From: Ruminococcus sp.
GTDB lineage: Bacteria > Bacillota > Clostridia > Oscillospirales > Ruminococcaceae
NCBI GenBank assembly: GCA_015066705.1
Contig: SVNV01000001.1
Coordinates: forward strand, 1-64,000
Reading direction: 5' to 3'
Length of the DNA stretch: 64,000 nt
In this document: positions 1 to 64,000 of the stretch, in pieces
Numbering within the stretch: position 1 is the stretch's first letter
How the letters are laid out: every line of letters starts with the position of its first letter
Made by a program: the position numbers and the translations under genes
Notes under the pieces: generated by a model
Seen by the model: the letters and a program-made list of their open reading frames with translations, nothing else
What the model was told of the DNA's origin: nothing
The model's database searches: none

Positions 1-26
1 AATGGTTTCACTGTTTTGTATTTCAT
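1..26 (-). CDS. 5' end of an unknown gene cut by the window edge
   Basis: An ATG at 26-24 on the minus strand follows an AAAGGAG ribosome-binding site about 5 nt upstream, and a consensus promoter lies at 68-96. Only the first eight codons (MKYKTVKP) are in the window, so no function can be given. Signal plus promoter plus start make a real gene very likely. Confidence 0.6.
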
Positions 27-67
27 AAAAACTCCTTTCAGAGCTAAGGTTACACTTATACATTATA

Positions 68-96
68 ATTATAGCACACTTGACAAGAATTTTCAA
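68..96 (-). promoter_or_regulatory. Promoter of the leftward gene at the window edge
   Basis: On the minus strand TTGAAA (96-91) and a perfect TATAAT (73-68) are separated by 17 nt. Transcription would start near 61, giving a leader of about 35 nt that contains the AAAGGAG site. Confidence 0.7.
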
Positions 97-117
97 TATT
101 TTTATGGATACAACAAA

Positions 118-147
118 ACGCCCCTGTTCAATCAAGAACAGGGGCGT
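118..147 (-). terminator. Intrinsic terminator downstream of ppdK
   Basis: A perfect 12-bp stem (ACGCCCCTGTTC and its complement) closes a 6-nt loop and is followed on the minus strand by TTTTGTTG. It lies about 155 nt after the ppdK stop, so the ppdK transcript has an unusually long 3' untranslated part. Confidence 0.8.
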
Positions 148-303
148 CGTTTACTTTATCACCCAACATCAAGACAAACCCTTACGGTTAAGTCTTTCCA
201 TTGGTTTTGTCGGAGATAGGCATTGTGCGCTTTTCTCCAGTTTTTCGCCATTTCGTATGTGATTTTGAAGTCCCAAACGAGTGCGAATTCAGGTTTGACT
301 ACC

Positions 304-2925
304 TTAGCGTAATGCAGCCTGTGCAGCAGCAAGTCTTGCGATTGGAACTCTGAATGGTGAACATGATACATAGTCGAGGCCAATCTTATGGCAGAATTCA
401 ACTGATGTTGGGTCACCACCGTGTTCGCCACAGATACCGATGTGGAGCTTTGGATTTACTGGCTTACCAAGCTTGATAGCCATTTCCATAAGCTTACCAA
501 CACCTGTCTGGTCGAGCTTAGCGAATGGGTCGTTTTCAAAAATCTTTGCATCATAGTATGCATCGAGGAACTTACCAGCGTCGTCTCTTGAGAAGCCGTA
601 TGTCATCTGTGTAAGGTCGTTTGTACCGAAGCAGAAGAAGTCAGCTTCCTTAGCGATATCGTCAGCTGTAAGAGCAGCTCTTGGGATTTCAATCATAGTA
701 CCAACTTCGTACTTGAGGTCTGAACCAGCTTCAGCGATAACAGCGTCAGCAGTTTCAACTACAACCTTCTTAACGTACTTGAGTTCCTTGATTTCGCCAA
801 CAAGTGGAATCATGATTTCTGGGCATACATTCCAATCCGGATGAGCCTTCTTAACATTGATAGCAGCCTTGATAACAGCCTTTGTCTGCATAGCAGCGAT
901 TTCTGGGTATGTTACTGCAAGACGGCATCCACGGTGACCCATCATTGGGTTGAATTCGTGGAGACCAGCAATGATGTTCTTGATATCTTCAACAGTCTTA
1001 CCCTGAGCATCAGCAAGTGCCTTGATGTCAGCTTCTTCTGTTGGAACGAATTCGTGAAGTGGTGGGTCGAGGAATCTGATTGTTACAGGGTTTCCTTCAA
1101 GTGCTTCGTAGAGAGCTTCAAAGTCAGCCTGCTGGATTGGTTCAATCTTAGCAAGTGCAGCTTCTCTTTCTTCAACTGTATCAGCACAAATCATTTCTCT
1201 GAATGCAGCAATTCTGTCAGCTTCAAAGAACATGTGCTCTGTACGGCAGAGACCGATACCTTCAGCACCGAGTTCTCTTGCCTTCTTAGCGTCAGCAGGA
1301 GTATCAGCGTTTGTTCTTACCTTAAGAACTCTGAACTTGTCAGCCCAAGCCATAATTCTACCAAATTCGCCAGCGATTGTAGCGTCTACTGTTGGGATAA
1401 TTCCGTCGTAGATGTTACCTGTTGAACCATCGATTGAGATGTAATCGCCTTCAACATATGTCTTACCAGCAAGTGTGAACTTCTTGTTTTCTTCGTCCAT
1501 CTTGATGTCGCCACAACCAGATACACAGCATGTACCCATACCACGTGCAACTACTGCAGCGTGTGAAGTCATACCGCCACGAACTGTGAGGATACCCTGA
1601 GCAGCCTTCATACCTGTGATATCTTCAGGTGAAGTTTCAAGTCTAACAAGAACAACCTTTTCGCCCTTTTCATTCCATACTACTGCGTCTTCAGCTGTAA
1701 ATACAACCTTACCACAAGCAGCTCCTGGTGAAGCGCCAAGTCCCTTACCTACAGGTGTAGCAGCCTTAAGAGCCTTAGCATCAAACTGTGGGTGGAGAAG
1801 TGTATCAAGGTTTCTTGGGTCAATCATAGCAACAGCTTCCTGCTCTGTTCTCATACCTTCGTCAACGAGGTCACAAGCAATCTTAAGAGCAGCCTGAGCA
1901 GTTCTCTTACCATTTCTTGTCTGGAGCATATAAAGCTTTTCGTTTTCTACTGTGAATTCCATATCCTGCATATCTCTGTAGTGGTTTTCGAGCTTAGCGC
2001 AAACTTCTACAAACTGCTTATATGCAGCTGGGAACTTTTCTTCCATCTGAGCGATTGGCATTGGTGTTCTAACACCAGCAACTACGTCTTCGCCCTGTGC
2101 GTTTGTAAGGAATTCGCCCATGAGCTTCTTTTCACCTGTAGCAGGGTCACGTGTAAATGCAACACCTGTACCACAGTCATCACCCATGTTACCGAATGCC
2201 ATCATCTGTACGTTTACAGCTGTACCCCATGAGTATGGAATATCGTTGTCTCTTCTGTAAACGTTAGCTCTTGGGTTATCCCATGAACGGAATACTGCCT
2301 TGATAGCGCCCATAAGCTGTTCAACAGGGTCTGTTGGGAAGTCAGAACCAATCTTTGACTTATATTCAGCCTTGAACTGCATTGCGAGTTCCTTAAGGTC
2401 ATCAGCTGTAAGGTCAACGTCCTGTGTAACGCCCTTCTTTTCCTTCATTTCGTCGATAAGCTCTTCAAAATACTTCTTACCAACTTCCATAACTACGTCA
2501 GAATACATCTGAATGAATCTTCTGTAGCAGTCCCAAGCCCAACGTGGATTTCCTGACTTAGCTGACATAAATTCAACTACTTCTTCGTTAAGACCGAGGT
2601 TAAGGATTGTATCCATCATACCTGGCATTGAAGCTCTTGCACCTGAACGTACTGAAACGAGGAGTGGATTATCCTTGTCACCGAACTTCTTGCCAACTCT
2701 TTCTTCCATCTTTGTGATGTTTTCCATAATTTCAGCCTGAATGTCAGCGTTAATCTGACGACCGTCCTCATAGTACTGAGTACATGCTTCAGTTGAAACT
2801 GTGAAACCCTGTGGTACAGGGAGACCGAGGCTTGTCATTTCAGCAAGGTTTGCACCCTTACCGCCGAGAAGCTCTCTCATGCTTGCATTACCTTCGTTAA
2901 ACTGGTAAACATACTTCTTACCCAT
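304..2925 (-). CDS. ppdK: Pyruvate, phosphate dikinase
   Basis: Interconverts pyruvate, ATP and phosphate with PEP, AMP and PPi in the cytoplasm. In anaerobes it often runs glycolytically in place of, or beside, pyruvate kinase. The 873-residue length is normal. The N-terminal nucleotide-binding part begins with KYVYQFNEG and has GGKGANLAEM. The swivelling phosphohistidine domain has GGMTSHAAVVARGMG near residue 450, with the catalytic His. The C-terminal PEP/pyruvate barrel has GLCRTEHMFF and ends with GICGEHGGDP. I chose the ATG at 2925 because GGAGG sits 9 nt upstream; an upstream TTG overlaps that site. The gene is monocistronic with its own promoter and terminator. Family assignment is essentially certain. 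Confidence 0.98.
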   Translation of the reverse strand: MGKKYVYQFNEGNASMRELLGGKGANLAEMTSLGLPVPQGFTVSTEACTQYYEDGRQINADIQAEIMENITKMEERVGKKFGDKDNPLLVSVRSGARASMPGMMDTILNLGLNEEVVEFMSAKSGNPRWAWDCYRRFIQMYSDVVMEVGKKYFEELIDEMKEKKGVTQDVDLTADDLKELAMQFKAEYKSKIGSDFPTDPVEQLMGAIKAVFRSWDNPRANVYRRDNDIPYSWGTAVNVQMMAFGNMGDDCGTGVAFTRDPATGEKKLMGEFLTNAQGEDVVAGVRTPMPIAQMEEKFPAAYKQFVEVCAKLENHYRDMQDMEFTVENEKLYMLQTRNGKRTAQAALKIACDLVDEGMRTEQEAVAMIDPRNLDTLLHPQFDAKALKAATPVGKGLGASPGAACGKVVFTAEDAVVWNEKGEKVVLVRLETSPEDITGMKAAQGILTVRGGMTSHAAVVARGMGTCCVSGCGDIKMDEENKKFTLAGKTYVEGDYISIDGSTGNIYDGIIPTVDATIAGEFGRIMAWADKFRVLKVRTNADTPADAKKARELGAEGIGLCRTEHMFFEADRIAAFREMICADTVEEREAALAKIEPIQQADFEALYEALEGNPVTIRFLDPPLHEFVPTEEADIKALADAQGKTVEDIKNIIAGLHEFNPMMGHRGCRLAVTYPEIAAMQTKAVIKAAINVKKAHPDWNVCPEIMIPLVGEIKELKYVKKVVVETADAVIAEAGSDLKYEVGTMIEIPRAALTADDIAKEADFFCFGTNDLTQMTYGFSRDDAGKFLDAYYDAKIFENDPFAKLDQTGVGKLMEMAIKLGKPVNPKLHIGICGEHGGDPTSVEFCHKIGLDYVSCSPFRVPIARLAAAQAALR

Positions 2926-3024
2926 TGGTAAATCAACCTCCAAAATAATTTGAATTTCCGCTCAATCTTTATTATCCGAACGCTTTTAACCTCCGTTTTC
3001 ACAAAGTTTGACGGTCATAAAAAC

Positions 3025-3060
3025 ATTATAGCAGATTTTTTCTCAAATTACTATACCTTT
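3025..3060 (-). promoter_or_regulatory. ppdK promoter carrying a repeated 23-nt element
   Basis: On the minus strand a perfect TATAAT (3030-3025) follows a poor -35 (TAGTAA, 3053-3048) at 17 nt. The poor -35 lies within a 23-nt block (3060-3038; core GGTATAGTAATTTGAG) that recurs exactly at 42215-42237 in front of the AI-2E family permease, at the same distance from its -10. A weak -35 with a conserved overlay suggests regulator control (inference). Confidence 0.6.
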
Positions 3061-3203
3061 AATAAGAAAATTTACGAAAAATTTTAAATAGTATTGCATT
3101 ATCTTTTTTATCTAATTTGCACAAAGAAACGGCAGGTTTTTTACACTTTTGACCCTTTTTCGGAAGCCTTTGAAAGAAGTTTTAAAAAACATAGGATTTT
3201 CTA

Positions 3204-3232
3204 TTGTATTTTTTTAGGGAGTATAGTATAAT
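3204..3232 (+). promoter_or_regulatory. glmU promoter
   Basis: TTGTAT (3204-3209), a 17-nt spacer and TATAAT (3227-3232). The transcript would start near 3239, about 50 nt before the glmU start. Confidence 0.75.
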
Positions 3233-3289
3233 TAGTAACGGAAATTATATTCGTTTTTTATAAAATAATCTGGAAACGGAGATATGATT

Positions 3290-4681
3290 ATGGGAGACAA
3301 CGTTATTATTCTGGCAGGCGGTCAGGGCAAGCGTATGAAAACCGACAAGCCTAAGGTTTTATGTGAAGTATTAGGAATTCCTATGCTTCGCTGGGTAATC
3401 AATTCCTGTGAGGACGCAGGTCTTGAAAACCTTTGCATTGTCAAGGGCTTCGGCGCTGAAATTCTTGACGAGTATCTTGGCGGAAAGTATGAAACCGTAA
3501 TGCAGCACGAGCGTCTCGGCACCGGTCACGCTGTTATGCAGGCTGTGGACTTCTTAAAGAAAAATGAAGATTCACACACACTTATCCTTTGCGGAGATGC
3601 GCCCTTCATTGACGATTACACAATAAAGGAAGCACTTGAGCTTCACAAGTCTGAAGGAAACGCTGTTACAGTAGTTACGACACAGCTTTCAAACCCTGCC
3701 GGCTACGGAAGAATTATCAGAAGTGAAAACGGCATTTCGGGAATAGTTGAACAGAAAGATGCTACACCTGAACAGCTTATGATTTGCGAGATAAATTCAG
3801 GCTGTTACTGGTTTGAGACAAAGGCTCTTTTAGGTGTTCTTTCAAAGCTTACACCAAACAATGCTCAGGGTGAATATTACCTTACAGACTGCATTTCCCT
3901 GCTCATTGACGAGGGCAGACGTGCAGGTGCATATTTATCTGACAATCCGATTATTGCTCTTGGTGCAAACGACAGAAGAGGACTTCTGAAATTAAACGAG
4001 CTTGCGAGAATTTCTGTTATTGACGGTCATCTTGACAATGGTGTTGAATTCACCTGTCTTGACGGAGTTATCATTTCACCTGAGGTTGAAATTGAGGGTG
4101 GCGCAACAATTCTCCCGGGGGTAATTTTAAGAGGAAAGACAAAAATTGCAAAGGGCTGTGTGATTGGTCCTAACTGCATAATTGAAGATACAGTTGTTGG
4201 TGAAAATTCAGTTTTGAACAACGTTCAGGCTTATGAAGCTGAGGTTGAGAAAAACGTTAAAATCGGGCCTTTTGTCCAGCTCAGACCAAACAGCAAGGTG
4301 CTTGAGGGTGCTAAAATCGGTGACTTTGTTGAAATCAAGAATTCAGTCATCGGAAAGGGCACGGCTGTTTCACACCTCACATACATCGGCGACAGCGATG
4401 TAGGGGCAAACGTAAACTTCGGTTGCGGTGTTGCTACTGCAAACTACGACGGAGAAAACAAATTCAGAACAGTTGTTGAGGACCACGCATTTATCGGTTG
4501 CAACACAAATCTTGTTGCTCCTGTTAAAATCGGTAAAAGTGCTTACACTGCGGCAGGCTCAACCATTACAGGCGACGTACCTGACGGGGCACTTGCTATT
4601 GAAAGAGGCAAGACCTCAATCAAGGACAACTACGCTACAAAGAAGCTCAAAAAACGTATAGAAAAGTTTGAGAAGAAATAA
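3290..4681 (+). CDS. glmU: Bifunctional UDP-GlcNAc pyrophosphorylase / GlcN-1-P acetyltransferase
   Basis: Makes UDP-N-acetylglucosamine for peptidoglycan by acetylating glucosamine-1-P and then transferring UMP from UTP. The 463-residue protein has the uridyltransferase signature LAGGQGKRMKTDKPK at the N-terminus, GTGHA, a CGDAP metal-binding loop near residue 100, and a C-terminal left-handed beta helix of hexapeptide repeats from about residue 250, with the acetyltransferase end around NYDGENKFRT. I prefer the ATG at 3290: GGAG lies 8 nt upstream of it but only 2 nt from the ATG at 3284. It has its own promoter and terminator. Confidence 0.97.
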   Translation: MGDNVIILAGGQGKRMKTDKPKVLCEVLGIPMLRWVINSCEDAGLENLCIVKGFGAEILDEYLGGKYETVMQHERLGTGHAVMQAVDFLKKNEDSHTLILCGDAPFIDDYTIKEALELHKSEGNAVTVVTTQLSNPAGYGRIIRSENGISGIVEQKDATPEQLMICEINSGCYWFETKALLGVLSKLTPNNAQGEYYLTDCISLLIDEGRRAGAYLSDNPIIALGANDRRGLLKLNELARISVIDGHLDNGVEFTCLDGVIISPEVEIEGGATILPGVILRGKTKIAKGCVIGPNCIIEDTVVGENSVLNNVQAYEAEVEKNVKIGPFVQLRPNSKVLEGAKIGDFVEIKNSVIGKGTAVSHLTYIGDSDVGANVNFGCGVATANYDGENKFRTVVEDHAFIGCNTNLVAPVKIGKSAYTAAGSTITGDVPDGALAIERGKTSIKDNYATKKLKKRIEKFEKK

Positions 4682-4690
4682 AAATAAAAC

Positions 4691-4728
4691 AAGCGTCATT
4701 ACTTAAAATCAAGTAGTGACGCTTTTTT
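4691..4728 (+). terminator. glmU terminator
   Basis: A 14-bp stem with one G-T pair, a 6-nt loop and a following T run, 10 nt after the glmU stop. Confidence 0.9.
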
Positions 4729-4795
4729 ATGATTTTTCCAAAACTTGCGACAATTATTGTAATTAACAAAACAAAAACAAAAATATATTAACCTA

Positions 4796-4824
4796 TTGAC
4801 AAAAATTCCACTTTATGATATACT
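4796..4824 (+). promoter_or_regulatory. Promoter of the zinc-ribbon membrane protein gene
   Basis: Perfect TTGACA (4796-4801), 17-nt spacer and TATACT (4819-4824), about 38 nt before the start codon. It excludes the in-frame upstream start candidate at 4796. Confidence 0.8.
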
Positions 4825-4861
4825 GATTTTACAAATTTTATATAAAAATAGGGGTGTTTTT

Positions 4862-5197
4862 ATGTTTAAAAAAGATTTTCCGTGGACAAAAATAGCAAGA
4901 GCAGTAGCGTATTTGATATTTTTCCTGTTAATTATCGTAGGAATAATCAGTAGTATACCGCTTTTCGCAGTGTCATTTTGGGGTGGATTATTAAGTCTTG
5001 CTGTCGATGTTGCCACTGCATTTGCTGCTATAAGCATTTATATGGTTATTTGTAATATCGCTGATGACGTGGCAGAACTTAAAAAATCCAAGAAGGAAAC
5101 AGCTTCTTACAACAATCCATCATGGGTTTGTAAGTGTGGAACAAGAAACAGCAGTAGCAAAAATATGTGCGAAAACTGTGGAAGAGAACGTGAGTAA
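4862..5197 (+). CDS. Small membrane protein with C-terminal zinc ribbon
   Basis: This 111-residue protein is not assigned to a named family. About 18 basic and polar residues precede two predicted membrane segments (roughly residues 11-33 and 38-65). A lysine-rich linker then leads to a zinc-ribbon-like tail with CKC and CENCGRE spaced as two knuckles near the C-terminus. AGGGGTG lies just upstream of the chosen ATG. It is transcribed alone from a strong promoter between two terminators. A membrane-tethered zinc ribbon could be an adaptor or sensor, but no function can be stated. Confidence 0.7.
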   Translation: MFKKDFPWTKIARAVAYLIFFLLIIVGIISSIPLFAVSFWGGLLSLAVDVATAFAAISIYMVICNIADDVAELKKSKKETASYNNPSWVCKCGTRNSSSKNMCENCGRERE

Positions 5198-5228
5198 ATA
5201 ATATTTTTTGGCGTTCATAAAATACATA

Positions 5229-5257
5229 TTGCAAAAATATCTCATCTGTGTTAAAAT
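5229..5257 (+). promoter_or_regulatory. pth promoter inside the preceding terminator
   Basis: TTGCAA (5229-5234), 17 nt and TAAAAT (5252-5257). The -10 box is in the loop side of the terminator hairpin at 5239-5271, so termination of the upstream gene and initiation for pth share the same DNA. Confidence 0.55.
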
Positions 5258-5276
5258 GACATAGATGAGATTTTTT
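5239..5276 (+). terminator. Terminator of the zinc-ribbon membrane gene
   Basis: A 12-bp AT-rich stem (ATCTCATCTGTG arm) followed by six T residues. It is followed at once by a second hairpin, 5280-5302 (CCCCG-TACC arm, 4-nt loop, one bulge), which would lie in the pth leader. Confidence 0.8.
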
Positions 5277-5329
5277 ATACCCCGTACCATTCGGTATCGG
5301 GGTTAAAGCAGTTTAGAAAGGACTATACT

Positions 5330-5953
5330 ATGAGCATATGGGACATTTTTAACAAGCTTGAAAAAGAAAAGACCGTAATGACAAAGCCTGAATTTCTGAT
5401 TGTAGGTCTGGGTAACCCGGGTATTCAATACGAGGAAACACGTCACAACGCTGGCTTTCTCACCATTGACAGGCTATGCGAAAAGCTTTCCTTTGACGTT
5501 AAAAAAGCTAAATTCAAATCCTACATCGGTGAAGTAAGCATCGGCGGGAAATGCTGTCTTGTTATGAAGCCTCAGACATATATGAACAACTCAGGCGAAG
5601 CAGTTATTGAGGCAATGGATTTTTACAAAATTCCCATTGAAAACGTTCTTGTTATATATGATGATATTTCTCTTGAACCGTCTAAAATGAGAATTCGCAG
5701 AAAGGGTTCTCACGGCGGTCACAACGGCATAAGAAGTATTGTGGAGTATACAGGAAGTGAGGAATTTCCACGTATTAAAATGGGTGTCGGAAAAAAGCCT
5801 CACCCTGATTACAATCTTGCCGATTGGGTTTTGTCCAGATTTACAGAGGACGAGTTAAAGGCTATCTCCCCTGCTCTTGACAACGCCTGCGAGGCTATAA
5901 AGCTGATAGCTTCGGGAGAAATTGACAAGGCTATGAACAGCTACAACTCATAA
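5330..5953 (+). CDS. pth: Peptidyl-tRNA hydrolase
   Basis: Releases tRNA from peptidyl-tRNA that has dropped off ribosomes; cytoplasmic. The 207 residues include the family core FLIVGLGNPGIQYEETRHNAGF, with the catalytic His in RHN, then MKPQTYMNNSG, YDDISLE and KGSHGGHNGIRS. About 17 residues precede the usual family start, beginning MSIWDIFNKLEKEK. AAAGGA 7 nt before the ATG supports this start, although the ATG at residue 17 is an alternative. It is 14 nt upstream of mfd, the common Bacillota arrangement. Confidence 0.96.
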   Translation: MSIWDIFNKLEKEKTVMTKPEFLIVGLGNPGIQYEETRHNAGFLTIDRLCEKLSFDVKKAKFKSYIGEVSIGGKCCLVMKPQTYMNNSGEAVIEAMDFYKIPIENVLVIYDDISLEPSKMRIRRKGSHGGHNGIRSIVEYTGSEEFPRIKMGVGKKPHPDYNLADWVLSRFTEDELKAISPALDNACEAIKLIASGEIDKAMNSYNS

Positions 5954-5967
5954 GCGAGGAAACGAAA

Positions 5968-8900
5968 TTGAATATTTTTTCAAAAATAATAAGCAATCAG
6001 CCCTTTTACAAGGACACGGAAAAGGCTGTTTTAAACGGGAAAACTCCCCTTTCACTGACGGGTGTTTCTAACATTCACAAGGCACACGTAGCTATGGGAC
6101 TTTCCCGACTATCACAGCTTCTTGTTATATGCGATGAGGAAGCCTCTGCAAGACGTTTATGCGACGACATAAATCAGCTCTTCGGAGGCGATTTGTGTTG
6201 CTTTTATCCTGCAAAGGATTATAACTTTACACACATCGAAGGCTTTTCTCCTGAATATGAGCATATGCGAATCGAAGCCCTGAGCAGAATTCTGAGTGGC
6301 GAATGCAAAATTATGACGGCTTCAGTTGAGGCTTGTCTTCAGGGAACAATTCCACCTAAAAAGTTAGAGGAATACTCCTTTGAAATTTCTTCCACAAGCG
6401 AAATTGATACAGCCGAGCTGACAAAAAAGCTGATTTCATCAGGTTACACAAAATCAGAGCAGGTCGAGGGGCAATCGCAGTTTTCTGTGAGAGGTTCGAT
6501 AATTGACATCTTTCCTGTTCAGTCAAAAAATCCTGTGAGAATTGAGCTATGGGGCGACGACATTGACAGTATTTCTTATTTTGACGTTGAGTCACAGCGA
6601 CGTTTTGAAACTATTGATAAAATCATTATCCGTCCTGCAAATGAAATAATCTTTTCATCAGACGAGGAGCTTATTGAAAAAATCAAGGAAGTATCCGCCA
6701 AAGTTAGAGGGAAGAAAACCGACCTCATAAGACAGTTTTTAAACAATGACATTGACCTTATAAAAGCTGGCATTTCCCTGACAAACAAGGACAAATATTA
6801 CAGGCTTGCCTACGAGAAAACGGGCACGGTTTTTGATTATTTTCCACAGCTCACGGTTATTTCTGAATATCAGAACTGCCTTGAAAAATCAAAGGGATTT
6901 TTAGGACAGCTTTCTGAGGATTTGAAAATTCTTTACGAGGAAGGTATTCTCTTTAAAAGTCTTGAGGGTTTCTATCTTGAGTTTTCTGACCTTTTACTCA
7001 ACGCCGAGAAATCAAGGCTTGTTCTCCTTGACACCTTTATGCGTGGCAACAACGACATAAGCATCAAAACTCTCATAAATGCAAACTGCTATCAGACAGC
7101 GAGCTGGGGTGGTGACATCAGACATCTCATTGAAGAGCTTTCTACCTTTGTTTCGGAAAAATACTGCGTTTTGGTTTTTGCAGGAAGCGAAAAAACTGTT
7201 CCTATAATTGTAAAAGACCTTCGTGATGCAGGTATTCCTGCTGAAATTTTTTCTGAAAAATCTGAAATCATTCCTAAGATGGTTTATATACGTGAAGGCT
7301 CTGTTTCAGGAGGTTTTGAATACCCTGATACCAAATGTGCCCTTCTCACACAGATGAAGGCTTTAAATTCCAAAAAGAAAACAAAGCCTAAGCGTAAAAA
7401 AGGTGAAGAAATCAAAAATCTTTCGGATATTTCTTCGGGCGACCTTGTTGTTCACAGTCTTTACGGTATCGGTAGATTTTCGGGAATTACCAAGCTTGAA
7501 AACGGTGGGGTTACAAAGGACTACATCACCATAAAATACGCTGGCACAGATGTACTTTATGTTCCTGTAACACAGCTTGACCTTGTTTCACGTTACATCG
7601 GTCCGAGAGATGACAGTGGAGTAAAGCTCAACAAACTGAATTCCACCGAGTGGCAGAAAACACGAACAAGAGTTAAGACTGCTGTCAAGGATATGGCTGA
7701 CGAGCTTATCAGGCTTTACGCACAGCGTCAGATGTCAAAGGGCTTTGCTTTTTCAGCTGACAACGACTGGCAGGCTGATTTTGAGGAGAGATTTGACTAT
7801 CAGGAAACCGACGACCAGCTGAGAGCCATTGAAGAAATCAAACAGGATATGCAAAGAGAAGTCCCTATGGACAGACTTCTTTGTGGTGACGTTGGTTTTG
7901 GAAAAACGGAGGTAGCTTTACGTGCAGCATTCAAATGTATGCTGGACTCAAAGCAGTGTGCGATTTTAGTACCTACCACAGTTCTTGCGTGGCAGCACTA
8001 TCAGACAGCAATAAAACGTTTTGAGCATTTCCCGATAAAGATTGAGCTTTTATCACGTTTCAGAACTCCGAAACAGCAACAGCAGATTATAAGACAGCTC
8101 AACAACGGAACAATCGACCTTGTTATCGGAACTCACAGGCTTGTTCAGAAGGATGTTAAATTCAAGAATTTAGGGCTTGTGGTTATAGACGAGGAACAGC
8201 GTTTCGGCGTAAAGCACAAGGAACGCTTCAAGGAGCTTTTCAGCGGTGTTGACGTGCTGACACTTTCGGCTACACCTATTCCGAGAACCTTAAATATGGC
8301 TATGAGTGGTATCCGTGATATGTCGGTTATCGAAGAGCCACCTCAGGACAGACACCCTATTCAGACCTATGTAATCGAACACAACGACGGAGTTGTTGCA
8401 CAGGCGATTGCAAAGGAATTGCGTCGTGGAGGGCAGGTATATTACATTCACAACAGAATTGAAACCATTGATGCCTGCGTTTATAAATTGCAGAAGATGT
8501 TACCGGAGGCGAGAATTGCATCAGCCCACGGACAGATACCCGAAAATGAGCTTTCGGAAATCTGGCGACAGCTTATCGACCACGAAATTGACATTCTTGT
8601 CTGCACAACTCTTATTGAAACAGGAGTTGACGTTTCAAACGTGAATACCCTCATTATTGAGGACGCTGACAGGCTGGGCCTTTCACAGCTTTATCAGTTA
8701 CGAGGTCGTGTAGGGCGTTCAAGCAGGCGAGCTTTTGCATACTTCACATTCAGACGAGGAAAAGTTCTTACAGAAATTGCCTCCAAGAGACTTAACGCAA
8801 TAAGAGAATTCACACAGTTCGGGTCAGGTTTCAGAATTGCTTTGCGTGACCTTGAAATAAGAGGTGCGGGCTCAATTTTAAGTGGCAGACAGCACGGACA

Positions 8901-9423
8901 TATGGAGGCCGTCGGATACGAAATGTACCTGCGACTTTTAAACGAGGCTATTGCTGAACAAAAGGGTGAGGCTATGCCTAAAAGCTCGGAGGACTGTCTT
9001 GTTGACATTTCCATTGACGCATATGTTCCCGAAAGCTACATTGAAAGTCTTACACAGCGAATTGACTGCTACCGAAGAATTGCTTCAATCGAAAACGAAG
9101 AGGATTCACAGGATGTAATCGACGAGCTTATTGACCGTTATGGCGACCCTCCTAAGTCGGTTGTGGGGCTTGTAAATGTTGCTCTTATGAGAAACACAGC
9201 TTCTTCTCTTGGAATTACTGAAATCACACAGCGTGGGGACAACGTACTTTTCTTTATAAAATCCCCGACAGTAGAACAGATTAAGGCACTTATGAGCACC
9301 TACAAAAACAGACTTCTTTTTAACGACGCGAAAAAACCTTACTTTTCAGTAAGACTTGACAAAAAGCAGAAAACCGCCGACCTTATGAAAGAAGTTATCG
9401 ACCTTATGAATAAAAACAGATAA
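5968..9423 (+). CDS. mfd: Transcription-repair coupling factor
   Basis: Removes RNA polymerase stalled at DNA lesions and recruits UvrA. At 1151 residues it has the full set of domains: a UvrB-like N-terminal module, an RNA-polymerase-interaction domain near residue 490-560 (DLVVHSLYGIGRF), RecG-like helicase motifs with Walker A GDVGFGKTE near residue 640 and DEEQ near 741, SATPIPRT, the TRG region with LRGRVGRS, and a C-terminal TRCF domain. The start is TTG at 5968, with GAGGA 7 nt upstream. It forms an operon with pth. Confidence 0.97.
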   Translation: MNIFSKIISNQPFYKDTEKAVLNGKTPLSLTGVSNIHKAHVAMGLSRLSQLLVICDEEASARRLCDDINQLFGGDLCCFYPAKDYNFTHIEGFSPEYEHMRIEALSRILSGECKIMTASVEACLQGTIPPKKLEEYSFEISSTSEIDTAELTKKLISSGYTKSEQVEGQSQFSVRGSIIDIFPVQSKNPVRIELWGDDIDSISYFDVESQRRFETIDKIIIRPANEIIFSSDEELIEKIKEVSAKVRGKKTDLIRQFLNNDIDLIKAGISLTNKDKYYRLAYEKTGTVFDYFPQLTVISEYQNCLEKSKGFLGQLSEDLKILYEEGILFKSLEGFYLEFSDLLLNAEKSRLVLLDTFMRGNNDISIKTLINANCYQTASWGGDIRHLIEELSTFVSEKYCVLVFAGSEKTVPIIVKDLRDAGIPAEIFSEKSEIIPKMVYIREGSVSGGFEYPDTKCALLTQMKALNSKKKTKPKRKKGEEIKNLSDISSGDLVVHSLYGIGRFSGITKLENGGVTKDYITIKYAGTDVLYVPVTQLDLVSRYIGPRDDSGVKLNKLNSTEWQKTRTRVKTAVKDMADELIRLYAQRQMSKGFAFSADNDWQADFEERFDYQETDDQLRAIEEIKQDMQREVPMDRLLCGDVGFGKTEVALRAAFKCMLDSKQCAILVPTTVLAWQHYQTAIKRFEHFPIKIELLSRFRTPKQQQQIIRQLNNGTIDLVIGTHRLVQKDVKFKNLGLVVIDEEQRFGVKHKERFKELFSGVDVLTLSATPIPRTLNMAMSGIRDMSVIEEPPQDRHPIQTYVIEHNDGVVAQAIAKELRRGGQVYYIHNRIETIDACVYKLQKMLPEARIASAHGQIPENELSEIWRQLIDHEIDILVCTTLIETGVDVSNVNTLIIEDADRLGLSQLYQLRGRVGRSSRRAFAYFTFRRGKVLTEIASKRLNAIREFTQFGSGFRIALRDLEIRGAGSILSGRQHGHMEAVGYEMYLRLLNEAIAEQKGEAMPKSSEDCLVDISIDAYVPESYIESLTQRIDCYRRIASIENEEDSQDVIDELIDRYGDPPKSVVGLVNVALMRNTASSLGITEITQRGDNVLFFIKSPTVEQIKALMSTYKNRLLFNDAKKPYFSVRLDKKQKTADLMKEVIDLMNKNR

Positions 9424-9459
9424 AAAACTCGGTAGAGCTGTTGGCTTTACCGAGTTTTT
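9423..9459. terminator. Bidirectional terminator between mfd and the oxidoreductase gene
   Basis: Stem CTCGGTA with flanking A5/T5 tracts on either side. It serves mfd from the left and the leftward gene ending at 9467 from the right. Confidence 0.85.
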
Positions 9460-9466
9460 ATTGCCA

Positions 9467-10438
9467 TTAAAAATTCTGAGAGAATACAGTTTCCATAATT
9501 TTCATTGTAGCTATTGTATCCTCGTATGGAATAAGTTCGCTTTCAAGTCTGCCTTCACGCAGGCATTTACAAACTTCCTCAACCTCATATTCATAGCCGT
9601 TGCAGGCATTAGAAAAAGTCTTTCTTTCAACCACCTGAGCATACTCATCAAAGAGGGTTACACCCTCACAGCAGAAGAACCAGTCATCAAAGGTTATTCT
9701 TCCCTTTTCACCCACGATTACGCAGTTATTGTGGTTTTCGATACTATATCCGAATACCGATGTGGCAAAGCCTTCGCCATATTCGAGGGTAACTGTTCCG
9801 TCAAAGTCAGCACCGGTCTTTCCGGTATGAAGTCGGCTTGTGATTTTTTCAGGATAGTTTCCGAGAAAAGCGGTAAAAAGAGTTATCGGATAGATTCCTA
9901 CGTCAAGCAGAGCGCTTGCACCAAGGTCTTTTTTAAAAAGTCTGTCATTTTCATCAAACTTAACAACGCTCGAAAAATCAGACTTTATCATCTTGATTTT
10001 GCCGATTTTCCCTTCCCTGAACCATTCAAGAGCCTGCAAAAAATGTGGTCTGCACTTCATCCACATAGCTTCCATAAAGAAAAGTCCCTTTTCCTTTGCA
10101 AGCGTGATAAGCTCCATAAGTTCTCTTGAATTCTCGGTTACTGCCTTTTCGCAGATTACATTTTTACCATATTCAAAGCAAAGTCTGACGTTTTCATAAT
10201 GGCAGGCTGTCGGGGTTGCAATATAAATAACGTCAATATCGTTATCCTTACACATTTCCTCATAGCCCTGATATGAACGTGGGATTTTAAATTCATCAGC
10301 AAATTTCATAGCACTGCACAGATTTCTCGATGCAACCCCCAAAAGCTTTGCGCCCTCAACATAATTCACAGCCGCAGCAAAGCTCTTGGCAATTCTTCCC
10401 GTAGCCATTATTCCGAAATTTATAATTCTCTTGTCCAT
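9467..10438 (-). CDS. Gfo/Idh/MocA family NAD(P)-dependent oxidoreductase
   Basis: The 323-residue protein has an N-terminal Rossmann fold (IINFGIMATGRIAKSF), a central IATPTACHYENV and the catalytic-region motif CEKAVTEN, where the family normally has EKP; Pro is Ala here. The second half resembles the C-terminal alpha/beta domain. Such enzymes oxidise or epimerise sugars, inositols or diols; the substrate cannot be read from sequence. The start is ATG 10438, preceded by AAGGGA. It starts 1 nt after the stop of the HAD phosphatase gene, so the two are probably co-translated. Confidence 0.88.
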   Translation of the reverse strand: MDKRIINFGIMATGRIAKSFAAAVNYVEGAKLLGVASRNLCSAMKFADEFKIPRSYQGYEEMCKDNDIDVIYIATPTACHYENVRLCFEYGKNVICEKAVTENSRELMELITLAKEKGLFFMEAMWMKCRPHFLQALEWFREGKIGKIKMIKSDFSSVVKFDENDRLFKKDLGASALLDVGIYPITLFTAFLGNYPEKITSRLHTGKTGADFDGTVTLEYGEGFATSVFGYSIENHNNCVIVGEKGRITFDDWFFCCEGVTLFDEYAQVVERKTFSNACNGYEYEVEEVCKCLREGRLESELIPYEDTIATMKIMETVFSQNF

Positions 10439-10439
10439 A

Positions 10440-11099
10440 TTAAATCCCTTCTGTCAATAAATCTTCGTAACTATCAATATACAAGTCAGCAAGCTCAGTG
10501 AGCTTTTCCTTATCCTTTCCGCTTCTTTCATCGTAAACTGCAACCGTCACATAGCCGCCCATTTTTGCACCCTTGACAGCTTCAACAATATCCTCAAAGA
10601 CAACACATTCACAAGGCTCAAGTCCGAGTCTTTTACAGGCAAGGTCATACACATCAGGAAAGCCCTTTCCTCTTTTGACTTCCTTAGTCATGGCAAAAGC
10701 GTCAAACAAATTTTCAGCACCGTTATTTTTCAGAGCGGGCAGAATCAGGTCTGTTTCGCTTGCGGAAGCGATAGCAGTTTTTATTCCGTTTTTCCTCAGC
10801 ATTCTTACAAAGTCAACAGCACCCTTTTTAAAATATATATTATGGGTATGCTCATAAATTGCATAGCCGTACCACTCGGCAATTATTTCATCAACCGTCA
10901 TCGGCAGGTCAAACAGCTCTTTAGTAAACTTTGCCGCCTGGTTGAAATTCATAGCAGCTATCTGGTCAGGATAATCCTCAGAAAAAGTGATATTATGCTT
11001 TTTGGCAAACATATCATCAATATTTGACCACATAGAAAGTGTATCTGCAAGAGTTCCGTCAAAGTCAAAAATAACTCCTTTAAATCTCCAAAAATCCAT
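10440..11099 (-). CDS. HAD-superfamily phosphatase (beta-phosphoglucomutase-like)
   Basis: The 219-residue protein has motif I FDFDGTLADT with the nucleophile Asp, an alpha-helical cap, motif II SASE, and motif III/IV in EVKRGKGFPDVY and CVVFEDIVEAV. It is therefore a subfamily IA haloacid-dehalogenase hydrolase, acting on a small phosphorylated metabolite, probably a sugar phosphate. I chose the ATG at 11099 because GGAG lies 7 nt upstream; ATGs at 11114 and 11111 overlap or precede that site. It is directly followed by the Gfo/Idh oxidoreductase, which suggests a joint role in sugar or polyol metabolism. Confidence 0.88.
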   Translation of the reverse strand: MDFWRFKGVIFDFDGTLADTLSMWSNIDDMFAKKHNITFSEDYPDQIAAMNFNQAAKFTKELFDLPMTVDEIIAEWYGYAIYEHTHNIYFKKGAVDFVRMLRKNGIKTAIASASETDLILPALKNNGAENLFDAFAMTKEVKRGKGFPDVYDLACKRLGLEPCECVVFEDIVEAVKGAKMGGYVTVAVYDERSGKDKEKLTELADLYIDSYEDLLTEGI

Positions 11100-11189
11100 A
11101 TTTATCTCCATCAATTTAATAAAGACATTCTAACACCCAAAGGAGATTTTGTCAATCATTCAAAGAATTTTTTCACACAGTTTTCAGCA

Positions 11190-12047
11190 TTATAGCAAAA
11201 GCTCATTGTATTTTTTAAAGCCCTTACCGTAGATTTCGCTTGCTGACGAAACCACCATAAATGACTTTTCGTCAATATCCTTTACGATTTCAGAAAGCTT
11301 TGGAAAACGTGATTTTTTTATAGCACACATAATAATCTTCTGTTTATTTCCGCTAAAACCGCCTTCTCCCGTCAGATAGCTTGCACCTACTTCAAGGTTT
11401 ACAAGAAGGCTTTTCATTATCTTATCGCTTTTGTCACTGAAAATAAAAACAAGCTTTGCTTCGTCAGCTCCATACAATATCAAATCAAGAAGTCTTGAAC
11501 AAACTGCAAGTGCTACAAAGGCATAAAGGGCATTGTTTACATTTCTGAAGGCTATTCCCATAAACGCACAGATTATCCCGTCAACTATAAGAAAAATAGT
11601 TCCTGATTTGAGATGTGGAAAGGATTTTCTCAGAAATCTTACAATTATATCCATTCCACCTGTTGAACCGCCCGCCTTGAAAATTACTCCCAGAGAAATA
11701 GCTATAAGCGAACCTCCCGCAACAGCACAGATTATTCTATCCTCGCTTGGAGGTGTGATTTTTGAAAAAAAGTCTACCGACAACGACACCAGAAGGGTTG
11801 CGACGGTTGTTCTTACAAAAAAGCTTCTGCCGAAAAAGAAAAAAGCCGACGCAAGAAGAGGAAGATTTATAATCAGGATAAGACTTCCCGTCTGAAAGCC
11901 TGTGAATTTTGAAATCATAATTGCAATACCCATTACGCCACCGGGAGCCATTCCGTATGGGTCGAGAAAAAGCCCTATTCCAATTCCCTGAGCAAGTGCT
12001 CCCAGAACAATCGCAAGATAACAGAAAAATTTATTTTTTAAAAGCAT
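11190..12047 (-). CDS. YitT family membrane protein (DUF161 plus DUF2179)
   Basis: The 285-residue protein has five or six hydrophobic segments in the first 190 residues, including the family-typical GIGIGLFLDPYGMAPGGVMGIAIMI region, and then a soluble C-terminal domain ending IDEKSFMVVSSASEIYGKGF, the usual DUF2179 domain. The molecular function of the family is not established. Start ATG 12047 has AAGGAGCG 6 nt upstream; an earlier in-frame start would overlap the upstream terminator. Confidence 0.88.
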   Translation of the reverse strand: MLLKNKFFCYLAIVLGALAQGIGIGLFLDPYGMAPGGVMGIAIMISKFTGFQTGSLILIINLPLLASAFFFFGRSFFVRTTVATLLVSLSVDFFSKITPPSEDRIICAVAGGSLIAISLGVIFKAGGSTGGMDIIVRFLRKSFPHLKSGTIFLIVDGIICAFMGIAFRNVNNALYAFVALAVCSRLLDLILYGADEAKLVFIFSDKSDKIMKSLLVNLEVGASYLTGEGGFSGNKQKIIMCAIKKSRFPKLSEIVKDIDEKSFMVVSSASEIYGKGFKKYNELLL

Positions 12048-12082
12048 AATTTCGCTCCTTTTTCTGTTAGTTTCTGAAAATA

Positions 12083-12116
12083 TAAAAAAAATATGCAGAA
12101 GATTTCTCCTCTGCAT
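12083..12116 (-). terminator. Terminator after the C_GCAxxG_C_C gene
   Basis: ATGCAG/CTGCAT stem with an internal A-C mismatch (12093-12116) and a minus-strand T7 tract (12091-12083). Confidence 0.6.
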
Positions 12117-12121
12117 AGATT

Positions 12122-12580
12122 TTATTTTTCTTCTTTGATTTCCATAATCAGTTTTTCAAGAATTTCTGCCGAAACTCCACAAAGCTCTGCACACGGACGC
12201 TTTTTATAGTACTGTTCCGTTCTCATTTCAGGAACGTGATGTGAGGTTTTTTCCTCAAGTCCCAGAAGCTCACGGCATACATAAGAGCCGTTTTCAGCTT
12301 TAAATCTGTTTGCAAACTCCTGAATATGCTTATAGTGTTCAGCTTTTTCTGCCGAAGCCTCAGGGTCGTTATAGCCGAACATCGCTCCAAGCACTATAAA
12401 TGCACCGGTTACTGCTCCGCACACCTCACGGAGTCTTCCCATTCCTCCACCAAAGGAGGAAGCCATACTCATAAGTAGGTTATGTTCAATACCGATTTCT
12501 TCTTCAAAAGCACCTACAACTGCCTGAGAACAGTTATAGCCCTCTTTAAAAAGTGACATTGCCTTTTCGTATTTAGTCAT
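12122..12580 (-). CDS. C_GCAxxG_C_C family putative redox protein
   Basis: The 152-residue protein shows the cysteine pattern of this family: a Cys in YNCSQAV near residue 17, SSFGGGMGRLREVCGAVTG near residue 45-60, a third Cys in YVCREL and a C-terminal pair in CAELCG. The family is thought to be redox active, but its reaction is unknown. Its ATG overlaps the stop of the acetylesterase gene as TAATG, so translation is coupled. Confidence 0.85.
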   Translation of the reverse strand: MTKYEKAMSLFKEGYNCSQAVVGAFEEEIGIEHNLLMSMASSFGGGMGRLREVCGAVTGAFIVLGAMFGYNDPEASAEKAEHYKHIQEFANRFKAENGSYVCRELLGLEEKTSHHVPEMRTEQYYKKRPCAELCGVSAEILEKLIMEIKEEK

Positions 12581-14097
12581 TATTTTTCCTCCGAAAGCTC
12601 ATCGTCTGTTGATGTTCTGAAAGGTGCAAGTGGAATACCGGTTTTATTTCCGAAAAGTGACGGAACAATCCAGTTATACCAGTCATATCTCACATAAAGC
12701 GGATTTTTTATTTCTGACGAAACTACAATTCTGTCGCCGATAATTTCAGCCCTTGCGGGTTTGAATTTCCTATCCTCTCCTGCCATTTCAAAACCTGAAA
12801 GTTCACCTCTCACCTCAAAGCCCTGCTCTGCATAATCAAAGGTAATAACAGCCTTTTCGTCTTCAAAATACACATCTTTATACATCGGGCCAAAAGCCTC
12901 GGTTTCTTTATCATAGGCGTGAAAAAGTGCCTGAAGTGCAAGTCTTTCGCCGACTGGTTTTTTATCAACCGGGTGGATATTATCAAATTCGCCGCAATCC
13001 GTAATCACAGCAATACCTGTATTTCTGACAGTTTTAAAGGTTCTTATCTGGGCTTCACGAATCTTACACCAGCGTTTATGGTCAGCCTCATTTTTAAATC
13101 TGAACATCGGAAGCTGGACAATATCAAAGAAAAGCTCGTCGTCCTCCCAGTCTTTTCTCCAGTTATCAATAAGTGCGGTCAGAAGCTTATTATACATATG
13201 TGGTTTATAGTCGTCTGACTCGCCCTGATAATATATAAAGCCTCTTAAAGTATATGGGCAAACCCTTTTAAGCATTGTTTCGTAAATCCCTGCAGGTCGC
13301 ATAGGGTTAAGAGGTCCCATCGGTCCCGGCCAGAGGTTTACTCCGCATATTTCCTCAACCTCTTTCCAGGTCGCATCAGGCTTTTCAGCATAAAGCTTAT
13401 TTATTCTATTCCAATAATCAGCTTCCCACTTTTCATATTGTCTATATTCAGCAACAAGCTCTTCGTAAGATTTTCCTGCTGTTTTTTCATCATATTCAAC
13501 AAGATAGCTATTAAGCTCCTCATCTCTCGAAAGCGTTTCCTTTGAAACCCACGCAGAAGCAGAAGACCCACCCCAGTTACAGCCGATAACACCTACGGTC
13601 ACGCCAAGCTCTTTTGCAAGCTTTACTGCAAAGTGGAAGCCAACAGCACTCCAGTCCTTTGATTCTTCTTTATCACAAAGGCTCCAGCCTGAGCTCTTTT
13701 CCATTTCTTCTGCGATTTCTACGGTTTTTGCCTTATTTGTGTAGTAAAATCTCACAGGCATATCTCCGTAAAGCTCAGAAAGATACTTCTTTCCGTCAAG
13801 AGCATTCTGAAGCTCAAGCTCCATATTTGACTGTCCGCCTGCAAGCCACACCTCGCCGATACAGACATTTCTGAAAGTAACAGTTTCGTCGCCGTCAGTA
13901 ACAGTCATTTCAAGGTTATCGCAAGCCTTCATAGCAGGAAGAGTAACACACCATTTGCCATCAGAAATTTCACACTTAGCTATATTCCCATTTACAGAAA
14001 CGGTGATGATTCCCTTATCGCCTGTTCCGAAAACTTTTACATTCTTATCTCTCTGGAGCACCATATTATCTGAAAAAACCGCAGCAGTCTTAAACAT
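12580..14097 (-). CDS. Sialate O-acetylesterase family SGNH hydrolase
   Basis: Members remove acetyl esters from sialic acid or from plant polysaccharides. The 505-residue protein has the serine motif AGGQSNMELEL near residue 87, NWGGSSASAW, YYQGESDD, and a D-x-x-H-like end, DNIHPVDK. The catalytic Ser, Gly, Asn and His blocks are therefore all present. No signal peptide is seen, so it acts in the cytoplasm on imported substrate (inference). It starts 15 nt after the ABC-F gene and overlaps the next gene by a TAATG junction. Confidence 0.9.
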   Translation of the reverse strand: MFKTAAVFSDNMVLQRDKNVKVFGTGDKGIITVSVNGNIAKCEISDGKWCVTLPAMKACDNLEMTVTDGDETVTFRNVCIGEVWLAGGQSNMELELQNALDGKKYLSELYGDMPVRFYYTNKAKTVEIAEEMEKSSGWSLCDKEESKDWSAVGFHFAVKLAKELGVTVGVIGCNWGGSSASAWVSKETLSRDEELNSYLVEYDEKTAGKSYEELVAEYRQYEKWEADYWNRINKLYAEKPDATWKEVEEICGVNLWPGPMGPLNPMRPAGIYETMLKRVCPYTLRGFIYYQGESDDYKPHMYNKLLTALIDNWRKDWEDDELFFDIVQLPMFRFKNEADHKRWCKIREAQIRTFKTVRNTGIAVITDCGEFDNIHPVDKKPVGERLALQALFHAYDKETEAFGPMYKDVYFEDEKAVITFDYAEQGFEVRGELSGFEMAGEDRKFKPARAEIIGDRIVVSSEIKNPLYVRYDWYNWIVPSLFGNKTGIPLAPFRTSTDDELSEEK

Positions 14098-14112
14098 TAA
14101 AAGTCACTACCT

Positions 14113-15729
14113 TTATTTAGAAAGATTTTTCATTCCCTTTTCCTTACGGAAGTCAAGATACTCTTCATAAGTTCCCATACGGTCAATACAGCCGTCAGGA
14201 GTAATATCAATAATTCTGTTTGCAACAGTCTGCATAATTTCGTGGTCGTGTGTTGCAAACATAACAACACCCTTGAATTCAGAAAGTCCGTTATTAACAG
14301 CTGTAATTGATTCAAGGTCGAGATGGTCTGTCGGGCTGTCAAGGAGAAGCACATTTGAGCCGAAAAGCATCATTCTTGAGAACATACATCTTACCTTTTC
14401 GCCACCTGAAAGCACGTTTACGGGCTTATAAATATCGTCACCTGAGAAAAGCATTTTTCCGAGGAAGCCTCTCAGGTAAGTTTCTGTTTCTTCGGTAGTT
14501 GAATATTGTCTAATCCATTCAACGATTGACATCTGACAGCCATTGAAAAACTCGCTGTTATCCTTAGGGAAGTATGAACGTGAAGTTGTTGAACCCCACT
14601 TGAAAGTTCCCTCGTCAGGTGTATCCTCTTCCATAATAATCTTGAAAAGTGCTGTGATTGCCTGTTCGGATTCACCGATAAACGCTACCTTATCAGTTCT
14701 TCCAAGTGTAAATGATACATTATTAAGAAGCTTTACGCCGTCAATAGTCTTTGAAATTCCGTCAACCTTTAAAATATCCTTACCAGGCTCTCTATCCATT
14801 GTAAAGCCGATATACGGATACTTTCTTGAAGATGCAGGCATCTCCTCAGGTGTAAGCTTATCAAGAAGCTTTCTTCTTGATGTAGCCTGCTTTGACTTTG
14901 ATTTATTAGCAGAGAATCGTGCGATAAATTCCTGAAGTTCACGGATTTTTTCTTCTGCTTTTTTATTCTGCTGTTTGATAACTCTCTGCATAAGCTGTGA
15001 GGATTCATACCAGAATTCGTAGTTACCAACATACATTTTAATCTTTGTATAGTCGATATCAACGATATGAGTACAAACGTTATTAAGGAAGTGTCTGTCG
15101 TGAGAAACAACAATTACTGTTCCGAAATATTCGCTTAAAAAGTCTTCAAGCCATCTGATAGCGTCAATATCAAGGTTATTTGTAGGCTCGTCGAGAAGAA
15201 TAATATCAGGATTTCCGAAAAGTGCCTGTGCAAGAAGCACCTTTACCTTTTCATTACCTGAAAGGTATTCCATCTGTGTATAGAGGATTTCCTCAGAAAG
15301 TCCCAGTCCCTGAATAAGCTTTGAAGCGTCAGATTCAGCTTCCCAGCCGTTAAGCTCAGCAAATTCACCTTCGAGTTCAGCAGCCCTTGCGCCGTCCTCG
15401 TCAGAAAAATCCTCCTTAGCATAAAGCTCATCTTTTTCCTTCATAATCTCATAAAGGCGCATATTTCCCATAATAACCGTATCAAGAACAGTATATTCAT
15501 CAAAAGCAAAGTGGTCCTGCTTTAAAACAGAAAGTCTTGTTTCCTTAGGAATAACAACTTCACCTGTTGTAGGCTCCAAATCCTTACACAAAATTTTAAG
15601 GAATGTTGATTTTCCTGCGCCGTTAGCACCTATAACACCATAGCAGTTTCCATTTGAAAACTTCAAATCAACGTCCTTGAAAAGTGTTGTTCCGCCAAAC
15701 TGCAAGCTTACATTAGATACCTGAATCAT
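14113..15729 (-). CDS. ABC-F family ATPase (YkpA/YbiT type)
   Basis: Soluble protein with two ATPase domains and no membrane part; relatives act on the ribosome. It has 538 residues. Domain 1 has Walker A GANGAGKST, a signature LSGNEK instead of LSGGE, and Walker B ILLDEPTNNLD. Between the domains is a lysine-rich coiled linker (roughly residues 240-300). Domain 2 has an intact LSGGEKVRC, but its P-loop reads GESEQAITALF with no GKS/T, and its Walker B reads LLLDSPTDHLD, with Ser in place of the catalytic Glu. One composite ATP site is therefore canonical and the other degenerate. GAAAGGA precedes the ATG at 15729. Confidence 0.92.
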   Translation of the reverse strand: MIQVSNVSLQFGGTTLFKDVDLKFSNGNCYGVIGANGAGKSTFLKILCKDLEPTTGEVVIPKETRLSVLKQDHFAFDEYTVLDTVIMGNMRLYEIMKEKDELYAKEDFSDEDGARAAELEGEFAELNGWEAESDASKLIQGLGLSEEILYTQMEYLSGNEKVKVLLAQALFGNPDIILLDEPTNNLDIDAIRWLEDFLSEYFGTVIVVSHDRHFLNNVCTHIVDIDYTKIKMYVGNYEFWYESSQLMQRVIKQQNKKAEEKIRELQEFIARFSANKSKSKQATSRRKLLDKLTPEEMPASSRKYPYIGFTMDREPGKDILKVDGISKTIDGVKLLNNVSFTLGRTDKVAFIGESEQAITALFKIIMEEDTPDEGTFKWGSTTSRSYFPKDNSEFFNGCQMSIVEWIRQYSTTEETETYLRGFLGKMLFSGDDIYKPVNVLSGGEKVRCMFSRMMLFGSNVLLLDSPTDHLDLESITAVNNGLSEFKGVVMFATHDHEIMQTVANRIIDITPDGCIDRMGTYEEYLDFRKEKGMKNLSK

Positions 15730-15771
15730 TTTAAATAAGTTCCTTTCTCATCAATAATCACATACCACATA

Positions 15772-15800
15772 AGTATATCATATTTATTTTAAGTTGTCTA
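15772..15800 (-). promoter_or_regulatory. Promoter of the ABC-F gene
   Basis: TAGACA (15800-15795), 17 nt and TATACT (15777-15772) on the minus strand, about 43 nt before the ATG. Confidence 0.6.
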
Positions 15801-15884
15801 TTGATAGTTTTAACTATATTTGTAACATTAAATAATAAAAACACTTCATTTTGCATACAATATTTAAAAAAAGGAGGGATTTTT

Positions 15885-16355
15885 ATCAAACCGTGTATCA
15901 AGTTTCCGATAATCTTTTCAGCTATTTCTCTTGGTGTAGGTGGGCTTGCGGCAATCTTCACAAGAGAAAACATGGACATTTACGAGCGAATTAACCAGCC
16001 TTTCTTTTCACCGCCGTCTTGGGTTTTTCCTATTGTATGGGCAATTCTTTATATTCTTATGGGTATAGGTGCAGGGCTTGTATGGTGTGCTCCGAGAAAT
16101 GCCGATAAAAAGCCGGCTGCTATTTTTTACTTTGGTTTACAGCTTGTAGTAAACTTTTTCTGGAGCATTATTTTCTTTAATTTACAGATGTTCAAGGCAT
16201 CATTTGTCTGGTTGGTTTTTCTTCTTGCATTGATACTTCTTATGGTTTCTGCATTTGCAAAGGTTTCAAAGGTTGCGGCGTATTTACAGATTCCTTACAT
16301 CGCATGGGTTTTCTTTGCAGGGATTTTAAATCTGGGAATTGCTATTCTGAACTAA
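15885..16355 (+). CDS. tspO: TspO/MBR family membrane protein with apparent ATC start
   Basis: Five-helix membrane protein of about 156 residues; the family binds porphyrins and related ligands, with unclear physiology. Seen here: INQPFFSPPSWVFPIVWAILYILMG, with the family's PP-W-F-W pattern, then LQLVVNFFWSIIFF and IPYIAWVFFAGILN. The first helix, FPIIFSAISLGVGGLAAIFT, requires a start near residue 1. A strong AAGGAGG (15871-15877) is followed 7 nt later by ATC, not ATG, where relatives begin with Met-Lys. The next in-frame ATG would delete helix 1, and the upstream TTG at 15801 has no ribosome-binding site. Either ATC initiates or the base call is wrong. Confidence 0.85.
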   Translation: MKPCIKFPIIFSAISLGVGGLAAIFTRENMDIYERINQPFFSPPSWVFPIVWAILYILMGIGAGLVWCAPRNADKKPAAIFYFGLQLVVNFFWSIIFFNLQMFKASFVWLVFLLALILLMVSAFAKVSKVAAYLQIPYIAWVFFAGILNLGIAILN

Positions 16356-16360
16356 AGAAA

Positions 16361-16388
16361 AAATCCTTTCTCAAAAGAGAAAGGATTT
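16361..16388. terminator. Bidirectional terminator between tspO and the ferredoxin gene
   Basis: A 12-bp stem (AAATCCTTTCTC) with an AAAA loop and A/T tracts on both sides, 6 nt after the tspO stop and about 30 nt after the ferredoxin stop. Confidence 0.88.
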
Positions 16389-16416
16389 TTATTTTTACAT
16401 TATGTAAATATTAGCA

Positions 16417-16680
<264 letters not shown>

Positions 16681-16703
16681 TTAATATTTCAAATATTTTT
16701 CAA

Positions 16704-17135
16704 TTACATATCATAAAGGTCGCTTGCTGTAAGTGCTTCATAACCTTTTTCTGTAAGTGCTTCCAGTGCCTTTTCGTTATTCTCAACTCTGAAAACAACA
16801 TAAGCTGTATTTTCTGTCTTTGAAACAAAAGCATACATATATTCAAGTCCGATATTGTTTTCATAAAGAGCTTCCATAGCTCCTGCAAGTCCACCCGGAG
16901 CATCGTCAACACCGATAGCAATTACATTTGTAATTGTAACAGGATAATCATTTTCCTTAAGGATTTCAAGTGCCTTTTCGGGGTCGTTTACGATAAGTCT
17001 CAAAATTCCGAAATCCTTTGTATCAGCAATACTCATTGCACGGATATCAATTTTATTATCACCGAAAAGTCTTGTAACAGCAGAAAGCTTTCCCGGTCTG
17101 TTTTCCACAAATACTGACAACTGCTTAATAGTCAT
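16704..17135 (-). CDS. Tandem ACT-domain protein
   Basis: The 143 residues form two ACT domains of about 70 residues each: IKQLSVFVENRPGKLSAVTRLF, and a second around NVIAIGVDDAPGGLAGAMEALYENNIGLEYMY. ACT domains bind amino acids and regulate enzymes. It lies 19 nt downstream of paaK. Small ACT proteins commonly accompany paaK/ior genes, which suggests sensing of an aromatic or branched amino acid. A GGGAGG site precedes the ATG. The ligand is unknown. Confidence 0.9.
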   Translation of the reverse strand: MTIKQLSVFVENRPGKLSAVTRLFGDNKIDIRAMSIADTKDFGILRLIVNDPEKALEILKENDYPVTITNVIAIGVDDAPGGLAGAMEALYENNIGLEYMYAFVSKTENTAYVVFRVENNEKALEALTEKGYEALTASDLYDM

Positions 17136-17154
17136 AACAATTACCTCCCTAAAA

Positions 17155-18459
17155 TCAGATAAGTTTTCTCTTGTCGATAACTCTTACAGCCTTACCTTCG
17201 CTTCTTGCGATAGACTTAGGCGATACGAGGTGAACCTTAGGGTTAATTCCCAGAACGGTCTTCATTGCTGAAACAAGCTCTGCTTCCTTCTTCTGGATAT
17301 CCTTAACTGTATCTGAGAACTGGTCAGCGTTCATTTCAACTGAAATATCAAATGTATCTGTATTATTAACTCTGTCAACCTCGATAAGGTAGTTTGGCGA
17401 ATAGCCCTGTTCGATAAGAACTGATTCAATCTGTGATGGGAACACATTTACGCCACGGATAATCATCATATCGTCGCTTCTACCCATTGGCTTACACATC
17501 TTTACAAGAGTTCTTCCGCATGAACACTTTTCTCTTGTAAGAACACAGATATCTCTTGTTCTGTATCTTAAAAGTGGGAAAGCTTCCTTAGTGATGCTTG
17601 TAAATACAAGCTCACCCTTTGAGCCTTCAGGGAGTACCTCTCCTGTATCAGGGTCAATAATTTCAGCGATAAAGTTATCCTCGTTAATATGCATACCTGT
17701 CTGTGCTTCACATTCAAAAGCAACACCGGGACCGCTTGTTTCTGTAAGTCCATAGATATCGTAAGCCTTGATTCCAAGTGACTTTTCGATTTCTCTTCTC
17801 ATTTCTTCAGTCCAAGGTTCAGCACCGAATATACCTGCTTTAAGCTTATTATCTTCAGGCTTATAGCCCATTTCGTGAAGTGTTTCACCGATATATGCAG
17901 CGTATGAAGGTGTACAGCAGATAATAGTTGAGCCCAAATCCATCATAAACTGAATCTGTCTCTCTGTATTACCTGACGACATAGGAAGTGTAAGACAACC
18001 CACCTTATGTGAGCCACCGTTAAGACCAGGACCACCTGTAAAAAGTCCGTAGCCGTAGCAAACCTGACAAACGTCATCTTCAGTTCCGCCAACAGCTGTG
18101 ATAGCTCTTGCACAGCAGTCTTCCCAGAGGTCAATATCATTCTGAGTATAGAAAGCAACAACTCTCTTACCTGTTGTTCCGCTTGTTGACTGAATTCTCA
18201 CGCACTCTGAAAGTGGCTTTGCGAGAAGTCCGTAAGGATAAGCATCTCTCAGGTCAGCCTTTGTCAGGAAAGGAAGCTTATAAAGGTCGTCTGTTGACTT
18301 GATGTCGTCAGGAGTAACTCCCTTTTCTTCCATCTTCTTACGGTAGTAAGGCACGTTATCCCAGACGTGTTTAACCTGCTTTACCAGTCTTTCGTCCTGA
18401 AGCTTTTTCATATCCTCTCTGGACATACACTCAATTTGTTCGTTCCAATATTTCCCCAT
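17155..18459 (-). CDS. paaK: Phenylacetate-CoA ligase family enzyme
   Basis: AMP-forming acyl/aryl-CoA ligase of 434 residues. Motifs: the P-loop-like IQSTSGTTGKRVVAFY near residue 90, AGIFGAEPWTEEMR, YDIYGLTETSGPGVAFEC, FTSITKEAFPLLRYRTRDIC, a zinc-like CSCGRTL, and a C-terminal KVHLVSPKSIARSEGKAVRVIDKR. With IorAB this links arylacetate, arylacetyl-CoA and arylpyruvate, in either the oxidative or the reductive direction. The ATG at 18459 has GGAGG 8 nt upstream; it follows the HD-domain gene by about 30 nt. Confidence 0.95.
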   Translation of the reverse strand: MGKYWNEQIECMSREDMKKLQDERLVKQVKHVWDNVPYYRKKMEEKGVTPDDIKSTDDLYKLPFLTKADLRDAYPYGLLAKPLSECVRIQSTSGTTGKRVVAFYTQNDIDLWEDCCARAITAVGGTEDDVCQVCYGYGLFTGGPGLNGGSHKVGCLTLPMSSGNTERQIQFMMDLGSTIICCTPSYAAYIGETLHEMGYKPEDNKLKAGIFGAEPWTEEMRREIEKSLGIKAYDIYGLTETSGPGVAFECEAQTGMHINEDNFIAEIIDPDTGEVLPEGSKGELVFTSITKEAFPLLRYRTRDICVLTREKCSCGRTLVKMCKPMGRSDDMMIIRGVNVFPSQIESVLIEQGYSPNYLIEVDRVNNTDTFDISVEMNADQFSDTVKDIQKKEAELVSAMKTVLGINPKVHLVSPKSIARSEGKAVRVIDKRKLI

Positions 18460-18491
18460 AGGAAAAACCTCCAATTTATAATAATATAAAT

Positions 18492-18989
18492 TCAATCCTT
18501 GATATTGAACATATCGGTAAGATATTTTTTACCTGCCTTTGTTTTAAAAACAGTATCTCTTACAATCTTTATTGATTCCTTATCAACCTTTTCGTCGAAT
18601 GCGTCAACAAGAAAAACTGCTTCAACAAGCACCTGATAGTCAAGAGCATCAATATCGTCATAGGTACGGTGGTGTGCAACAAGATAATGGACTCTTGTAA
18701 CCACTTCCCTGTCATATCCGATATTCAGAAGAAGCATATCCGAAAGCTGAGGTCCGTCAAGCTCCTGATTATTTGTATTTGGTGAATTATATTTATCGCC
18801 GTCAATTTTAATTCCGATGTCATGAACAAGTGATGCTACCTCAATTATTTCCGCAACATCGCCTGTAATTCCCTCTTCCTCGCAGATAGCCTTTGCAAAA
18901 GAATAAACCTTCATAAAATGGTGAATTCTCTTAGGGTCTCCGCTATAATACTGAATCATCAGCGGCACAATATTCTTCAGATTATCCAT
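18492..18989 (-). CDS. HD-domain phosphohydrolase
   Basis: The 165-residue protein has the HD-domain metal ligands in order: the first His in RIHHFMKVYSFA near residue 22, VHDIG near residue 55, then VHYLVAHHRTYDD near residue 100, and a late Asp. It belongs to the small HD hydrolases (possible nucleotidase or phosphatase). Its place between iorB and paaK is consistent with the arylpyruvate operon, but no substrate can be assigned. Confidence 0.88.
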   Translation of the reverse strand: MDNLKNIVPLMIQYYSGDPKRIHHFMKVYSFAKAICEEEGITGDVAEIIEVASLVHDIGIKIDGDKYNSPNTNNQELDGPQLSDMLLLNIGYDREVVTRVHYLVAHHRTYDDIDALDYQVLVEAVFLVDAFDEKVDKESIKIVRDTVFKTKAGKKYLTDMFNIKD

Positions 18990-19009
18990 TTCAATTCTCC
19001 CTGAAAGCC

Positions 19010-19585
19010 TTAGCCGGCATTTCTGCCAAGCTCGAATGCTTTTTTGTTAAGTTCAAGAAACTTTGGTGGAACACATTCTACAAGTGCGTTCTGCCAGACG
19101 TCTTCAGAAAATCCCATCTTTGTTGAAACAACGCCCATAAGCACAACATTTGAAGCCTTTGCTGTACCTGCTTCCTGAGCAAGTGAAAGTGCGTCAACAG
19201 CTGTAACGTCAATTCCCTTTTCAGAAATCTTTTCAATAATATTTTCAGGATATTTAGCCACACCTGTAATAACAGGCATAGGGTCAATCTGCTGAGTTGA
19301 AGTCACAAGGCTTCCACCCTTTTTAAGGAATGGCAACCATCTTGCAGCTTCGAGCTGTTCAAAGCTGATAATAATATCAGCCTCGCCCTTTTCGATAACA
19401 GGTGAATAAACCTCATCGCCGTACTTTACATATGTAACAACCGAGCCACCTCTCTGGCTCATTCCGTGTACTTCTGATACCTTTACATCAAAGCCCTGCG
19501 AAAGCAGAACGTTTCCGATAAGTCTTGACGCCAGAAGTGAACCCTGTCCACCAACGCCTACAATCATAATTGATTTTGTTTCCAT
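19010..19585 (-). CDS. iorB: Indolepyruvate:ferredoxin oxidoreductase, beta subunit
   Basis: With IorA it oxidatively decarboxylates arylpyruvates to arylacetyl-CoA with ferredoxin. The 191-residue gamma-type domain has IMIVGVGGQGSLLASRLIGNVLL at the N-terminus and EVHGMSQRGGSVVTYVKYG, both hallmark blocks of the subunit. It begins 39 nt after iorA, and the ATG is preceded by GAAAGGA. Confidence 0.95.
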   Translation of the reverse strand: METKSIMIVGVGGQGSLLASRLIGNVLLSQGFDVKVSEVHGMSQRGGSVVTYVKYGDEVYSPVIEKGEADIIISFEQLEAARWLPFLKKGGSLVTSTQQIDPMPVITGVAKYPENIIEKISEKGIDVTAVDALSLAQEAGTAKASNVVLMGVVSTKMGFSEDVWQNALVECVPPKFLELNKKAFELGRNAG

Positions 19586-19624
19586 AACATTTATCCTTTC
19601 CGTTATATCGGCTATATTTATAAA

Positions 19625-21352
19625 TTATTCTGTAATTGCGCCAAGCTTACACATTTCTGTACAGATTCCACAGCCCACGCACTGTGTAGCATCAATTACA
19701 CACTTACCGTCGTGGATTGAAAGTGCAGGACAGCCAATCTTAAGGCACTGCTTACAGCCAACGCACTTATCGTTATCAACCTTAAGTGCAGGCTTATGCT
19801 TAACGTATTTAAGAAGTGCACAAGGACGTCTTGAAATAATAACGCTTGGTTCTTCTTTTGCAAGTTCTTCCTTGATAACGGCTTCTGTTTCAGCCATCTT
19901 ATATGGGTCAACAACTCTTACGCTCTTGATTCCACAAGCCTTACAGAGCTCTTCAAGGTTAACAGCAGCAGCAGGGTCACCCTTGAGGTTCATACCTGTT
20001 GTAGGATTCTGCTGGTGGCCTGTCATACCTGTAATTGAGTTATCAAGAATAATAACAGTTGAATTTGTTGAGTTATAAGCGATATTAACAAGTCCTGTAA
20101 TACCACTGTGCATAAATGTTGAGTCACCAATTACTGCAACGCTTGACTTTTCAGCCTCAGCACCTCTTGCCTTATTAAAGCCGTGGAGTCCGCTTACTGA
20201 TGCGCCCATACAGATTGTTGTATCCATTGCAGCAAGTGGTGCAGCAGCACCGAGAGTATAACAACCGATATCTCCTGAAACCATAACGCCAAGCTTTTTA
20301 AGGTCATAGAAAAGTCCTCTGTGTGGACAGCCTGCACACATTACAGGTGGTCTTACAGGAACATCTTCTCCAAAGGTCTGAACATCAGTTTCTGTTCCGA
20401 GAAGCTTATTTGCGATAATTGTCTGTGAAAGCTCACCGATAAATCCGAAAATTTCCTTACCTATTACATTAACGCCGATTTTTTTACAATGTGTTTCGAT
20501 AATATCGTCAAGCTCTTCAATTACATAAACTGTCTTACACTTTTCAGCAAAGCTCTTTATAATTTCAACAGGAAGCGGATTTACAATACCAAGCTTAAGG
20601 TAATTAACCTTATCACCAAGAGCTTCCTTAGCATACTGATAGGAAATACCACTTGTAATAACACCGATTTCGCTGTTATTGATTTCAGTCTTGTTAAGGT
20701 CGCTTGTTTCACCGTAAGCCACAAGCTTCTTTGTTCTTTCTTCAACCTTAACGTGAAGTGGTCTTGCGTGTGCAGGAAGTGTAACATACTTCTGTGCATT
20801 CTTCACATAAGGCTTAACGCCTACTTCTTCTCTGTCACAAAGTTCAACAGCTGACTGTGAATGTGAAACTCTTGTAGAAAGTCTTACAATTACAGGTGTA
20901 TCAAATTCCTCAGAAAGCTCAAAGCCCTTTTTAACAAATTCCTTACACTCAGATGAATCGCTTGGTTCAAGCATAAGCACCTTTGAAGCGATTGCGTGAT
21001 GTCTTGAATCCTGTTCATTCTGTGAAGAATGCATTCCAGGGTCATCAGCAACAGCAATAACAAGGCCTCCGTTCACGCCTGTATAAGAAGCTGTATAAAG
21101 CGGGTCGGCAGCAACGTTAAGGCCAACGTGCTTCATAGCGCAGAATGCTCTTGCACCACCGATAGCCGCACCGATAGCAACCTCCATAGCAACCTTTTCA
21201 TTTGGCGCCCATTCAGCATAAACTTCATCATATTTAGCAACAGCTTCTGTGATTTCTGTTGAAGGTGTACCAGGGTAAGATGATGCAACCTTACAGCCAC
21301 CCTCAAACAAGCCTCTTGCAAAAGCTTCATTTCCAAGCATAAGTTTTTTCAT
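19625..21352 (-). CDS. iorA: Indolepyruvate:ferredoxin oxidoreductase, alpha subunit
   Basis: The 575-residue TPP- and iron-sulfur-containing subunit. N-terminal transketolase-like domain with GCKVASSYPGTPSTEI; central thiamine diphosphate-binding part with PPVMCAGCPHRGLFYDL and GDIGCYTLGAAAPL...DSTFMHSG...NSITGMTGHQQNPTTG; C-terminal ferredoxin module with CVGCKQCLKIGCP and CVGCGICTEMCKLGAI. The second of three ATGs (21352) has AGGA 9 nt upstream and is preferred. It is the first gene of iorA-iorB-HD-paaK-ACT. Confidence 0.96.
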   Translation of the reverse strand: MKKLMLGNEAFARGLFEGGCKVASSYPGTPSTEITEAVAKYDEVYAEWAPNEKVAMEVAIGAAIGGARAFCAMKHVGLNVAADPLYTASYTGVNGGLVIAVADDPGMHSSQNEQDSRHHAIASKVLMLEPSDSSECKEFVKKGFELSEEFDTPVIVRLSTRVSHSQSAVELCDREEVGVKPYVKNAQKYVTLPAHARPLHVKVEERTKKLVAYGETSDLNKTEINNSEIGVITSGISYQYAKEALGDKVNYLKLGIVNPLPVEIIKSFAEKCKTVYVIEELDDIIETHCKKIGVNVIGKEIFGFIGELSQTIIANKLLGTETDVQTFGEDVPVRPPVMCAGCPHRGLFYDLKKLGVMVSGDIGCYTLGAAAPLAAMDTTICMGASVSGLHGFNKARGAEAEKSSVAVIGDSTFMHSGITGLVNIAYNSTNSTVIILDNSITGMTGHQQNPTTGMNLKGDPAAAVNLEELCKACGIKSVRVVDPYKMAETEAVIKEELAKEEPSVIISRRPCALLKYVKHKPALKVDNDKCVGCKQCLKIGCPALSIHDGKCVIDATQCVGCGICTEMCKLGAITE

Positions 21353-21410
21353 TATCATAAATCCTTTCAAAATTAAGTCATTTTATATGTAAAAACATAC
21401 CACGCAAAAT

Positions 21411-21419
21411 ATTATAACA
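21411..21419 (-). promoter_or_regulatory. Extended -10 promoter of the iorA operon
   Basis: TGTTATAAT on the minus strand (TG 1 nt before TATAAT at 21416-21411). No good -35 is found at 17 nt, consistent with an extended -10 promoter. It lies about 60 nt before the ATG. Confidence 0.5.
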
Positions 21420-21467
21420 TATTTTCACAGAAATTAAAATAGTTTTTTGCAAATTTCTTTAAAAAAA

Positions 21468-21484
21468 CAAGAAATTATTTCTTG
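21468..21484 (+). promoter_or_regulatory. Palindromic operator overlapping the galK -35 box
   Basis: A perfect inverted repeat, CAAGAAAT-T-ATTTCTTG. Its last three bases are the first bases of the galK -35. A third AATTTCTT half-site lies just upstream (about 21452-21459). The position fits a repressor site (inference); a role for the divergent iorA promoter is also possible. Confidence 0.5.
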
Positions 21485-21510
21485 TAAAAAGGGACATTTT
21501 ATTGTATAAT
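21482..21510 (+). promoter_or_regulatory. galK promoter
   Basis: TTGTAA (21482-21487), 17 nt and TATAAT (21505-21510). Transcription would start near 21517, about 37 nt before the ATG. Confidence 0.75.
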
Positions 21511-21553
21511 GTGTATAATGAATTGTCCAAAAATAACGGAAGGAGCTTTGGGT

Positions 21554-22804
21554 ATGGCTGATAATAAAATTTATTCACTTAATGACATATACAGCGAAGA
21601 CGAAATTATTTATCAGAGTGAACGTTACCATAAAGCTGTTTTGAAATTCAGAGAGCTTTACGGCGACGTACCCTTCAGGCTTTTTTCAGCTCCGGGACGT
21701 ACAGAAATCGGCGGAAATCACACTGACCACAATCACGGAAAGGTTCTTGCGGCGGCTGTTTCACTTGATGTTATTGCAGTAGTTGAAAAAACAGACGACA
21801 GCATTATAAAAATCCGTTCTGAGGGGTTTCCTGTTGACGTTGTGGATATTTCAGACCTTAGTGTAAAGCCTGCTGATATCAATACCTCATCGGCACTCAT
21901 CAGGGGTGTTGCTGAGGGCTTTGTTAAAAACGGATATAAAATCGGAGGTTTCAGAGCATATACAACGTCAAAGGTACTTAAAGGCTCAGGGCTTTCGTCA
22001 AGTGCTGCTTTTGAAATTCTTGTGGGGACAATTCTGAATTATCTTTACAATGACGGCATAGTTCCGCCTATAAAGCTGGCACAGATTTCTCAGTATGCTG
22101 AAAACATTCATTTCGGCAAGCCTTCGGGACTTATGGACCAGATGGCTTCTTCCGTGGGAAGCTTTATTACAATAGACTTCAAGGACAATGAAAACCCTGA
22201 TATAAACTCTCTTTCCTTTGATTTTAAAAAGTCAGGATACAATCTCTGCATTGTTGACACAAAGGGTAATCATTCTGACCTTACAAATGAATATGCTTCT
22301 GTTCCGCAGGAAATGAAAGCTGTTGCAGAATTTTTCAGAAAAGACTATCTGCGAGAAATAACAAAAAAACAGCTTCTTGAAAGTATTGACGAAGTAAGAA
22401 AAGCAACAAGTGACAGAGCTGTGCTGAGGGCTTTACATTTCTTTGATGAAAACGAAAGAGTTGAGAAAGAATTTCTGGCACTCAAAGACGGACGGATTGA
22501 GGATTTTTTCAAGGAAGTCAGAGCTTCAGGAAATTCTTCATACAAGTATTTACAGAACATTTTCCCTTGTTCTTCACCTGAAAACCAGGGGCTTTCGTTA
22601 GCTTTGTATACTGCAGAAAATATCCTCGGAAATGACGGTGCTTTCAGAGTACACGGAGGCGGTTTTGCAGGAACAATAGAGGCTTTTGTTCCTGACGGAA
22701 AGCTTACAGAATTTGAAAATGAAATGAACAGGATTTTTGGCGATAAAAGCTGTCAGGTGATTTCAATAAGGCCTGTTGGCGGAGTTGAAATGAGTTTAAA
22801 ATAA
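21554..22804 (+). CDS. galK: Galactokinase (GHMP kinase)
   Basis: Phosphorylates galactose at C1 with ATP (Leloir pathway). The 416-residue protein has the galactokinase signature variant FSAPGRTEIGGNHTDHNHG near residue 45, the GHMP P-loop-like GSGLSSSAAFE near residue 140, GLMDQMASSVG, and the C-terminal FRVHGGGFAGTIEAFV. The start ATG 21554 has GGAAGGAG 7 nt upstream; an earlier ATG lies within the promoter/start region. The divergent signature is common in clostridial galactokinases; activity on another sugar cannot be excluded. It heads a rightward operon through trmB. Confidence 0.93.
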   Translation: MADNKIYSLNDIYSEDEIIYQSERYHKAVLKFRELYGDVPFRLFSAPGRTEIGGNHTDHNHGKVLAAAVSLDVIAVVEKTDDSIIKIRSEGFPVDVVDISDLSVKPADINTSSALIRGVAEGFVKNGYKIGGFRAYTTSKVLKGSGLSSSAAFEILVGTILNYLYNDGIVPPIKLAQISQYAENIHFGKPSGLMDQMASSVGSFITIDFKDNENPDINSLSFDFKKSGYNLCIVDTKGNHSDLTNEYASVPQEMKAVAEFFRKDYLREITKKQLLESIDEVRKATSDRAVLRALHFFDENERVEKEFLALKDGRIEDFFKEVRASGNSSYKYLQNIFPCSSPENQGLSLALYTAENILGNDGAFRVHGGGFAGTIEAFVPDGKLTEFENEMNRIFGDKSCQVISIRPVGGVEMSLK

Positions 22805-22822
22805 TTCTCAGGAGTGATTTTT

Positions 22823-23362
22823 ACGAGATTATTCAACAAGAAAAAACAAGAAGTAAAGCTGAACTTTTCCTCAGGCGGAAAAGTCATGGTTGATTCCTGC
22901 TCATATCTTTTCAGCATTGAAAGTACGGGGAGTGCAAGCAGTAAAGGTTTTTTTATTTCCATATCGGGAGATGCCGTTGATGACGGGACAGCAAAATTTG
23001 ACAGCATTGAGCTTCACAGGTTAAAAGGTATCAAATTTGAAGTTACTAAATACGGTCTTAAAAAGCTGGAGAAAAAAGAAGGCGGTTTTACTTATCAGCT
23101 TTCTCTGAGAAACTTTGACATTCCGGAAAAGGGAAACTGTGGCTTTTTAGGTCTTTTTAAAAAAGATGATTCTCTTTCAGATATGAACAGAATTGAAAAG
23201 GAAATTCAGTTCAAACTAAATGTAAGCTATTCGGGTGACAAGGAAAGCGACGTACTTATCGGTGTCTTCCCTTATGAAAATGTTATAAGTGGTGCGGCTT
23301 CAAAATGGGTTACCATTTCACCAGACAAGGACTATTTCAAAAAAATATACGAAGGAAAATAA
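22823..23362 (+). CDS. Unknown protein with apparent ACG start
   Basis: About 179 residues of an unrecognised soluble protein with no signal or membrane segment. It starts (M)RLFNKKKQEVKL and contains FSSGGKVMVDSC and a beta-rich body with FGLKKL-like and FLGLFKKDDSLSDMNRIEKE segments. AGGAG (22810-22814) is followed 8 nt later by ACG, not ATG; the only in-frame alternatives are a GTG overlapping the ribosome-binding site and an ATT 2 nt after it. It lies 18 nt after galK and 2 nt before tcdA, so it is part of the operon. Confidence 0.7.
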   Translation, partial: TRLFNKKKQEVKLNFSSGGKVMVDSCSYLFSIESTGSASSKGFFISISGDAVDDGTAKFDSIELHRLKGIKFEVTKYGLKKLEKKEGGFTYQLSLRNFDIPEKGNCGFLGLFKKDDSLSDMNRIEKEIQFKLNVSYSGDKESDVLIGVFPYENVISGAASKWVTISPDKDYFKKIYEGK

Positions 23363-23364
23363 TT

Positions 23365-24078
23365 ATGGCGGACAAATTTAACCGTACAAGACGGCTTATC
23401 GGTGACGATGCCGTAGACAGGCTTTCTGAAGCAAGGGTTATAGTTTTTGGTATCGGCGGAGTTGGTTCTTACGTTTGTGAAGGACTGGTAAGGTCGGGTG
23501 TCGGACACATCACACTTGTGGACAACGATGATATTTCTGAAACAAATATAAACAGACAGCTTCCTGCTACATCAAAAACTGTGGGAATGAAAAAAGCCGA
23601 GGTTATGGCTGAACGTTTAAAGGAAATAAATCCACTTTGCGATGTTAAGGCACTGAACATTTTTTACATTGAGGAAACTAAAAACCAGATTGATTTATCA
23701 GAGTTTGATTATGTAGTTGATGCTGTGGATACTGTTTCTGCAAAGCTTCTTCTTGTTGAGGAATGTGACCGTTTGGGAATTCGGATAATTTCTTCAATGG
23801 GAACAGGAAACAAGCTTGACGCTACAAGATTTCAGATTTCAGACATATATAAAACATCTGTATGTCCGCTTGCGAGAGTTATGCGTCTTGAGCTAAAAAA
23901 ACGTGGAATCAAAAAACTGAAATGCTTATGGAGTGACGAACAGCCGAAAGTTCCTTTTGAAACAGGCGAACAAGAAGATGCTCACAAAAGGCACATTCCT
24001 GCAAGCATTTCATACGTTCCGTCGGTGGCGGGGCTTATTATTGCAGGTGAAGTTATAAAAGACATTTCGGGGATTTAA
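23365..24078 (+). CDS. tcdA: tRNA threonylcarbamoyladenosine dehydratase
   Basis: E1-like enzyme that uses ATP to cyclise t6A to ct6A on tRNAs. The 237-residue protein has the adenylation Rossmann motif VIVFGIGGVGSYVCEGLVRSGVG, VDNDDISETNINRQ, DAVDTVSAKL, and SSMGTGNKLDATRFQISDIYKTSVCPLARV. The ATG at 23365 follows GAAGGA by about 9 nt. Confidence 0.95.
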   Translation: MADKFNRTRRLIGDDAVDRLSEARVIVFGIGGVGSYVCEGLVRSGVGHITLVDNDDISETNINRQLPATSKTVGMKKAEVMAERLKEINPLCDVKALNIFYIEETKNQIDLSEFDYVVDAVDTVSAKLLLVEECDRLGIRIISSMGTGNKLDATRFQISDIYKTSVCPLARVMRLELKKRGIKKLKCLWSDEQPKVPFETGEQEDAHKRHIPASISYVPSVAGLIIAGEVIKDISGI

Positions 24079-24104
24079 TCCCCTTTTCAGAAAGGATTTT
24101 TAAT

Positions 24105-24779
24105 ATGAGAATGCGACGCAAAAAGCACCTTGAAGAAAGGCTTGCTGACTGTAAAGACCTGATTATTTTTATGGACCTTGAGGACAGAAACTACAATCAG
24201 GCAGACACCTTCAGAAATTACATCGATTGCAAGGAATTATTCGGAAACGACAACCCTATTGAAATGGAAGTAGGTTGTGGTAAGGGGCAGTTCATCTGTG
24301 AAATTGCCAAGCAGAATCCTGATGTTAATTTTCTTGCTGTTGAAAAAAGCAGCAACGTTATTGTTGACGCTGCTGAAAAAGCAAAGGCAATGGGAATTAC
24401 AAATGTAAAGTTTTTAAGAGGCGGTGCGGAATACCTTCCTTGCTTTGTTCCGGAAAAGATAATCAGCAGAATTTATCTTAATTTCAGCTGTCCTTTTCCA
24501 AAAAAAAGATACGCTTCACACAGACTTACTCACAAGGTTTTTCTTGAAATCTATGAAAAGCTGATGATGGACGGTGCAGAAATCTGGCAGAAAACTGACA
24601 ACCTGCATTTCTTTGAGTTTTCAATCGAAAGTCTTTCGGAATACGGTTTTACTATCAAGAATGTTTCTCTTGACTTACACAAAAGTGATTTTGAAGGAAA
24701 CATTATGACAGAATACGAAAAAAGATTTTCGGAAATGGGCTTCCCTATTTACAGACTTGAAGCTTACTTAAAAAAATAA
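24105..24779 (+). CDS. trmB: tRNA (guanine-N7)-methyltransferase
   Basis: Methylates G46 of tRNA using SAM. The 224 residues include MRMRRKKHLEERL, the SAM-binding block EMEVGCGKGQFICEIAKQNP, LAVEKSSNV, and the catalytic/RNA block IYLNFSCPFPKKRYASHRL. The family usually has NFSDPWPK; here it reads NFSCPFPKKR, a noticeable change of the Asp-Pro-Trp element. The C-terminus has NIMTEYEKRF, as expected. It is the last gene of the galK operon. Confidence 0.95.
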   Translation: MRMRRKKHLEERLADCKDLIIFMDLEDRNYNQADTFRNYIDCKELFGNDNPIEMEVGCGKGQFICEIAKQNPDVNFLAVEKSSNVIVDAAEKAKAMGITNVKFLRGGAEYLPCFVPEKIISRIYLNFSCPFPKKRYASHRLTHKVFLEIYEKLMMDGAEIWQKTDNLHFFEFSIESLSEYGFTIKNVSLDLHKSDFEGNIMTEYEKRFSEMGFPIYRLEAYLKK

Positions 24780-24782
24780 AGT

Positions 24783-24813
24783 AAAAACGGCTACTTTAAG
24801 GGTAGCCGTTTTT
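24783..24813. terminator. Bidirectional terminator between trmB and the EF-G-like gene
   Basis: Stem ACGGCTAC with A5/T6 flanks; 3 nt after the trmB stop and about 50 nt beyond the EF-G-like stop. Confidence 0.88.
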
Positions 24814-24863
24814 TATTGGGGTTATTCTATTTGTCACAATGGGGGATAATAAAATGCTTAGAA

Positions 24864-26948
24864 TTATTCCATAATTGCGTTTTTAGCAATTACGTCGCCA
24901 ACAAGCTGTGGTGGAAGCTGTTCGTAGCGTACTCTTTCAAATGTAAATTCGCCTCTGCCCTGTGTCATCTGGCGAAGAACAAGTGCAAAGTCCTGCATTT
25001 CTGCCATAGGTACTTCTGCGACAACCTCTGTAAGTCCAGCCTTATTTGCAGGATTCATACCAAGAACTCTGCCACGCTTTTTGTTAAGTTCGCCCATAAT
25101 GTCACCTGTATTGTCATCAGGAACGATAACATTCAAAGCACCGATAGGTTCGAGAATTACAGGTTCAGCCTGCTTCAGACCTTCCTTATATGCGATAGAT
25201 GCAGCCATCTTGAATGCCATTTCTGAAGAGTCAACAGCGTGGTAAGAACCGTCAACGAGAATAGCTTTAAGTCCTACTACAGGGAAACCTGCAAGAACGC
25301 CCTTCTTTACACAGTCCTGAAGTCCCTTTTCAACTGCCGGGAAGAAGTTCTTAGGAACAGCACCACCGAATACCTTTTCTTCAAAGATAAGTTCGTCAGA
25401 AATACAAGGTTCAAATTCAATCCATACGTCACCATACTGTCCGTGACCACCTGACTGTTTCTTATGTTTACCCTGAACCTTAACTTTCTTTCTGATTGTT
25501 TCCTTATATGAAATCTTAGGATTTTCAAGGTTTACCTTTGCTCCGAAGTCACTTTCAAGCTTTCCGAGTGCTGCTTCAAGATGAAGTCCGCCAAGGCCTG
25601 CGAGAATCATTTCGTTTGTTTCAATATCGTGAGTATATGTAAGTGTCAAATCTTCTTCAAGAAGTCTTGCAATAGCTGTTGAAATCTTACTTTCGTCGCC
25701 CTGTGCCTTAGCCTTTGCAGCCATCTTATAGCATGGCTTAGGGAAATTGATTGTTTCAAGCTTAGCAACTCTTGAAGAGTCGCAGATTGTATCATTTGTG
25801 GAAACGTTCATCTTTGTTGCAACAACGATATCTCCACAGCCAACCTCAGAAACTTCTTCAGATTTCTTACCGAAGAGGTACATAAGCTTACCAACCTTTT
25901 CAGTATTGCCTGTTGTAGCATTAACTACTTCCTTACCGGCAGTAAGCTTTCCGCTGAACACCTTGATATATGACATCTTTCCTACAAACGGGTCAGCTAC
26001 TGTCTTGAATACAAATGCTGAAAGTGGTGCGTTTTCGTCACACTCGATTTCAATCATATCGCCGTCAGCTGTTTCACCGATTTTCTTTTCCTTTTCGATT
26101 GGTGCAGGAAGAAGAAGTGAAATTTCCTTCAAAAGCATATCAACGCCTGCAAGTGTTGTAGATGAAACGCATGTTACAGGTGTAATAATACCCTTATTCA
26201 TACCGTTATGGATACCGTCGATAATTTCCTTCTGAGTAAATGGTTCGCCTGAGAAGAACTTTTCAAAGAGTGCTTCGTCTGTTTCAGCAACAGCTTCAGA
26301 CACAGCTTCTACAAGACCGTCAATTCTGTATCCCATCTTTTCAGAAACTTCAGCAGTAGGCATTTCTGTTTCAACAGCGTTACCGTATTCATCATACTTA
26401 TAAGCCTTCATTTCAATAAGGTTTACATAAGAAACAATTCTTCTGTCTGCGATAACAGGTACTACAACAGGACAAACTGTCGGGCCGAATTCAGCCTTGA
26501 GCTCTGTAAGAACATTATTGAAGTTAGCATTATCGTCGTCAAGCTTTGTTACAACGAACATTCTTGGCTTACCTGTTTCAACAGCATAGTCATAAGCCTT
26601 ATGTGTTCCTACCTTAACGCCTGACTTACCTGATACAGTAATAAGCACTGAACCGCTTGCAAAAATACCTTCCATCATTTCGCCTGCGTAGTCAAAAAGT
26701 CCAGGTGTATCAAGAAGGTTAACCTTTAAATCGTCCTTTTCAAATGATGAAAGAGATGTGTATATTGAACATTTTCTCTTGATTTCTTCAGCATTATAGT
26801 CGGAAACTGTATTTCCGTCAAGAACCTTACCGAGTCTGTCAGTAGCTCCGCTCTTATAAAGCAAAGCCTCACAAAGTGAAGTCTTTCCTGAGCCTGCATG
26901 ACCTGCAACAGCTAAGTTTTTAATCCTCGTACAATCGAATTTTTTCAA
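24864..26948 (-). CDS. EF-G-like translational GTPase
   Basis: The 694-residue five-domain GTPase resembles EF-G but is not the canonical one. P-loop AGHAGSGKTS near residue 15; DTPG near residue 80; the G4 motif reads TKLD rather than NKMD; and switch I (EEIKRKCSIYTSL) lacks the usual RGITI. Domain IV to V includes GGHGQYGDVWIEFEP and VPMAEMQDFALVLRQMTQGRGEFTFE. Such proteins co-exist with the real EF-G and are of poorly known function. The start is TTG 26948, with AGGAG 8 nt upstream. It stands alone. Confidence 0.9.
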   Translation of the reverse strand: MKKFDCTRIKNLAVAGHAGSGKTSLCEALLYKSGATDRLGKVLDGNTVSDYNAEEIKRKCSIYTSLSSFEKDDLKVNLLDTPGLFDYAGEMMEGIFASGSVLITVSGKSGVKVGTHKAYDYAVETGKPRMFVVTKLDDDNANFNNVLTELKAEFGPTVCPVVVPVIADRRIVSYVNLIEMKAYKYDEYGNAVETEMPTAEVSEKMGYRIDGLVEAVSEAVAETDEALFEKFFSGEPFTQKEIIDGIHNGMNKGIITPVTCVSSTTLAGVDMLLKEISLLLPAPIEKEKKIGETADGDMIEIECDENAPLSAFVFKTVADPFVGKMSYIKVFSGKLTAGKEVVNATTGNTEKVGKLMYLFGKKSEEVSEVGCGDIVVATKMNVSTNDTICDSSRVAKLETINFPKPCYKMAAKAKAQGDESKISTAIARLLEEDLTLTYTHDIETNEMILAGLGGLHLEAALGKLESDFGAKVNLENPKISYKETIRKKVKVQGKHKKQSGGHGQYGDVWIEFEPCISDELIFEEKVFGGAVPKNFFPAVEKGLQDCVKKGVLAGFPVVGLKAILVDGSYHAVDSSEMAFKMAASIAYKEGLKQAEPVILEPIGALNVIVPDDNTGDIMGELNKKRGRVLGMNPANKAGLTEVVAEVPMAEMQDFALVLRQMTQGRGEFTFERVRYEQLPPQLVGDVIAKNAIME

Positions 26949-26984
26949 GTGAATCTCTCCTGTCTGTATGTTTTAGTTGTTCAT

Positions 26985-27106
26985 AATGCACAATAATCAC
27001 GAACATCACATATTAATTATATATCATTTTAACATAAATTACAAGTGTCTGTTTAAATATTTTTATCGTGATTATTAACAAATTATTTAATAGTTACTTG
27101 TGCATT
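26985..27106. repeat. Nested inverted repeats around the EF-G-like promoter
   Basis: AATGCACAA then TAATCACGA (26985-27002, contiguous) are mirrored downstream by TCGTGATTATT (27066-27076) and, 21 nt further, TTGTGCATT (27098-27106). The EF-G-like promoter lies inside. Function unknown. Confidence 0.5.
27016..27044 (-). promoter_or_regulatory. Promoter of the EF-G-like gene
   Basis: TTGTAA (27044-27039), 17 nt and TATAAT (27021-27016) on the minus strand. Confidence 0.7.
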
Positions 27107-27130
27107 ACAGATAAAGGCAAGCCTATGTCC

Positions 27131-27159
27131 TTGAAAAATCCCACGAAACATGATATACT
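27131..27159 (+). promoter_or_regulatory. Promoter of the 88-residue protein gene
   Basis: TTGAAA (27131-27136), 17 nt and TATACT (27154-27159); about 28 nt before the ATG. Confidence 0.75.
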
Positions 27160-27187
27160 TATGTAAAATATGACGAGGAGATTTAAA

Positions 27188-27454
27188 ATGGCTGAGAGTA
27201 TTTTTGACATACCGGGTTTTACATTTTTTGCTGAAAAAAACAATTTTTCAGGAAGCGCGTTAAAAACCTTCAACTATAAAATCTGGTACGGTGAGCAGTT
27301 TACAGTCAAGGTATGGTACGGGGTAAACTGTTACAGCTGTACTGATGAAAGCGAAATAGTTGCCGAGATGACTGCAGAATTCATTCCTGAGAGTCTCAAG
27401 GAAATCAAAGTCTGGCTGGAAGGTCAGCTTGAAATTTTCAAAAACAAAAACTAA
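27188..27454 (+). CDS. Small unknown protein
   Basis: An 88-residue soluble protein of no family I recognise, rich in aromatic residues: it begins MAESIFDIPGFTFF and has alternating WYGEQFTVKVWYG and a predicted helix at the C-terminus (SLKEIKVWLEGQLEIF). GAGGAG is 6 nt before the chosen ATG at 27188; an earlier ATG (27170) overlaps that site. It has its own promoter and terminator, so it is a real gene. Confidence 0.65.
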   Translation: MAESIFDIPGFTFFAEKNNFSGSALKTFNYKIWYGEQFTVKVWYGVNCYSCTDESEIVAEMTAEFIPESLKEIKVWLEGQLEIFKNKN

Positions 27455-27459
27455 CAAAA

Positions 27460-27484
27460 AAGTCTGAGAAAAACTCTCAGACTT
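27460..27484. terminator. Bidirectional terminator closing the ECF operon and the 88-residue gene
   Basis: AAGTCTGAGA arm, 5-nt loop and matching arm, with A/T tracts on both sides. Confidence 0.88.
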
Positions 27485-27776
27485 CTTTTTTATCCACATA
27501 TCGTTCAACTCGCATACGGAGTTTATATTTTTCACGCAAAGCTGCAATTTCTTTCATCATATCAGTTTTATGGTGAAAGTCTATTGCTTCCTCGTCTCGC
27601 CATCGGTCAATAAGCAAAACTGTTTCTTCGTCATCAAGCGGGAAGAAATATTCATAACGCTCGTTTCCTTCTTCGTTACGGATTTTTTCAACAAGTCCCG
27701 AAGAAACCATTTCCTCAACGAATTTTCTTGCGTTTCCATTTTTTCCTGAATAATAAATATTAACTGTTATACTCAT
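27477..27776 (-). CDS. Antibiotic biosynthesis monooxygenase (ABM)-fold protein
   Basis: The 99-residue single-domain protein has the ABM/YgiN pattern: ITVNIYYSGKNGNARKFVEEMVSSGLVEKIRNEEGNERYEYFFPLDDEETVLLIDRWRDEEAIDFHHKTDMM, with the typical W-x-D/E and the DFHHKT helix. Members are small heme-, quinol- or aldehyde-related enzymes; the substrate here is unknown. Its ATG overlaps the end of the MATE gene by 17 nt, so it closes the long operon. Confidence 0.85.
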   Translation of the reverse strand: MSITVNIYYSGKNGNARKFVEEMVSSGLVEKIRNEEGNERYEYFFPLDDEETVLLIDRWRDEEAIDFHHKTDMMKEIAALREKYKLRMRVERYVDKKEV

Positions 27777-29127
27777 CAGTATTCTCCTCAAATACAAAAC
27801 CGTGTGGCACCCACATATTTTTAAAATAAAAAACAAGTGAAAGAACAGTTGAAACTGTCCAGCCTATCGGCCATGAAAGCCATATTCCTGTTGAGCTATT
27901 GAGCAAATCAGAAAGCACAAAGCTCAGCACAACTCTTATTATAAGGTCGGTGAAGGTTGCAATCATAAAGGTTTTCATAGCACCTGCTCCACGCAAAACA
28001 CCGTCGCAAAGGAGCTTTATTGAAATCACCATATAAAATGGCGAGGTTATTCTCAAAAAGGTACAGCCTACTTTTATTGCCTCCATACTTTCGTGCTTTT
28101 TCATAAATAGTCCCAAGAAGAATTCAGGAACTGTGAAGAATGCCACAGTAAAAGGTATTACCACGCAGGCACAGATAATAAAGCTTGATTTAAAGCCCTG
28201 CTTTATTCTCGGAAGCTGTTTTGCACCTATATTCTGTGCGGTAAATGATGAAAGAGCATTTCCCAGAGCGGCAAAGGACATTATTCCGAAGGTATTGAGC
28301 TTGATTGCTGCTGAGTAGCCTGCCACTACCGACGAGCCGTAGCCGTTTATAAGGGTCTGAATAAAAAGATTTCCCACAGAAACAAAGCTCTGCTGAAGAA
28401 TACTCGGAACAGTTACCCAGATTATTCTTGAAAAAATTCTGAAATCAAAGATTTTTGGAGTATTTGGACAGTTTATTCTTTTTATTTTAACAAAAACTGT
28501 AATCATCGAAAGTATTGACGCAAGACCCTGTGCAATAAAGGTTGCCCAGCCGACGCCTCTTACTCCCCAACCAAATCCTGCTACAAAAACGAGGTCAAGG
28601 ACGATATTGAGAAGCGACGAGAAAATCAGAAGATAAAGTGGTGTTTTAGAATCGCCTGTCGCTGTGAAAATTCCCGAAGAAACGTTATACATAAACAGCA
28701 ACGGTAGTCCCAATGTATAGATTCCCAGATAAGCAGAGCCGTCGCTGAAAATATTCTTTGGTGTATCGAGAAGTGTAAGCATTCCGTCGCAGAAAACAAG
28801 TCCCGAAACTGCAAGAATTATGCTGAGCACCAGCGACATAATAAGCGAAGTATTGACCGCTGTTTTCATACGGGTAAACTTACCGCTACCATAAAGCTGT
28901 GAAACAATTACCGACGAGCCGATATTACAGCCCACTGCAAATGCCATAAAAATCATAGTTATCGGGTATGATGCCCCGACAGCCGCCAGAGCGTTTTCGC
29001 CTGCAAACTTGCCCGCAATAACGCTGTCGCTTATATTATACAGCTGCTGAAACGCAACGCTTATAAGCAGTGGTATGGAAAATTTCACCAGAGTGGGAGT
29101 AATCTTTCCCTTTGTAAGTTCTACCAT
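27760..29127 (-). CDS. MATE family efflux protein
   Basis: The 455-residue protein has twelve hydrophobic helices in the usual two halves. Recognisable are LVKFSIPLLISVAFQQLYNISDSVIAGKFAGENALAAVGASYPI at the N-terminus and TVPSILQQSFVSVGNLFIQTLINGYGSSVVAGYSAAIKL in the second half. Exchanges a drug or metabolite for Na+ or H+. It starts 12 nt after the ECF S component, which suggests that the exported compound relates to the imported one (inference). Confidence 0.92.
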   Translation of the reverse strand: MVELTKGKITPTLVKFSIPLLISVAFQQLYNISDSVIAGKFAGENALAAVGASYPITMIFMAFAVGCNIGSSVIVSQLYGSGKFTRMKTAVNTSLIMSLVLSIILAVSGLVFCDGMLTLLDTPKNIFSDGSAYLGIYTLGLPLLFMYNVSSGIFTATGDSKTPLYLLIFSSLLNIVLDLVFVAGFGWGVRGVGWATFIAQGLASILSMITVFVKIKRINCPNTPKIFDFRIFSRIIWVTVPSILQQSFVSVGNLFIQTLINGYGSSVVAGYSAAIKLNTFGIMSFAALGNALSSFTAQNIGAKQLPRIKQGFKSSFIICACVVIPFTVAFFTVPEFFLGLFMKKHESMEAIKVGCTFLRITSPFYMVISIKLLCDGVLRGAGAMKTFMIATFTDLIIRVVLSFVLSDLLNSSTGIWLSWPIGWTVSTVLSLVFYFKNMWVPHGFVFEENTDEYNS

Positions 29128-29139
29128 TTTTATTATCCT

Positions 29140-29817
29140 TTACAAAATACCATATTTTTTAACAAGTCTGTCAAGGGTATTCCCAACCGGCTTTGACAAA
29201 ACAAGCAAGAAAATAACATTTGAAACCACATAACACAAGGTTATCGGAAGTGAAGTAAGAATTACTGCAAAATATCGTCTTACATTCAAAGAACCATCCA
29301 TAAAAAGCACCGTCCAGCTATCCATCACAAGTGAATAGAATAGTCCGGCCAATGCACCGTAAAGTGACAGGAGAATTATATTTTTTGAAAGCTTTTTGCT
29401 TAAAAGTCCTGCAAAAAATCCTATAAGTCCCCAAGTCAGCATCTGAAAAGGTGTCCAAGGACCTTGCCCGAAGTAGAAGTTTGAAACAAGCGCTGACATT
29501 GCCCCCGTAACAAAGCCAGCCTGTCCCCCAAGTGAAAGAGCAGTCAGAATAACTATTGCTGAAACAGGTTTAAAAAATGGGATTGGTGCAAAGAGAAATC
29601 TTCCCGTTACTGACACCGCTGTCATTACTGCCACAAGTACAACATAGCTTGTGGTGGTTTTTTTGTTTTCAAAGGTAAAAAAGAACGGCAGACAGCACAA
29701 AACTGCTCCCAGAACACTGGCAAGCAAATAACCTTTACACCACTCGCAAAGCACCGAAAATACGGCGATTATGAGAAGTGCTATCGCCGAAATAGAAGTT
29801 ATGACAGTTTTTTTCAT
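29140..29817 (-). CDS. ECF transporter S component
   Basis: Substrate-binding membrane subunit of an energy-coupling-factor importer, 225 residues with about six helices. A long N-terminal pair of helices precedes the usual core; near the centre is SNFYFGQGPWTPFQMLTWGLIGFFAGLL, typical of one large S-component group. The ligand cannot be read directly. The neighbouring transcobalamin-like proteins suggest a corrinoid, whereas pncB at the head of the operon would suggest a nicotinate-type compound. It starts 15 nt after the ATPase gene. Confidence 0.85.
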   Translation of the reverse strand: MKKTVITSISAIALLIIAVFSVLCEWCKGYLLASVLGAVLCCLPFFFTFENKKTTTSYVVLVAVMTAVSVTGRFLFAPIPFFKPVSAIVILTALSLGGQAGFVTGAMSALVSNFYFGQGPWTPFQMLTWGLIGFFAGLLSKKLSKNIILLSLYGALAGLFYSLVMDSWTVLFMDGSLNVRRYFAVILTSLPITLCYVVSNVIFLLVLSKPVGNTLDRLVKKYGIL

Positions 29818-29832
29818 ATCGCCGTACCTTTC

Positions 29833-31467
29833 TTAGATTTTTTTCAGATTTTCAGTTACCTGTGACACTGTAACAGCATTTTTTATCACATCTTTTGCGA
29901 TGATTGCTGAGGAAGTTGTATAAAAATAATTCTCAGAAAAGAACACCTGAGGCGGTTCTTTACAAATTATCTCACCATCAAAAAGCATAGCACAGCTATG
30001 AGCGGTGGTTGCCGAAAACTCAACATCGTGTGTAACAATCACAAGAGTTTTTCCCTCTTGAGAAAGCTTTTCAAAAATCTCACTGAGTTCTGATTTATAA
30101 AAAGCATCAAGTCCCTTGGTCGGCTCGTCAAGAAGAATAATTTCAGGCTGTGAAATAAGCACACGTCCCAGTGCACACTTCTGGATTTCACCTCCCGAAA
30201 TGTCAAAGGGATGCCTGTCAAGAAGGTGGGATATTCCTAATTTTTCAGAAATCTCGTCAATTATATTCTCGTCTTTTGAATGTGCCTTACAGCTTTCCAA
30301 AAAATCCTCTCGCACTGTTTTATTTGAAAAGACAGTTTTAGGATTCTGAGGTAAAAATCCTATGATTCCTCTGTAAAGGGAATTACCTTTATAGTCTGCA
30401 ATCGCCCTATTATAGAGCTTTACGTCGCCGTGATAGGCTTTTCTTAGCTTTGAGATAACATTTAAAAGAGTGGTCTTTCCACTACCGTTTGAGCCGTGAA
30501 TTGCAAGAATTTCACTCTTTTTAACTGACAAATTCACGCCTCTGAGCACGTCCTCGCCATTCTTTTCGTAGCGAAACCAAACATCCTCAAGGTTAATCAC
30601 ATCATCATTATCATTGCGGTGGTTGTCTATTTCGCAGGTTGATTTATTATAGCCGTCGAGAATGATTTTTCTTCCCTCTCTTATATTAAGAGGCAGGCTT
30701 TCAGCAGAAAATTCCTCACCAAAAATCCTTGTAGCAGAAGGCAGAGCGACTTTCATATCGCTTTTAAGGATTTCCACACACGCTTTTCGTGGCGTGTCGT
30801 CACAAGCAAGTCTTCCATCATCAAGAAAAAGCACCCTGTCGGACATCGAAAAACATCTCTCAAGGTTATGCTCGGAAAGGATTACTGTTATTCCAAGCTG
30901 GCGGTTGATTTTTTCAAGAAGGTTGAAAAAGCTGTCGGTCGCCACGGGGTCAAGCTGTGATGTAGGCTCATCGAGAATGATGACATCGGGATTCATAGCA
31001 ATTATTGACGCCAGACTCACAAGCTGTTTTTCTCCGCCTGAAAGCTGGTTTGTATTCTTATTCACCCATTCCTCGATTCCGAAAAAAGCAGAGATTTCAG
31101 CTATTCTCCGCTTGATTTCAAAAGGTGATTTACCCATATTTTCAAGTCCGAATGCAAGCTCTTTTTTTACAGTATCGCAGACTATCTGCGTTTCGGGATT
31201 TTGCATAACGTAGCCGATTTTTGCGGCTGTGACGGCATTTTCGATATCGTAAAGGTTTTCACCTTTATAGAAAATTCCGCCTGTTTTGTCACCCTTTGGT
31301 GTAAGCTGTGGCTTGAGCATTTTCAAGAGTGTAGTTTTTGAGCTTCCGCTCTTACCACAAAGGGTTACAAACTCACCATCGTTGACACAAAAGCTCACAT
31401 TGTCAAGCACCTTTTGCTTGCTGTCAGGGTAAGCAAAGCTTAAATTTTCGACACGAAATATTTCCAT
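29833..31467 (-). CDS. ECF transporter ATPase, A and A' fused
   Basis: A single 544-residue chain carries both ATPase domains. Domain 1: Walker A is CGKSGSSKTTL, in which the Gly before the catalytic Lys is Ser (confirmed by the codons), then Q-loop VMQNPETQI, LSGGEKQLVSLA and ILDEPTSQLD. Domain 2 (from about residue 300): canonical GSNGSGKTTL, FLPQNPKTVF, ISGGEIQKCALG and LLDEPTKGLD. It overlaps the end of the T component by 28 nt. GGAG precedes the ATG by 8 nt. Function: powers import by the S and T subunits. Confidence 0.93.
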   Translation of the reverse strand: MEIFRVENLSFAYPDSKQKVLDNVSFCVNDGEFVTLCGKSGSSKTTLLKMLKPQLTPKGDKTGGIFYKGENLYDIENAVTAAKIGYVMQNPETQIVCDTVKKELAFGLENMGKSPFEIKRRIAEISAFFGIEEWVNKNTNQLSGGEKQLVSLASIIAMNPDVIILDEPTSQLDPVATDSFFNLLEKINRQLGITVILSEHNLERCFSMSDRVLFLDDGRLACDDTPRKACVEILKSDMKVALPSATRIFGEEFSAESLPLNIREGRKIILDGYNKSTCEIDNHRNDNDDVINLEDVWFRYEKNGEDVLRGVNLSVKKSEILAIHGSNGSGKTTLLNVISKLRKAYHGDVKLYNRAIADYKGNSLYRGIIGFLPQNPKTVFSNKTVREDFLESCKAHSKDENIIDEISEKLGISHLLDRHPFDISGGEIQKCALGRVLISQPEIILLDEPTKGLDAFYKSELSEIFEKLSQEGKTLVIVTHDVEFSATTAHSCAMLFDGEIICKEPPQVFFSENYFYTTSSAIIAKDVIKNAVTVSQVTENLKKI

Positions 31468-32321
31468 CTTAAACTCTCCGTTATTTCAATAATCACAGGC
31501 AAAAAGCACAGTACAAAATAGCCTGCATATGCTGTCACGCTACTCACTTCAAGGGTGATTTTAGTAACCGTCGGATAAAACTCAAAAGCTGTAGCTCCAT
31601 TTATCATAAAAATTATTTCCATTATTGTTACAGCAACTGTAAAACACAACAGCACCAAATCATAAAATGTGAATTTCACAGTTTCAAAGCTTGTACGTCC
31701 CTTTTCACCGTAGCCTCTGGCATTCATTGAAGCTGAGGTTTCGATACTGTTTTCAGCCGACTGGGCAACAGTAGAGGACATAGTTTTAAGTTTCAGAAAA
31801 AGTCTTTCAAAGTAGCTTTCTGTTGAATAAATCCCAAGTGTTTTATGGGCTTTTTCTGTTTCCTTATAGGATTTTTTCAGGCGTGGAACAAAATTCAGAG
31901 CCATTGAAAACACCAGTGCAAGCTTTGGCGAGATTTTTGCGAAAAGAAAATAGAATTTATCAGAAGTCATAACTCTGGTCATACAGGAAAACCACAAAAC
32001 CGTTGCAATAATCATCAATGCGATTGAAGCACCGCATATTATCGCTTCCAATGTAACGGGGTTTCCGTTCATAAAGAAAAGAGGTGTTTTTCCGTTATGT
32101 ACAAAAAGCGGATTTGTTACAGCTACAAGGGCAAAAAGCGTTATAAAATACAAAAGCTGTGATAAAAATCCCCTGCCCTTTGAAAGCCACACAGCATAAG
32201 CGGTTGCACCAAGAAGTGATATCAGCTGTAAAACAGGATTGTTACAAAACATAGAAACACCGATTACCGCCAGAAAATACACAAGCATTGTAAAAGGGTG
32301 TGTCTTTAAAAACCTGTTCAT
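31440..32321 (-). CDS. ecfT: ECF transporter T component
   Basis: The 293-residue membrane coupling subunit has four to five helices in the first 110 residues, then the cytoplasmic coupling helices with the Ala-Arg-Gly coupling motif seen as MNARGYGEKGRTSFE near residue 210, and a final helical pair. AAAGGAG lies 7 nt before the ATG. It starts 15 nt after the DUF4430 gene. Confidence 0.9.
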   Translation of the reverse strand: MNRFLKTHPFTMLVYFLAVIGVSMFCNNPVLQLISLLGATAYAVWLSKGRGFLSQLLYFITLFALVAVTNPLFVHNGKTPLFFMNGNPVTLEAIICGASIALMIIATVLWFSCMTRVMTSDKFYFLFAKISPKLALVFSMALNFVPRLKKSYKETEKAHKTLGIYSTESYFERLFLKLKTMSSTVAQSAENSIETSASMNARGYGEKGRTSFETVKFTFYDLVLLCFTVAVTIMEIIFMINGATAFEFYPTVTKITLEVSSVTAYAGYFVLCFLPVIIEITESLRWKYFVSKI

Positions 32322-32336
32322 AGCTAAGCTCCTTTC

Positions 32337-32849
32337 TTATAAATCCTTTCCGGCTTCAAGGGAATAAACCCATTCAACCTTATCGCCGTCTTTTAATTTA
32401 TACTTTCCGCAGGACAGGTCGGTCTGTTTTCCGTTTACAAGAAAAACCCAACCGGAAAGCTCACCGCAGTCAAACTCATACAGATAATTTAATCCCTGAA
32501 CATAAACGCTGTTATAGATATTTTTATCAGCGCCCTGATATTCCATATGGATTTTTTCAAAACGACATACTCTTTTAAGTACATCAAAAACTGTTTCATC
32601 TTCAATGAGAACATACTCTTTTTGTTTGAGAATTTCTCCGTTATTCAATTCTTTAAGCTGTGCGTCTGAAAGTTTACCGCTTGAAAGAGCTTTTTCGCAG
32701 TTTATGGAAAAATAAACCCTGTCGCTATCCTCAGTTATTTCGTCGGCGTGGGTGAGATAATACTCCTCCACCGACTGAAATTCTGTTCCCATAATCAGCA
32801 CAGCCGACAAAAGAATTATAAAAAACAACATAAGGAAATCCTTTTTCAC
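32337..32849 (-). CDS. Membrane-anchored DUF4430 protein, transcobalamin C-terminal-like
   Basis: The 170-residue protein has an uncleaved-looking signal anchor (residues 6-22, no Ala-x-Ala), so it is held on the outer face. Residues about 75-168 match the DUF4430 pattern: ETVFDVLKRV, YVQGLNYLYEF, SGWVFLVNG and LKDGDKVEWVY. DUF4430 corresponds to the C-terminal beta domain of transcobalamin and intrinsic factor, which covers the bound cobalamin. The start is GTG, with AAGGAGG 7 nt upstream. It sits between the barrel protein and EcfT. Confidence 0.88.
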   Translation of the reverse strand: MKKDFLMLFFIILLSAVLIMGTEFQSVEEYYLTHADEITEDSDRVYFSINCEKALSSGKLSDAQLKELNNGEILKQKEYVLIEDETVFDVLKRVCRFEKIHMEYQGADKNIYNSVYVQGLNYLYEFDCGELSGWVFLVNGKQTDLSCGKYKLKDGDKVEWVYSLEAGKDL

Positions 32850-32867
32850 GGCTATGCCTCCTTTTTA

Positions 32868-34262
32868 TTACATATCCTGTTCTCTTTGTTTTCTTCTTTT
32901 AGAACGAAAGTACGTCAAACAACCAACCAGACAAATAAAAACAATATTGAAAATCATATCTCTCCTTAAAAGAGAATCCATCTCAGCATCTAATTTCAAA
33001 AGCTCATCGTATTCAGTAACAAGCTTCATATCTTCTTCAGAAAGGTCTTCACACTTATCAAAAAGCTCTTCTATGGTTTCCCTATGTGATACTTTCAGAC
33101 CTTTTCGTGAAATTTTTGAAATTTCAACATTTATAGAATCAATTCTACGTTTGATGTAATAAGCTTCAGAAAGTGCATTATTAAGTACATCTTTAAGTTC
33201 AGTTGCGTCGTCGGGGTTTATCTCCTCAACAGTCTGCAAAAGTCTTTTTATTGTAGGGACATCTACCGCATTTACATTTTCAGAAAAACCTTGTATACGT
33301 TCTCTGTCGTATTGGGAAACCTCATTTTTAATTATTGTTTCTACTTCAGAAAAATCATATACATAGCGATTTTTATTTACAGCACCCAGTGCAAGAATCG
33401 CCTGCTGTGTCGCCAGATAACTGGTTTCTCCGTCAGCAAGGTGAGAAAAGCCGTCCTGAGTTTTAAAAGAAAAGACATTCTCTGCAATTCCCTCTGTATC
33501 CTCGCCCACAGCATAAAATGCTACAAGAGCCTGACAAGCACTTTCGCAGTTTTTAACGCCATAGCTTTCAAAACCACTATCAGGGAGCTTTTTACTTTTT
33601 AAAAATGAAACTGCTCTGTCAACAGCCTCAGAAACCTTTTCATCATCTTTATACGGTGCAAGTGCGGTAATAACATTAGCAGTAACATCAACATCGCCAA
33701 CATCTCCGCTCAGTGCAAATCCACCATCATAAAGCTGATACAAAAGTATTTCATCTATTATGTTTTCCTTGGTGTTAAGTGCATCCGAAGGGGTTTTATA
33801 ATCATCTGCCGACAAGCAGATAAGTGCCCAGATATACGCATTTATCCCCTGTTTATCAAGGTCAAAATTATAAATACCGTCAGCTATAAGATTTATTCCG
33901 TTGAAATTTTCAGCATTTCCTCCACAAGCCTCAACAGCAAGGGCTATTCTATGCCATTCGGTAGCCTTTACTTTATGAAGTCTGTTTTCTGTTTCGTATT
34001 TTTCACTGACATATACAGTAAGTGCATCAAGGTATTTTTCATACTCGGCATCAATATTATTGATTCTCAGTGCAATTACATACCAGTCGCTTGACGTTGT
34101 ACCGACATTTTTCAGAAAATCATCGTCAAACAGAATTTTCCCGTTTTCATTCTGAAAAAGTCCGTTTAATGTTGTATTTACGATGTTTTCCTCAGCTGAT
34201 ACACACAGACACCCGACAGCAAGCATTACTGTTGCAACAAAAGCTGAAATAATTCTTTTCAT
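32868..34262 (-). CDS. Surface alpha-barrel protein (prenyltransferase/transcobalamin-like)
   Basis: The 464-residue protein has a signal peptide ending CVSA-EE and a C-terminal anchor (MIFNIVFICLVGCLTYF, then KRRKQR), so it is exposed outside. Residues about 45-330 are repeated alpha pairs with ALAVEACGG, AYIWALICLS, QLYDGGFALSGDVGDVDVTANVITALAPY and SGFESYGVKNCESACQALVAFYAVG, the pattern of the alpha6/alpha6 barrel of squalene cyclases and of the N-terminal domain of transcobalamin and intrinsic factor. A helical stalk follows. With the adjacent DUF4430 gene it makes up both halves of the B12-carrier architecture on separate chains (inference). Its ATG overlaps the pncB stop as TAATG. Confidence 0.75.
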   Translation of the reverse strand: MKRIISAFVATVMLAVGCLCVSAEENIVNTTLNGLFQNENGKILFDDDFLKNVGTTSSDWYVIALRINNIDAEYEKYLDALTVYVSEKYETENRLHKVKATEWHRIALAVEACGGNAENFNGINLIADGIYNFDLDKQGINAYIWALICLSADDYKTPSDALNTKENIIDEILLYQLYDGGFALSGDVGDVDVTANVITALAPYKDDEKVSEAVDRAVSFLKSKKLPDSGFESYGVKNCESACQALVAFYAVGEDTEGIAENVFSFKTQDGFSHLADGETSYLATQQAILALGAVNKNRYVYDFSEVETIIKNEVSQYDRERIQGFSENVNAVDVPTIKRLLQTVEEINPDDATELKDVLNNALSEAYYIKRRIDSINVEISKISRKGLKVSHRETIEELFDKCEDLSEEDMKLVTEYDELLKLDAEMDSLLRRDMIFNIVFICLVGCLTYFRSKRRKQREQDM

Positions 34263-35695
34263 TACTTTTTATGTTCCTCTAACATTTTATTTTTAAGCTC
34301 CCACAGCTTTTCAGAAAGGTCAACATAATAGCTATGTGGGTTTTCAAATCTCTTTACCTCGTCCCAGAGAGTTTCAATCTGGTTAAGGCAGTATTCTCTT
34401 ACTTCGTTGATTGGCGGGCATTCATAAACCTGTTCACCATTTATGAAAATTGGTTTTAAAAGTTCTTTAGCTGTAAAATCCGTAATAGTCTTAGATTTCC
34501 ATACATTATACTGGTCAAAGATTTTAAGAGGCTTTGTATCGTCGATTGTTTCGTCGTGAATACAAATCTGGTCTGCAATCGCCTTTCCTGTATTATTATC
34601 AAAAAGTCTGTAAACCTTTTTGAAATGTGGGTTTGTAATCTTACCGATATTCTCGCTGATTTTGATTTTAGGAATGATTTCTCCGTCCTTTTCAACAGCA
34701 ACCAGCTTATAAACCCCGCCAAAAACAGGATTACTCTTTGCAGTTATGAGTCTTTCGCCCACGCCAAAGGTATCAATTTTTGCACCCTGAAGCATAAGGT
34801 CACGGATAATATATTCATCAAGAGAATTTGACGCTGTTATTTTACAGCAGGAAAGTCCTGCATCGTCAAGCATTTTTCTTGCCTTTTTAGAAAGGTATGA
34901 AATATCCCCTGAGTCAAGTCTTACAGCAAAATTTGTAATTCCCTTTGGAAGTAAAATCTCCTTAAACACCTTGATAGCGTTTGGAATACCACTTCCAAGT
35001 GTGTCGTAGGTATCAACAAGAAGTGTTGTACTTTCAGGATAGATTTCGCAGTAGGTTTTAAATGCCTCGTATTCGCTGTCAAACATCTGCACCCACGAAT
35101 GAGCCATTGTGCCACCGGCAGGAACATCATAAAGCTTGTCTGTGAGTGTGCAGGCTGTTCCGTGACAGCCACCGATATACGCTGCTCTTGCACCGATAAC
35201 CGCACCGTCAGCACCCTGCGCACGTCTTGAGCCAAATTCCAGAACAGTTCTTCCCTGTGCAGCTCTCACAATTCGGTTTGCCTTTGTTGCAATAAGCGAC
35301 TGGTGGTTTACGCAAAGGAGAAGAAAAGTTTCGATAAGCTGGGCTTCAATAGCCTTTGCCTTAACTGTAATAACAGGTTCATAAGGGAAAATAGGTGTTC
35401 CCTCAGGGACAGCATAAATATCTCCTGTAAACTTAAAATCAGCAAGATACTTTAAAAATTCCTCTTCAAAAATGCCTTTTTTACGCAAAAAATCTATATC
35501 TTCATCGGAGAATTTAAGATTTTTAATATAGTCGCAAAGCTGTTCAAGGCCTGCAAAAACAGCAAAGCCTCCCTCGTCAGGGACTTTTCTGAAAAACATA
35601 TCAAAGTATGTTGTTTTTTCAGAAAATCCGTTTTTAAGGTATCCGTTTGACATTGTAAGCTCATAAAAATCGCAGAGAAGTGAATAGTTTTTCAT
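34262..35695 (-). CDS. pncB: Nicotinate phosphoribosyltransferase
   Basis: Makes nicotinate mononucleotide from nicotinate and PRPP (NAD salvage). The 477-residue protein begins MKNYSLLCDFYELTMSNGYL, has LLVNHQSLIATKANRIVRAAQG, the phosphohistidine region and EFGSRRAQGADGAVIGARAAYIGGCHGT, then RLDSGDI, and a long C-terminal domain. GGAGG is 7 nt before the ATG 35695. As first gene of the ECF operon it may be there for NAD salvage or because nicotinate mononucleotide is also the substrate for cobalamin lower-ligand activation; the sequence cannot decide. Confidence 0.95.
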   Translation of the reverse strand: MKNYSLLCDFYELTMSNGYLKNGFSEKTTYFDMFFRKVPDEGGFAVFAGLEQLCDYIKNLKFSDEDIDFLRKKGIFEEEFLKYLADFKFTGDIYAVPEGTPIFPYEPVITVKAKAIEAQLIETFLLLCVNHQSLIATKANRIVRAAQGRTVLEFGSRRAQGADGAVIGARAAYIGGCHGTACTLTDKLYDVPAGGTMAHSWVQMFDSEYEAFKTYCEIYPESTTLLVDTYDTLGSGIPNAIKVFKEILLPKGITNFAVRLDSGDISYLSKKARKMLDDAGLSCCKITASNSLDEYIIRDLMLQGAKIDTFGVGERLITAKSNPVFGGVYKLVAVEKDGEIIPKIKISENIGKITNPHFKKVYRLFDNNTGKAIADQICIHDETIDDTKPLKIFDQYNVWKSKTITDFTAKELLKPIFINGEQVYECPPINEVREYCLNQIETLWDEVKRFENPHSYYVDLSEKLWELKNKMLEEHKK

Positions 35696-35732
35696 ATAAA
35701 AACCTCCAAAACCACAAAATAACTCAATATAT

Positions 35733-35761
35733 ATTGTACCACAAAAATCGCTGTAATGCAA
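35733..35761 (-). promoter_or_regulatory. Promoter of the pncB-ECF operon
   Basis: TTGCAT (35761-35756), 17 nt and TACAAT (35738-35733) on the minus strand. The leader is only about 30 nt, so there is no room for a cobalamin riboswitch. Confidence 0.7.
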
Positions 35762-35766
35762 TAAAA

Positions 35767-35794
35767 AAGAGGAAAACCCAAAAGTTTTCCTCTT
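35767..35794 (-). terminator. obg terminator
   Basis: An 11-bp stem (AAGAGGAAAAC) and minus-strand T6 tract, the latter touching the -35 of the pncB promoter. Confidence 0.85.
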
Positions 35795-35798
35795 AATA

Positions 35799-37076
35799 TT
35801 AAAACACAAATTCAAATTCAAAATCAAGAATTGATACCGTGTCTCCCTCTTCGATACCCATTTCAACAAGCTTATCAATAATACCTGTATTTCTAAGCAC
35901 TCTCTGGAAATACTGAAGGCTTTCGTAGTCCTCCATATTAACGCTTCTGAGGACATCCCACAGCCAGTCAGCGTCAACAAAGTAAACGCCTTCCTCAACA
36001 GTAACCTCAAAGCTTCTGTCTGAAAGGATTTTTTCGTCAATTTCAGCCTGTGAATATGGCTGTGCCTCAAATCTCTTTACAGGTGGAAGGTCAGCAAGTG
36101 CTCTGCCCACTGCAAGAGCAAGCTCCTTTGTTCCCTGAGTTGTAGCTGCTGAAATTTCAAAGAAAGGAAGTCCCTTATCCTCGATATATTTTCTCAGCTC
36201 CGAAAGCTGTTCTTCTGTAGCCATATCGCATTTATTAGCTGCAACTATCATAGGCGCACAAGCAAGCTCCTCGCTGAAATTAGCAAGCTCCTTATTGATA
36301 ATTTCAAAGTCGTCAATCGGATTTCTCCCCTCGATACCTGACGCATCAACAACGTGAACAATAAGTCGGCATCTTTCAACGTGTCTTAAAAACTCGTGTC
36401 CAAGTCCCACACCGTCGCTTGCACCCTCGATAAGTCCCGGAATATCAGCCATAACATAAGACTTTTCTGCGTCAACCTTAACAACTCCCAAAACAGGAGT
36501 AAGGGTTGTAAAGTGGTAGTTTGCAATCTTTGGTTTTGCTGCAGAAACTACTGAAATAAGTGTAGATTTACCTACATTCGGAAATCCCACAAGTCCCACG
36601 TCAGCGATAAGCTTAAGTTCAAGAACAAGGTTGAATTCCTCGCCCTTAAATCCCGGTTTTGCAAACTTAGGAATCTGTCTTGTAGGAGTTGCAAAATGGG
36701 CATTTCCCCTACCGCCCTTACCGCCATGAGCAATAATTACAGGTTCGTAGTCCGAAAGGTCAGCAAGAATTCTCCCTGTTTCGGCTTCTCTTACAACAGT
36801 TCCCTTAGGAACCTTTACCACAAGGTCGTCAGCGCCTCGTCCAGATGAATTATTTGAATAACCGTTCTGTCCCTTTTCAGCAACGTATTTTCTCTTATAT
36901 CTGAAGTCAATGAGGTTTGACATATTATCGTCAACCACAAAAACAACGTCTCCGCCCTTACCGCCGTCACCGCCGTCAGGTCCGCCGGAAGCTACATATT
37001 TTTCTCTATGAAAGGAAACTGCACCATCACCGCCGTCGCCAGCTTTTACATATATTTTCGCTTCATCAACAAACAT
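35799..37076 (-). CDS. obg: Obg/CgtA GTPase
   Basis: Ribosome-associated GTPase of stress and ribosome assembly. The 425-residue protein has the glycine-rich Obg domain (MFVDEAKIYVKAGDGGDG; GGPDGGDGGKGGDVVF), a GTPase domain with GFPNVGKSTL near residue 165, DIPGLIEGA and NKCD, and a C-terminal OCT domain (from about residue 345), as in Gram-positive homologs. GGGAGGAG precedes the ATG. It lies 94 nt after the L27 gene, separated by a terminator. Confidence 0.97.
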   Translation of the reverse strand: MFVDEAKIYVKAGDGGDGAVSFHREKYVASGGPDGGDGGKGGDVVFVVDDNMSNLIDFRYKRKYVAEKGQNGYSNNSSGRGADDLVVKVPKGTVVREAETGRILADLSDYEPVIIAHGGKGGRGNAHFATPTRQIPKFAKPGFKGEEFNLVLELKLIADVGLVGFPNVGKSTLISVVSAAKPKIANYHFTTLTPVLGVVKVDAEKSYVMADIPGLIEGASDGVGLGHEFLRHVERCRLIVHVVDASGIEGRNPIDDFEIINKELANFSEELACAPMIVAANKCDMATEEQLSELRKYIEDKGLPFFEISAATTQGTKELALAVGRALADLPPVKRFEAQPYSQAEIDEKILSDRSFEVTVEEGVYFVDADWLWDVLRSVNMEDYESLQYFQRVLRNTGIIDKLVEMGIEEGDTVSILDFEFEFVF

Positions 37077-37133
37077 TTAAAATCTCCTCCCAACGCATTG
37101 TGCATTATAAGCTCTGCATTTTGCATTGATAAA

Positions 37134-37162
37134 AAAACCCCAAGTTTTGCACTCAGGGTTTT
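37134..37162 (-). terminator. rpmA terminator
   Basis: AAAACCC/GGGTTTT stem with a 15-nt loop, and a T7 tract on the minus strand. Confidence 0.7.
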
Positions 37163-37170
37163 GTGTCTTA

Positions 37171-37455
37171 TTAAGCTTCCTTAGCGTAAACAGAAACTTT
37201 CTTTCTGTCTCTGCCGTATCTTTCAAACTTTACAACACCGTCGATTGTAGCGAAAAGTGTATCGTCTGAACCCTTTCCTACATTGTTACCCGGGTGAATG
37301 TGAGTTCCTCTCTGTCTAACAAGAATGTTACCAGCGAGTACGAACTGTCCGTCAGCTCTCTTAACTCCGAGTCTCTTAGCCTCTGAGTCACGTCCGTTCT
37401 TTGTTGAACCCATACCTTTTTTATGAGCAAAGAACTGCATACTGATTCTAATCAT
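37171..37455 (-). CDS. rpmA: 50S ribosomal protein L27 with cleavable N-terminus
   Basis: The 94-residue precursor begins [24 protein letters not shown]. In Bacillota, L27 is trimmed by Prp after the FFA motif so that mature L27 begins with H/S-KKG; FFA is present here. Then come [32 protein letters not shown] and the KV-VYA end. GGAGG is 9 nt upstream of the chosen ATG. It is third in the rplU-prp-rpmA operon. Confidence 0.97.
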
Positions 37456-37489
37456 TATATTACACCTCCGTAAAAAATCTCGTTTCGTG

Positions 37490-37810
37490 CTATTTAAGCA
37501 CATCCTTAACCTTAATGCACTGTGGGTAATCCTCGCTCAGACAAATCATATGAAGCATAAATCCGAGAAGTATCTTATCACCCTCACCTGTTTCATCAGA
37601 AACAAGTTTAAGCATTATAGTATTTTCGGTAACCTGTACTCTTGCATCAAGCTTAAATACATCTGTCACCGTGTTACAGGTAAGCATTGCAGCTGATGAT
37701 ACTGACGCGCAGACTATATCAAGTCCCATTTCGTCAAATCCTGCATGACCTGTGATTTCAAATCCGAGGAGTTTATTATCCCCGTTCTTATAGAATTTTG
37801 CAATAATCAT
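37490..37810 (-). CDS. prp: Ribosomal processing cysteine protease Prp
   Basis: The 106-residue protease removes the L27 N-terminal extension. Catalytic His in [14 protein letters not shown] near residue 22 and Cys in [13 protein letters not shown] near residue 34 are both present, and the typical rplU-prp-rpmA order is conserved. Its ATG lies 2 nt after the L21 stop (TAATAATG), with no ribosome-binding site of its own that I can see, so it is probably translated by coupling. Confidence 0.95.
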
Positions 37811-37812
37811 TA

Positions 37813-38124
37813 TTATGCGTTGATTGCTTCGATTCTAACCTGTGTGTATGGCTGTCTGTGTCCCTGCTTCTTCTTTTCGCCCTTCTTTGGCTTGTAAGTG
37901 AATACAGTGATTTTCTTAGCCTTGCCATTCTTGAGAACCTTAGCTGATACAGTAGCTCCTTCAACATATGGAGCGCCAACGCTGATAGCGTCGTCCTTGT
38001 TTACAGCGATAACCTTATCAAAAGTAACTGTTTCGTCAGCTTCAACACCCAGCTTTTCAATGAAAACTACGTCGCCTTCGTTTACCTGATACTGCTTTCC
38101 GCCTGTTTCAATAATTGCGTACAT
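37813..38124 (-). CDS. rplU: 50S ribosomal protein L21
   Basis: The 103-residue protein is full length: [25 protein letters not shown] at the N-terminus, and the conserved [27 protein letters not shown] at the C-terminus. The ATG 38124 is the normal start; the ribosome-binding site is poor (AGGCAGGT, 10 nt upstream), which fits regulation by its own leader. Confidence 0.97.
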
Positions 38125-38228
38125 TCTTCGATGCACCTGCCTTTTCTTTAAAAACTCGCTGTTTAAGGCGTGAAACCCACGGAGAAACCCCGTCATTTTC
38201 AGCTTTTACCTGCCTCAACACATGCGGC
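38125..38228 (-). ncRNA. Probable ribosomal protein L21 leader
   Basis: A 104-nt untranslated leader lies between the rplU promoter and its start. It can form a small hairpin ACGG-loop-CCGT (38176-38193 region), and AGGCAGGT appears twice (38215-38208 and 38142-38135), the second at the ribosome-binding site. The location fits the known L21 leader of Bacillota; I cannot verify the consensus without a covariance search. Confidence 0.5.
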
Positions 38229-38234
38229 TTATTT

Positions 38235-38263
38235 ATTTTATCACAACTACTTATAAAAGTCAA
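38235..38263 (-). promoter_or_regulatory. rplU operon promoter
   Basis: TTGACT (38263-38258), 17 nt and TAAAAT (38240-38235) on the minus strand. Confidence 0.75.
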
Positions 38264-38341
38264 GAAGAATATTCCAAGCCTTTTAAAATTAACAGAAAGT
38301 TTACATTGCTAATTCTTATCCTACACGCGGAGGAGGTATTT

Positions 38342-39715
38342 TTATGCATTTATTTCGTCAAAGGCTTTTTTGATTGAGGTTACGCCACAGATTTTCATAT
38401 TATACTTTGAAAGGTCAACGCCCTTAAGTGACTGCTTAGGCACAATACATTTATCAAAGCCCATTCTTTCGGCTTCGCTAAGGCGCTGAGTGATATGCGA
38501 AATATTTCTCAGTTCCCCACCAAGTCCGATTTCACCAAAGGCAATCAGCTTATCGCTCACAACCTTATCGGTCAGTGACGAATAAAGTGCCATAGCTATT
38601 GAAAGGTCGGCAGACGGCTCATCAAGGCGAAGTCCTCCTACGATATTTATATACACGTCAAGATTTGAGAAGAAAAATCCAAGACGTTTTTCAAGCACAG
38701 CAATAATAAGGTAAAGTCTGTTATAATCAACACCTGTTGACATTCTTCGTGGAGTTGAAAAACCTGTTTTTGAAACAAGCGCCTGAACTTCTGCCATAAT
38801 AGGACGTGAGCCTTCCATAACGCAGGCAACACAGCAACCCGATACGTCGGTAGGTCTGCCTGAAAGGAGCATCATAGACGGGTTTTCCACTTCATAAAGT
38901 CCCTTATCAGCCATTTCAAAAACGCCTATTTCATTAGTTGAGCCAAAACGGTTTTTAACAGCTCTTAAAATTCGGTAGGACATATTCCGCTGACCTTCAA
39001 AATACAAAACAGCGTCAACGATATGCTCCATAACCTTAGGGCCTGCGATTGCACCGTCTTTATTGACGTGGCCTACAATCAGCATAGGAATTTCTTCCGA
39101 TTTTGCAGTACGCATAAACAGGTTTGTGCATTCCCTCACCTGAGTGATACTTCCCTGTGCTGATGACAAATCTCTTATTCCCATTGTCTGGATTGAGTCG
39201 ATAATTACAATTTCAGGCTTTTCAGCAGTTATTGTATCGCAGATAGCCTCAGCGTCGGTTTCTGCAAGAAGATACAAATTCTCCGTATCAACTCCAAGTC
39301 TGTCAGCACGGAGTTTAATCTGTCTTGTGGATTCTTCTCCCGAAACATAGAGAATTGTATGGTCGTCACCTAAAAACTGACAAATCTGAAGTAAAAGTGT
39401 TGACTTACCAATTCCCGGCTCACCGCCAAGAAGTACAAGGCTTCCCTTAACAAGTCCACCACCAAGCACTCTGTCAAGCTCATTCATTCCCGTTTTATAG
39501 CGCACCTCGTCGTGGCTTGCGTCAACGGAATTAAGCTCAACTATTTTATCGGAAAGGTCTGCTGCTTTTCTTACAGCACCCTTTGAAGATTTTGAAGTCA
39601 AAACCTCTACCTCCTCAAAGGTATTCCACTCGGCACAGCTTGGACATCTGCCATTCCATTTTGCACTTTCATATCCGCAATTTGAACAGACATAAACCGT
39701 CTTTGATTTTGCCAT
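38342..39715 (-). CDS. radA: DNA repair protein RadA (Sms)
   Basis: Recombination helicase of 457 residues. N-terminal zinc finger CSNCGYESAKWNGRCPSC; RecA-like core with Walker A GGEPGIGKSTLL and the RadA-specific KNRFG (AVKNRFGSTNEIGVF); C-terminal Lon-like domain with LRLDEPSADLSIAMA. I chose ATG 39715, with GAGGA about 6 nt upstream. It starts about 18 nt after the pcrA stop. Confidence 0.97.
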   Translation of the reverse strand: MAKSKTVYVCSNCGYESAKWNGRCPSCAEWNTFEEVEVLTSKSSKGAVRKAADLSDKIVELNSVDASHDEVRYKTGMNELDRVLGGGLVKGSLVLLGGEPGIGKSTLLLQICQFLGDDHTILYVSGEESTRQIKLRADRLGVDTENLYLLAETDAEAICDTITAEKPEIVIIDSIQTMGIRDLSSAQGSITQVRECTNLFMRTAKSEEIPMLIVGHVNKDGAIAGPKVMEHIVDAVLYFEGQRNMSYRILRAVKNRFGSTNEIGVFEMADKGLYEVENPSMMLLSGRPTDVSGCCVACVMEGSRPIMAEVQALVSKTGFSTPRRMSTGVDYNRLYLIIAVLEKRLGFFFSNLDVYINIVGGLRLDEPSADLSIAMALYSSLTDKVVSDKLIAFGEIGLGGELRNISHITQRLSEAERMGFDKCIVPKQSLKGVDLSKYNMKICGVTSIKKAFDEINA

Positions 39716-39733
39716 AAACATTCCTCTTTCAGT

Positions 39734-42103
39734 TTAATCAATATGCTTTATTTTTGCAAACTTAGCCATAAGCTTTTTAGTTCCCACTTTATCAAAGGCA
39801 ACTTCAAGCATTGTATCGTTTGACACAGGTATAGCGTTAAGCACCATTCCCTCGCCGAAAATCTTATGAAAAACTCTTTCACCCACTGTGAATTTCTCCA
39901 CAGGCTCGTCCGAAGTACTCTTGCTTGCGATAACTGAACCTCTGTTAATCTGCTGTGAAAGGGTTGTTCCTCTGTAATCGGACGCAAGTGGTTTTTCGTG
40001 GCTTGTAAACACATTATCAAGGCCTCTTTCAACCTCTGTTACAACATTTTCACAAGGGAGTTCCTCAATAAATCGTGAAGGCTTATTTTGACTTTTTGAA
40101 CCAAAAAGTAATCTTTCTCTTGCATTGGTTATATATAACTGCTCCATTGCTCTTGTAATTGCAACATAAGCAATTCTTCTTTCTTCCTCAAGGTCAGCCT
40201 GAGTGTCCGTACATCTTGACGACGGAAAAATATTTTCCTCAACACCTGCGCAAAACATTACAGGGAATTCTAATCCCTTTGAAGCATGCATTGACATAAG
40301 CAAAACATACTCAGAATTATTATCAATGCTATCTACATCCGTATAAAGAGAGATTTCCTCCAAAAATCCCGAAAGAGTTGGCCCGTCAGCATTTTCTATA
40401 TAGTTTACTATGGTAGATTTAAGTTCCTTGATGTTTTCAAGTCTGCCGATACCCTCGTCCCCAAGAGTACGCATATACGCCTCATAACCACTCTTTTCAA
40501 GCACTTCGTCAAGAAGTTCATCAAGAGGAAGAGTTTCAGAAAGCTCGGTAAGCTCGTCAAACATACTTGCTGTCTGTGTCAGAAGTGCAGACTTTTTGGC
40601 AAGTGGTGAAAGCTCAGCTGACTGACGCATAACCTCAATAGGTGAAATTCCCAAATCGCTTGAAACCTGCTCAATTGTATTAACGGTAGCCTCGCCGATT
40701 TTTCTCTTAGGCTCGTTGATTATTTTTTTTAAACGGAGCATATCATGGTTGTTGTTTATAACTGCAAGATAGGAAAGAATATCCTTGATTTCTTTTCTGT
40801 CATAGAATTTAACGCCACTTATAACTTTATATGGTATTTTCTTATTATTAAGTGCATATTCAAGTGAATTGGATATCGCATTCACCCTAAAGAGGATTGC
40901 ATGCGAACTATATTTTTTACCACTTTTCACATTTTCGAGTATAATATTTGCAATATAATCAGATTCGCTACGCTCATTTGATGCAGTATATATAGTAACC
41001 TTATCGCCGTCACCCTTATCAGTCCAGAGGTTTTTACCCTTTCTGCCCTGATTGTTTTTAATAAGTTCGTTTGCACAGGTGAGGATATTCTGAGTTGAAC
41101 GATAATTCTGTTCAAGTCTTATAACCTTGCTTTGTGGGTACTGGTTTTCAAATTCCAGAATATTTTCAATAGTTGCCCCACGAAAACGGTAGATTGACTG
41201 GTCATCGTCACCTACAACGCACAGATTTTCAAACTTCTGAGAAAGAAGCGAAATCAGTCTGTACTGAGCGTGGTTTGTATCCTGATACTCGTCAACAAGA
41301 ATATATGGATATCTATACTGATAATGTGCAAGTACATCAGGGAAATTCTCAAAAAGATAAACGGTATTATAAATGATATCGTCAAAATCCATAGCGTTTG
41401 CGTCTTTGAGCTTCTGCTGATAGAGCTTATAAACCTTTGCAATCATAAGCGCTTTATAGTCGTTATTCACGTTTGAAAAATACACAGCAGGTGAAACCAT
41501 TTTATCCTTCTGTCGTGAAATCTCCGAAAGAATAGAGCGTGGTGCAAACATCTTTTCTGAAATGTCAAGTTCCTTCATACAAGCCTTTACAAGTCTTAAA
41601 GAGTCGTCCGAATCGTAAATTGTAAAGCTTGAAGAATAGCCGATATTTTCGCTTTCACGTCTTAAAATTCTCACGCAGGCAGAATGAAAGGTTGCAGCCA
41701 CAACGCCCTCAGAGGCCTGTCCAAGCATATTTGAGATTCTGTCTTTTAATTCCCCTGCCGCCTTATTTGTAAAGGTAATAGCAAGTATATTCCAAGGATT
41801 AACACAGTCAAAAGCAACAATATCCCGGAGCTTTTCGTTATCGGTATAAGTGCCGTCTATGTAGCCCTTTAAAAACTCAATTTCTTCTGGTGTTACTCTC
41901 AGTTCGGTTTCGTCATTATAAGCGTTTCCGAAATATATCATATTTGCAATTCTGTTTACAAGTACGGTTGTCTTTCCACTTCCTGCGCCTGCAAGCACAA
42001 GAAGGGGCCCTTTTATCTGAAAAACAGCCTGCTTCTGCATATCATTCATTTTACTGAAATATTTATCAAGAGCCTTTTTCTTAAGCTCAGAAAACACTGA
42101 CAC
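39734..42103 (-). CDS. pcrA: ATP-dependent DNA helicase PcrA/UvrD
   Basis: Superfamily 1A 3'-5' helicase, 789 residues. Motif I LAGAGSGKTTVL, ITFTNKAAGELKDRI, motif II VDEYQDTN, QSIYRFRGA, LEQNYRS, motif V and VI MSMHASKGLEFP and RRIAYVAITRAM, and a Tudor-like C-terminus (VGERVFHKIFGEGMV). Typical PcrA proteins are 720-760 residues; this one carries an extra acidic insertion after motif I (ETELRVTPEEIEFLKG). The start is GTG 42103, with AAAGG 8 nt upstream. Confidence 0.96.
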   Translation of the reverse strand: MSVFSELKKKALDKYFSKMNDMQKQAVFQIKGPLLVLAGAGSGKTTVLVNRIANMIYFGNAYNDETELRVTPEEIEFLKGYIDGTYTDNEKLRDIVAFDCVNPWNILAITFTNKAAGELKDRISNMLGQASEGVVAATFHSACVRILRRESENIGYSSSFTIYDSDDSLRLVKACMKELDISEKMFAPRSILSEISRQKDKMVSPAVYFSNVNNDYKALMIAKVYKLYQQKLKDANAMDFDDIIYNTVYLFENFPDVLAHYQYRYPYILVDEYQDTNHAQYRLISLLSQKFENLCVVGDDDQSIYRFRGATIENILEFENQYPQSKVIRLEQNYRSTQNILTCANELIKNNQGRKGKNLWTDKGDGDKVTIYTASNERSESDYIANIILENVKSGKKYSSHAILFRVNAISNSLEYALNNKKIPYKVISGVKFYDRKEIKDILSYLAVINNNHDMLRLKKIINEPKRKIGEATVNTIEQVSSDLGISPIEVMRQSAELSPLAKKSALLTQTASMFDELTELSETLPLDELLDEVLEKSGYEAYMRTLGDEGIGRLENIKELKSTIVNYIENADGPTLSGFLEEISLYTDVDSIDNNSEYVLLMSMHASKGLEFPVMFCAGVEENIFPSSRCTDTQADLEEERRIAYVAITRAMEQLYITNARERLLFGSKSQNKPSRFIEELPCENVVTEVERGLDNVFTSHEKPLASDYRGTTLSQQINRGSVIASKSTSDEPVEKFTVGERVFHKIFGEGMVLNAIPVSNDTMLEVAFDKVGTKKLMAKFAKIKHID

Positions 42104-42214
42104 AAAAATCACCTTTTCATAAAAATTCTTACCTATTATTCTATCACAAAAACTCGTTTTTGTCGATAGCCGTCAGTTACTTTTTAAAGAAAAATAAAAT
42201 AAAAAAATTTCTCA

Positions 42215-42250
42215 AAAGGTATAGTAATTTGAGAAAAGATGTAGTATAAT
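42215..42250 (+). promoter_or_regulatory. Permease promoter carrying the same 23-nt element as ppdK
   Basis: A 23-nt block (42215-42237; core GGTATAGTAATTTGAG) identical to that before ppdK overlaps a weak -35 (TAGTAA, 42222-42227) and sits 7 nt before TATAAT (42245-42250). A 9-bp inverted repeat (TTTCTCAAA at 42208 and TTTGAGAAA at 42228) frames it here but is not kept at ppdK. Confidence 0.65.
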
Positions 42251-42282
42251 TAAATTCAGAAACTACGAAAGGATAAAATGAG

Positions 42283-43593
42283 ATGAATAATTATAACAAC
42301 AAAAAGTATTCAACTCTTGCAAAATACATACTGGTTATCATTGCAATCGCCATTCTGATGATTGTTTTTGTGTGGAAATTCAGTTCTTTTTGGAATATGG
42401 CAGAAAAAATTATAGGTGTACTTATGCCTGTTATCTGGGGCGGAGTTCTTGCTTTTCTTATGAATCCTGTCATGAAGCAGATAGAGCGTTTCTTATATCG
42501 CTTTATATTCAAACAGAAAAATCATAAAAAAGCTGTCAGGGCAATTTCATTATCGCTGACCTGTGTTTTTTCAATTACAATAGTAGGCGGACTCCTTTAT
42601 GTTGTAATTCCGGAAATCTTAAACAGCATTACCACCATTTTTGATAACATTTCTCTTTGGGTTGAACAGCTTACCGAATGGGTACAAAAGCTTTTTAAAA
42701 ACAACGAGGAAATTCAGAAAAGACTTATCGCCGCAATAAACACTTATTCAAGTGATGTCAGCACTTTACTTGACACCTTAAAGCCGATTTTAGAAAACAT
42801 TTCGACATCAGCTTTTGGTGTTGTTAATCTTATCAAAAACATTCTTTTAGGTTTTATTGTTTCTGTTTATATTCTTGCAAACAAGGAAACTCACATTGGT
42901 CAGATAAGAAAGGTTATTCTTGCTATTTTCAAAAAGAAAACCTGCAACAAAATCTTTACGGTTGCTTCTCAGTCAAACAAGATTTTCACAAGCTTTCTTA
43001 TCGGAAAAATCATCGACTCTGCTATAATCGGAATGATTACCTTTATCTGTATGACTATTCTCGGATTACCATACGTTATTATTATTTCGGTAATTGTAGG
43101 TGTAACAAATATCATTCCGTTTTTCGGCCCTTTCTTTGGAGCAATTCCAAGTGCGTTACTCATACTCCTCAGCACCTCAAGCTTAAAGGACGTTGTGATT
43201 TTCAGCATTATGATTCTTGCAATCCAGCAGTTTGATGGAAACATCTTAGGTCCGAGCATTCTCGGTAACTCAACAGGGCTTCCTGCAATATGGGTTCTTA
43301 TTTCACTCTTTATCGGCGGAGGACTTTTCGGATTTGTAGGAATGGTTCTTGCAGTACCGACTTGTGCGTTACTTTACAGCTTTTCAAGAACTGCTATCGC
43401 AAACAAGCTCAAAGCAAAGAAGCTTCCATCTGACACAAGCGAATATATAGGTGACATTGAGCATTTTTACACCAACAAAACAAACAAAAAGCCTCTCACT
43501 TTAAATGAGCTCGAAAAAATTGATATTATTCCTCACGAGGAATCAAATGAAATCAGATTTTTCTCAGAAGCTGACAAAACCGAGGATAAATAA
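42283..43593 (+). CDS. AI-2E family transporter
   Basis: The 436-residue permease of the AI-2E (UPF0118) family has eight hydrophobic segments, an extracellular-loop region with long amphipathic helices in the middle, and the family motif VGVTNIIPFFGPFFGAIPSALL plus ILGPSILGNSTGLPAIWVLIS near residue 320. Some members export autoinducer-2 or act as Na+/H+ antiporters; the substrate is unknown here. It carries an unusual charged C-terminal tail of about 45 residues. The ATG is preceded by AAAGGA. Confidence 0.9.
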   Translation: MNNYNNKKYSTLAKYILVIIAIAILMIVFVWKFSSFWNMAEKIIGVLMPVIWGGVLAFLMNPVMKQIERFLYRFIFKQKNHKKAVRAISLSLTCVFSITIVGGLLYVVIPEILNSITTIFDNISLWVEQLTEWVQKLFKNNEEIQKRLIAAINTYSSDVSTLLDTLKPILENISTSAFGVVNLIKNILLGFIVSVYILANKETHIGQIRKVILAIFKKKTCNKIFTVASQSNKIFTSFLIGKIIDSAIIGMITFICMTILGLPYVIIISVIVGVTNIIPFFGPFFGAIPSALLILLSTSSLKDVVIFSIMILAIQQFDGNILGPSILGNSTGLPAIWVLISLFIGGGLFGFVGMVLAVPTCALLYSFSRTAIANKLKAKKLPSDTSEYIGDIEHFYTNKTNKKPLTLNELEKIDIIPHEESNEIRFFSEADKTEDK

Positions 43594-43610
43594 ATATTTA
43601 AAAATTAAAA

Positions 43611-43631
43611 GGGTAGCAGATTTTGCTACCC
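43611..43631. terminator. Bidirectional terminator
   Basis: GGGTAGCA stem, 5-nt loop; A and T tracts on either side. It ends the permease transcript and the leftward membrane gene. Confidence 0.85.
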
Positions 43632-43645
43632 TTGTTTTTATGTAA

Positions 43646-44152
43646 TTATTTACTTTGTTTTTCGTTATATATAAGGTGGTTTTTGTTGTTTTTAAAATAA
43701 TACATAGCACAAAAGCCCCAGACACATGCGCCAAAGCACATAAGAAATGCAACTGCATTAGCCCACATTTCTTTAATAGCAAAATTATCTCCGAAGCTTA
43801 ATACTACAAAATTGTTGGTAAACAAATATGCTGCCGCTGAAATATAGCAACAAGCAAAAATCCCGAATGAAATAACCTTAGCATTATGGTTAAGATTCAT
43901 TTTGCAGTACTTGGCAAGTATTCCGAAGCACACGCTGAAAAGGAATATTCCCAAAGCCTGAACAAGTACTCCGCAAAGACCCATAACCGGTTCAACGTAA
44001 ACATAAGGAGTAAGTTCAACTATTCCGTTATAAACATCAAAGGTTTCGCCAGTAGGTCTGAGTTCAAAAAGATAATCTCCTACCATATAATATCCTACAA
44101 GTGAAACTATTGACAAGAGCTGTGCAATAAAATAGAAAAAATATTTTTTCAA
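43646..44152 (-). CDS. Unknown four-helix membrane protein
   Basis: The 168-residue protein has four predicted membrane helices (about residues 8-27, 55-80, 92-112 and 130-150) with the N-terminus MKKYFFYFIAQLLSIVSLVGYYMV and a basic C-terminus, MYYFKNNKNHLIYNEKQSK. I recognise no family. The start is TTG 44152, close behind AAGGAGGGGAG. It stands alone between terminators. Confidence 0.65.
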   Translation of the reverse strand: MKKYFFYFIAQLLSIVSLVGYYMVGDYLFELRPTGETFDVYNGIVELTPYVYVEPVMGLCGVLVQALGIFLFSVCFGILAKYCKMNLNHNAKVISFGIFACCYISAAAYLFTNNFVVLSFGDNFAIKEMWANAVAFLMCFGACVWGFCAMYYFKNNKNHLIYNEKQSK

Positions 44153-44243
44153 AAACTCCCCTCCTTACATCACACTCATACATTTTAACATTTTAATTTC
44201 CATATGTCAACAAATTTCTACATAATTCTCCATAATAACACAA

Positions 44244-44271
44244 AAAGCCCCGAGAAAACTCACGGGGCTTT
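44244..44271 (-). terminator. Terminator of the hpt-permease operon
   Basis: GCCCCG/CGGGGC stem with flanking A/T pairs and an A-A mismatch; minus-strand T5 tract. Confidence 0.85.
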
Positions 44272-44280
44272 GATTCTTTT

Positions 44281-45645
44281 TTAAAGGAAAATATATTTCA
44301 GAACAAAGAGCACTGCAAGAACATACATAACAGGATTGATATCCTTATGCTTTTTACAGATAAGGTTAATTACTACATAAGAAATAACGCCTATTGAGAT
44401 ACCTTCTGAAATGCTGTAGAAAAGTGGCATTGCAATAATACAGAGGTATGCAGGAATTGCCTTTACGTAGCTTTCTCCGTCGAACTTAAGCTGTGCAATA
44501 TTGCTGAACATCAGGAATCCTACAATGATAAGAGCTGGTGCTGTTGCAAATGATGGGATTGCTGTAAATATTGGTGCAAAGAACATTGAAATAAGGAAAA
44601 GGAAGCCTGTTGTCAGAGCGGTAAGACCTGTTCTTCCGCCTTCTGCAACACCTGCTGAAGATTCAACATATGTTGTTACTGTCGATGTTCCGAGAACAGC
44701 ACCGGCAGTTGTTCCGATTGCGTCTGCAAGAAGTGCAGGCTTGATTTTCGGAAGCTTTCCTTCTTCATCAAGGAAATCAGCCTTAGTACTTACTCCGATA
44801 AGAGTTCCGAGAGTATCAAAGATATCAACAAACAGGAATGAGAACACGATTACTATAAAATTGAAAATTCCCACGCCGTTAATATCAACATTAAAGCACT
44901 GACCAAAGGTTGTACCAAGCTTTGAAAAGTCGGTCATTTTAAAGTCAGGAATAAGTGAATAAAATCCTGCTGCAGCGTCAGGTGTATAAAGACCAACAAG
45001 CTGACAGATAATTCCGATAAGCCATGTTGCAATAATTCCTATAAGAATTGAGCCTTTAATTCTCTTTATGTAGAGAATGGCTGTAATAAATGTTCCGATA
45101 ATTGCGAGAAGTGCGCAGATACCAACAGTTTTAAAGTTATCGGTAAAGCTTACGATTGAAACAAGTGTAGAATCGTTTCCGATTACAATACCTGCATTCT
45201 GAAGTCCGATAAAAGCAATAAAAAGACCGATACCAACAGATACAGCATTTTTAAGGCTGTAAGGAATAGAATTGAAAATCGCTTCTCTTACGTTTGTCAG
45301 AGAAAGTACAACAAAGATAATACCTTCTACAAAAACTGCAAGAAGTGCTACCTGCCACGAATAACCAAATCCAAATACTACTGTATAGGTCAGAAATGCA
45401 TTGAGTCCCATACCTGCAGAAAGTGCAAATGGAAGATTTGCCATAAGTGCCATACAGATTGTACCGATAAAGGATGCGATACAGGTTGCAAGCAGAACAC
45501 CTGTCGGGTCCATACCGGCTTCGCCGAGAATACTTGGGTTTACCGCAAGTATATACGCCATTGTCATAAAGGTTGTAATACCGGCTGTAATTTCGGTTTT
45601 TACATTGGTATTATTAGCCTTCAACTTAAAAAGTTTTTCAAGCAT
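44281..45645 (-). CDS. AzgA-type purine permease (NCS2 family)
   Basis: The 454-residue protein has about twelve to fourteen helices. Family marks are TEITAGITTFMTMAYILAVNPSIL, NLPFALSAGMGLNAFL, DIFDTLGTLIGVSTKA and STVTTYVESSAGVAEGGRTGLTAL. It imports guanine, hypoxanthine or adenine with H+. The start ATG 45645 has AGGAGG 8 nt upstream. It begins 1 nt after the hpt stop, so import and ribosylation of purines are coupled. No purine riboswitch precedes the operon. Confidence 0.94.
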   Translation of the reverse strand: MLEKLFKLKANNTNVKTEITAGITTFMTMAYILAVNPSILGEAGMDPTGVLLATCIASFIGTICMALMANLPFALSAGMGLNAFLTYTVVFGFGYSWQVALLAVFVEGIIFVVLSLTNVREAIFNSIPYSLKNAVSVGIGLFIAFIGLQNAGIVIGNDSTLVSIVSFTDNFKTVGICALLAIIGTFITAILYIKRIKGSILIGIIATWLIGIICQLVGLYTPDAAAGFYSLIPDFKMTDFSKLGTTFGQCFNVDINGVGIFNFIVIVFSFLFVDIFDTLGTLIGVSTKADFLDEEGKLPKIKPALLADAIGTTAGAVLGTSTVTTYVESSAGVAEGGRTGLTALTTGFLFLISMFFAPIFTAIPSFATAPALIIVGFLMFSNIAQLKFDGESYVKAIPAYLCIIAMPLFYSISEGISIGVISYVVINLICKKHKDINPVMYVLAVLFVLKYIFL

Positions 45646-45646
45646 T

Positions 45647-46207
45647 TCAGATTTCCTCCTCATTATATTCAGCTATATATGGAAGATTACGGTAATATTC
45701 TCCGCAATCGAGACCATACCCAACAACAAAATAGTCAGGAATTGTAAAAAGTGCCTTATCAGGATTAAACTCAACAAGTCGTCTTTCCGGTTTATCAAGA
45801 AGGGTTATAACTCTCAGCGAAAGCGGATTTCTGCTTTTAAGCATTTTTACAACGTCATTAAGAGTTCTTCCTGTATCAATAATATCTTCGACAATTACAA
45901 CGTGGTACTTACTTATATCCTGTTCAATATCCATTGTTATTTTAACAATTCCCGTTGAAACTGTACCATTATAATAGCTTTTTGCACACATAAAGCCTAT
46001 TTCACAAGGAACAGTAATTTCCCTGCACAAATCAGCCATAAACACGAATGCACCCTTTAAAATACTCACAAGAAGTATAGGTTGTCCGTCATAGGAATCG
46101 CTTATTTCCTTACCCGTCTGTTTAACTGCCTCTCTGATTTGTTCCTCACTAACAAGAACACGCTTGATACGCTTTTCAAACTTTTCCATTGAATCTATCA
46201 TCGACAT
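45647..46207 (-). CDS. hpt: Hypoxanthine phosphoribosyltransferase
   Basis: Makes IMP (and GMP) from hypoxanthine (guanine) and PRPP. The 186-residue enzyme has LLVSILKGAFVFMADL, the PRPP loop VIVEDIIDTGRTL near residue 100, and FVVGYGLDCGEYYRNLPYI. GGGAG lies 5 nt before the preferred ATG 46207; the one 6 nt later (ATG of MIDS) is possible. It is the first gene of the purine salvage operon. Confidence 0.96.
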   Translation of the reverse strand: MSMIDSMEKFEKRIKRVLVSEEQIREAVKQTGKEISDSYDGQPILLVSILKGAFVFMADLCREITVPCEIGFMCAKSYYNGTVSTGIVKITMDIEQDISKYHVVIVEDIIDTGRTLNDVVKMLKSRNPLSLRVITLLDKPERRLVEFNPDKALFTIPDYFVVGYGLDCGEYYRNLPYIAEYNEEEI

Positions 46208-46244
46208 AAAAACTCCCATCAATAATATAAATCAAATCAACATA

Positions 46245-46273
46245 AATATACCATATTTCTGCAACAAAATCAA
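46245..46273 (-). promoter_or_regulatory. hpt operon promoter
   Basis: TTGATT (46273-46268), 17 nt and TATATT (46250-46245) on the minus strand. Confidence 0.65.
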
Positions 46274-46338
46274 CATTTTTCAAAAAAACGCCTTTTTAAA
46301 CAAAAATCCTTAAAATATTTGAGCATTTTGACAAAAAA

Positions 46339-46365
46339 GGAGTACAATCACAAGGATTGCACTCC
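46339..46365 (-). terminator. gpmI terminator
   Basis: GGAGT-x-CAATC stem with one A-C mismatch, 5-nt loop and minus-strand T6 tract. Confidence 0.8.
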
Positions 46366-46382
46366 GAAAAAAGTTTTTATTA

Positions 46383-47966
46383 TCAGATAACTGAAGGTTC
46401 CCAACAATCAGGAGCTTCAACTCCAAGAAGCTTAGCAACTGTTCCTGCAACGTTTGCAAGACCGTACTTATTGCTGTCAGCGTCTTTAATCTCGTACTTT
46501 GTTTCCTTATCGTAAATGATAAATGGAACTCTGTTAAGTGAGTGAGCTGTTCTTACAGCAATTTCACCCTTCTTATTCTTTTCCATCATTTCGTCAGCGT
46601 TACCGTGGTCAGCTGTGATAAGAACTGTGCAGTTATACTCATCAGCAACCTTCAAAAGTCTTGCAAGAGCAAGGTCAACTGCTTCAACAGCGATAATTGT
46701 AGCTTCCATTGAGCCTGTATGTCCAACCATATCGCCGTTTGGATAGTTACATCTTAAGAAGTTGTACTTCTGTGACTTGATAGCTTCAATAAGGTCATCA
46801 GTAACCTCAGCAGACTTCATCCAAGGTCTTTCGTCAAATGAAACCTTATCTGATGGAATTTCCTTCCAGGTTTCAAGAGTATCTGAGAATTTTTCTGACT
46901 TGTTTCCGTTCCAGAAGTAAGTAACATGACCGTACTTCTGAGTTTCAGAAACAGCATATGAGTTAAGGCCTGCATTTACAAGCACTTCTGAAAGTGTATT
47001 TGTAATTTCAGGTGGGTTAACAAGGTAATTCTTAGGGAGGTTAAGGTCACCGTCATACTGGAGCATACCAGCATACATAACCTTTGGATTATATCCACCC
47101 TTATCAAACTTATCAAAGCCTTCGTCGTCAAATGCCATTGACATTTCGATAGCTCTGTCGCCTCTGAAGTTAAAGAGAATTACGCTGTCGTTATCACAGA
47201 TTTTACCAACAGGCTCGCCGTTTTCAGCAACAACGAATGGTGGGAGGTCCTGGTCGATTGCACCGGTTTCTTCTCTGAGAGTTGTATAAGCCTCAGCAGC
47301 AGAAGCAAACATTCTTCCCTCACCCTTAACGTGAGTATCCCAGCCAGTCTTAACCATATTCCAGTCAGCCTGATATCTGTCCATTGTAACCTTCATTCTT
47401 CCGCCACCTGAAGCAATTCTGCCGTCAAAGCTTGCGTCGTTTACAGAAGCAAGGCAGCTTTCGAGGTCTTCAATATAAGTCATACCGCTTGTAGCAGGCA
47501 CGTCACGTCCGTCAAGAAGGATGTGGCATCTTACCTTTGAAACGCCTTCTTCCTTAGCACGCTTAACCATAATCTTAAGGTGTGAAATATTTGAGTGAAC
47601 ATTACCGTCAGAAAGAAGTCCGATAAAGTGCATAGCTGTACCGTTTTCGATACAGTTCTTAACAAGCTTCTTCCAGGTTTCAGAAGCAAACATCTTTCCA
47701 CTTTCGATTGATTCATTAACAAGCTTAGCGCCCTGTGAATAAATCTGTCCACAGCCGAGAGCATTGTGTCCTACCTCAGAGTTACCCATATCGTCGTCAG
47801 AAGGAAGTCCTACTGCGTCGCCGTGAGCCTTGAGTGAAGTATTTGGATATTCCTTTAAAAGTCTGTCAAGTGTAGGTGTATTAGCCTCAGTAACAGCATC
47901 TCCGATACCTGTAACTGAAAAACCGATACCGTCCATTACAACAAGAACAACAGGTTTTTTAGACAT
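46383..47966 (-). CDS. gpmI: 2,3-bisphosphoglycerate-independent phosphoglycerate mutase
   Basis: Interconverts 3- and 2-phosphoglycerate with Mn2+. The 527-residue enzyme has VVLVVMDGIG (metal Asp), DDDMGNSEVGHNALG with the phosphoserine near residue 65, HILLDGRDVPATSG, FNFRGDRAIEM, and the C-terminal metal set ITADHGNADEM and VRTAHSLNRVPF. AAAGGA lies 9 nt before ATG 47966. It starts about 36 nt downstream of tpiA, in the same operon. Confidence 0.97.
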   Translation of the reverse strand: MSKKPVVLVVMDGIGFSVTGIGDAVTEANTPTLDRLLKEYPNTSLKAHGDAVGLPSDDDMGNSEVGHNALGCGQIYSQGAKLVNESIESGKMFASETWKKLVKNCIENGTAMHFIGLLSDGNVHSNISHLKIMVKRAKEEGVSKVRCHILLDGRDVPATSGMTYIEDLESCLASVNDASFDGRIASGGGRMKVTMDRYQADWNMVKTGWDTHVKGEGRMFASAAEAYTTLREETGAIDQDLPPFVVAENGEPVGKICDNDSVILFNFRGDRAIEMSMAFDDEGFDKFDKGGYNPKVMYAGMLQYDGDLNLPKNYLVNPPEITNTLSEVLVNAGLNSYAVSETQKYGHVTYFWNGNKSEKFSDTLETWKEIPSDKVSFDERPWMKSAEVTDDLIEAIKSQKYNFLRCNYPNGDMVGHTGSMEATIIAVEAVDLALARLLKVADEYNCTVLITADHGNADEMMEKNKKGEIAVRTAHSLNRVPFIIYDKETKYEIKDADSNKYGLANVAGTVAKLLGVEAPDCWEPSVI

Positions 47967-48002
47967 AGTTATTTGTCCTTTCATCTATTATTTTCTTTTC
48001 AA

Positions 48003-48779
48003 TTAGCCATTGATAGCAGCCTGAACGATTGTATTGAAATCGCCAGCCTTAAGTGAAGCACCGCCGATAAGTCCACCGTCAACGTTTGGCTTTGAAAGAA
48101 GTTCAGCAGCGTTTGCAGCGTTCATTGAACCGCCGTACTGGATTGTAACAGCCTCAGCTGTAGCTTCGTCATAAATCTTAGCAAGTGTAGCTCTGATGAA
48201 TGCACAAACTTCTTCAGCCTGGTCAGCAGTAGCTGTCTTACCTGTTCCGATAGCCCATACCGGTTCGTAAGCGATAACTGTCTTCTTAACATCTTCAGCA
48301 GAGATATCAAAGAGGTCAAGCTTAATCTGTCTTGCAATTACTTCTTCAGTAATGTTACATTCTCTTTCCCAGAGAAGCTCGCCTACACATACGATTGGCT
48401 TCAAACCTGCTGCAAGTGCAGCCTTTGTTCTCTTATTTACAGTTTCATCTGTTTCAGCGAAATACTGTCTTCTTTCAGAGTGACCAATAACTACATATTC
48501 AACGCCCAGTTCAACAAGCATATCAGCAGAAATTTCGCCTGTGAAAGCACCACTCTTTTCAAAGTGAACATTTTCAGCACCAATCTTTACATTTGAGCCT
48601 GCTGTTGTGTTGATAGCTGTTTCAAGGTTTGTGAAAGGTACGCAAGCGATAACTTCAACGTTACCCTCAGCATTTGCAACCAGTGGCTTGATTTCTTCAA
48701 GAAGAGCCTTAGCCTCAGGTCTTGTCTTGTTCATTTTCCAGTTTCCGGCAATTATAGCCTTTCTAACGTCTTTTTTCAT
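48003..48779 (-). CDS. tpiA: Triosephosphate isomerase
   Basis: The 258-residue enzyme has AGNWKMNKT, catalytic His in YVVIGHSERRQYF and Glu in AYEPVWAIGTGKTAT (also the mobile loop), and YGGSMNAANAAELL. AAGGAG precedes the ATG by 8 nt. It has its own strong promoter and is followed by gpmI. Confidence 0.97.
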   Translation of the reverse strand: MKKDVRKAIIAGNWKMNKTRPEAKALLEEIKPLVANAEGNVEVIACVPFTNLETAINTTAGSNVKIGAENVHFEKSGAFTGEISADMLVELGVEYVVIGHSERRQYFAETDETVNKRTKAALAAGLKPIVCVGELLWERECNITEEVIARQIKLDLFDISAEDVKKTVIAYEPVWAIGTGKTATADQAEEVCAFIRATLAKIYDEATAEAVTIQYGGSMNAANAAELLSKPNVDGGLIGGASLKAGDFNTIVQAAING

Positions 48780-48818
48780 AATAAAAACTCCTTTTAAAAT
48801 ATAAATTCATGCCCAAAT

Positions 48819-48847
48819 ATTATACTATATTTCAAGCTTTTTGTCAA
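48819..48847 (-). promoter_or_regulatory. tpiA-gpmI promoter
   Basis: Perfect consensus TTGACA (48847-48842), 17 nt and TATAAT (48824-48819) on the minus strand; as expected for highly expressed glycolytic genes. Confidence 0.85.
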
Positions 48848-48899
48848 TTATATAACTATGTATTTAATCCATAAAAAACAGCATCCGAATGTCAGTTTG

Positions 48900-49451
48900 T
48901 TATGACTTATTACCCAACATATAAAACAGCAACACTGCAACAAGCAAAGCTACATACAATACGCTCGTAACCGCATTACTCATATCATTCTTTTTATTTT
49001 CCATCACTAATTCAGGGTCGTCCTGAAGATAAATTTCGTGAGGATTATCAACATTATAAAATATCTTCACTTTGTCATCATAACGGTCTGTATGGACAAA
49101 GGATATAATACATTCATCGCCTACATAGAATTTAACCTTAAGGTCAAATCTTTTTTCGGTAACCAGTCTTCCGAAATCATCATAATACTCACTTGTATTC
49201 ACTTTTTTATCAATAACCGCAGCTTCGGTTTTGACATATTGTGCTTTAGTGTTTGGGCCTGAATCTGTTTCTGTTTTAATACCCAAAAGCAGGTATTTAT
49301 AATCTATCAGTTCAAAAAATCCCGAAAGGCTTTTATCCTTGCCATTAAAAAAATCAATGAAACTCTTATGATTATTTATCAAGAACATTGCTACTCTGAA
49401 CAAAACCAAAAATAAATAACCGCATACAATTACTAAAAAATAACGCCCCAT
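48900..49451 (-). CDS. Unknown membrane protein, paralog of its neighbour
   Basis: The 183-residue protein has one N-terminal helix, one C-terminal helix (ALLVAVLLFYML) and a soluble middle with EAAVIDKK, KVKFYVGDE, SFVHTDRYDDKVKIFYNVDNPHEIYLQDDPE. The middle is closely similar to the gene upstream. It resembles DUF3592-type proteins in layout, but this is uncertain. AGGGG is 7 nt before ATG 49451. It lies between pgk and tpiA. Confidence 0.7.
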   Translation of the reverse strand: MGRYFLVIVCGYLFLVLFRVAMFLINNHKSFIDFFNGKDKSLSGFFELIDYKYLLLGIKTETDSGPNTKAQYVKTEAAVIDKKVNTSEYYDDFGRLVTEKRFDLKVKFYVGDECIISFVHTDRYDDKVKIFYNVDNPHEIYLQDDPELVMENKKNDMSNAVTSVLYVALLVAVLLFYMLGNKS

Positions 49452-49476
49452 AATCAATCCCCTTATAATTATATTT

Positions 49477-50127
49477 TTATACAAAATAGTACACTATCAC
49501 GCCCATAGATAAAAGCAGTAAAAACACGTTTATAATAGCTGAATTAAGATTTTCTCTTTTGGTTTTTCCTGCGAATTCAGGTGAATCCTGAAGATAAATT
49601 TCGTGAGGGTTATCTACATTATAAAGAATCTTAACCTTTTTATCATAGTATTCTGTATGTACAAAGGACGTAACGCTTTCTTTTCCTACATAAAATCTGA
49701 TTTTAAGGTCATAAATCTTATCTACAAATTTATTACCCTCTTCATCAAAACGCTCTCTTATGTGTTCTTGTTTATCAATAACTGTAGCTTCGGTTTTGAT
49801 TAGCTGAGCGTTTATTTTGGGTGATGTTTTTATTCCGAGAAAAATATATTTGAAATCAATCATTCTCCAAAAACCTGTAAAGCTTTTTTCCTTGCTACTG
49901 AAAAAATCAACAAAATCCTTATATCTGCTTATATAAACCTTTACTGCTCTGAACAGAACAAACAGCCAGAAGATAACAACAAGTATTTTGATTACCAATA
50001 ATGCATATTCTGCAAAAGGTGGCCAAAACAAAAATAATATCGGTACTACATACACAATACCCATTATTAATAATAATAAAATACCCATGATTAGTTCTTT
50101 TAGTTTTTTGATAATTCGTTCTTTCAT
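49477..50127 (-). CDS. Unknown membrane protein, paralog of its neighbour
   Basis: The 216-residue protein has two N-terminal helices (about residues 15-40 and 45-65), a soluble domain, and a C-terminal helix (LLLLSMGVIVYYFV). It shares with the next gene FVDFFSSKEKSFTGFWRMIDFKYIFLGIKT-type segments, TEATVIDK and the exact VDNPHEIYLQD, so the pair arose by tandem duplication. ATG 50127 is 5 nt after GAGGG. Function unknown. Confidence 0.7.
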   Translation of the reverse strand: MKERIIKKLKELIMGILLLLIMGIVYVVPILFLFWPPFAEYALLVIKILVVIFWLFVLFRAVKVYISRYKDFVDFFSSKEKSFTGFWRMIDFKYIFLGIKTSPKINAQLIKTEATVIDKQEHIRERFDEEGNKFVDKIYDLKIRFYVGKESVTSFVHTEYYDKKVKILYNVDNPHEIYLQDSPEFAGKTKRENLNSAIINVFLLLLSMGVIVYYFV

Positions 50128-50152
50128 AATTACCCTCTTCATATTTTACGAA

Positions 50153-50178
50153 AAGAGCAGACATTTCTGTCTGCTCTT
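50153..50178 (-). terminator. Hairpin between pgk and the paralog pair
   Basis: A perfect 11-bp stem (AAGAGCAGACA) with a TTTC loop and TTTT on the minus strand. It could terminate read-through from pgk, but it also coincides with the predicted 5' end of the paralog transcript. Confidence 0.65.
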
Positions 50179-50181
50179 GAT

Positions 50182-50209
50182 TTTATAATTTTATTATCGC
50201 AATTGTCAA
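50182..50209 (-). promoter_or_regulatory. Promoter of the paralog pair
   Basis: TTGACA (50209-50204), 16 nt and TATAAA (50187-50182) on the minus strand. Its start site falls on the 11-bp hairpin at 50153-50178. Confidence 0.55.
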
Positions 50210-50343
50210 TCGCCCATATTCGGTATTTTCAGGTCTTATCAATCTAAGCCGGACACCGTGAGGCGATAGCCCTGCCACAACTCAAAATTCAAATTCCCGA
50301 CAAAAGGATATGTGGCAGAGGTGGATGCAAACGTCACGTTTGC
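50210..50343. other. Structured, GC-richer intergenic segment after pgk
   Basis: Contains GCAAACG-TCA-CGTTTGC (50327-50343) right after the pgk stop, and CTGCCACA (50272-50279) paired with TGTGGCAG (50311-50318). Base composition is more balanced than in the other intergenic regions. No ORF. It may be a structured 3' UTR, a small RNA or a dispersed repeat. Confidence 0.4.
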
Positions 50344-51558
50344 TTACTTATCAGCGATAACGTCGATACCTGGGAGAACCTTTCCTTCGAGGTATTCCAG
50401 TGAAGCACCACCACCTGTTGAGATGTGGCTCATCTTGTCAGCAAAACCAAGCTGGATAACAGCTGCAGCTGAGTCACCGCCACCGATAATTGTTGTAGCG
50501 TCTGTTTCAGCGAGGCTCTTAGCAACAGCGATTGTTCCCTTAGCGAGAATTGGGTTTTCAAATACGCCCATAGGTCCGTTCCAAACAACTGTCTTAGCGC
50601 TCTTTACAGCGTCAGCATAAAGCTCAGCTGTCTTTGTTCCGATGTCAAGTCCCATCATATCAGCAGGAATTGTGTTAGAAACTGTAACTTCAATTTCTGC
50701 GTCGATTGGGTCTGGGAAATCCTTTGTGATTGTTGTATCAACAGGGAGAAGGAGCTGCTTACCAGCCTTAGCTGCCTTTTCAATCATTTCCTTACAGTAG
50801 TCAATCTTTGTATCGTCAACAAGTGAAGTACCAACTTCCTTACCCTGAGCCTTAAGGAATGTATAAGCCATACCACCACCGATGATAAGTGTATCGCACT
50901 TTTCGATGAGGTTATTGATTACGTTAAGCTTATCTGCAACCTTAGCACCACCGAGGATTGCTACAAATGGTCTGACCGGGTCTTCAACAGCGTTTCCGAG
51001 GAAGTTGATTTCCTTCTGCATGAGGTAGCCAACTGCTGTTTCCTTAACAAACTTTGTTACGCCTGCTGTTGAAGCGTGTGCTCTGTGAGCTGAACCGAAA
51101 GCGTCCATTACAAATGCTTCGCCGTCAACGAGGTCAGCAAGTTCCTTAGCGAAATCTTCGCCATTCTTTGTTTCTTCAGCGCCTCTGAATCTTGTATTTT
51201 CAAGAACAACGATTTCGCCATCCTTCATTTCAGCAACAGCCTTCTTAGCGTTTTCGCCAACAACTGTATCGTCCTTAGCAAAAATAACCTTTGTGTTTAC
51301 GAGCTCTGCAAGTCTTGCAGCTGCAGGAGCAAGTGAGAACTTATCCTCCGGACCGTTCTTTGGCTTGCCGAGGTGTGAGCAAAGAACAACCTTTGCACCA
51401 TTCTCGGTGAGCTTATTGATTGTAGGAAGAGCAGCAGTAATTCTGTTGTCGTTTGTGATAACGCCATCCTTAAGCGGAACGTTAAAGTCAACTCTTACAA
51501 GAACCTTCTTGCCCTTTACGTTAATGTCTTCAACTGTAACCTTGTTTAAACCTGCCAT
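50344..51558 (-). CDS. pgk: Phosphoglycerate kinase
   Basis: The 404-residue enzyme has [15 protein letters not shown], the LCSHLGKP block, [40 protein letters not shown], and [11 protein letters not shown] with the C-terminal [11 protein letters not shown]...[17 protein letters not shown] 51558 has GAGG 9 nt upstream. Its own promoter precedes it; no gapA is adjacent. Confidence 0.97.
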
Positions 51559-51638
51559 AATAGACATCCTCTCTTATTTTATTTTTTCGGATAACTCCGA
51601 CAATTTACTTATTGTTAGAAGTTTAACAACCATTTTAT

Positions 51639-51667
51639 ATTGTATAACATATTGAGAAAAATTGCAA
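51639..51667 (-). promoter_or_regulatory. pgk promoter
   Basis: TTGCAA (51667-51662), 17 nt and TACAAT (51644-51639) on the minus strand. Confidence 0.7.
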
Positions 51668-51706
51668 GTGTTTTTTTCAAATATTTACATTTGTTTTTCT
51701 TAAAAA

Positions 51707-52579
51707 TCAGCGGTTTCTTGACCTGAACATAACCCCCACAACCCGAGGCCCTGCATTTGATGCAATAACCGCACCCACCTGATAAAAATCAGCCGGTGGA
51801 TAGCCAAGCTTCTTAGTCATAATCTGTGCCATATCGTCTCTGGCATTGAGGTCGCTTCCGTAGATAATACAGTAAGGTGTCTGTGGAATGATTTCCCCGG
51901 CCGCAATACTTTCAAGCTTAGGCATAATAGCCTTATCACCTCTTATCTTTTCGTGAGTCTTGATTTCGCCCTCACAGATTCTCATAACAGGCTTAAGTCC
52001 CATAACCTCTCCCACAAAAGCGGCAGCGCTCGGAATTCTACCTGACTTCTTTGCATATTTAAGGGTATACATAGCAAAATAGATTACGCACTTTGAAATA
52101 TAATTCTTGATATAGTTTACAGCCTCCATAGCAGTAGCACCTCTTGAAATCTTAGAAGCAGCTCTGCAAAGGGGATATCCATAAGCAGCAGTATAGCTTT
52201 CGCTATCAATATTATAGATATTGATTTTATCCTTTGCCTCAGGGTGTTCCTCATAAAACATTTCAGCTGCCATAACAGAATTTGAATAGGTTGCTGAAGC
52301 ATTTGAGTTGATAGTGACATTTATAATATCGGTATAGCCCTCTTTATAATATTTTTCAAACTCTTTCAGATACTCAAATGATGTAATCTGTGAATGTGTC
52401 GGAATTCCATCATAGCTATTAAGCATTTCGTAGAATTTTGCATTATCAAAATCAACTCTGGAAACATAGCTCTCATCGCCCATTACCAGCTTGAAATTCA
52501 TCACCTTGATATCATATTTTTTTTCATTTTCAAAAGAAATATCACTAGCCGAGTCTGTCATAAGCTTGATTTTTGCCAT
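51707..52579 (-). CDS. DegV family fatty-acid-binding protein
   Basis: The 290-residue protein has the family start KIKLMTDSASDISFE, the SRVDFDNAKFYEML block, THSQITSFEYLKEFEKYYKEGYTDIINVTINSNASATYSNS and the C-terminal GPRVVGVMF. DegV proteins bind a fatty acid in a cleft and, with FakA, serve fatty acid kinases. It lies 43 nt downstream of trmL, probably co-transcribed. Confidence 0.93.
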   Translation of the reverse strand: MAKIKLMTDSASDISFENEKKYDIKVMNFKLVMGDESYVSRVDFDNAKFYEMLNSYDGIPTHSQITSFEYLKEFEKYYKEGYTDIINVTINSNASATYSNSVMAAEMFYEEHPEAKDKINIYNIDSESYTAAYGYPLCRAASKISRGATAMEAVNYIKNYISKCVIYFAMYTLKYAKKSGRIPSAAAFVGEVMGLKPVMRICEGEIKTHEKIRGDKAIMPKLESIAAGEIIPQTPYCIIYGSDLNARDDMAQIMTKKLGYPPADFYQVGAVIASNAGPRVVGVMFRSRNR

Positions 52580-52622
52580 AAATTCAACATTCCTTTCTAT
52601 TTTACAGCCTTACTGTTTTTTA

Positions 52623-53123
52623 CTATTCCCAGTTATACTGTGTGAGCTTTCCCTCTCTGCTAAGGTCAGGAAATCCCCATTGTCTCAGCACCTCATAGGT
52701 AGCTATTGCCACTGTATTTGAAAGATTTAAGCTTCTGAGATTATTTCTCATAGGAACTCTCACGCAGTTTTTTCTGTTTTCAAAAAGAAGTCTTTCAGGA
52801 AGCCCCTTATCTTCCCTTCCAAAAACAAGAAAGCAGTCATTGGTATATTTTATATCGCTATATGTATTTTCCCCTTTTGTAGTAAAAAAATAATACTCGC
52901 CCTTATTTTTTTCAAAGAAATCATCTAGGCTTTCATACTCATATATTTCCAGTTTATCCCAATAATCAAGACCTGCTCTTTTAAGCTGTTTATCGGTAAT
53001 GGTAAAACCGTAAGGTTTCACCAGATGCAAAGCTGCACCCGTCACCGCACAGGTTCTTGAAATATTTCCGGTATTCTGTGGAATCTGAGGTTCAACAAGA
53101 ACAATATTAAGTTTTTGTATCAT
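52623..53123 (-). CDS. trmL: tRNA (cytidine/uridine-34-2'-O)-methyltransferase
   Basis: SPOUT-fold methyltransferase for the wobble base, 166 residues. Motifs: NIVLVEPQIPQNTGNISRTCAVTGAALHLV, DYWDKLEIYEY, FVFGREDKGLPERLL and the knot PMRNNLRSLNLSNTVAIATYEVLRQ. The ATG is preceded by AAGGAAG, and it starts 14 nt after cwlD. Confidence 0.96.
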   Translation of the reverse strand: MIQKLNIVLVEPQIPQNTGNISRTCAVTGAALHLVKPYGFTITDKQLKRAGLDYWDKLEIYEYESLDDFFEKNKGEYYFFTTKGENTYSDIKYTNDCFLVFGREDKGLPERLLFENRKNCVRVPMRNNLRSLNLSNTVAIATYEVLRQWGFPDLSREGKLTQYNWE

Positions 53124-53137
53124 ATAAAACTTCCTTT

Positions 53138-53869
53138 TTATGCTGTTCCGAGGTAATCATTTATCCCTTTAAAAATCGTAAAAGCAACCTTTTTCTGATA
53201 GCTTTCCGTCAAAAGGAGGTCAGCCTCCTCCGGATTTGAAAGAAAACCGCATTCAATCATAACTGACGGCACCTTTGCATAATAAATCAGATAAAGGTCG
53301 TCGCCTGTCAGCTTGACTTCCCTCTTATTATCCGGCTGGATATTATCAACAAAAGCCTGCTGAAGGCAAAGTGCCAGATTAACGCTATCGGGGTTTGTTT
53401 CGCTATAAAACATCTGTGCCCCGCTATATTTTGAATCGCTGTACTGATTCTGATGAATTGAAAGTGCAATAGCATTTTCTTTACTATTAAAAATCTCCAG
53501 GCGGTTTTTCATATCAGATTTTTTCTGATTTGAAAGTCCCTGAACATCTTCATCGTGAATAGATTTATCGCTGTCCCTTGTAACAACAACCTCATATCCG
53601 TAAGCTTCCAGTAAGGATTTCAGATTACGCATAATATTAAGGTTTATGCCCTTTTCGCTTACGCCGTTATAAGAAACACATCCACCGTCAATTCCGCCGT
53701 GGCCGGCGTCTAGGATTATCGCAGGAAGCGTTTTTTCGCTTATCCAGGCAGTTGAAGCCATAAGTGCTTTTTCGTTATCTGTATTTCCATATCTGTCAGC
53801 AAAACCCACAGCAATCAGATAACACACCACAAGCACTGTTGTTCCGAACATTTTTAATTTACTCACTTT
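53138..53869 (-). CDS. cwlD: N-acetylmuramoyl-L-alanine amidase, CwlD-like
   Basis: Zinc amidase of the Amidase_3 family, 243 residues, with an N-terminal signal/anchor helix (TTVLVVCYLIAVGFA). Zinc and catalytic residues: His in LDAGHGGIDGG near residue 60, Glu in NGVSEKGINL, His in ALSIHQNQYSD, and Glu in VMIECGFLSN. Relatives make muramic-delta-lactam in spore cortex, so the call suggests a sporeformer but does not prove it. The GTG at 53869 has GGGGTG 5 nt upstream; the ATG at 53884 has no such site. Confidence 0.85.
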   Translation of the reverse strand, partial: KVSKLKMFGTTVLVVCYLIAVGFADRYGNTDNEKALMASTAWISEKTLPAIILDAGHGGIDGGCVSYNGVSEKGINLNIMRNLKSLLEAYGYEVVVTRDSDKSIHDEDVQGLSNQKKSDMKNRLEIFNSKENAIALSIHQNQYSDSKYSGAQMFYSETNPDSVNLALCLQQAFVDNIQPDNKREVKLTGDDLYLIYYAKVPSVMIECGFLSNPEEADLLLTESYQKKVAFTIFKGINDYLGTA

Positions 53870-53927
53870 TACACCCCGCCTCATAAATTATATATAAAAT
53901 TTATGACAAGGCATTTAAAATTATGAG

Positions 53928-54494
53928 TTAAATTCCGTTATCTCTGCCCTTATACATTACCTTTTCGGCAACATCTATATTTTCATATCCTACTTTGTAA
54001 ACTATCACACAGGTAAGGAAAATAAAAATCTGCATAAAATACATAATCACAACAGCCCAGATATTATACTCAAGAGGATTTCCGATATGACCGTGAATAG
54101 GTATATCAACTATAGGCACAAAATAGGTATTGAAAAGATGGAAAAGTGCACACCAGTTTTTAGAAATCACTCCATTATAAGCTATAAGTGCAACCGTTGA
54201 AACTATAAGTCCCGGAATCATAAGCATAAATCCGAGAAGCCAGCCGAAATTCTTACAGTCAGGCTTATTCTTATACTTTACATTATCCTTGACCTTTGAA
54301 CTGAATTTGATAATATAGTCCGCAAGAAGTCCGCACACAACACCTGTTGTACAAAGTCCAACAAGGAAGCTGACAATTACGCCTTTTCCGTAAACAAACA
54401 TATACACCATAAGTATCATTGAGCAGGCAAGGTCAGCTATAAGAAGTCTTACATATCCCCCAAGTATTTTCATAAGTTTATCGTGTCTGTCCAT
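53928..54494 (-). CDS. Unknown membrane protein
   Basis: The 188-residue protein has four predicted helices (about 17-35, 38-60, 85-107 and 145-168) with short charged loops (SSKVKDNVKYKNKPDCKN). I recognise no family. GAGGA lies 10 nt before the ATG. It is the first gene of a probable operon with cwlD, trmL and degV (58-nt gap). Confidence 0.65.
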   Translation of the reverse strand: MDRHDKLMKILGGYVRLLIADLACSMILMVYMFVYGKGVIVSFLVGLCTTGVVCGLLADYIIKFSSKVKDNVKYKNKPDCKNFGWLLGFMLMIPGLIVSTVALIAYNGVISKNWCALFHLFNTYFVPIVDIPIHGHIGNPLEYNIWAVVIMYFMQIFIFLTCVIVYKVGYENIDVAEKVMYKGRDNGI

Positions 54495-54535
54495 AATTTT
54501 TCTATCCTCGCATCAATTATTACATACATACTGAT

Positions 54536-54564
54536 ATTTTAACATATTCCGACTTAAATTGCAA
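54536..54564 (-). promoter_or_regulatory. Promoter of the membrane protein-cwlD group
   Basis: TTGCAA (54564-54559), 17 nt and TAAAAT (54541-54536) on the minus strand. Confidence 0.65.
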
Positions 54565-54640
54565 CAGAGAATTTATTAAACATTCGGTGCATAATCTTGT
54601 AGGTTTTTGCAAAAGATACACTGAGAAAGAAGGTTTTGAA

Positions 54641-54757
54641 ATGAAAACAGATTCAGACGGAACAAAAATATACATTCCATCTAAAAAGAAAGCTCCCGCA
54701 GACACAAACTGGGAAAATGCACCTACGAAAATCTACGAGATTAAGAAAAACAGTTGA
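54641..54757 (+). CDS. 38-residue unknown protein
   Basis: A short ORF with GAAGG 7 nt upstream of the ATG. It encodes a charged peptide, beginning MKTDSDGTKIYIPSKKK and ending KIYEIKKNS, with Asp-Gly-Thr-Lys-Ile-Tyr and Thr-Lys-Ile-Tyr repeats. No membrane segment or known family. Its stop overlaps the -35 of the next gene's promoter. No clear promoter of its own is seen, so it is a modest call. Confidence 0.45.
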   Translation: MKTDSDGTKIYIPSKKKAPADTNWENAPTKIYEIKKNS

Positions 54758-54782
54758 AGAAGTCTGAAAATTGTGGTAAAAT
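54754..54782 (+). promoter_or_regulatory. Promoter of the FabG-like reductase gene
   Basis: TTGAAG (54754-54759), 17 nt and TAAAAT (54777-54782); about 31 nt before the ATG. Confidence 0.7.
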
Positions 54783-54813
54783 GATTTCATAAGATTACTT
54801 TTTGAGGTGGATT

Positions 54814-55527
54814 ATGAAAACAGCTGTTGTTACCGGTGGCACAAGAGGAATAGGAAAAAGCATAAGCGAAATGCTTTTAAAAAACGGCTTTAAGGTTTTT
54901 GCTGTGTATTGCAACAACCAGAGCTGTGCGGAAGATTTTCTTAAAGAAAACCCCGACGGTATGCTGTCGGTAGTAAAATGCGATATCGGAAATCCTGCTG
55001 AGGTGTCGGAGGTATTCTCTAAGTTTGGTGGAGTTGACATACTTATAAACAACGCAGGGATTGCTGACATAAATCTTCTTACAGATTTAAGTGACGAACA
55101 GATTCAGAGACTTATTTCTGTAAATCTTACAGGTGCAATTTTTACCACAAAGGCGGTTCTTCCTTATATGGTAAGACAAAAAAGCGGAAACATCATAAAC
55201 ATTTCTTCAATGTGGGGAGAAACAGGTGCTTCCTGCGAGACAGTTTACAGTGCGGCAAAGGCTGGGCTTATCGGATTTACAAAAGCGATGGCAAAGGAAG
55301 TAGGGCCAAGCGGTATCCGTGTAAACTGCATTACAGCCGGTGTCATTATGACCGAAATGAACAAGAATCTCGACGCCGAAACTCTCAATTCCTTGAGAGA
55401 TGAAACACCTCTTTGTAAAATCGGAACACCTGAGGACGTTGCAAACGCTGTTGAATATCTTATTTCAGAAAAAGCCTCGTTTATCACAGGTGAAATCCTT
55501 AAAGTTAACGGTGGCTTAGTAATTTAG
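54814..55527 (+). CDS. FabG-like short-chain dehydrogenase/reductase
   Basis: The 237-residue SDR has the cofactor motif TGGTRGIGKSI at the N-terminus, NNAGIAD near residue 80, the catalytic Ser in NIISSMWGE near residue 133, YSAAKAG with Tyr and Lys near residue 148, and the C-terminal FITGEILKVNGGLVI. It probably reduces a 3-oxoacyl group or a related ketone. It lies apart from any fab cluster, so it need not be the FabG of fatty acid synthesis. GAGGTG lies 4 nt before ATG 54814. Confidence 0.9.
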   Translation: MKTAVVTGGTRGIGKSISEMLLKNGFKVFAVYCNNQSCAEDFLKENPDGMLSVVKCDIGNPAEVSEVFSKFGGVDILINNAGIADINLLTDLSDEQIQRLISVNLTGAIFTTKAVLPYMVRQKSGNIINISSMWGETGASCETVYSAAKAGLIGFTKAMAKEVGPSGIRVNCITAGVIMTEMNKNLDAETLNSLRDETPLCKIGTPEDVANAVEYLISEKASFITGEILKVNGGLVI

Positions 55528-55580
55528 AGAATTTACGAGTTGTGTGAAGTTATTTTGCTTTACATATAATCCGACACAAA

Positions 55581-55608
55581 AAACGCACTTCTGCTAAGAA
55601 GTGCGTTT
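55581..55608. terminator. Bidirectional terminator
   Basis: A 12-bp stem (AAACGCACTTCT) with a GCTA loop, A tract on the left and T7 on the right. It serves the SDR gene and the leftward NlpC/P60 gene. Confidence 0.88.
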
Positions 55609-55635
55609 AATTTTTTTATATTTTGTACCTGCAAT

Positions 55636-56997
55636 TTAATTAACAAGTCTTTTGATACAAGTGATATGATTATATCTTGCCACAGTATCCGAATAGGAAA
55701 CAACGATACCTGTATTATAGCTTTCGGCGTGGATAATTTTTCCGTCACCGATATAAAGTGCAACGTGGTAAATAGAAGAATAACTGCTTCCGCCGTAAAA
55801 AATAAGGTCACCTGGTTTCATCTCGTTATACCTGACGCTTTTACCGTAATTCGCCTGCTGTGATGCCTTATGTGGAAGCTTTATTCCGATTTTTGCATAG
55901 CACTGCATTGTAAGTCCTGAGCAGTCAGTTCCATTTGGTGAAGAACCACCGAAAACATATCTTCCGCCAACCATACTTCTTGCCATAGCAATAACCTTAC
56001 TTATATCCCCTGTATAAACCTCATTGGTTTCGTCGGAAATATTATCATTTGTAGAGCCGTTTGCACCAGGTCTGTTATTATTGCTCTGGGAATTATTATT
56101 TGACTGGTTATTTTTTTCTTCCTCTTCTTTTTTCAGCTGTTCAAGAAGCTCCTGCTGAAGCTTTTCAAGCTCAAGTCTTTCCTGTTCTTCCTTCTGCTGT
56201 TGTTCAAGCTCTGTAAGTGTATTTTCTACCTTATCCTTTTCAGCTTCAAGCTCAGCCTGCTGTTTGAAATATTCCTCCTGCCACTTAATAAGCTCCTGCT
56301 GGCTCTTAGTACTTTCTTCATAGAGAGCCTGGAGTTCTTCCTGCTCTTCAATGAGATTTCCAAGCTCGGTGCTGTATTCCTGCATTTTAGTGGAGATTTC
56401 GCCACGCTTGATTTCAAGTGCCTCAAGCTCAGCCTCCTGTTGTTTTTTCAGGTCAACAAGCTCGTCGATTACCTTTTTATCATAATCAGCAATTCTCTTG
56501 ATAAGCTCAAATCTCATAAGAGTATCATAGAAATCCCCTGACTCCATAAGAATATTTGTATATGTATCGCTACCCGTAATATACAAAGCTCTGAGTCTCA
56601 GACCAAAATCGTCAATTCCGTTTAAAATTTCTGTTTCTCTGTCAGCAATTTCCTTTTCAGATGCACGGATTTGCTGGTCAAGAGAAGCTATATCCTCTTC
56701 AAGGTCAGCAATATAAAATTCCATTGTGGTTATCTGGTCGAACGTGTTTTTTATCTGTTCATCAAGAATAGCCTGACGCTCAATTTCATTCTCGATAGAA
56801 TTTTCAGCATTATTAAGCTTATTATTGAGCTCCTGTTCCTTTTTTTCAAGAGCATCAAGCTTCTGCTGATACTCGTTGATTTGTCCCTCAAGAGAAGTTG
56901 CAGCAGCATTCTCTGTATAGTTTTCAGACGGATTTATTATAATTGCACAGCAAACAGCAAAAGCCGTAAGTGATGCTACTATTGACTTTAGTTTCAC
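55636..56997 (-). CDS. Coiled-coil NlpC/P60 peptidoglycan hydrolase
   Basis: Secreted endopeptidase of 453 residues. Signal peptide (IVASLTAFAVCCAIIINPSEN), then about 250 residues of coiled coil (heptads of Leu/Glu/Gln, PcsB-like), a Gln/Asn/Ser-rich linker near residue 300, and a C-terminal NlpC/P60 domain from about residue 335. The catalytic Cys is in NGTDCSGLT and the His in SIYHVALYIG; the third residue is in HAESYN. The GTG at 56997 has AAAGGAG 9 nt upstream. An FtsEX-activated cell-separation role is common for this architecture. Confidence 0.92.
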   Translation of the reverse strand: MKLKSIVASLTAFAVCCAIIINPSENYTENAAATSLEGQINEYQQKLDALEKKEQELNNKLNNAENSIENEIERQAILDEQIKNTFDQITTMEFYIADLEEDIASLDQQIRASEKEIADRETEILNGIDDFGLRLRALYITGSDTYTNILMESGDFYDTLMRFELIKRIADYDKKVIDELVDLKKQQEAELEALEIKRGEISTKMQEYSTELGNLIEEQEELQALYEESTKSQQELIKWQEEYFKQQAELEAEKDKVENTLTELEQQQKEEQERLELEKLQQELLEQLKKEEEEKNNQSNNNSQSNNNRPGANGSTNDNISDETNEVYTGDISKVIAMARSMVGGRYVFGGSSPNGTDCSGLTMQCYAKIGIKLPHKASQQANYGKSVRYNEMKPGDLIFYGGSSYSSIYHVALYIGDGKIIHAESYNTGIVVSYSDTVARYNHITCIKRLVN

Positions 56998-57033
56998 CGC
57001 AAGCATCTCCTTTCACAAAATAAATACACAACA

Positions 57034-57062
57034 AGTTTAACACAAATGGCTTAAAATTGCAA
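57034..57062 (-). promoter_or_regulatory. Promoter of the NlpC/P60 gene
   Basis: TTGCAA (57062-57057), 17 nt and TAAACT (57039-57034) on the minus strand. Confidence 0.7.
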
Positions 57063-57100
57063 CCCCCGACAAGCTGTAACCCGCCTTTTTATCGCTAAAA

Positions 57101-57136
57101 CAAAAAAGACCGTCTTTTTAAGGACAGCCTTTTTTG
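57101..57136 (-). terminator. Terminator of the gene-less transcript
   Basis: A stem of about 13 pairs with two mismatches (CAAAAAAG-x-C-x-GTC arm); minus-strand T6 and a further TTTT follow. Confidence 0.65.
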
Positions 57137-57166
57137 TCAAAATGGGGTATGTTTTAAGAGTATTAC

Positions 57167-57196
57167 GAATGTAGTTAGCGTTCGCTAACTACATTC
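57167..57196. promoter_or_regulatory. Perfect 14-bp palindrome at the start site of an orphan promoter
   Basis: GAATGTAGTTAGCG, TT, then the exact complement. The core GTTAGCG-TT-CGCTAAC resembles TetR-family operators. It begins one base after the -10 box, so the predicted start is inside it. Confidence 0.6.
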
Positions 57197-57225
57197 AGTT
57201 TACCATATCTTCTCTTATTTGTCAA
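57197..57225 (-). promoter_or_regulatory. Orphan promoter before a gene-less transcript
   Basis: Perfect TTGACA (57225-57220), 17 nt and TAAACT (57202-57197) on the minus strand. Transcription from near 57190 would reach a terminator about 90 nt later without a gene between. Confidence 0.65.
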
Positions 57226-57272
57226 GGTTTTTTAGAATTTTTTTCTAAGAAAAATCTGCCAGAATAAAAAAG

Positions 57273-57294
57273 CCCCTTACCTTTCGGCAAGGGG
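57273..57294 (-). terminator. yebC terminator
   Basis: CCCCTT-x-CC stem with one mismatch, TTTC loop; minus-strand T6 tract. Confidence 0.82.
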
Positions 57295-57304
57295 GACAAA
57301 ACTT

Positions 57305-58048
57305 TTAGTCTTCTTCGTCTTCTTCCGGCATATCCCAGTTATGGTATACATTCTGAACGTCGTCGTTTTCTTCGAGGTGTTCAAGGAGAAGATTCATCTT
57401 TCTGATTGCATCCTCGTCCTCAAGCTTTGTATAGGTAGACGGAATCTGTTCAACTTCAGCAGATTCAACCTTATAGCCCATTCCTCTCAGTGCTTCTGCA
57501 GCAGCTGAAAGGTCAGATGGTGCAGTTTCAACTTCAATCACGCCGTCTTCAATCTTAAAGTCAGCAGCACCTGCTTCAAAGCAGTCTTCCATAATCTTGT
57601 CTTCGTCCTGGTTTTCATATTCGATAACGATAATACCCTTCTGTGAAAACATAAATGATACACAGCCTGTTGTACCGAGGTTTCCACCAAACTTATCAAA
57701 ATAGTGTCTGATGTCGCCGGCAGTTCTGTTTTTATTGTCTGTAAGGCATTCAACGATTACAGCTACACCGCTTGGACCGTAGCCTTCATAAACATTGTTT
57801 TCGTAATTATTCTTATCACCATCGCCTGCAGCCTTCTTGATAACTCTGTCGATATTGTCATTAGGCACGTTGTTTGACTTAGCCTTTGCAATAAGGTCAC
57901 GGAGCTTTGCGTTATTGTTAGGGTCAGCACCGCCTTCCTTAACTGCAACCATAATTTCACGTCCGATTTTTGTAAAGATTTTTGCCTTTACAGCATCAGA
58001 AGCTTCCTTTTTTCTTTTGATATTTGCCCATTTTGAATGTCCTGACAT
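57305..58048 (-). CDS. yebC: YebC/PmpR family protein
   Basis: The 247-residue protein is full length: MSGHSKWANIKRKKEASDAVKAKIFTKIGREIMVAVKEGGADP, YEGYGPSGVAVIVECLTDNKNRT, and an acidic C-terminal end. YebC proteins are DNA- or ribosome-associated; recent work links them to translation of proline-rich stretches. AAAGGA precedes the ATG. It follows Mini-III by about 50 nt and may be co-transcribed. Confidence 0.96.
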   Translation of the reverse strand: MSGHSKWANIKRKKEASDAVKAKIFTKIGREIMVAVKEGGADPNNNAKLRDLIAKAKSNNVPNDNIDRVIKKAAGDGDKNNYENNVYEGYGPSGVAVIVECLTDNKNRTAGDIRHYFDKFGGNLGTTGCVSFMFSQKGIIVIEYENQDEDKIMEDCFEAGAADFKIEDGVIEVETAPSDLSAAAEALRGMGYKVESAEVEQIPSTYTKLEDEDAIRKMNLLLEHLEENDDVQNVYHNWDMPEEDEED

Positions 58049-58099
58049 TTAAAATAACCATCCTTTCATATTTAAAAGCGTCAGCTTGAAATTACAAAT

Positions 58100-58495
58100 T
58101 TATTCTTCCATATTCCAGATTACGTCAAAAAGCTCTTCAATTCTTTTTTCCTGCCCTGCAAGGTGAAGATATCCGAAAAGGCATTCGAGGGAGGTTGCCA
58201 TTCTGTATTCAGCGACAGTTGAATGCTTAGGTGCAGTTATACCGCTGGCATTCCTTCCACGTCTCAGAACATCCTGCTCCTCCTCAGTAAGCATATCCCT
58301 GATAAGCTCAACTCCCTTTGCCTGATATTCAGCACAAACCTTTTTTACTGAAAGGTTATGAAGCTTAGCCACCGGCATATTACCTTTAAGGATTATGTAT
58401 TCTCTCACAAGCTTTTCATAAATTACATCTCCAAGAAAAGCCAGTGCAAGAGGGCCGTACTGGTTTATTTCTCTTTTTTCAAGATTGATATCCGT
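58100..58495 (-). CDS. mrnC: Mini-ribonuclease III with apparent ACG start
   Basis: RNase III-like enzyme that matures 23S rRNA, 131 residues, catalytic domain only. Seen: QYGPLALAFLGDVIYEKLVREYI with the acidic signature, LHNLSVKKVCA, LRRGRNASG and KHSTVAEYRMATSLECLFGYLHL. The promoter at 58529-58557 sets a start near 58521; GGAG (58507-58504) then points 8 nt on to ACG at 58495, in frame, not to ATG. Upstream GTG 58513 is too close to the start site to have a ribosome-binding site; GTG 58504 overlaps it. Relatives begin just before the equivalent residue. Confidence 0.88.
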   Translation of the reverse strand, partial: TDINLEKREINQYGPLALAFLGDVIYEKLVREYIILKGNMPVAKLHNLSVKKVCAEYQAKGVELIRDMLTEEEQDVLRRGRNASGITAPKHSTVAEYRMATSLECLFGYLHLAGQEKRIEELFDVIWNMEE

Positions 58496-58528
58496 AAATT
58501 CCACTCCAATCACTAAGATAACTCAATA

Positions 58529-58557
58529 AGTATAACACATACTCAGACAAAAATCAA
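58529..58557 (-). promoter_or_regulatory. Mini-III promoter
   Basis: TTGATT (58557-58552), 17 nt and TATACT (58534-58529) on the minus strand, just after the preceding gene's stop. Confidence 0.7.
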
Positions 58558-58567
58558 GCCAAAGTGC

Positions 58568-60463
58568 CTATTTTGTCAGCTTTTCAAGATAGGAAACAGT
58601 ATAATAGTAGCTTCCCACAAACAAAGCACCATTCCGGATTGCTTCTGTGATATCCTCTGTTTTTGTATATGTAAAGACACAAGCCTTTACATCGTACGCT
58701 TTCATTTTCTGTGAAATATCAGCACTGAAAGTCTTATCCGACATTGAAACAAGCTTTATTTTTTGTTTTTTGCAATACTCAAAGGTATCCTTACATTGTT
58801 TTTCAAAGTCAGTATCAGGCTTTTCATCAGGCAGGTAGTAAATAATCTCAAACGGCAGATTTTTCTCATTAAATGCCGTAACATCTTTTTTACGCTGGAG
58901 TCTGATATAGAATTTCACATTTTCAAAGCTCTTATTCTCAAAAGCCTTATGAAGCTCGCAAAGCATTTTATCGTATGTAGCCTCGTCAGGTCTGCCTACG
59001 TCAAGGATGACTTTTATTTTAGGCTTGACGCTTTCAAGTCTTTTAAGCAGGCTCTCAAAATCAACCGTTTTATAGTGAGCATAATACTTCTGATTCAGAA
59101 AATCATCTCTCGAAAGTGGCTGTTGTGTAGCTTGCTCACTGTAAGGAAGTCCCATCGTTTTAAAAGTATCCTTATGCCAGCGGTTTACAAGCACAAGCTT
59201 ATTATCAGCTGAAAGTCTCAGGTCTGTCTCGAAATTTCTGAACCCTTCCGAAAGCGACTTTTCAAAAGCCTCAAGAGAATTTGTATTCTTATACTTAAAC
59301 TCCATTCCGCCGAGGGCTGTCGCAAGCATATGCTTTTTATAGTCAAGTGAAAGCTTTTCTCTTTCCACTAGATTACAGTATTTTTTCAGAAATCTTCTTA
59401 TTTCCTTAAAAGCGGAGTTTTTATTACGCTCTGAAATCCTCTTATTCTTTTCGCTCATAGCCTGAGCGAGGATATCGACCACATTACGGGCTTCAATATT
59501 TTCAGGAGAAACAAATCTTTCAGGATGGCCGATTTTTTCTCCCCACATTTTAATTTTATCATTCCACACAAGTCCCACGCCTGGAATTCCTTTTGAAAAA
59601 GCTATAATATTAGCGTGCATTCTTGTGGCAATTATTCCGTCAAATTCACAGATATTCTCAACAAGGTGGTGGGTTTCGGCAGGCTGGGTTATAATCTCCC
59701 CATATCCGATATGCGAAAGAACTTCTTTTGCAAAAGCCTCATCTCTATCAAGACCGTTAGTGAAAATTTTCCACTTAAAGCCTCGGTTTTCAAGCTCTTT
59801 TGCGGTGTCCTTCCAGAAATCAAGAAGGAATTCCCTATCAATTTTTTCGATTCCGTGGTCTGTAAAAATACCTTCTCTGGCAATTCCAAGACCGATTACG
59901 TCTGAGTTTTCCTTGTGATTGATTTCGGGGTAAGTTTTATTGCACCACACCGCCGGGTCAAAAACCTCTTTAATTCTGATATTCTTATTTGTTACATAAT
60001 TATCCTTAAGTGTTTTTAAGTCATCACGGGTTGTAATTCCCTTTACGCAAGAAAGATTCAGAGCTTCCTTGAGAAGCTGACAGCGTTCGTCTTTCTCGTC
60101 ATAGCCCTCTACACCAACTGAATTAAGAAACACAGGAACTCCGTATTTTTCACATTCTGAAATGATTTCCGACACAAGCTCGTAGAAATTTTCCGCTTTG
60201 AACTTTACAAGTCCGCCCCCTGCAAACACCACAGCATCGGCATATTTTACCTGAAAAACATCACGGTTTTTAATATTATATCTGAAAATTTTGCAGGAAA
60301 ACCTGTTTTTTCTCAGAGCTTCTGCAAGCATTTTATAAGTATTATCGGCAATAACCATATCTCCGAGATTTCTGTTTGCAAGCTGAACAAGGAGAATATT
60401 GCCTTTTTTCTTATAAGGGAAAAGCTTAGCGTACGCTTTTTTCAGTAGTGTGTAGGCTGTCAT
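58568..60463 (-). CDS. Polysaccharide pyruvyltransferase fused to a GDPD-like domain
   Basis: A 631-residue two-domain protein. Residues about 20-350 match the pyruvyltransferase (CsaB-like) family: NILLVQLANRNLGDMVIADNTY, VVFAGGGLVKF and FDGIIATRMHANIIAFSKGIPGVGLVW. Residues about 380-631 resemble glycerophosphodiester phosphodiesterase: ATALGGMEFKYKNTNSLEAFEKSLSEGFRNFETDLRLSADNKLVLVNRW. The metal Glu/Asp (FETDL) is kept, but the first catalytic His (normally HxGG/HRG) is Leu and the second (HD) is NR, so the second domain is probably not catalytic. No signal peptide. A cell-surface glycan role is inferred for the first domain. Confidence 0.8.
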   Translation of the reverse strand: MTAYTLLKKAYAKLFPYKKKGNILLVQLANRNLGDMVIADNTYKMLAEALRKNRFSCKIFRYNIKNRDVFQVKYADAVVFAGGGLVKFKAENFYELVSEIISECEKYGVPVFLNSVGVEGYDEKDERCQLLKEALNLSCVKGITTRDDLKTLKDNYVTNKNIRIKEVFDPAVWCNKTYPEINHKENSDVIGLGIAREGIFTDHGIEKIDREFLLDFWKDTAKELENRGFKWKIFTNGLDRDEAFAKEVLSHIGYGEIITQPAETHHLVENICEFDGIIATRMHANIIAFSKGIPGVGLVWNDKIKMWGEKIGHPERFVSPENIEARNVVDILAQAMSEKNKRISERNKNSAFKEIRRFLKKYCNLVEREKLSLDYKKHMLATALGGMEFKYKNTNSLEAFEKSLSEGFRNFETDLRLSADNKLVLVNRWHKDTFKTMGLPYSEQATQQPLSRDDFLNQKYYAHYKTVDFESLLKRLESVKPKIKVILDVGRPDEATYDKMLCELHKAFENKSFENVKFYIRLQRKKDVTAFNEKNLPFEIIYYLPDEKPDTDFEKQCKDTFEYCKKQKIKLVSMSDKTFSADISQKMKAYDVKACVFTYTKTEDITEAIRNGALFVGSYYYTVSYLEKLTK

Positions 60464-60493
60464 ATGGCACGTCCTTTAATAAAATATAGTTTA

Positions 60494-60521
60494 ATTATAC
60501 CACATTTTGACAATTTTTCAA
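60494..60521 (-). promoter_or_regulatory. Promoter of the pyruvyltransferase-fusion gene
   Basis: TTGAAA (60521-60516), 16 nt and TATAAT (60499-60494) on the minus strand; AAAGGA precedes the ATG at 60463. Confidence 0.6.
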
Positions 60522-60540
60522 TATCAATAACAAACAAAAA

Positions 60541-60564
60541 GAACGCCACTTATTTGTGACGTTC
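60541..60564 (-). terminator. Terminator of the XRE regulator gene
   Basis: GAACG-x-CAC stem with one C-A mismatch and minus-strand T5 tract. Confidence 0.75.
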
Positions 60565-60615
60565 AAAAAGTCAGGTATTCTTTTTAAACAGGTAAGGTAC
60601 AACTAACTCAATAAA

Positions 60616-60828
60616 TTATTGCTTAGAATCTTCCTGCTTAATACTGCTAAGTATCTCCTCCGGTGAAACCCCATACAATTTTGCAAGAGCTAACAGATTT
60701 GAAGTACTCGGGTCAGATTTTCCACTTTCCCATTTTGAAACAGCTTGTCTGCTTACGCCAAGGCTTTCTGCAACAAACTCCTGTGTCATCTGGCAACGGG
60801 CTCTGTACTCTTTTAATGACTCACCCAA
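60616..60828 (-). CDS. XRE-family HTH regulator
   Basis: The 70-residue protein is a single Cro/CI helix-turn-helix: SLKEYRARCQMTQEFVAESLGVSRQAVSKWESGKSDPSTSNLLALAKLYGV. The start is uncertain: TTG 60828 has no good ribosome-binding site, and the frame remains open for 18 codons upstream; ATA 60840 would give MKESLGES, the usual family start. It is directly downstream of the 42-residue membrane gene and may repress that promoter. Confidence 0.85.
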   Translation of the reverse strand: MGESLKEYRARCQMTQEFVAESLGVSRQAVSKWESGKSDPSTSNLLALAKLYGVSPEEILSSIKQEDSKQ

Positions 60829-60871
60829 TGATTCTTTTATGATTGATTTTTCTTTTCTTGTTTCACCTGAA

Positions 60872-61000
60872 TTAATATACTTTTTTTAATGCTTTAATAA
60901 TTAGTATTGTTATATACCACCCAAGAATTGATAAAGCAACAAAAATAGCAATTCCTATCAGTGAAAGTAATATCCTTAGAATTAATAAATCAATTCTCAT
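60872..61000 (-). CDS. 42-residue single-helix membrane protein
   Basis: A small ORF with GAGGTG 7 nt before the ATG. The protein is MRIDLLILRILL, then a hydrophobic helix through SLIGIAIFVALSILGWYITILII, ending KALKKVY. It is preceded by a promoter and repeats and followed within 45-60 nt by the XRE gene, so the two make a unit. Such pairs recall small membrane partner/regulator modules, but no function can be given. Confidence 0.6.
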   Translation of the reverse strand: MRIDLLILRILLSLIGIAIFVALSILGWYITILIIKALKKVY

Positions 61001-61025
61001 AATTACACCTCGTAAAAACATTATT

Positions 61026-61102
61026 TTGCAACTAGTTAGCAATCATATTTTAATGCAAAAATGCGAGTTGCTTCAACCAACTATCACGCAACTTTTGGTT
61101 GC
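61026..61102 (-). promoter_or_regulatory. Promoter and inverted repeats of the XRE unit
   Basis: TTGAAG (61076-61071), 18 nt and TAAAAT (61052-61047) on the minus strand. Three dyads with GTTGC/GCAAC halves surround it: 61088-61102 (GCAAC-5 nt-GTTGC), 61066-61082 (AGTTG-7 nt-CAACT, covering the -35) and 61026-61042 (around AACTAGTT). They are candidate autoregulatory operators. Confidence 0.55.
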
Positions 61103-61123
61103 ATGTAGGCGAAATCAAGGAAT

Positions 61124-62266
61124 TTATTGCTTTTTTAGCAGAACAACCGTCTCAATATGTCTCGTATGCGGGAACATATCGACGGGTTGGATTTTCTTAG
61201 CTTCATAACCCAGTTTTTTAAGAATTTTCAAATCTCTTTCCAGACTTTCAATTCCACAGGAAATATAAACCACTCTGTCAGGTGACATTTTTGCCATACT
61301 TTCGAGAAAACGCTTATCGCTTCCTGTTCTTGGTGGGTCAGTAAACACAACATCGCATTTTTCGCCTGATTCTGCAAGGTGTTCCATAAACTTTCCTGAG
61401 TCACCCTCTGTAAAGGCAATGTTCTTTACACTGTTATTTTCTGCGTTTTTACGGGCATCTTCCACAGCTTTCTTATTAAGTTCAACGCCCACGACTTCAC
61501 CACAGAAATCCGATGCAATTATCCCGATTGTACCTGTTCCGCAGTAGCAGTCAAGCACTCTGTCGGTCTTTTTTAGCTCTGCAAATTCCACAGCGGTTTT
61601 ATAAAGCACCTCAGTCTGTCTCGGATTTACCTGATAAAAGGACTTTGCAGAAATTCTGAACTTCTTATCGCAGAGGGTATCCTCGATATAGCCCTTTCCG
61701 AGGGCTACGATTTCCTTATCTCCCATTGTGAGAGGCATAGGGTTATTGCAAACATTAAGTACAACGGTTGTCACATACGGGTGAGCCTTTTTAAGAGCAT
61801 TCACGAAATTTTTCTTTGACGGAAACTCGTTTTTACTTATAACGATACAAACAAGATATTCTCCGCTGTTAAATCCTTTTCTTATCATAACGTGTCTGAC
61901 AAGTCCCCTGTCGGTGTGTGGGTTATATGGAAAAATCTTAAATGAACGCATTAAAATTCTGATTGTGGAGATGATTTTATCCGCCTGAACATCTTCAAGC
62001 ATACAGCTTTCGCAAGGAATAATTTTTTCGCTATTTGACTGATAGATTCCTGAAATAATCTGACGGTTTGTATTGGTATAAAATCCGTGCTGAACCTTAT
62101 TTCTATAATTATAGGGGTTTTTCATTCCTATAATTTTTTCTACCTCACAGAATTTAGAAAGCATTCTCTCAGCTTTATTCTGTTTCCACAAAAGCTGTTC
62201 AGGGTAGCTCATTTCAAGCTGGCAACCACCACAGCGTTTAAAAAGTCTGCATTTATTTTCTGCCAT
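61124..62266 (-). CDS. rlmD: 23S rRNA (uracil-C5)-methyltransferase, RlmD/RlmCD type
   Basis: SAM-dependent methyltransferase with an iron-sulfur site, about 380 residues. N-terminal Cys set CRLFKRCGGCQLEM and CESCMLEDV; SAM motif DRVLDCYCGTGTIGI near residue 245; TDPPRTG and the catalytic Cys in YISCGIESLERDL. No TRAM domain precedes it. The start is uncertain: ATG 62266 has only a weak GAAG, and GTG 62278 has AGGA very close. It is 23-35 nt from the MTase-end repeat upstream. Confidence 0.93.
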   Translation of the reverse strand: MAENKCRLFKRCGGCQLEMSYPEQLLWKQNKAERMLSKFCEVEKIIGMKNPYNYRNKVQHGFYTNTNRQIISGIYQSNSEKIIPCESCMLEDVQADKIISTIRILMRSFKIFPYNPHTDRGLVRHVMIRKGFNSGEYLVCIVISKNEFPSKKNFVNALKKAHPYVTTVVLNVCNNPMPLTMGDKEIVALGKGYIEDTLCDKKFRISAKSFYQVNPRQTEVLYKTAVEFAELKKTDRVLDCYCGTGTIGIIASDFCGEVVGVELNKKAVEDARKNAENNSVKNIAFTEGDSGKFMEHLAESGEKCDVVFTDPPRTGSDKRFLESMAKMSPDRVVYISCGIESLERDLKILKKLGYEAKKIQPVDMFPHTRHIETVVLLKKQ

Positions 62267-62302
62267 AATTTTCTTCACGCATCCTACTTATTTATCCAAA
62301 CA

Positions 62303-62386
62303 CTATTTAAAATACATATAAAGATTACACTTTATCATTCCGTTATAAAGCTTACGCTTTTTGTCGGCTTTCTTTCCGAAAAACTT
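62303..62386 (-). pseudogene. Second, detached copy of a methyltransferase C-terminus
   Basis: About 27 codons closely match the last codons of the upstream THUMP methyltransferase: FFGKKADKKRKLYNGMIKCN, then LYMYF-Lys-stop instead of LYMYF-Arg-stop. Differences from the intact end are mostly synonymous (TGT/TGC, TAT/TAC, TTT/TTC). There is no start codon. The copy is displaced by 199 nt. Confidence 0.7.
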
Positions 62387-62581
62387 AATGAGAGGGAGAC
62401 CCTTTTAAAAAAGTTCAAGTCCCAATAAAGATGTTTATGGTTCTCCCCCTCATGGCTCCCCCTCTCCTTATTAAAAGACAGCAAAAGCCACAAGGTATTC
62501 TTTATCTGAAGTACATATAAAGATTGCACTTTATCATTCCGTTATAAAGCTTACGCTTTTTGTCGGCTTTCTTTCCGAAGA
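62313..62581. repeat. Direct repeat of a gene 3' end (two copies, 199-nt offset)
   Basis: About 69 nt from 62313 are repeated from 62512 with one internal mismatch (62327/62526) and divergence at the ends. The second copy is the true end of the methyltransferase gene. About 130 nt of unrelated sequence separate them. Confidence 0.75.
62385..62475. mobile_element. GC-rich inverted-repeat insert, MITE-like
   Basis: A 91-nt stretch with imperfect inverted ends: left TTAATGAGAGGGAGACC and, on the other strand, right TTAATAAGGAGAGGGGGAG. CTCCCCCT occurs twice near the right end. It lies between the two copies of the methyltransferase 3' end and has no ORF. The mobile nature is inferred. Confidence 0.35.
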
Positions 62582-63614
62582 ATTGTTCAAAATCCTCGTG
62601 TGGTGAAATAATATACGCTGGGCTTTCTCTGTCGGGGCAGAGCTTTTCTCCGAGCACACCATAGAGCTTTTCAGCCTCTTTGACTTCAAGCATTCTTTCG
62701 CCGTAAGGTGGGTTACAAAGTGCGATAGTCCCCTTTTCACGTTTGAGTTTTCTCACATCACGCATATCAACTTCAATCTTTGAGCCGACACCTGCTTTTT
62801 TGGCATTCGCCTCGCTGAGTGCCACAGCAGCGCCGTCAATATCATAGCCGAACGCCTTAAAGCTTCCCTGTTTATTTATCTGTGAAAGTGCGTAATCACG
62901 CTGATTTTTCCACACTTCAGGTGAAATGGCACCCCAGCTTTCAGCCAGAAATTTTCTTCTGAGACCCGGTGCGATATTCAGTGCTTTATAAGCCGACTCG
63001 ATAAGAAAAGTTCCCGAACCGCACATAGGGTCAACAACAACACTATCCTCACGGATTCTTGCAAGGTCAACAATTCCTGCCGCAAGGGTTTCTTTAATAG
63101 GTGCGTCATTGGAATTTCTACGATAGCCTCTCTTATGAAGTCCGATACCTGTTGTATCAAGATAAATTGTAGCAATATCCTTCAGAATAGTAAACTGAAG
63201 CTGATATGTAGCTCCTGTTTCATCAAACCAGCTTGTATTATATTTAGCTTTAAGTCTTTCAACGCAGGCTTTTTTAATTATTTTCTGACAGTCAGGCACG
63301 CTATGAAGCTGTGAATTAAGGCTATGTCCCTTTACAGGAAAAGCATCATTCTTCCCCACAAAATCTTCAAGAGGAATTTTCTTTACGCCCTGAAAAAGCT
63401 CCTCAAAGGTTGTAGCCTTAAAAGATGCAAGCTCAACAAGCACTCTTTCTGCGGTTGCAAGGCAGATATTAGCTCTTGCGAGGATATTTTCATCACCTTC
63501 AAAGGTAACCTTTCCGTCGGTAACATTTATATTTTCTCCGCCGATTTTTTTAATTTCAAAATTAAGTACACTTTCAAGCCCGAAATGGCACGGGCAGGAC
63601 AATTTAAGTTTCAT
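62502..63614 (-). CDS. THUMP-domain rRNA guanine-N2-methyltransferase (RlmL-like)
   Basis: The 370-residue SAM enzyme is of the RlmL/RlmG-like COG0116 family. N-terminal ferredoxin-like plus THUMP region (CPCHFGLESVLNFEIKKIGG; LQFTILKDIATIYLDTTGIGLHKRGYR), then SAM motif VVVDPMCGSGTFLIES near residue 195, FGYDIDGAA and catalytic LCNPPYGERM near residue 300. ATG 63614 has AAAGGA 8 nt upstream. It is upstream of, and near, rlmD. Its last codons are duplicated downstream. Confidence 0.93.
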   Translation of the reverse strand: MKLKLSCPCHFGLESVLNFEIKKIGGENINVTDGKVTFEGDENILARANICLATAERVLVELASFKATTFEELFQGVKKIPLEDFVGKNDAFPVKGHSLNSQLHSVPDCQKIIKKACVERLKAKYNTSWFDETGATYQLQFTILKDIATIYLDTTGIGLHKRGYRRNSNDAPIKETLAAGIVDLARIREDSVVVDPMCGSGTFLIESAYKALNIAPGLRRKFLAESWGAISPEVWKNQRDYALSQINKQGSFKAFGYDIDGAAVALSEANAKKAGVGSKIEVDMRDVRKLKREKGTIALCNPPYGERMLEVKEAEKLYGVLGEKLCPDRESPAYIISPHEDFEQFFGKKADKKRKLYNGMIKCNLYMYFR

Positions 63615-63648
63615 CAACGCAGTCCTTTCATTTTTATTTTTACACAAA

Positions 63649-63674
63649 TAAGAGGCCGGACAAACGACCTCTTA
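63649..63674 (-). terminator. Terminator of the PBP gene
   Basis: TAAGAGG-x-CG stem of ten positions with one mismatch and a GACAAA loop. The following T tract is weak on the minus strand. Confidence 0.55.
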
Positions 63675-63690
63675 CAAGTTATTTTAAGTT

Positions 63691-64000
63691 TTAATTCTTT
63701 GGCTTTTCCGTCTTATGGCCCTTACAAGTCTGAGGAATACACGATACCTTATAATATCCCACGCTTGTTTTGGTACAGGTTGACGATGCAATATTACCTG
63801 TCTGTGAGCAGAAGGTCTTCTTAACGACTGTATCAGGCGATTCAAACTCTTTAGTATCCGTTGAATTCGCAATTTCGCCAAAGACATTCTTCCAGATTTT
63901 CGCAATATTCTGATACTGGTTTGTAGGAATCTTCTTTACGTTTTCATAACCAATCCACACACCGCTTACATAGTCAGGTGTACAGCTTACAAAAGTGAGG
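63691..64000 (-). CDS. C-terminal end of a class A penicillin-binding protein (partial)
   Basis: Only the last 102 codons are in the window; the gene enters from the right edge. LTFVSCTPDYVSGVWIGYE matches the end of the transpeptidase domain of PBP1-type proteins (the F-x-G-x-TPDY-x-x-GVW-x-GYD block). AKIWKNVFGEI follows, then a Cys-, Thr- and Lys-rich tail with four or five Cys (TFCSQTGN, STCTKTS, VSCIPQTCKGH). The enzyme would polymerise and cross-link peptidoglycan outside the membrane. Confidence 0.85.
   Translation of the reverse strand, partial: LTFVSCTPDYVSGVWIGYENVKKIPTNQYQNIAKIWKNVFGEIANSTDTKEFESPDTVVKKTFCSQTGNIASSTCTKTSVGYYKVSCIPQTCKGHKTEKPKN

Follow-up and report, generated by a model that had tools for sequence, protein, structure and literature searches.

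What function unites two predicted surface proteins, one a helical barrel and the other a DUF4430 protein, that are encoded together with a complete ECF importer? This question is raised by an operon in the 64,000-nucleotide stretch of DNA analysed here (the window). The first-pass annotation had proposed that the two proteins form a transcobalamin-like clamp, split over two genes, which delivers a corrinoid to the importer. Our comparisons support that proposal on four grounds: a CbrT-type S component, one-chain fusions of the two surface domains, riboswitches on related loci and the predicted fold of a fused homologue. We consider it probable that the operon encodes a machine for the capture and import of corrinoids (vitamin B12-type compounds), with the binding itself deduced from comparative evidence that favours a corrinoid as the ligand. 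That the two chains in the window come together as a single clamp is less certain.

All eight genes previously assigned to the operon were recovered with their claimed domains. They lie tightly packed on the minus strand over approximately 27477–35695 (Table 1), with gaps of no more than 18 nt or overlaps at all junctions, and the overlap between pncB and the barrel gene is one base. The same annotation had described one promoter, one terminator and no cobalamin riboswitch. The terminator consists of a paired stem and a T tail. The TTGCAT-17-TACAAT site is likely to be the promoter of the operon; it is of only fair quality and was missed by a consensus scan (cut-off 9/12 matches). The lack of a riboswitch was confirmed, since the window contains no Rfam match at gathering thresholds and no cobalamin-class riboswitch over 27000–36300 at E values up to 10. 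On this basis the idea of a riboswitch hidden in the operon was rejected. Neither RF00174 nor RF01689 was found upstream of the operon, which places it outside the cobalamin-riboswitch regulon.

Table 1. Features of the operon in the window, in the order of transcription.
Feature	Position	Strand	Basis and remarks
Candidate operon promoter	35733..35761	-	TTGCAT, 17 nt spacer, TACAAT, TG ahead of -10
pncB, nicotinate phosphoribosyltransferase	34262..35695	-	NAPRTase; NF006695 equivalog, 724 bits
Barrel protein	32868..34262	-	Predicted exported alpha/alpha-toroid, residues ~25-310; helical stalk; C-terminal membrane anchor ~431-454, basic tail
DUF4430 protein	32337..32849	-	Transcobalamin C-terminal-like beta-grasp; N-terminal hydrophobic anchor, residues 1-27
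EcfT transmembrane coupling subunit	31440..32321	-	CbiQ PF02361, E 3e-6
Fused EcfA-A' ATPases	29833..31467	-	PF00005, two ABC_tran stretches, E 1.9e-59
CbrT-like S component	29140..29817	-	ECF-ribofla_trS, E 2e-14; PDB 6fnp_A
MATE-family exporter	27760..29127	-	MatE, E 6.9e-62
ABM-fold protein	~27477..27776	-	PF03992, E 2.3e-15
Operon terminator	27456..27488	-	15-pair stem, then T's

The structure of the barrel protein was predicted with high confidence (pLDDT 94.4) and shows an N-terminal alpha/alpha toroid, as expected of a two-domain corrinoid binder of the transcobalamin type. At the level of sequence, its matches to squalene-cyclase/prenyltransferase families are weak and fall under the Pfam cut-off, and sequence profiles of the barrel retrieve terpene cyclases, not transcobalamin. 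We found no sequence-level match between the barrel and transcobalamin, the likeness being visible by fold comparison alone. Even there, transcobalamin is not singled out for the isolated barrel (VIA Z of 21 for cyclases, about 19 for sugar epimerases and 18 for transcobalamin), and the best matches in both sequence and barrel-only fold are squalene-hopene cyclase and drimenyl-diphosphate synthase. P0181 and P0190 are listed with PF00395 (SLH).

The DUF4430 protein is a clear member of its family (PF14478, E 2.1e-15, 57.4 bits against a cut-off of 23.8 bits), carries a beta-grasp of the DUF4430/SLBB type and matches, at E 3.4e-46, a profile built from the corresponding domain of fused homologues. 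Barrel and DUF4430 form one chain in many relatives. For the predicted structure of a fused homologue, searched with both domains, the 15 best Foldseek matches are all transcobalamin, intrinsic factor or haptocorrin. The model of the fused homologue P0019 aligns with transcobalamin over 16–526, spanning both domains, at an rmsd of about 5 Å, so that its two domains are placed relative to each other only approximately as in the closed clamp. The fused relatives join their domains by two hydrophobic segments that look like a two-helix membrane hairpin, and the gene break in the window falls between these segments. With the break placed within the hairpin, both domains would remain on the outer side of the membrane, each retaining a membrane helix. 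Split and fused states have interchanged repeatedly in a tree of EcfT (104 of 108 rows kept after near-identical ones were dropped, 94 of them labelled; a quick method with SH-aLRT support only), which shows the changes and not their direction.

The importer itself also bears on the ligand. A single-sequence search with the S component returned 6fnp_A as the only PDB match at E≤1 (E 9.3e-9), and a profile built from 20 relatives placed the same chain at E 3.1e-20, with the next, 4hzu_S, at 2.4e-5. The 6FNP entry is ECF-CbrT of Lactobacillus delbrueckii, a cobalamin importer that has been put to the test in an E. coli btuF btuC metE deletion strain and whose S component, CbrT, has been characterised as specific to cobalamin uptake (PMC5997447). 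It shares with the window operon a CbrT-homologous S component, EcfT and two ATPases; the window differs in having its ECF module in the same operon, in the fusion of A to A' and in the accompanying surface proteins. Against a corrinoid, the Pfam family of the S component carries riboflavin in its name.

Homologous loci, which the first-pass annotation had suggested comparing, share the core order barrel-DUF4430-EcfT-EcfAA'-S in many relatives. We examined 40 barrel loci, drawn from the best matches and not from all of them, and a further set of 80, the top-ranking among at least 577 confirmed loci; some of the 80 share genomes with the first set. The 80 were found through a pattern taken from the DUF4430 domain in a fused alignment, and both the occurrence of the two domains in 80 of 80 and the share of fused forms are consequences of this selection. 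The riboswitch search covered all 40 barrel loci and 12 of the 80. Twenty of the 40 are preceded by a cobalamin-class riboswitch, against about 0.3 expected by chance (ranging from 0.27 for 2.5-Mb genomes to 0.45 for 1.5-Mb genomes, calculated from 197 matches to RF00174 only, under stricter filters that lose weak ones); the other 20 show none. Seven of the 20 positives are weak (34.8–50.1 bits; L040, L045, L058, L061, L062, L066 and L067), and two, L040 and L067, rest on RF01689. The association of the surface barrel with the S component is incomplete, with an S match missing in 18 of 71 barrel genomes and a barrel match missing in 27 of 80 S genomes, or 12 of 65 at E≤1e-20.

The source genome encodes a MetH-type methionine synthase, and has no match to MetE, to the BtuC/FecCD permease family or to CbiC. 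A genome-wide search with RF00174 alone found a single riboswitch, which precedes a DUF4430-like surface gene unlinked to the operon; this gene scores under the Pfam cut-off (21.5 versus 23.8 bits). These observations can be assembled into a model in which the second DUF4430-like protein would act as an outer collector, the anchored barrel and DUF4430 proteins would close over one corrinoid like the domains of transcobalamin, the corrinoid would be handed from this clamp to the CbrT-like S component, and EcfT and the fused EcfA-A' would then drive import with ATP. Such a three-stage relay on a Gram-positive surface, consisting of a riboswitch-controlled outer DUF4430 protein, a tethered clamp that is repeatedly split and fused, and a dedicated CbrT-type ECF importer, is a tentative proposal to which we give somewhat less than even weight. 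If true, it would parallel in bacteria the intrinsic factor/transcobalamin system of animals, and may even have given rise to it, with its stages distributed in this genome over two loci of which the outer one alone is B12-regulated. Surface capture of B12 ahead of an importer, as proposed here, is also performed in Bacteroidetes by BtuG and BtuH, which differ in being Gram-negative outer-membrane partners with other folds.

The general idea was put into print in 2007, when Burroughs et al. predicted that a toroid with a DUF4430-type domain, encoded near CbiO/CbiQ genes, scavenges B12, and proposed that animal versions of the fold are bacterial in origin (PMC1796856). In that paper, the transcobalamin-clade SLBB proteins are likewise surface or secreted combinations of a toroid and a DUF4430-type beta-grasp near CbiO/CbiQ-like genes, their hosts are usually bacteria without key B12 synthesis enzymes, and a second paralogous surface SLBB protein is noted in one operon. 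The terms riboswitch, CbrT, energy-coupling, membrane anchor and split do not appear in its main text; the present analysis adds the association with riboswitches, an S component of CbrT type, the repeated interconversion of the clamp between split and fused forms, and the unlinked riboswitch-led partner. Open-access PMC text yielded no experiments on such a system, and the text available for PMC3766115 and PMC2667541 contains nothing on DUF4430 with ECF. TCN proteins of animals carry DUF4430 C-terminally (PMC4350170), and the predicted fold of the fused homologue is like that of transcobalamin, intrinsic factor and haptocorrin over both domains. The window proteins differ from these carriers in being predicted to be membrane-anchored, in forming two chains, in having no sequence-level match to them and in being encoded with an ABC-type importer, whereas the animal carriers work with an endocytic receptor. 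A riboswitch-linked clamp with its own importer would, if true, correct database entries named terpene cyclase or DUF4430 and offer a bacterial model for the fold of the animal B12 carriers.

Other readings of the operon are possible, of which the least probable, and in our view extremely unlikely, is that the barrel is an exported lipid or terpenoid enzyme whose product is handled by the DUF4430 protein and the importer. The cyclase matches described above point this way, as does the database name terpene cyclase/mutase on homologues P0015 and P0131. However, DxDD, the catalytic motif of terpene cyclases, is absent from the window barrel and occurs within residues 21–320 in only 1 of 76 and 3 of 66 barrel homologues in two sets, and the barrel is predicted to be exported and is fused to DUF4430 in many relatives. 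The missing motif, together with the two-domain fold match to B12 carriers, disfavours a terpene cyclase. A heme, siderophore or other large ring might instead be bound by the pair, and an ECF importer for heme does exist (PMC7299338), but the riboswitch class, the CbrT-type S component and the presence of MetH without a MetE match all indicate corrinoids, making this very unlikely. Closer to the favoured interpretation, and indeed nested within it, is a corrinoid system whose two window chains do not make up one clamp: binding would fall to the barrel by itself, with the DUF4430 protein serving separately for docking or relay. The separate chains in the window, the extra helical stalk of the barrel protein and the presence of additional DUF4430 proteins and multiple barrels in several loci are consistent with this arrangement, while the repeated interconversion of split and fused forms and the two-domain match of the fused form to transcobalamin argue against it, and we regard it as unlikely.

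The gene at the head of the operon suggests a different ligand again, namely a pyridine such as nicotinate or nicotinamide riboside, or a relative of these, imported to feed PncB. Besides the one-base overlap of pncB with the barrel gene, this is favoured by one same-genus genome (G001), in which a 96% identical pncB adjoins the barrel gene. Against it stand the match of the S component to CbrT, the cobalamin-class riboswitches on related cassettes, and the occurrence of pncB in 0 of 40 and 0 of 80 fetched cassette or barrel stretches, many of which stop at contig edges so that absence refers to the stretch examined. The nicotinate-like ligand that had been kept open at the outset is thus not supported, and a pyridine importer appears highly improbable. 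Returning to corrinoid capture, pncB is probably a lineage-specific operon head outside the capture system, and MATE and ABM are probably a lineage-specific tail. ABM, like pncB, is absent from both sets of stretches and linked to the cassette in G001 only, where the cassette is spread over pieces of three contigs (C215, C33 and C146), MATE lies 261 nt after S and a 96% identical ABM follows behind MATE. All three are likely to be lineage-specific passengers. MATE was found in 1 of the 40 stretches (L061), where it precedes the barrel gene by about 2 kb, and in 1 of the 80 (L109), where it lies directly behind S at a distance of 74 nt and may therefore be something other than a pure passenger.

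On the minus strand, the eight packed genes described by the first-pass annotation were recovered by family searches, with matches to PncB, DUF4430 (PF14478, E = 2e-15), CbiQ/EcfT, an ECF S component, MATE and ABM, and with two ABC ATPase domains within a single chain; every junction is an overlap or a gap of at most 18 nt. The terminator claimed for the operon is strong and the claimed single promoter is present, the latter rated only fair. The barrel protein gave only sub-threshold matches, to squalene-cyclase/prenyltransferase families, but its predicted structure (66-sequence alignment) is confident (pLDDT 94.4), with barrel helices to approximately residue 310, then a stalk, also helical, and a long helix at the C-terminus. 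Two other barrel proteins, P0015 and P0131, are named terpene cyclase/mutase family in their source annotation, probably a misnomer.

Coordinates of the operon signals, of the unlinked riboswitch and its gene, and of very large barrel-domain proteins at related loci
Feature	Location	Strand	Remark
Promoter	35761-35733	-	fair; 5' of the eight-gene operon
Terminator	27456-27488	-	strong; 3' of the eight-gene operon
RF00174 riboswitch	G000:C22:40083-40278		window's own genome; outside the window, unlinked to the operon
DUF4430-like surface protein gene	L072:9216-10175	-	behind the genome's only RF00174 riboswitch
Barrel-domain protein	L063:1229-7225		
Barrel-domain protein	L042:8803-12252		
Barrel-domain protein	L059:9189-12851		
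Barrel-domain protein	L060:7959-11681		

At E ≤ 1, a single-sequence search with the S component found only 6fnp_A in the PDB (E = 9.3e-9), and a profile from 20 relatives matched 6fnp_A at 3.1e-20 and 4hzu_S at 2.4e-5. The 6FNP entry is ECF-CbrT, which takes up cobalamin and cobinamide driven by ATP (PMC5997447). By sequence, the window S component is of CbrT type and its substrate would be a corrinoid. Four other S components of the genome exceed the PF12822 cut-off, so this is not its sole vitamin S component. The genome (99.8% complete) encodes a MetH-type protein with methyltransferase, pterin-binding and B12-binding domains, and yielded no match for CbiC, the FecCD/BtuC permease or the MetE domain, searches which all gave matches in control genomes.

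No Rfam family matched in the window at gathering thresholds and, as first described, the operon lacks a cobalamin-class riboswitch (none at E up to 10). The proposed check of related loci did find them: 20 of 40 fetched barrel loci, drawn from the best barrel matches, carry one ahead of the barrel or EcfT gene, in the same orientation (7 with weak scores of only 35–50 bits), against approximately 0.3 expected by chance over 676 kb of locus sequence. So do 8 of 12 named loci examined from the best 80 of at least 577, among them those of Ruminococcus flavefaciens MA2007 and ND2009, which carry RF01689. Together with the CbrT-type S component, the riboswitches at relatives' loci support the corrinoid importer originally proposed, and the operon probably functions in corrinoid capture and import; that both chains form one clamp is less certain. 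At four loci, very large barrel-domain proteins (1149–1998 aa; see table) lie immediately downstream of cobalamin riboswitches. A second, smaller type, comprising a cobalamin riboswitch, a stand-alone DUF4430 gene and a distant S component, occurs at G112:C10, G082:C42 and G128:C26, in genomes with no barrel match.

Among 197 genomes (the window's own and relatives), the barrel was matched in 71, the S component in 80 and DUF4430 in 119. A strong S match (E ≤ 1e-20; 65 genomes) is present in 53 of the 71 barrel genomes (Fisher p = 6e-21, uncorrected for kinship) and absent from 18, and 12 of the 65 have no barrel match. The core gene order recurs, with EcfT in the same stretch at 27 of the 40 barrel loci and at 72 of the best 80 of at least 577 named loci, which include cultured R. 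flavefaciens strains; 66 of these 80 have S. Barrel and DUF4430 form one frame in 17 of the 40 and in 68 of the 80, the latter share following from the fused-alignment pattern used to find them. The two surface proteins behave as one evolutionary unit. Between barrel and DUF4430, 75 of 76 fused proteins have at least two non-overlapping hydrophobic segments (exactly two in 72), modelled in the fused homologue P0019 as helices 356–377 and 380–395. One such segment closes the window barrel protein and another opens its DUF4430 protein, so the gene break sits between the two. On a quick EcfT tree (104 rows, 94 labelled), which shows changes and not their direction, at least 7 switches between the split and fused labels are needed, 6 of them forced by starred branches; none of 500 label shuffles gave so low a count.

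The DUF4430-like protein behind the genome's one RF00174 match (genome-wide search, this class only) scores below the Pfam cut-off (E = 3.2e-4; 21.5 against 23.8 bits) and 5e-6 with the DUF4430 profile built in this analysis. Same-genus G001 has the riboswitch with a homologous gene (L181; protein 60% identical), the riboswitch match being partial at a contig edge, as has G003 (L076; protein 45% identical to that of G001). At L061, L106, L109 and L154, the region between riboswitch and barrel encodes a surface protein that includes a DUF4430-like stretch; at L032, L033, L102 and L103 such a protein also stands there, preceded by a larger first gene. In R. flavefaciens L118 and L151 the first gene encodes an anchored surface protein, which the DUF4430 profile did not match.

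The remaining genes, pncB, MATE and ABM, are most likely lineage-specific neighbours. Neither pncB nor ABM occurs in the 40 barrel stretches or in the best 80 of at least 577 named loci, and MATE occurs once in each set. In G001, pncB (96% identical) overlaps the barrel gene and, on a separate contig, MATE-ABM lies 261 nt downstream of S; pncB is absent upstream of the different barrel gene of genome G002. The MATE gene 74 nt behind S at named locus L109 makes it slightly less likely that MATE is purely a passenger.

The general idea is not new, since B12 scavenging was proposed in 2007: Burroughs et al. (PMC1796856) unite the C-terminal domain of transcobalamin with its bacterial relatives in a single superfamily, describe toroid fusions, surface anchors, paralogous surface proteins and operons with CbiO- and CbiQ-like genes, and report that key B12 synthesis enzymes are usually missing in such bacteria. 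Animal TCN proteins contain DUF4430, according to PMC4350170. Riboswitch, CbrT, split and membrane anchor do not occur in the main text of the 2007 paper, and open-access PMC text yielded no experiments on this capture system. This analysis adds the connection to riboswitches, an S component of CbrT type, the apparent hairpin that recurs in split and fused states, and the unlinked riboswitch-led partner.

In twelve relatives (L038, L041, L045, L046, L049, L061, L062, L079, L085, L088, L107 and L108), EcfA-A' and S form one open frame of approximately 800–1000 residues, apparently fusing the ATPases to the substrate-binding subunit. The fused model, probably over its DUF4430 portion, is also matched by PDB 3u7z, a Ruminococcus gnavus structure whose deposition describes a putative metal binder; this protein may be a component of corrinoid capture.
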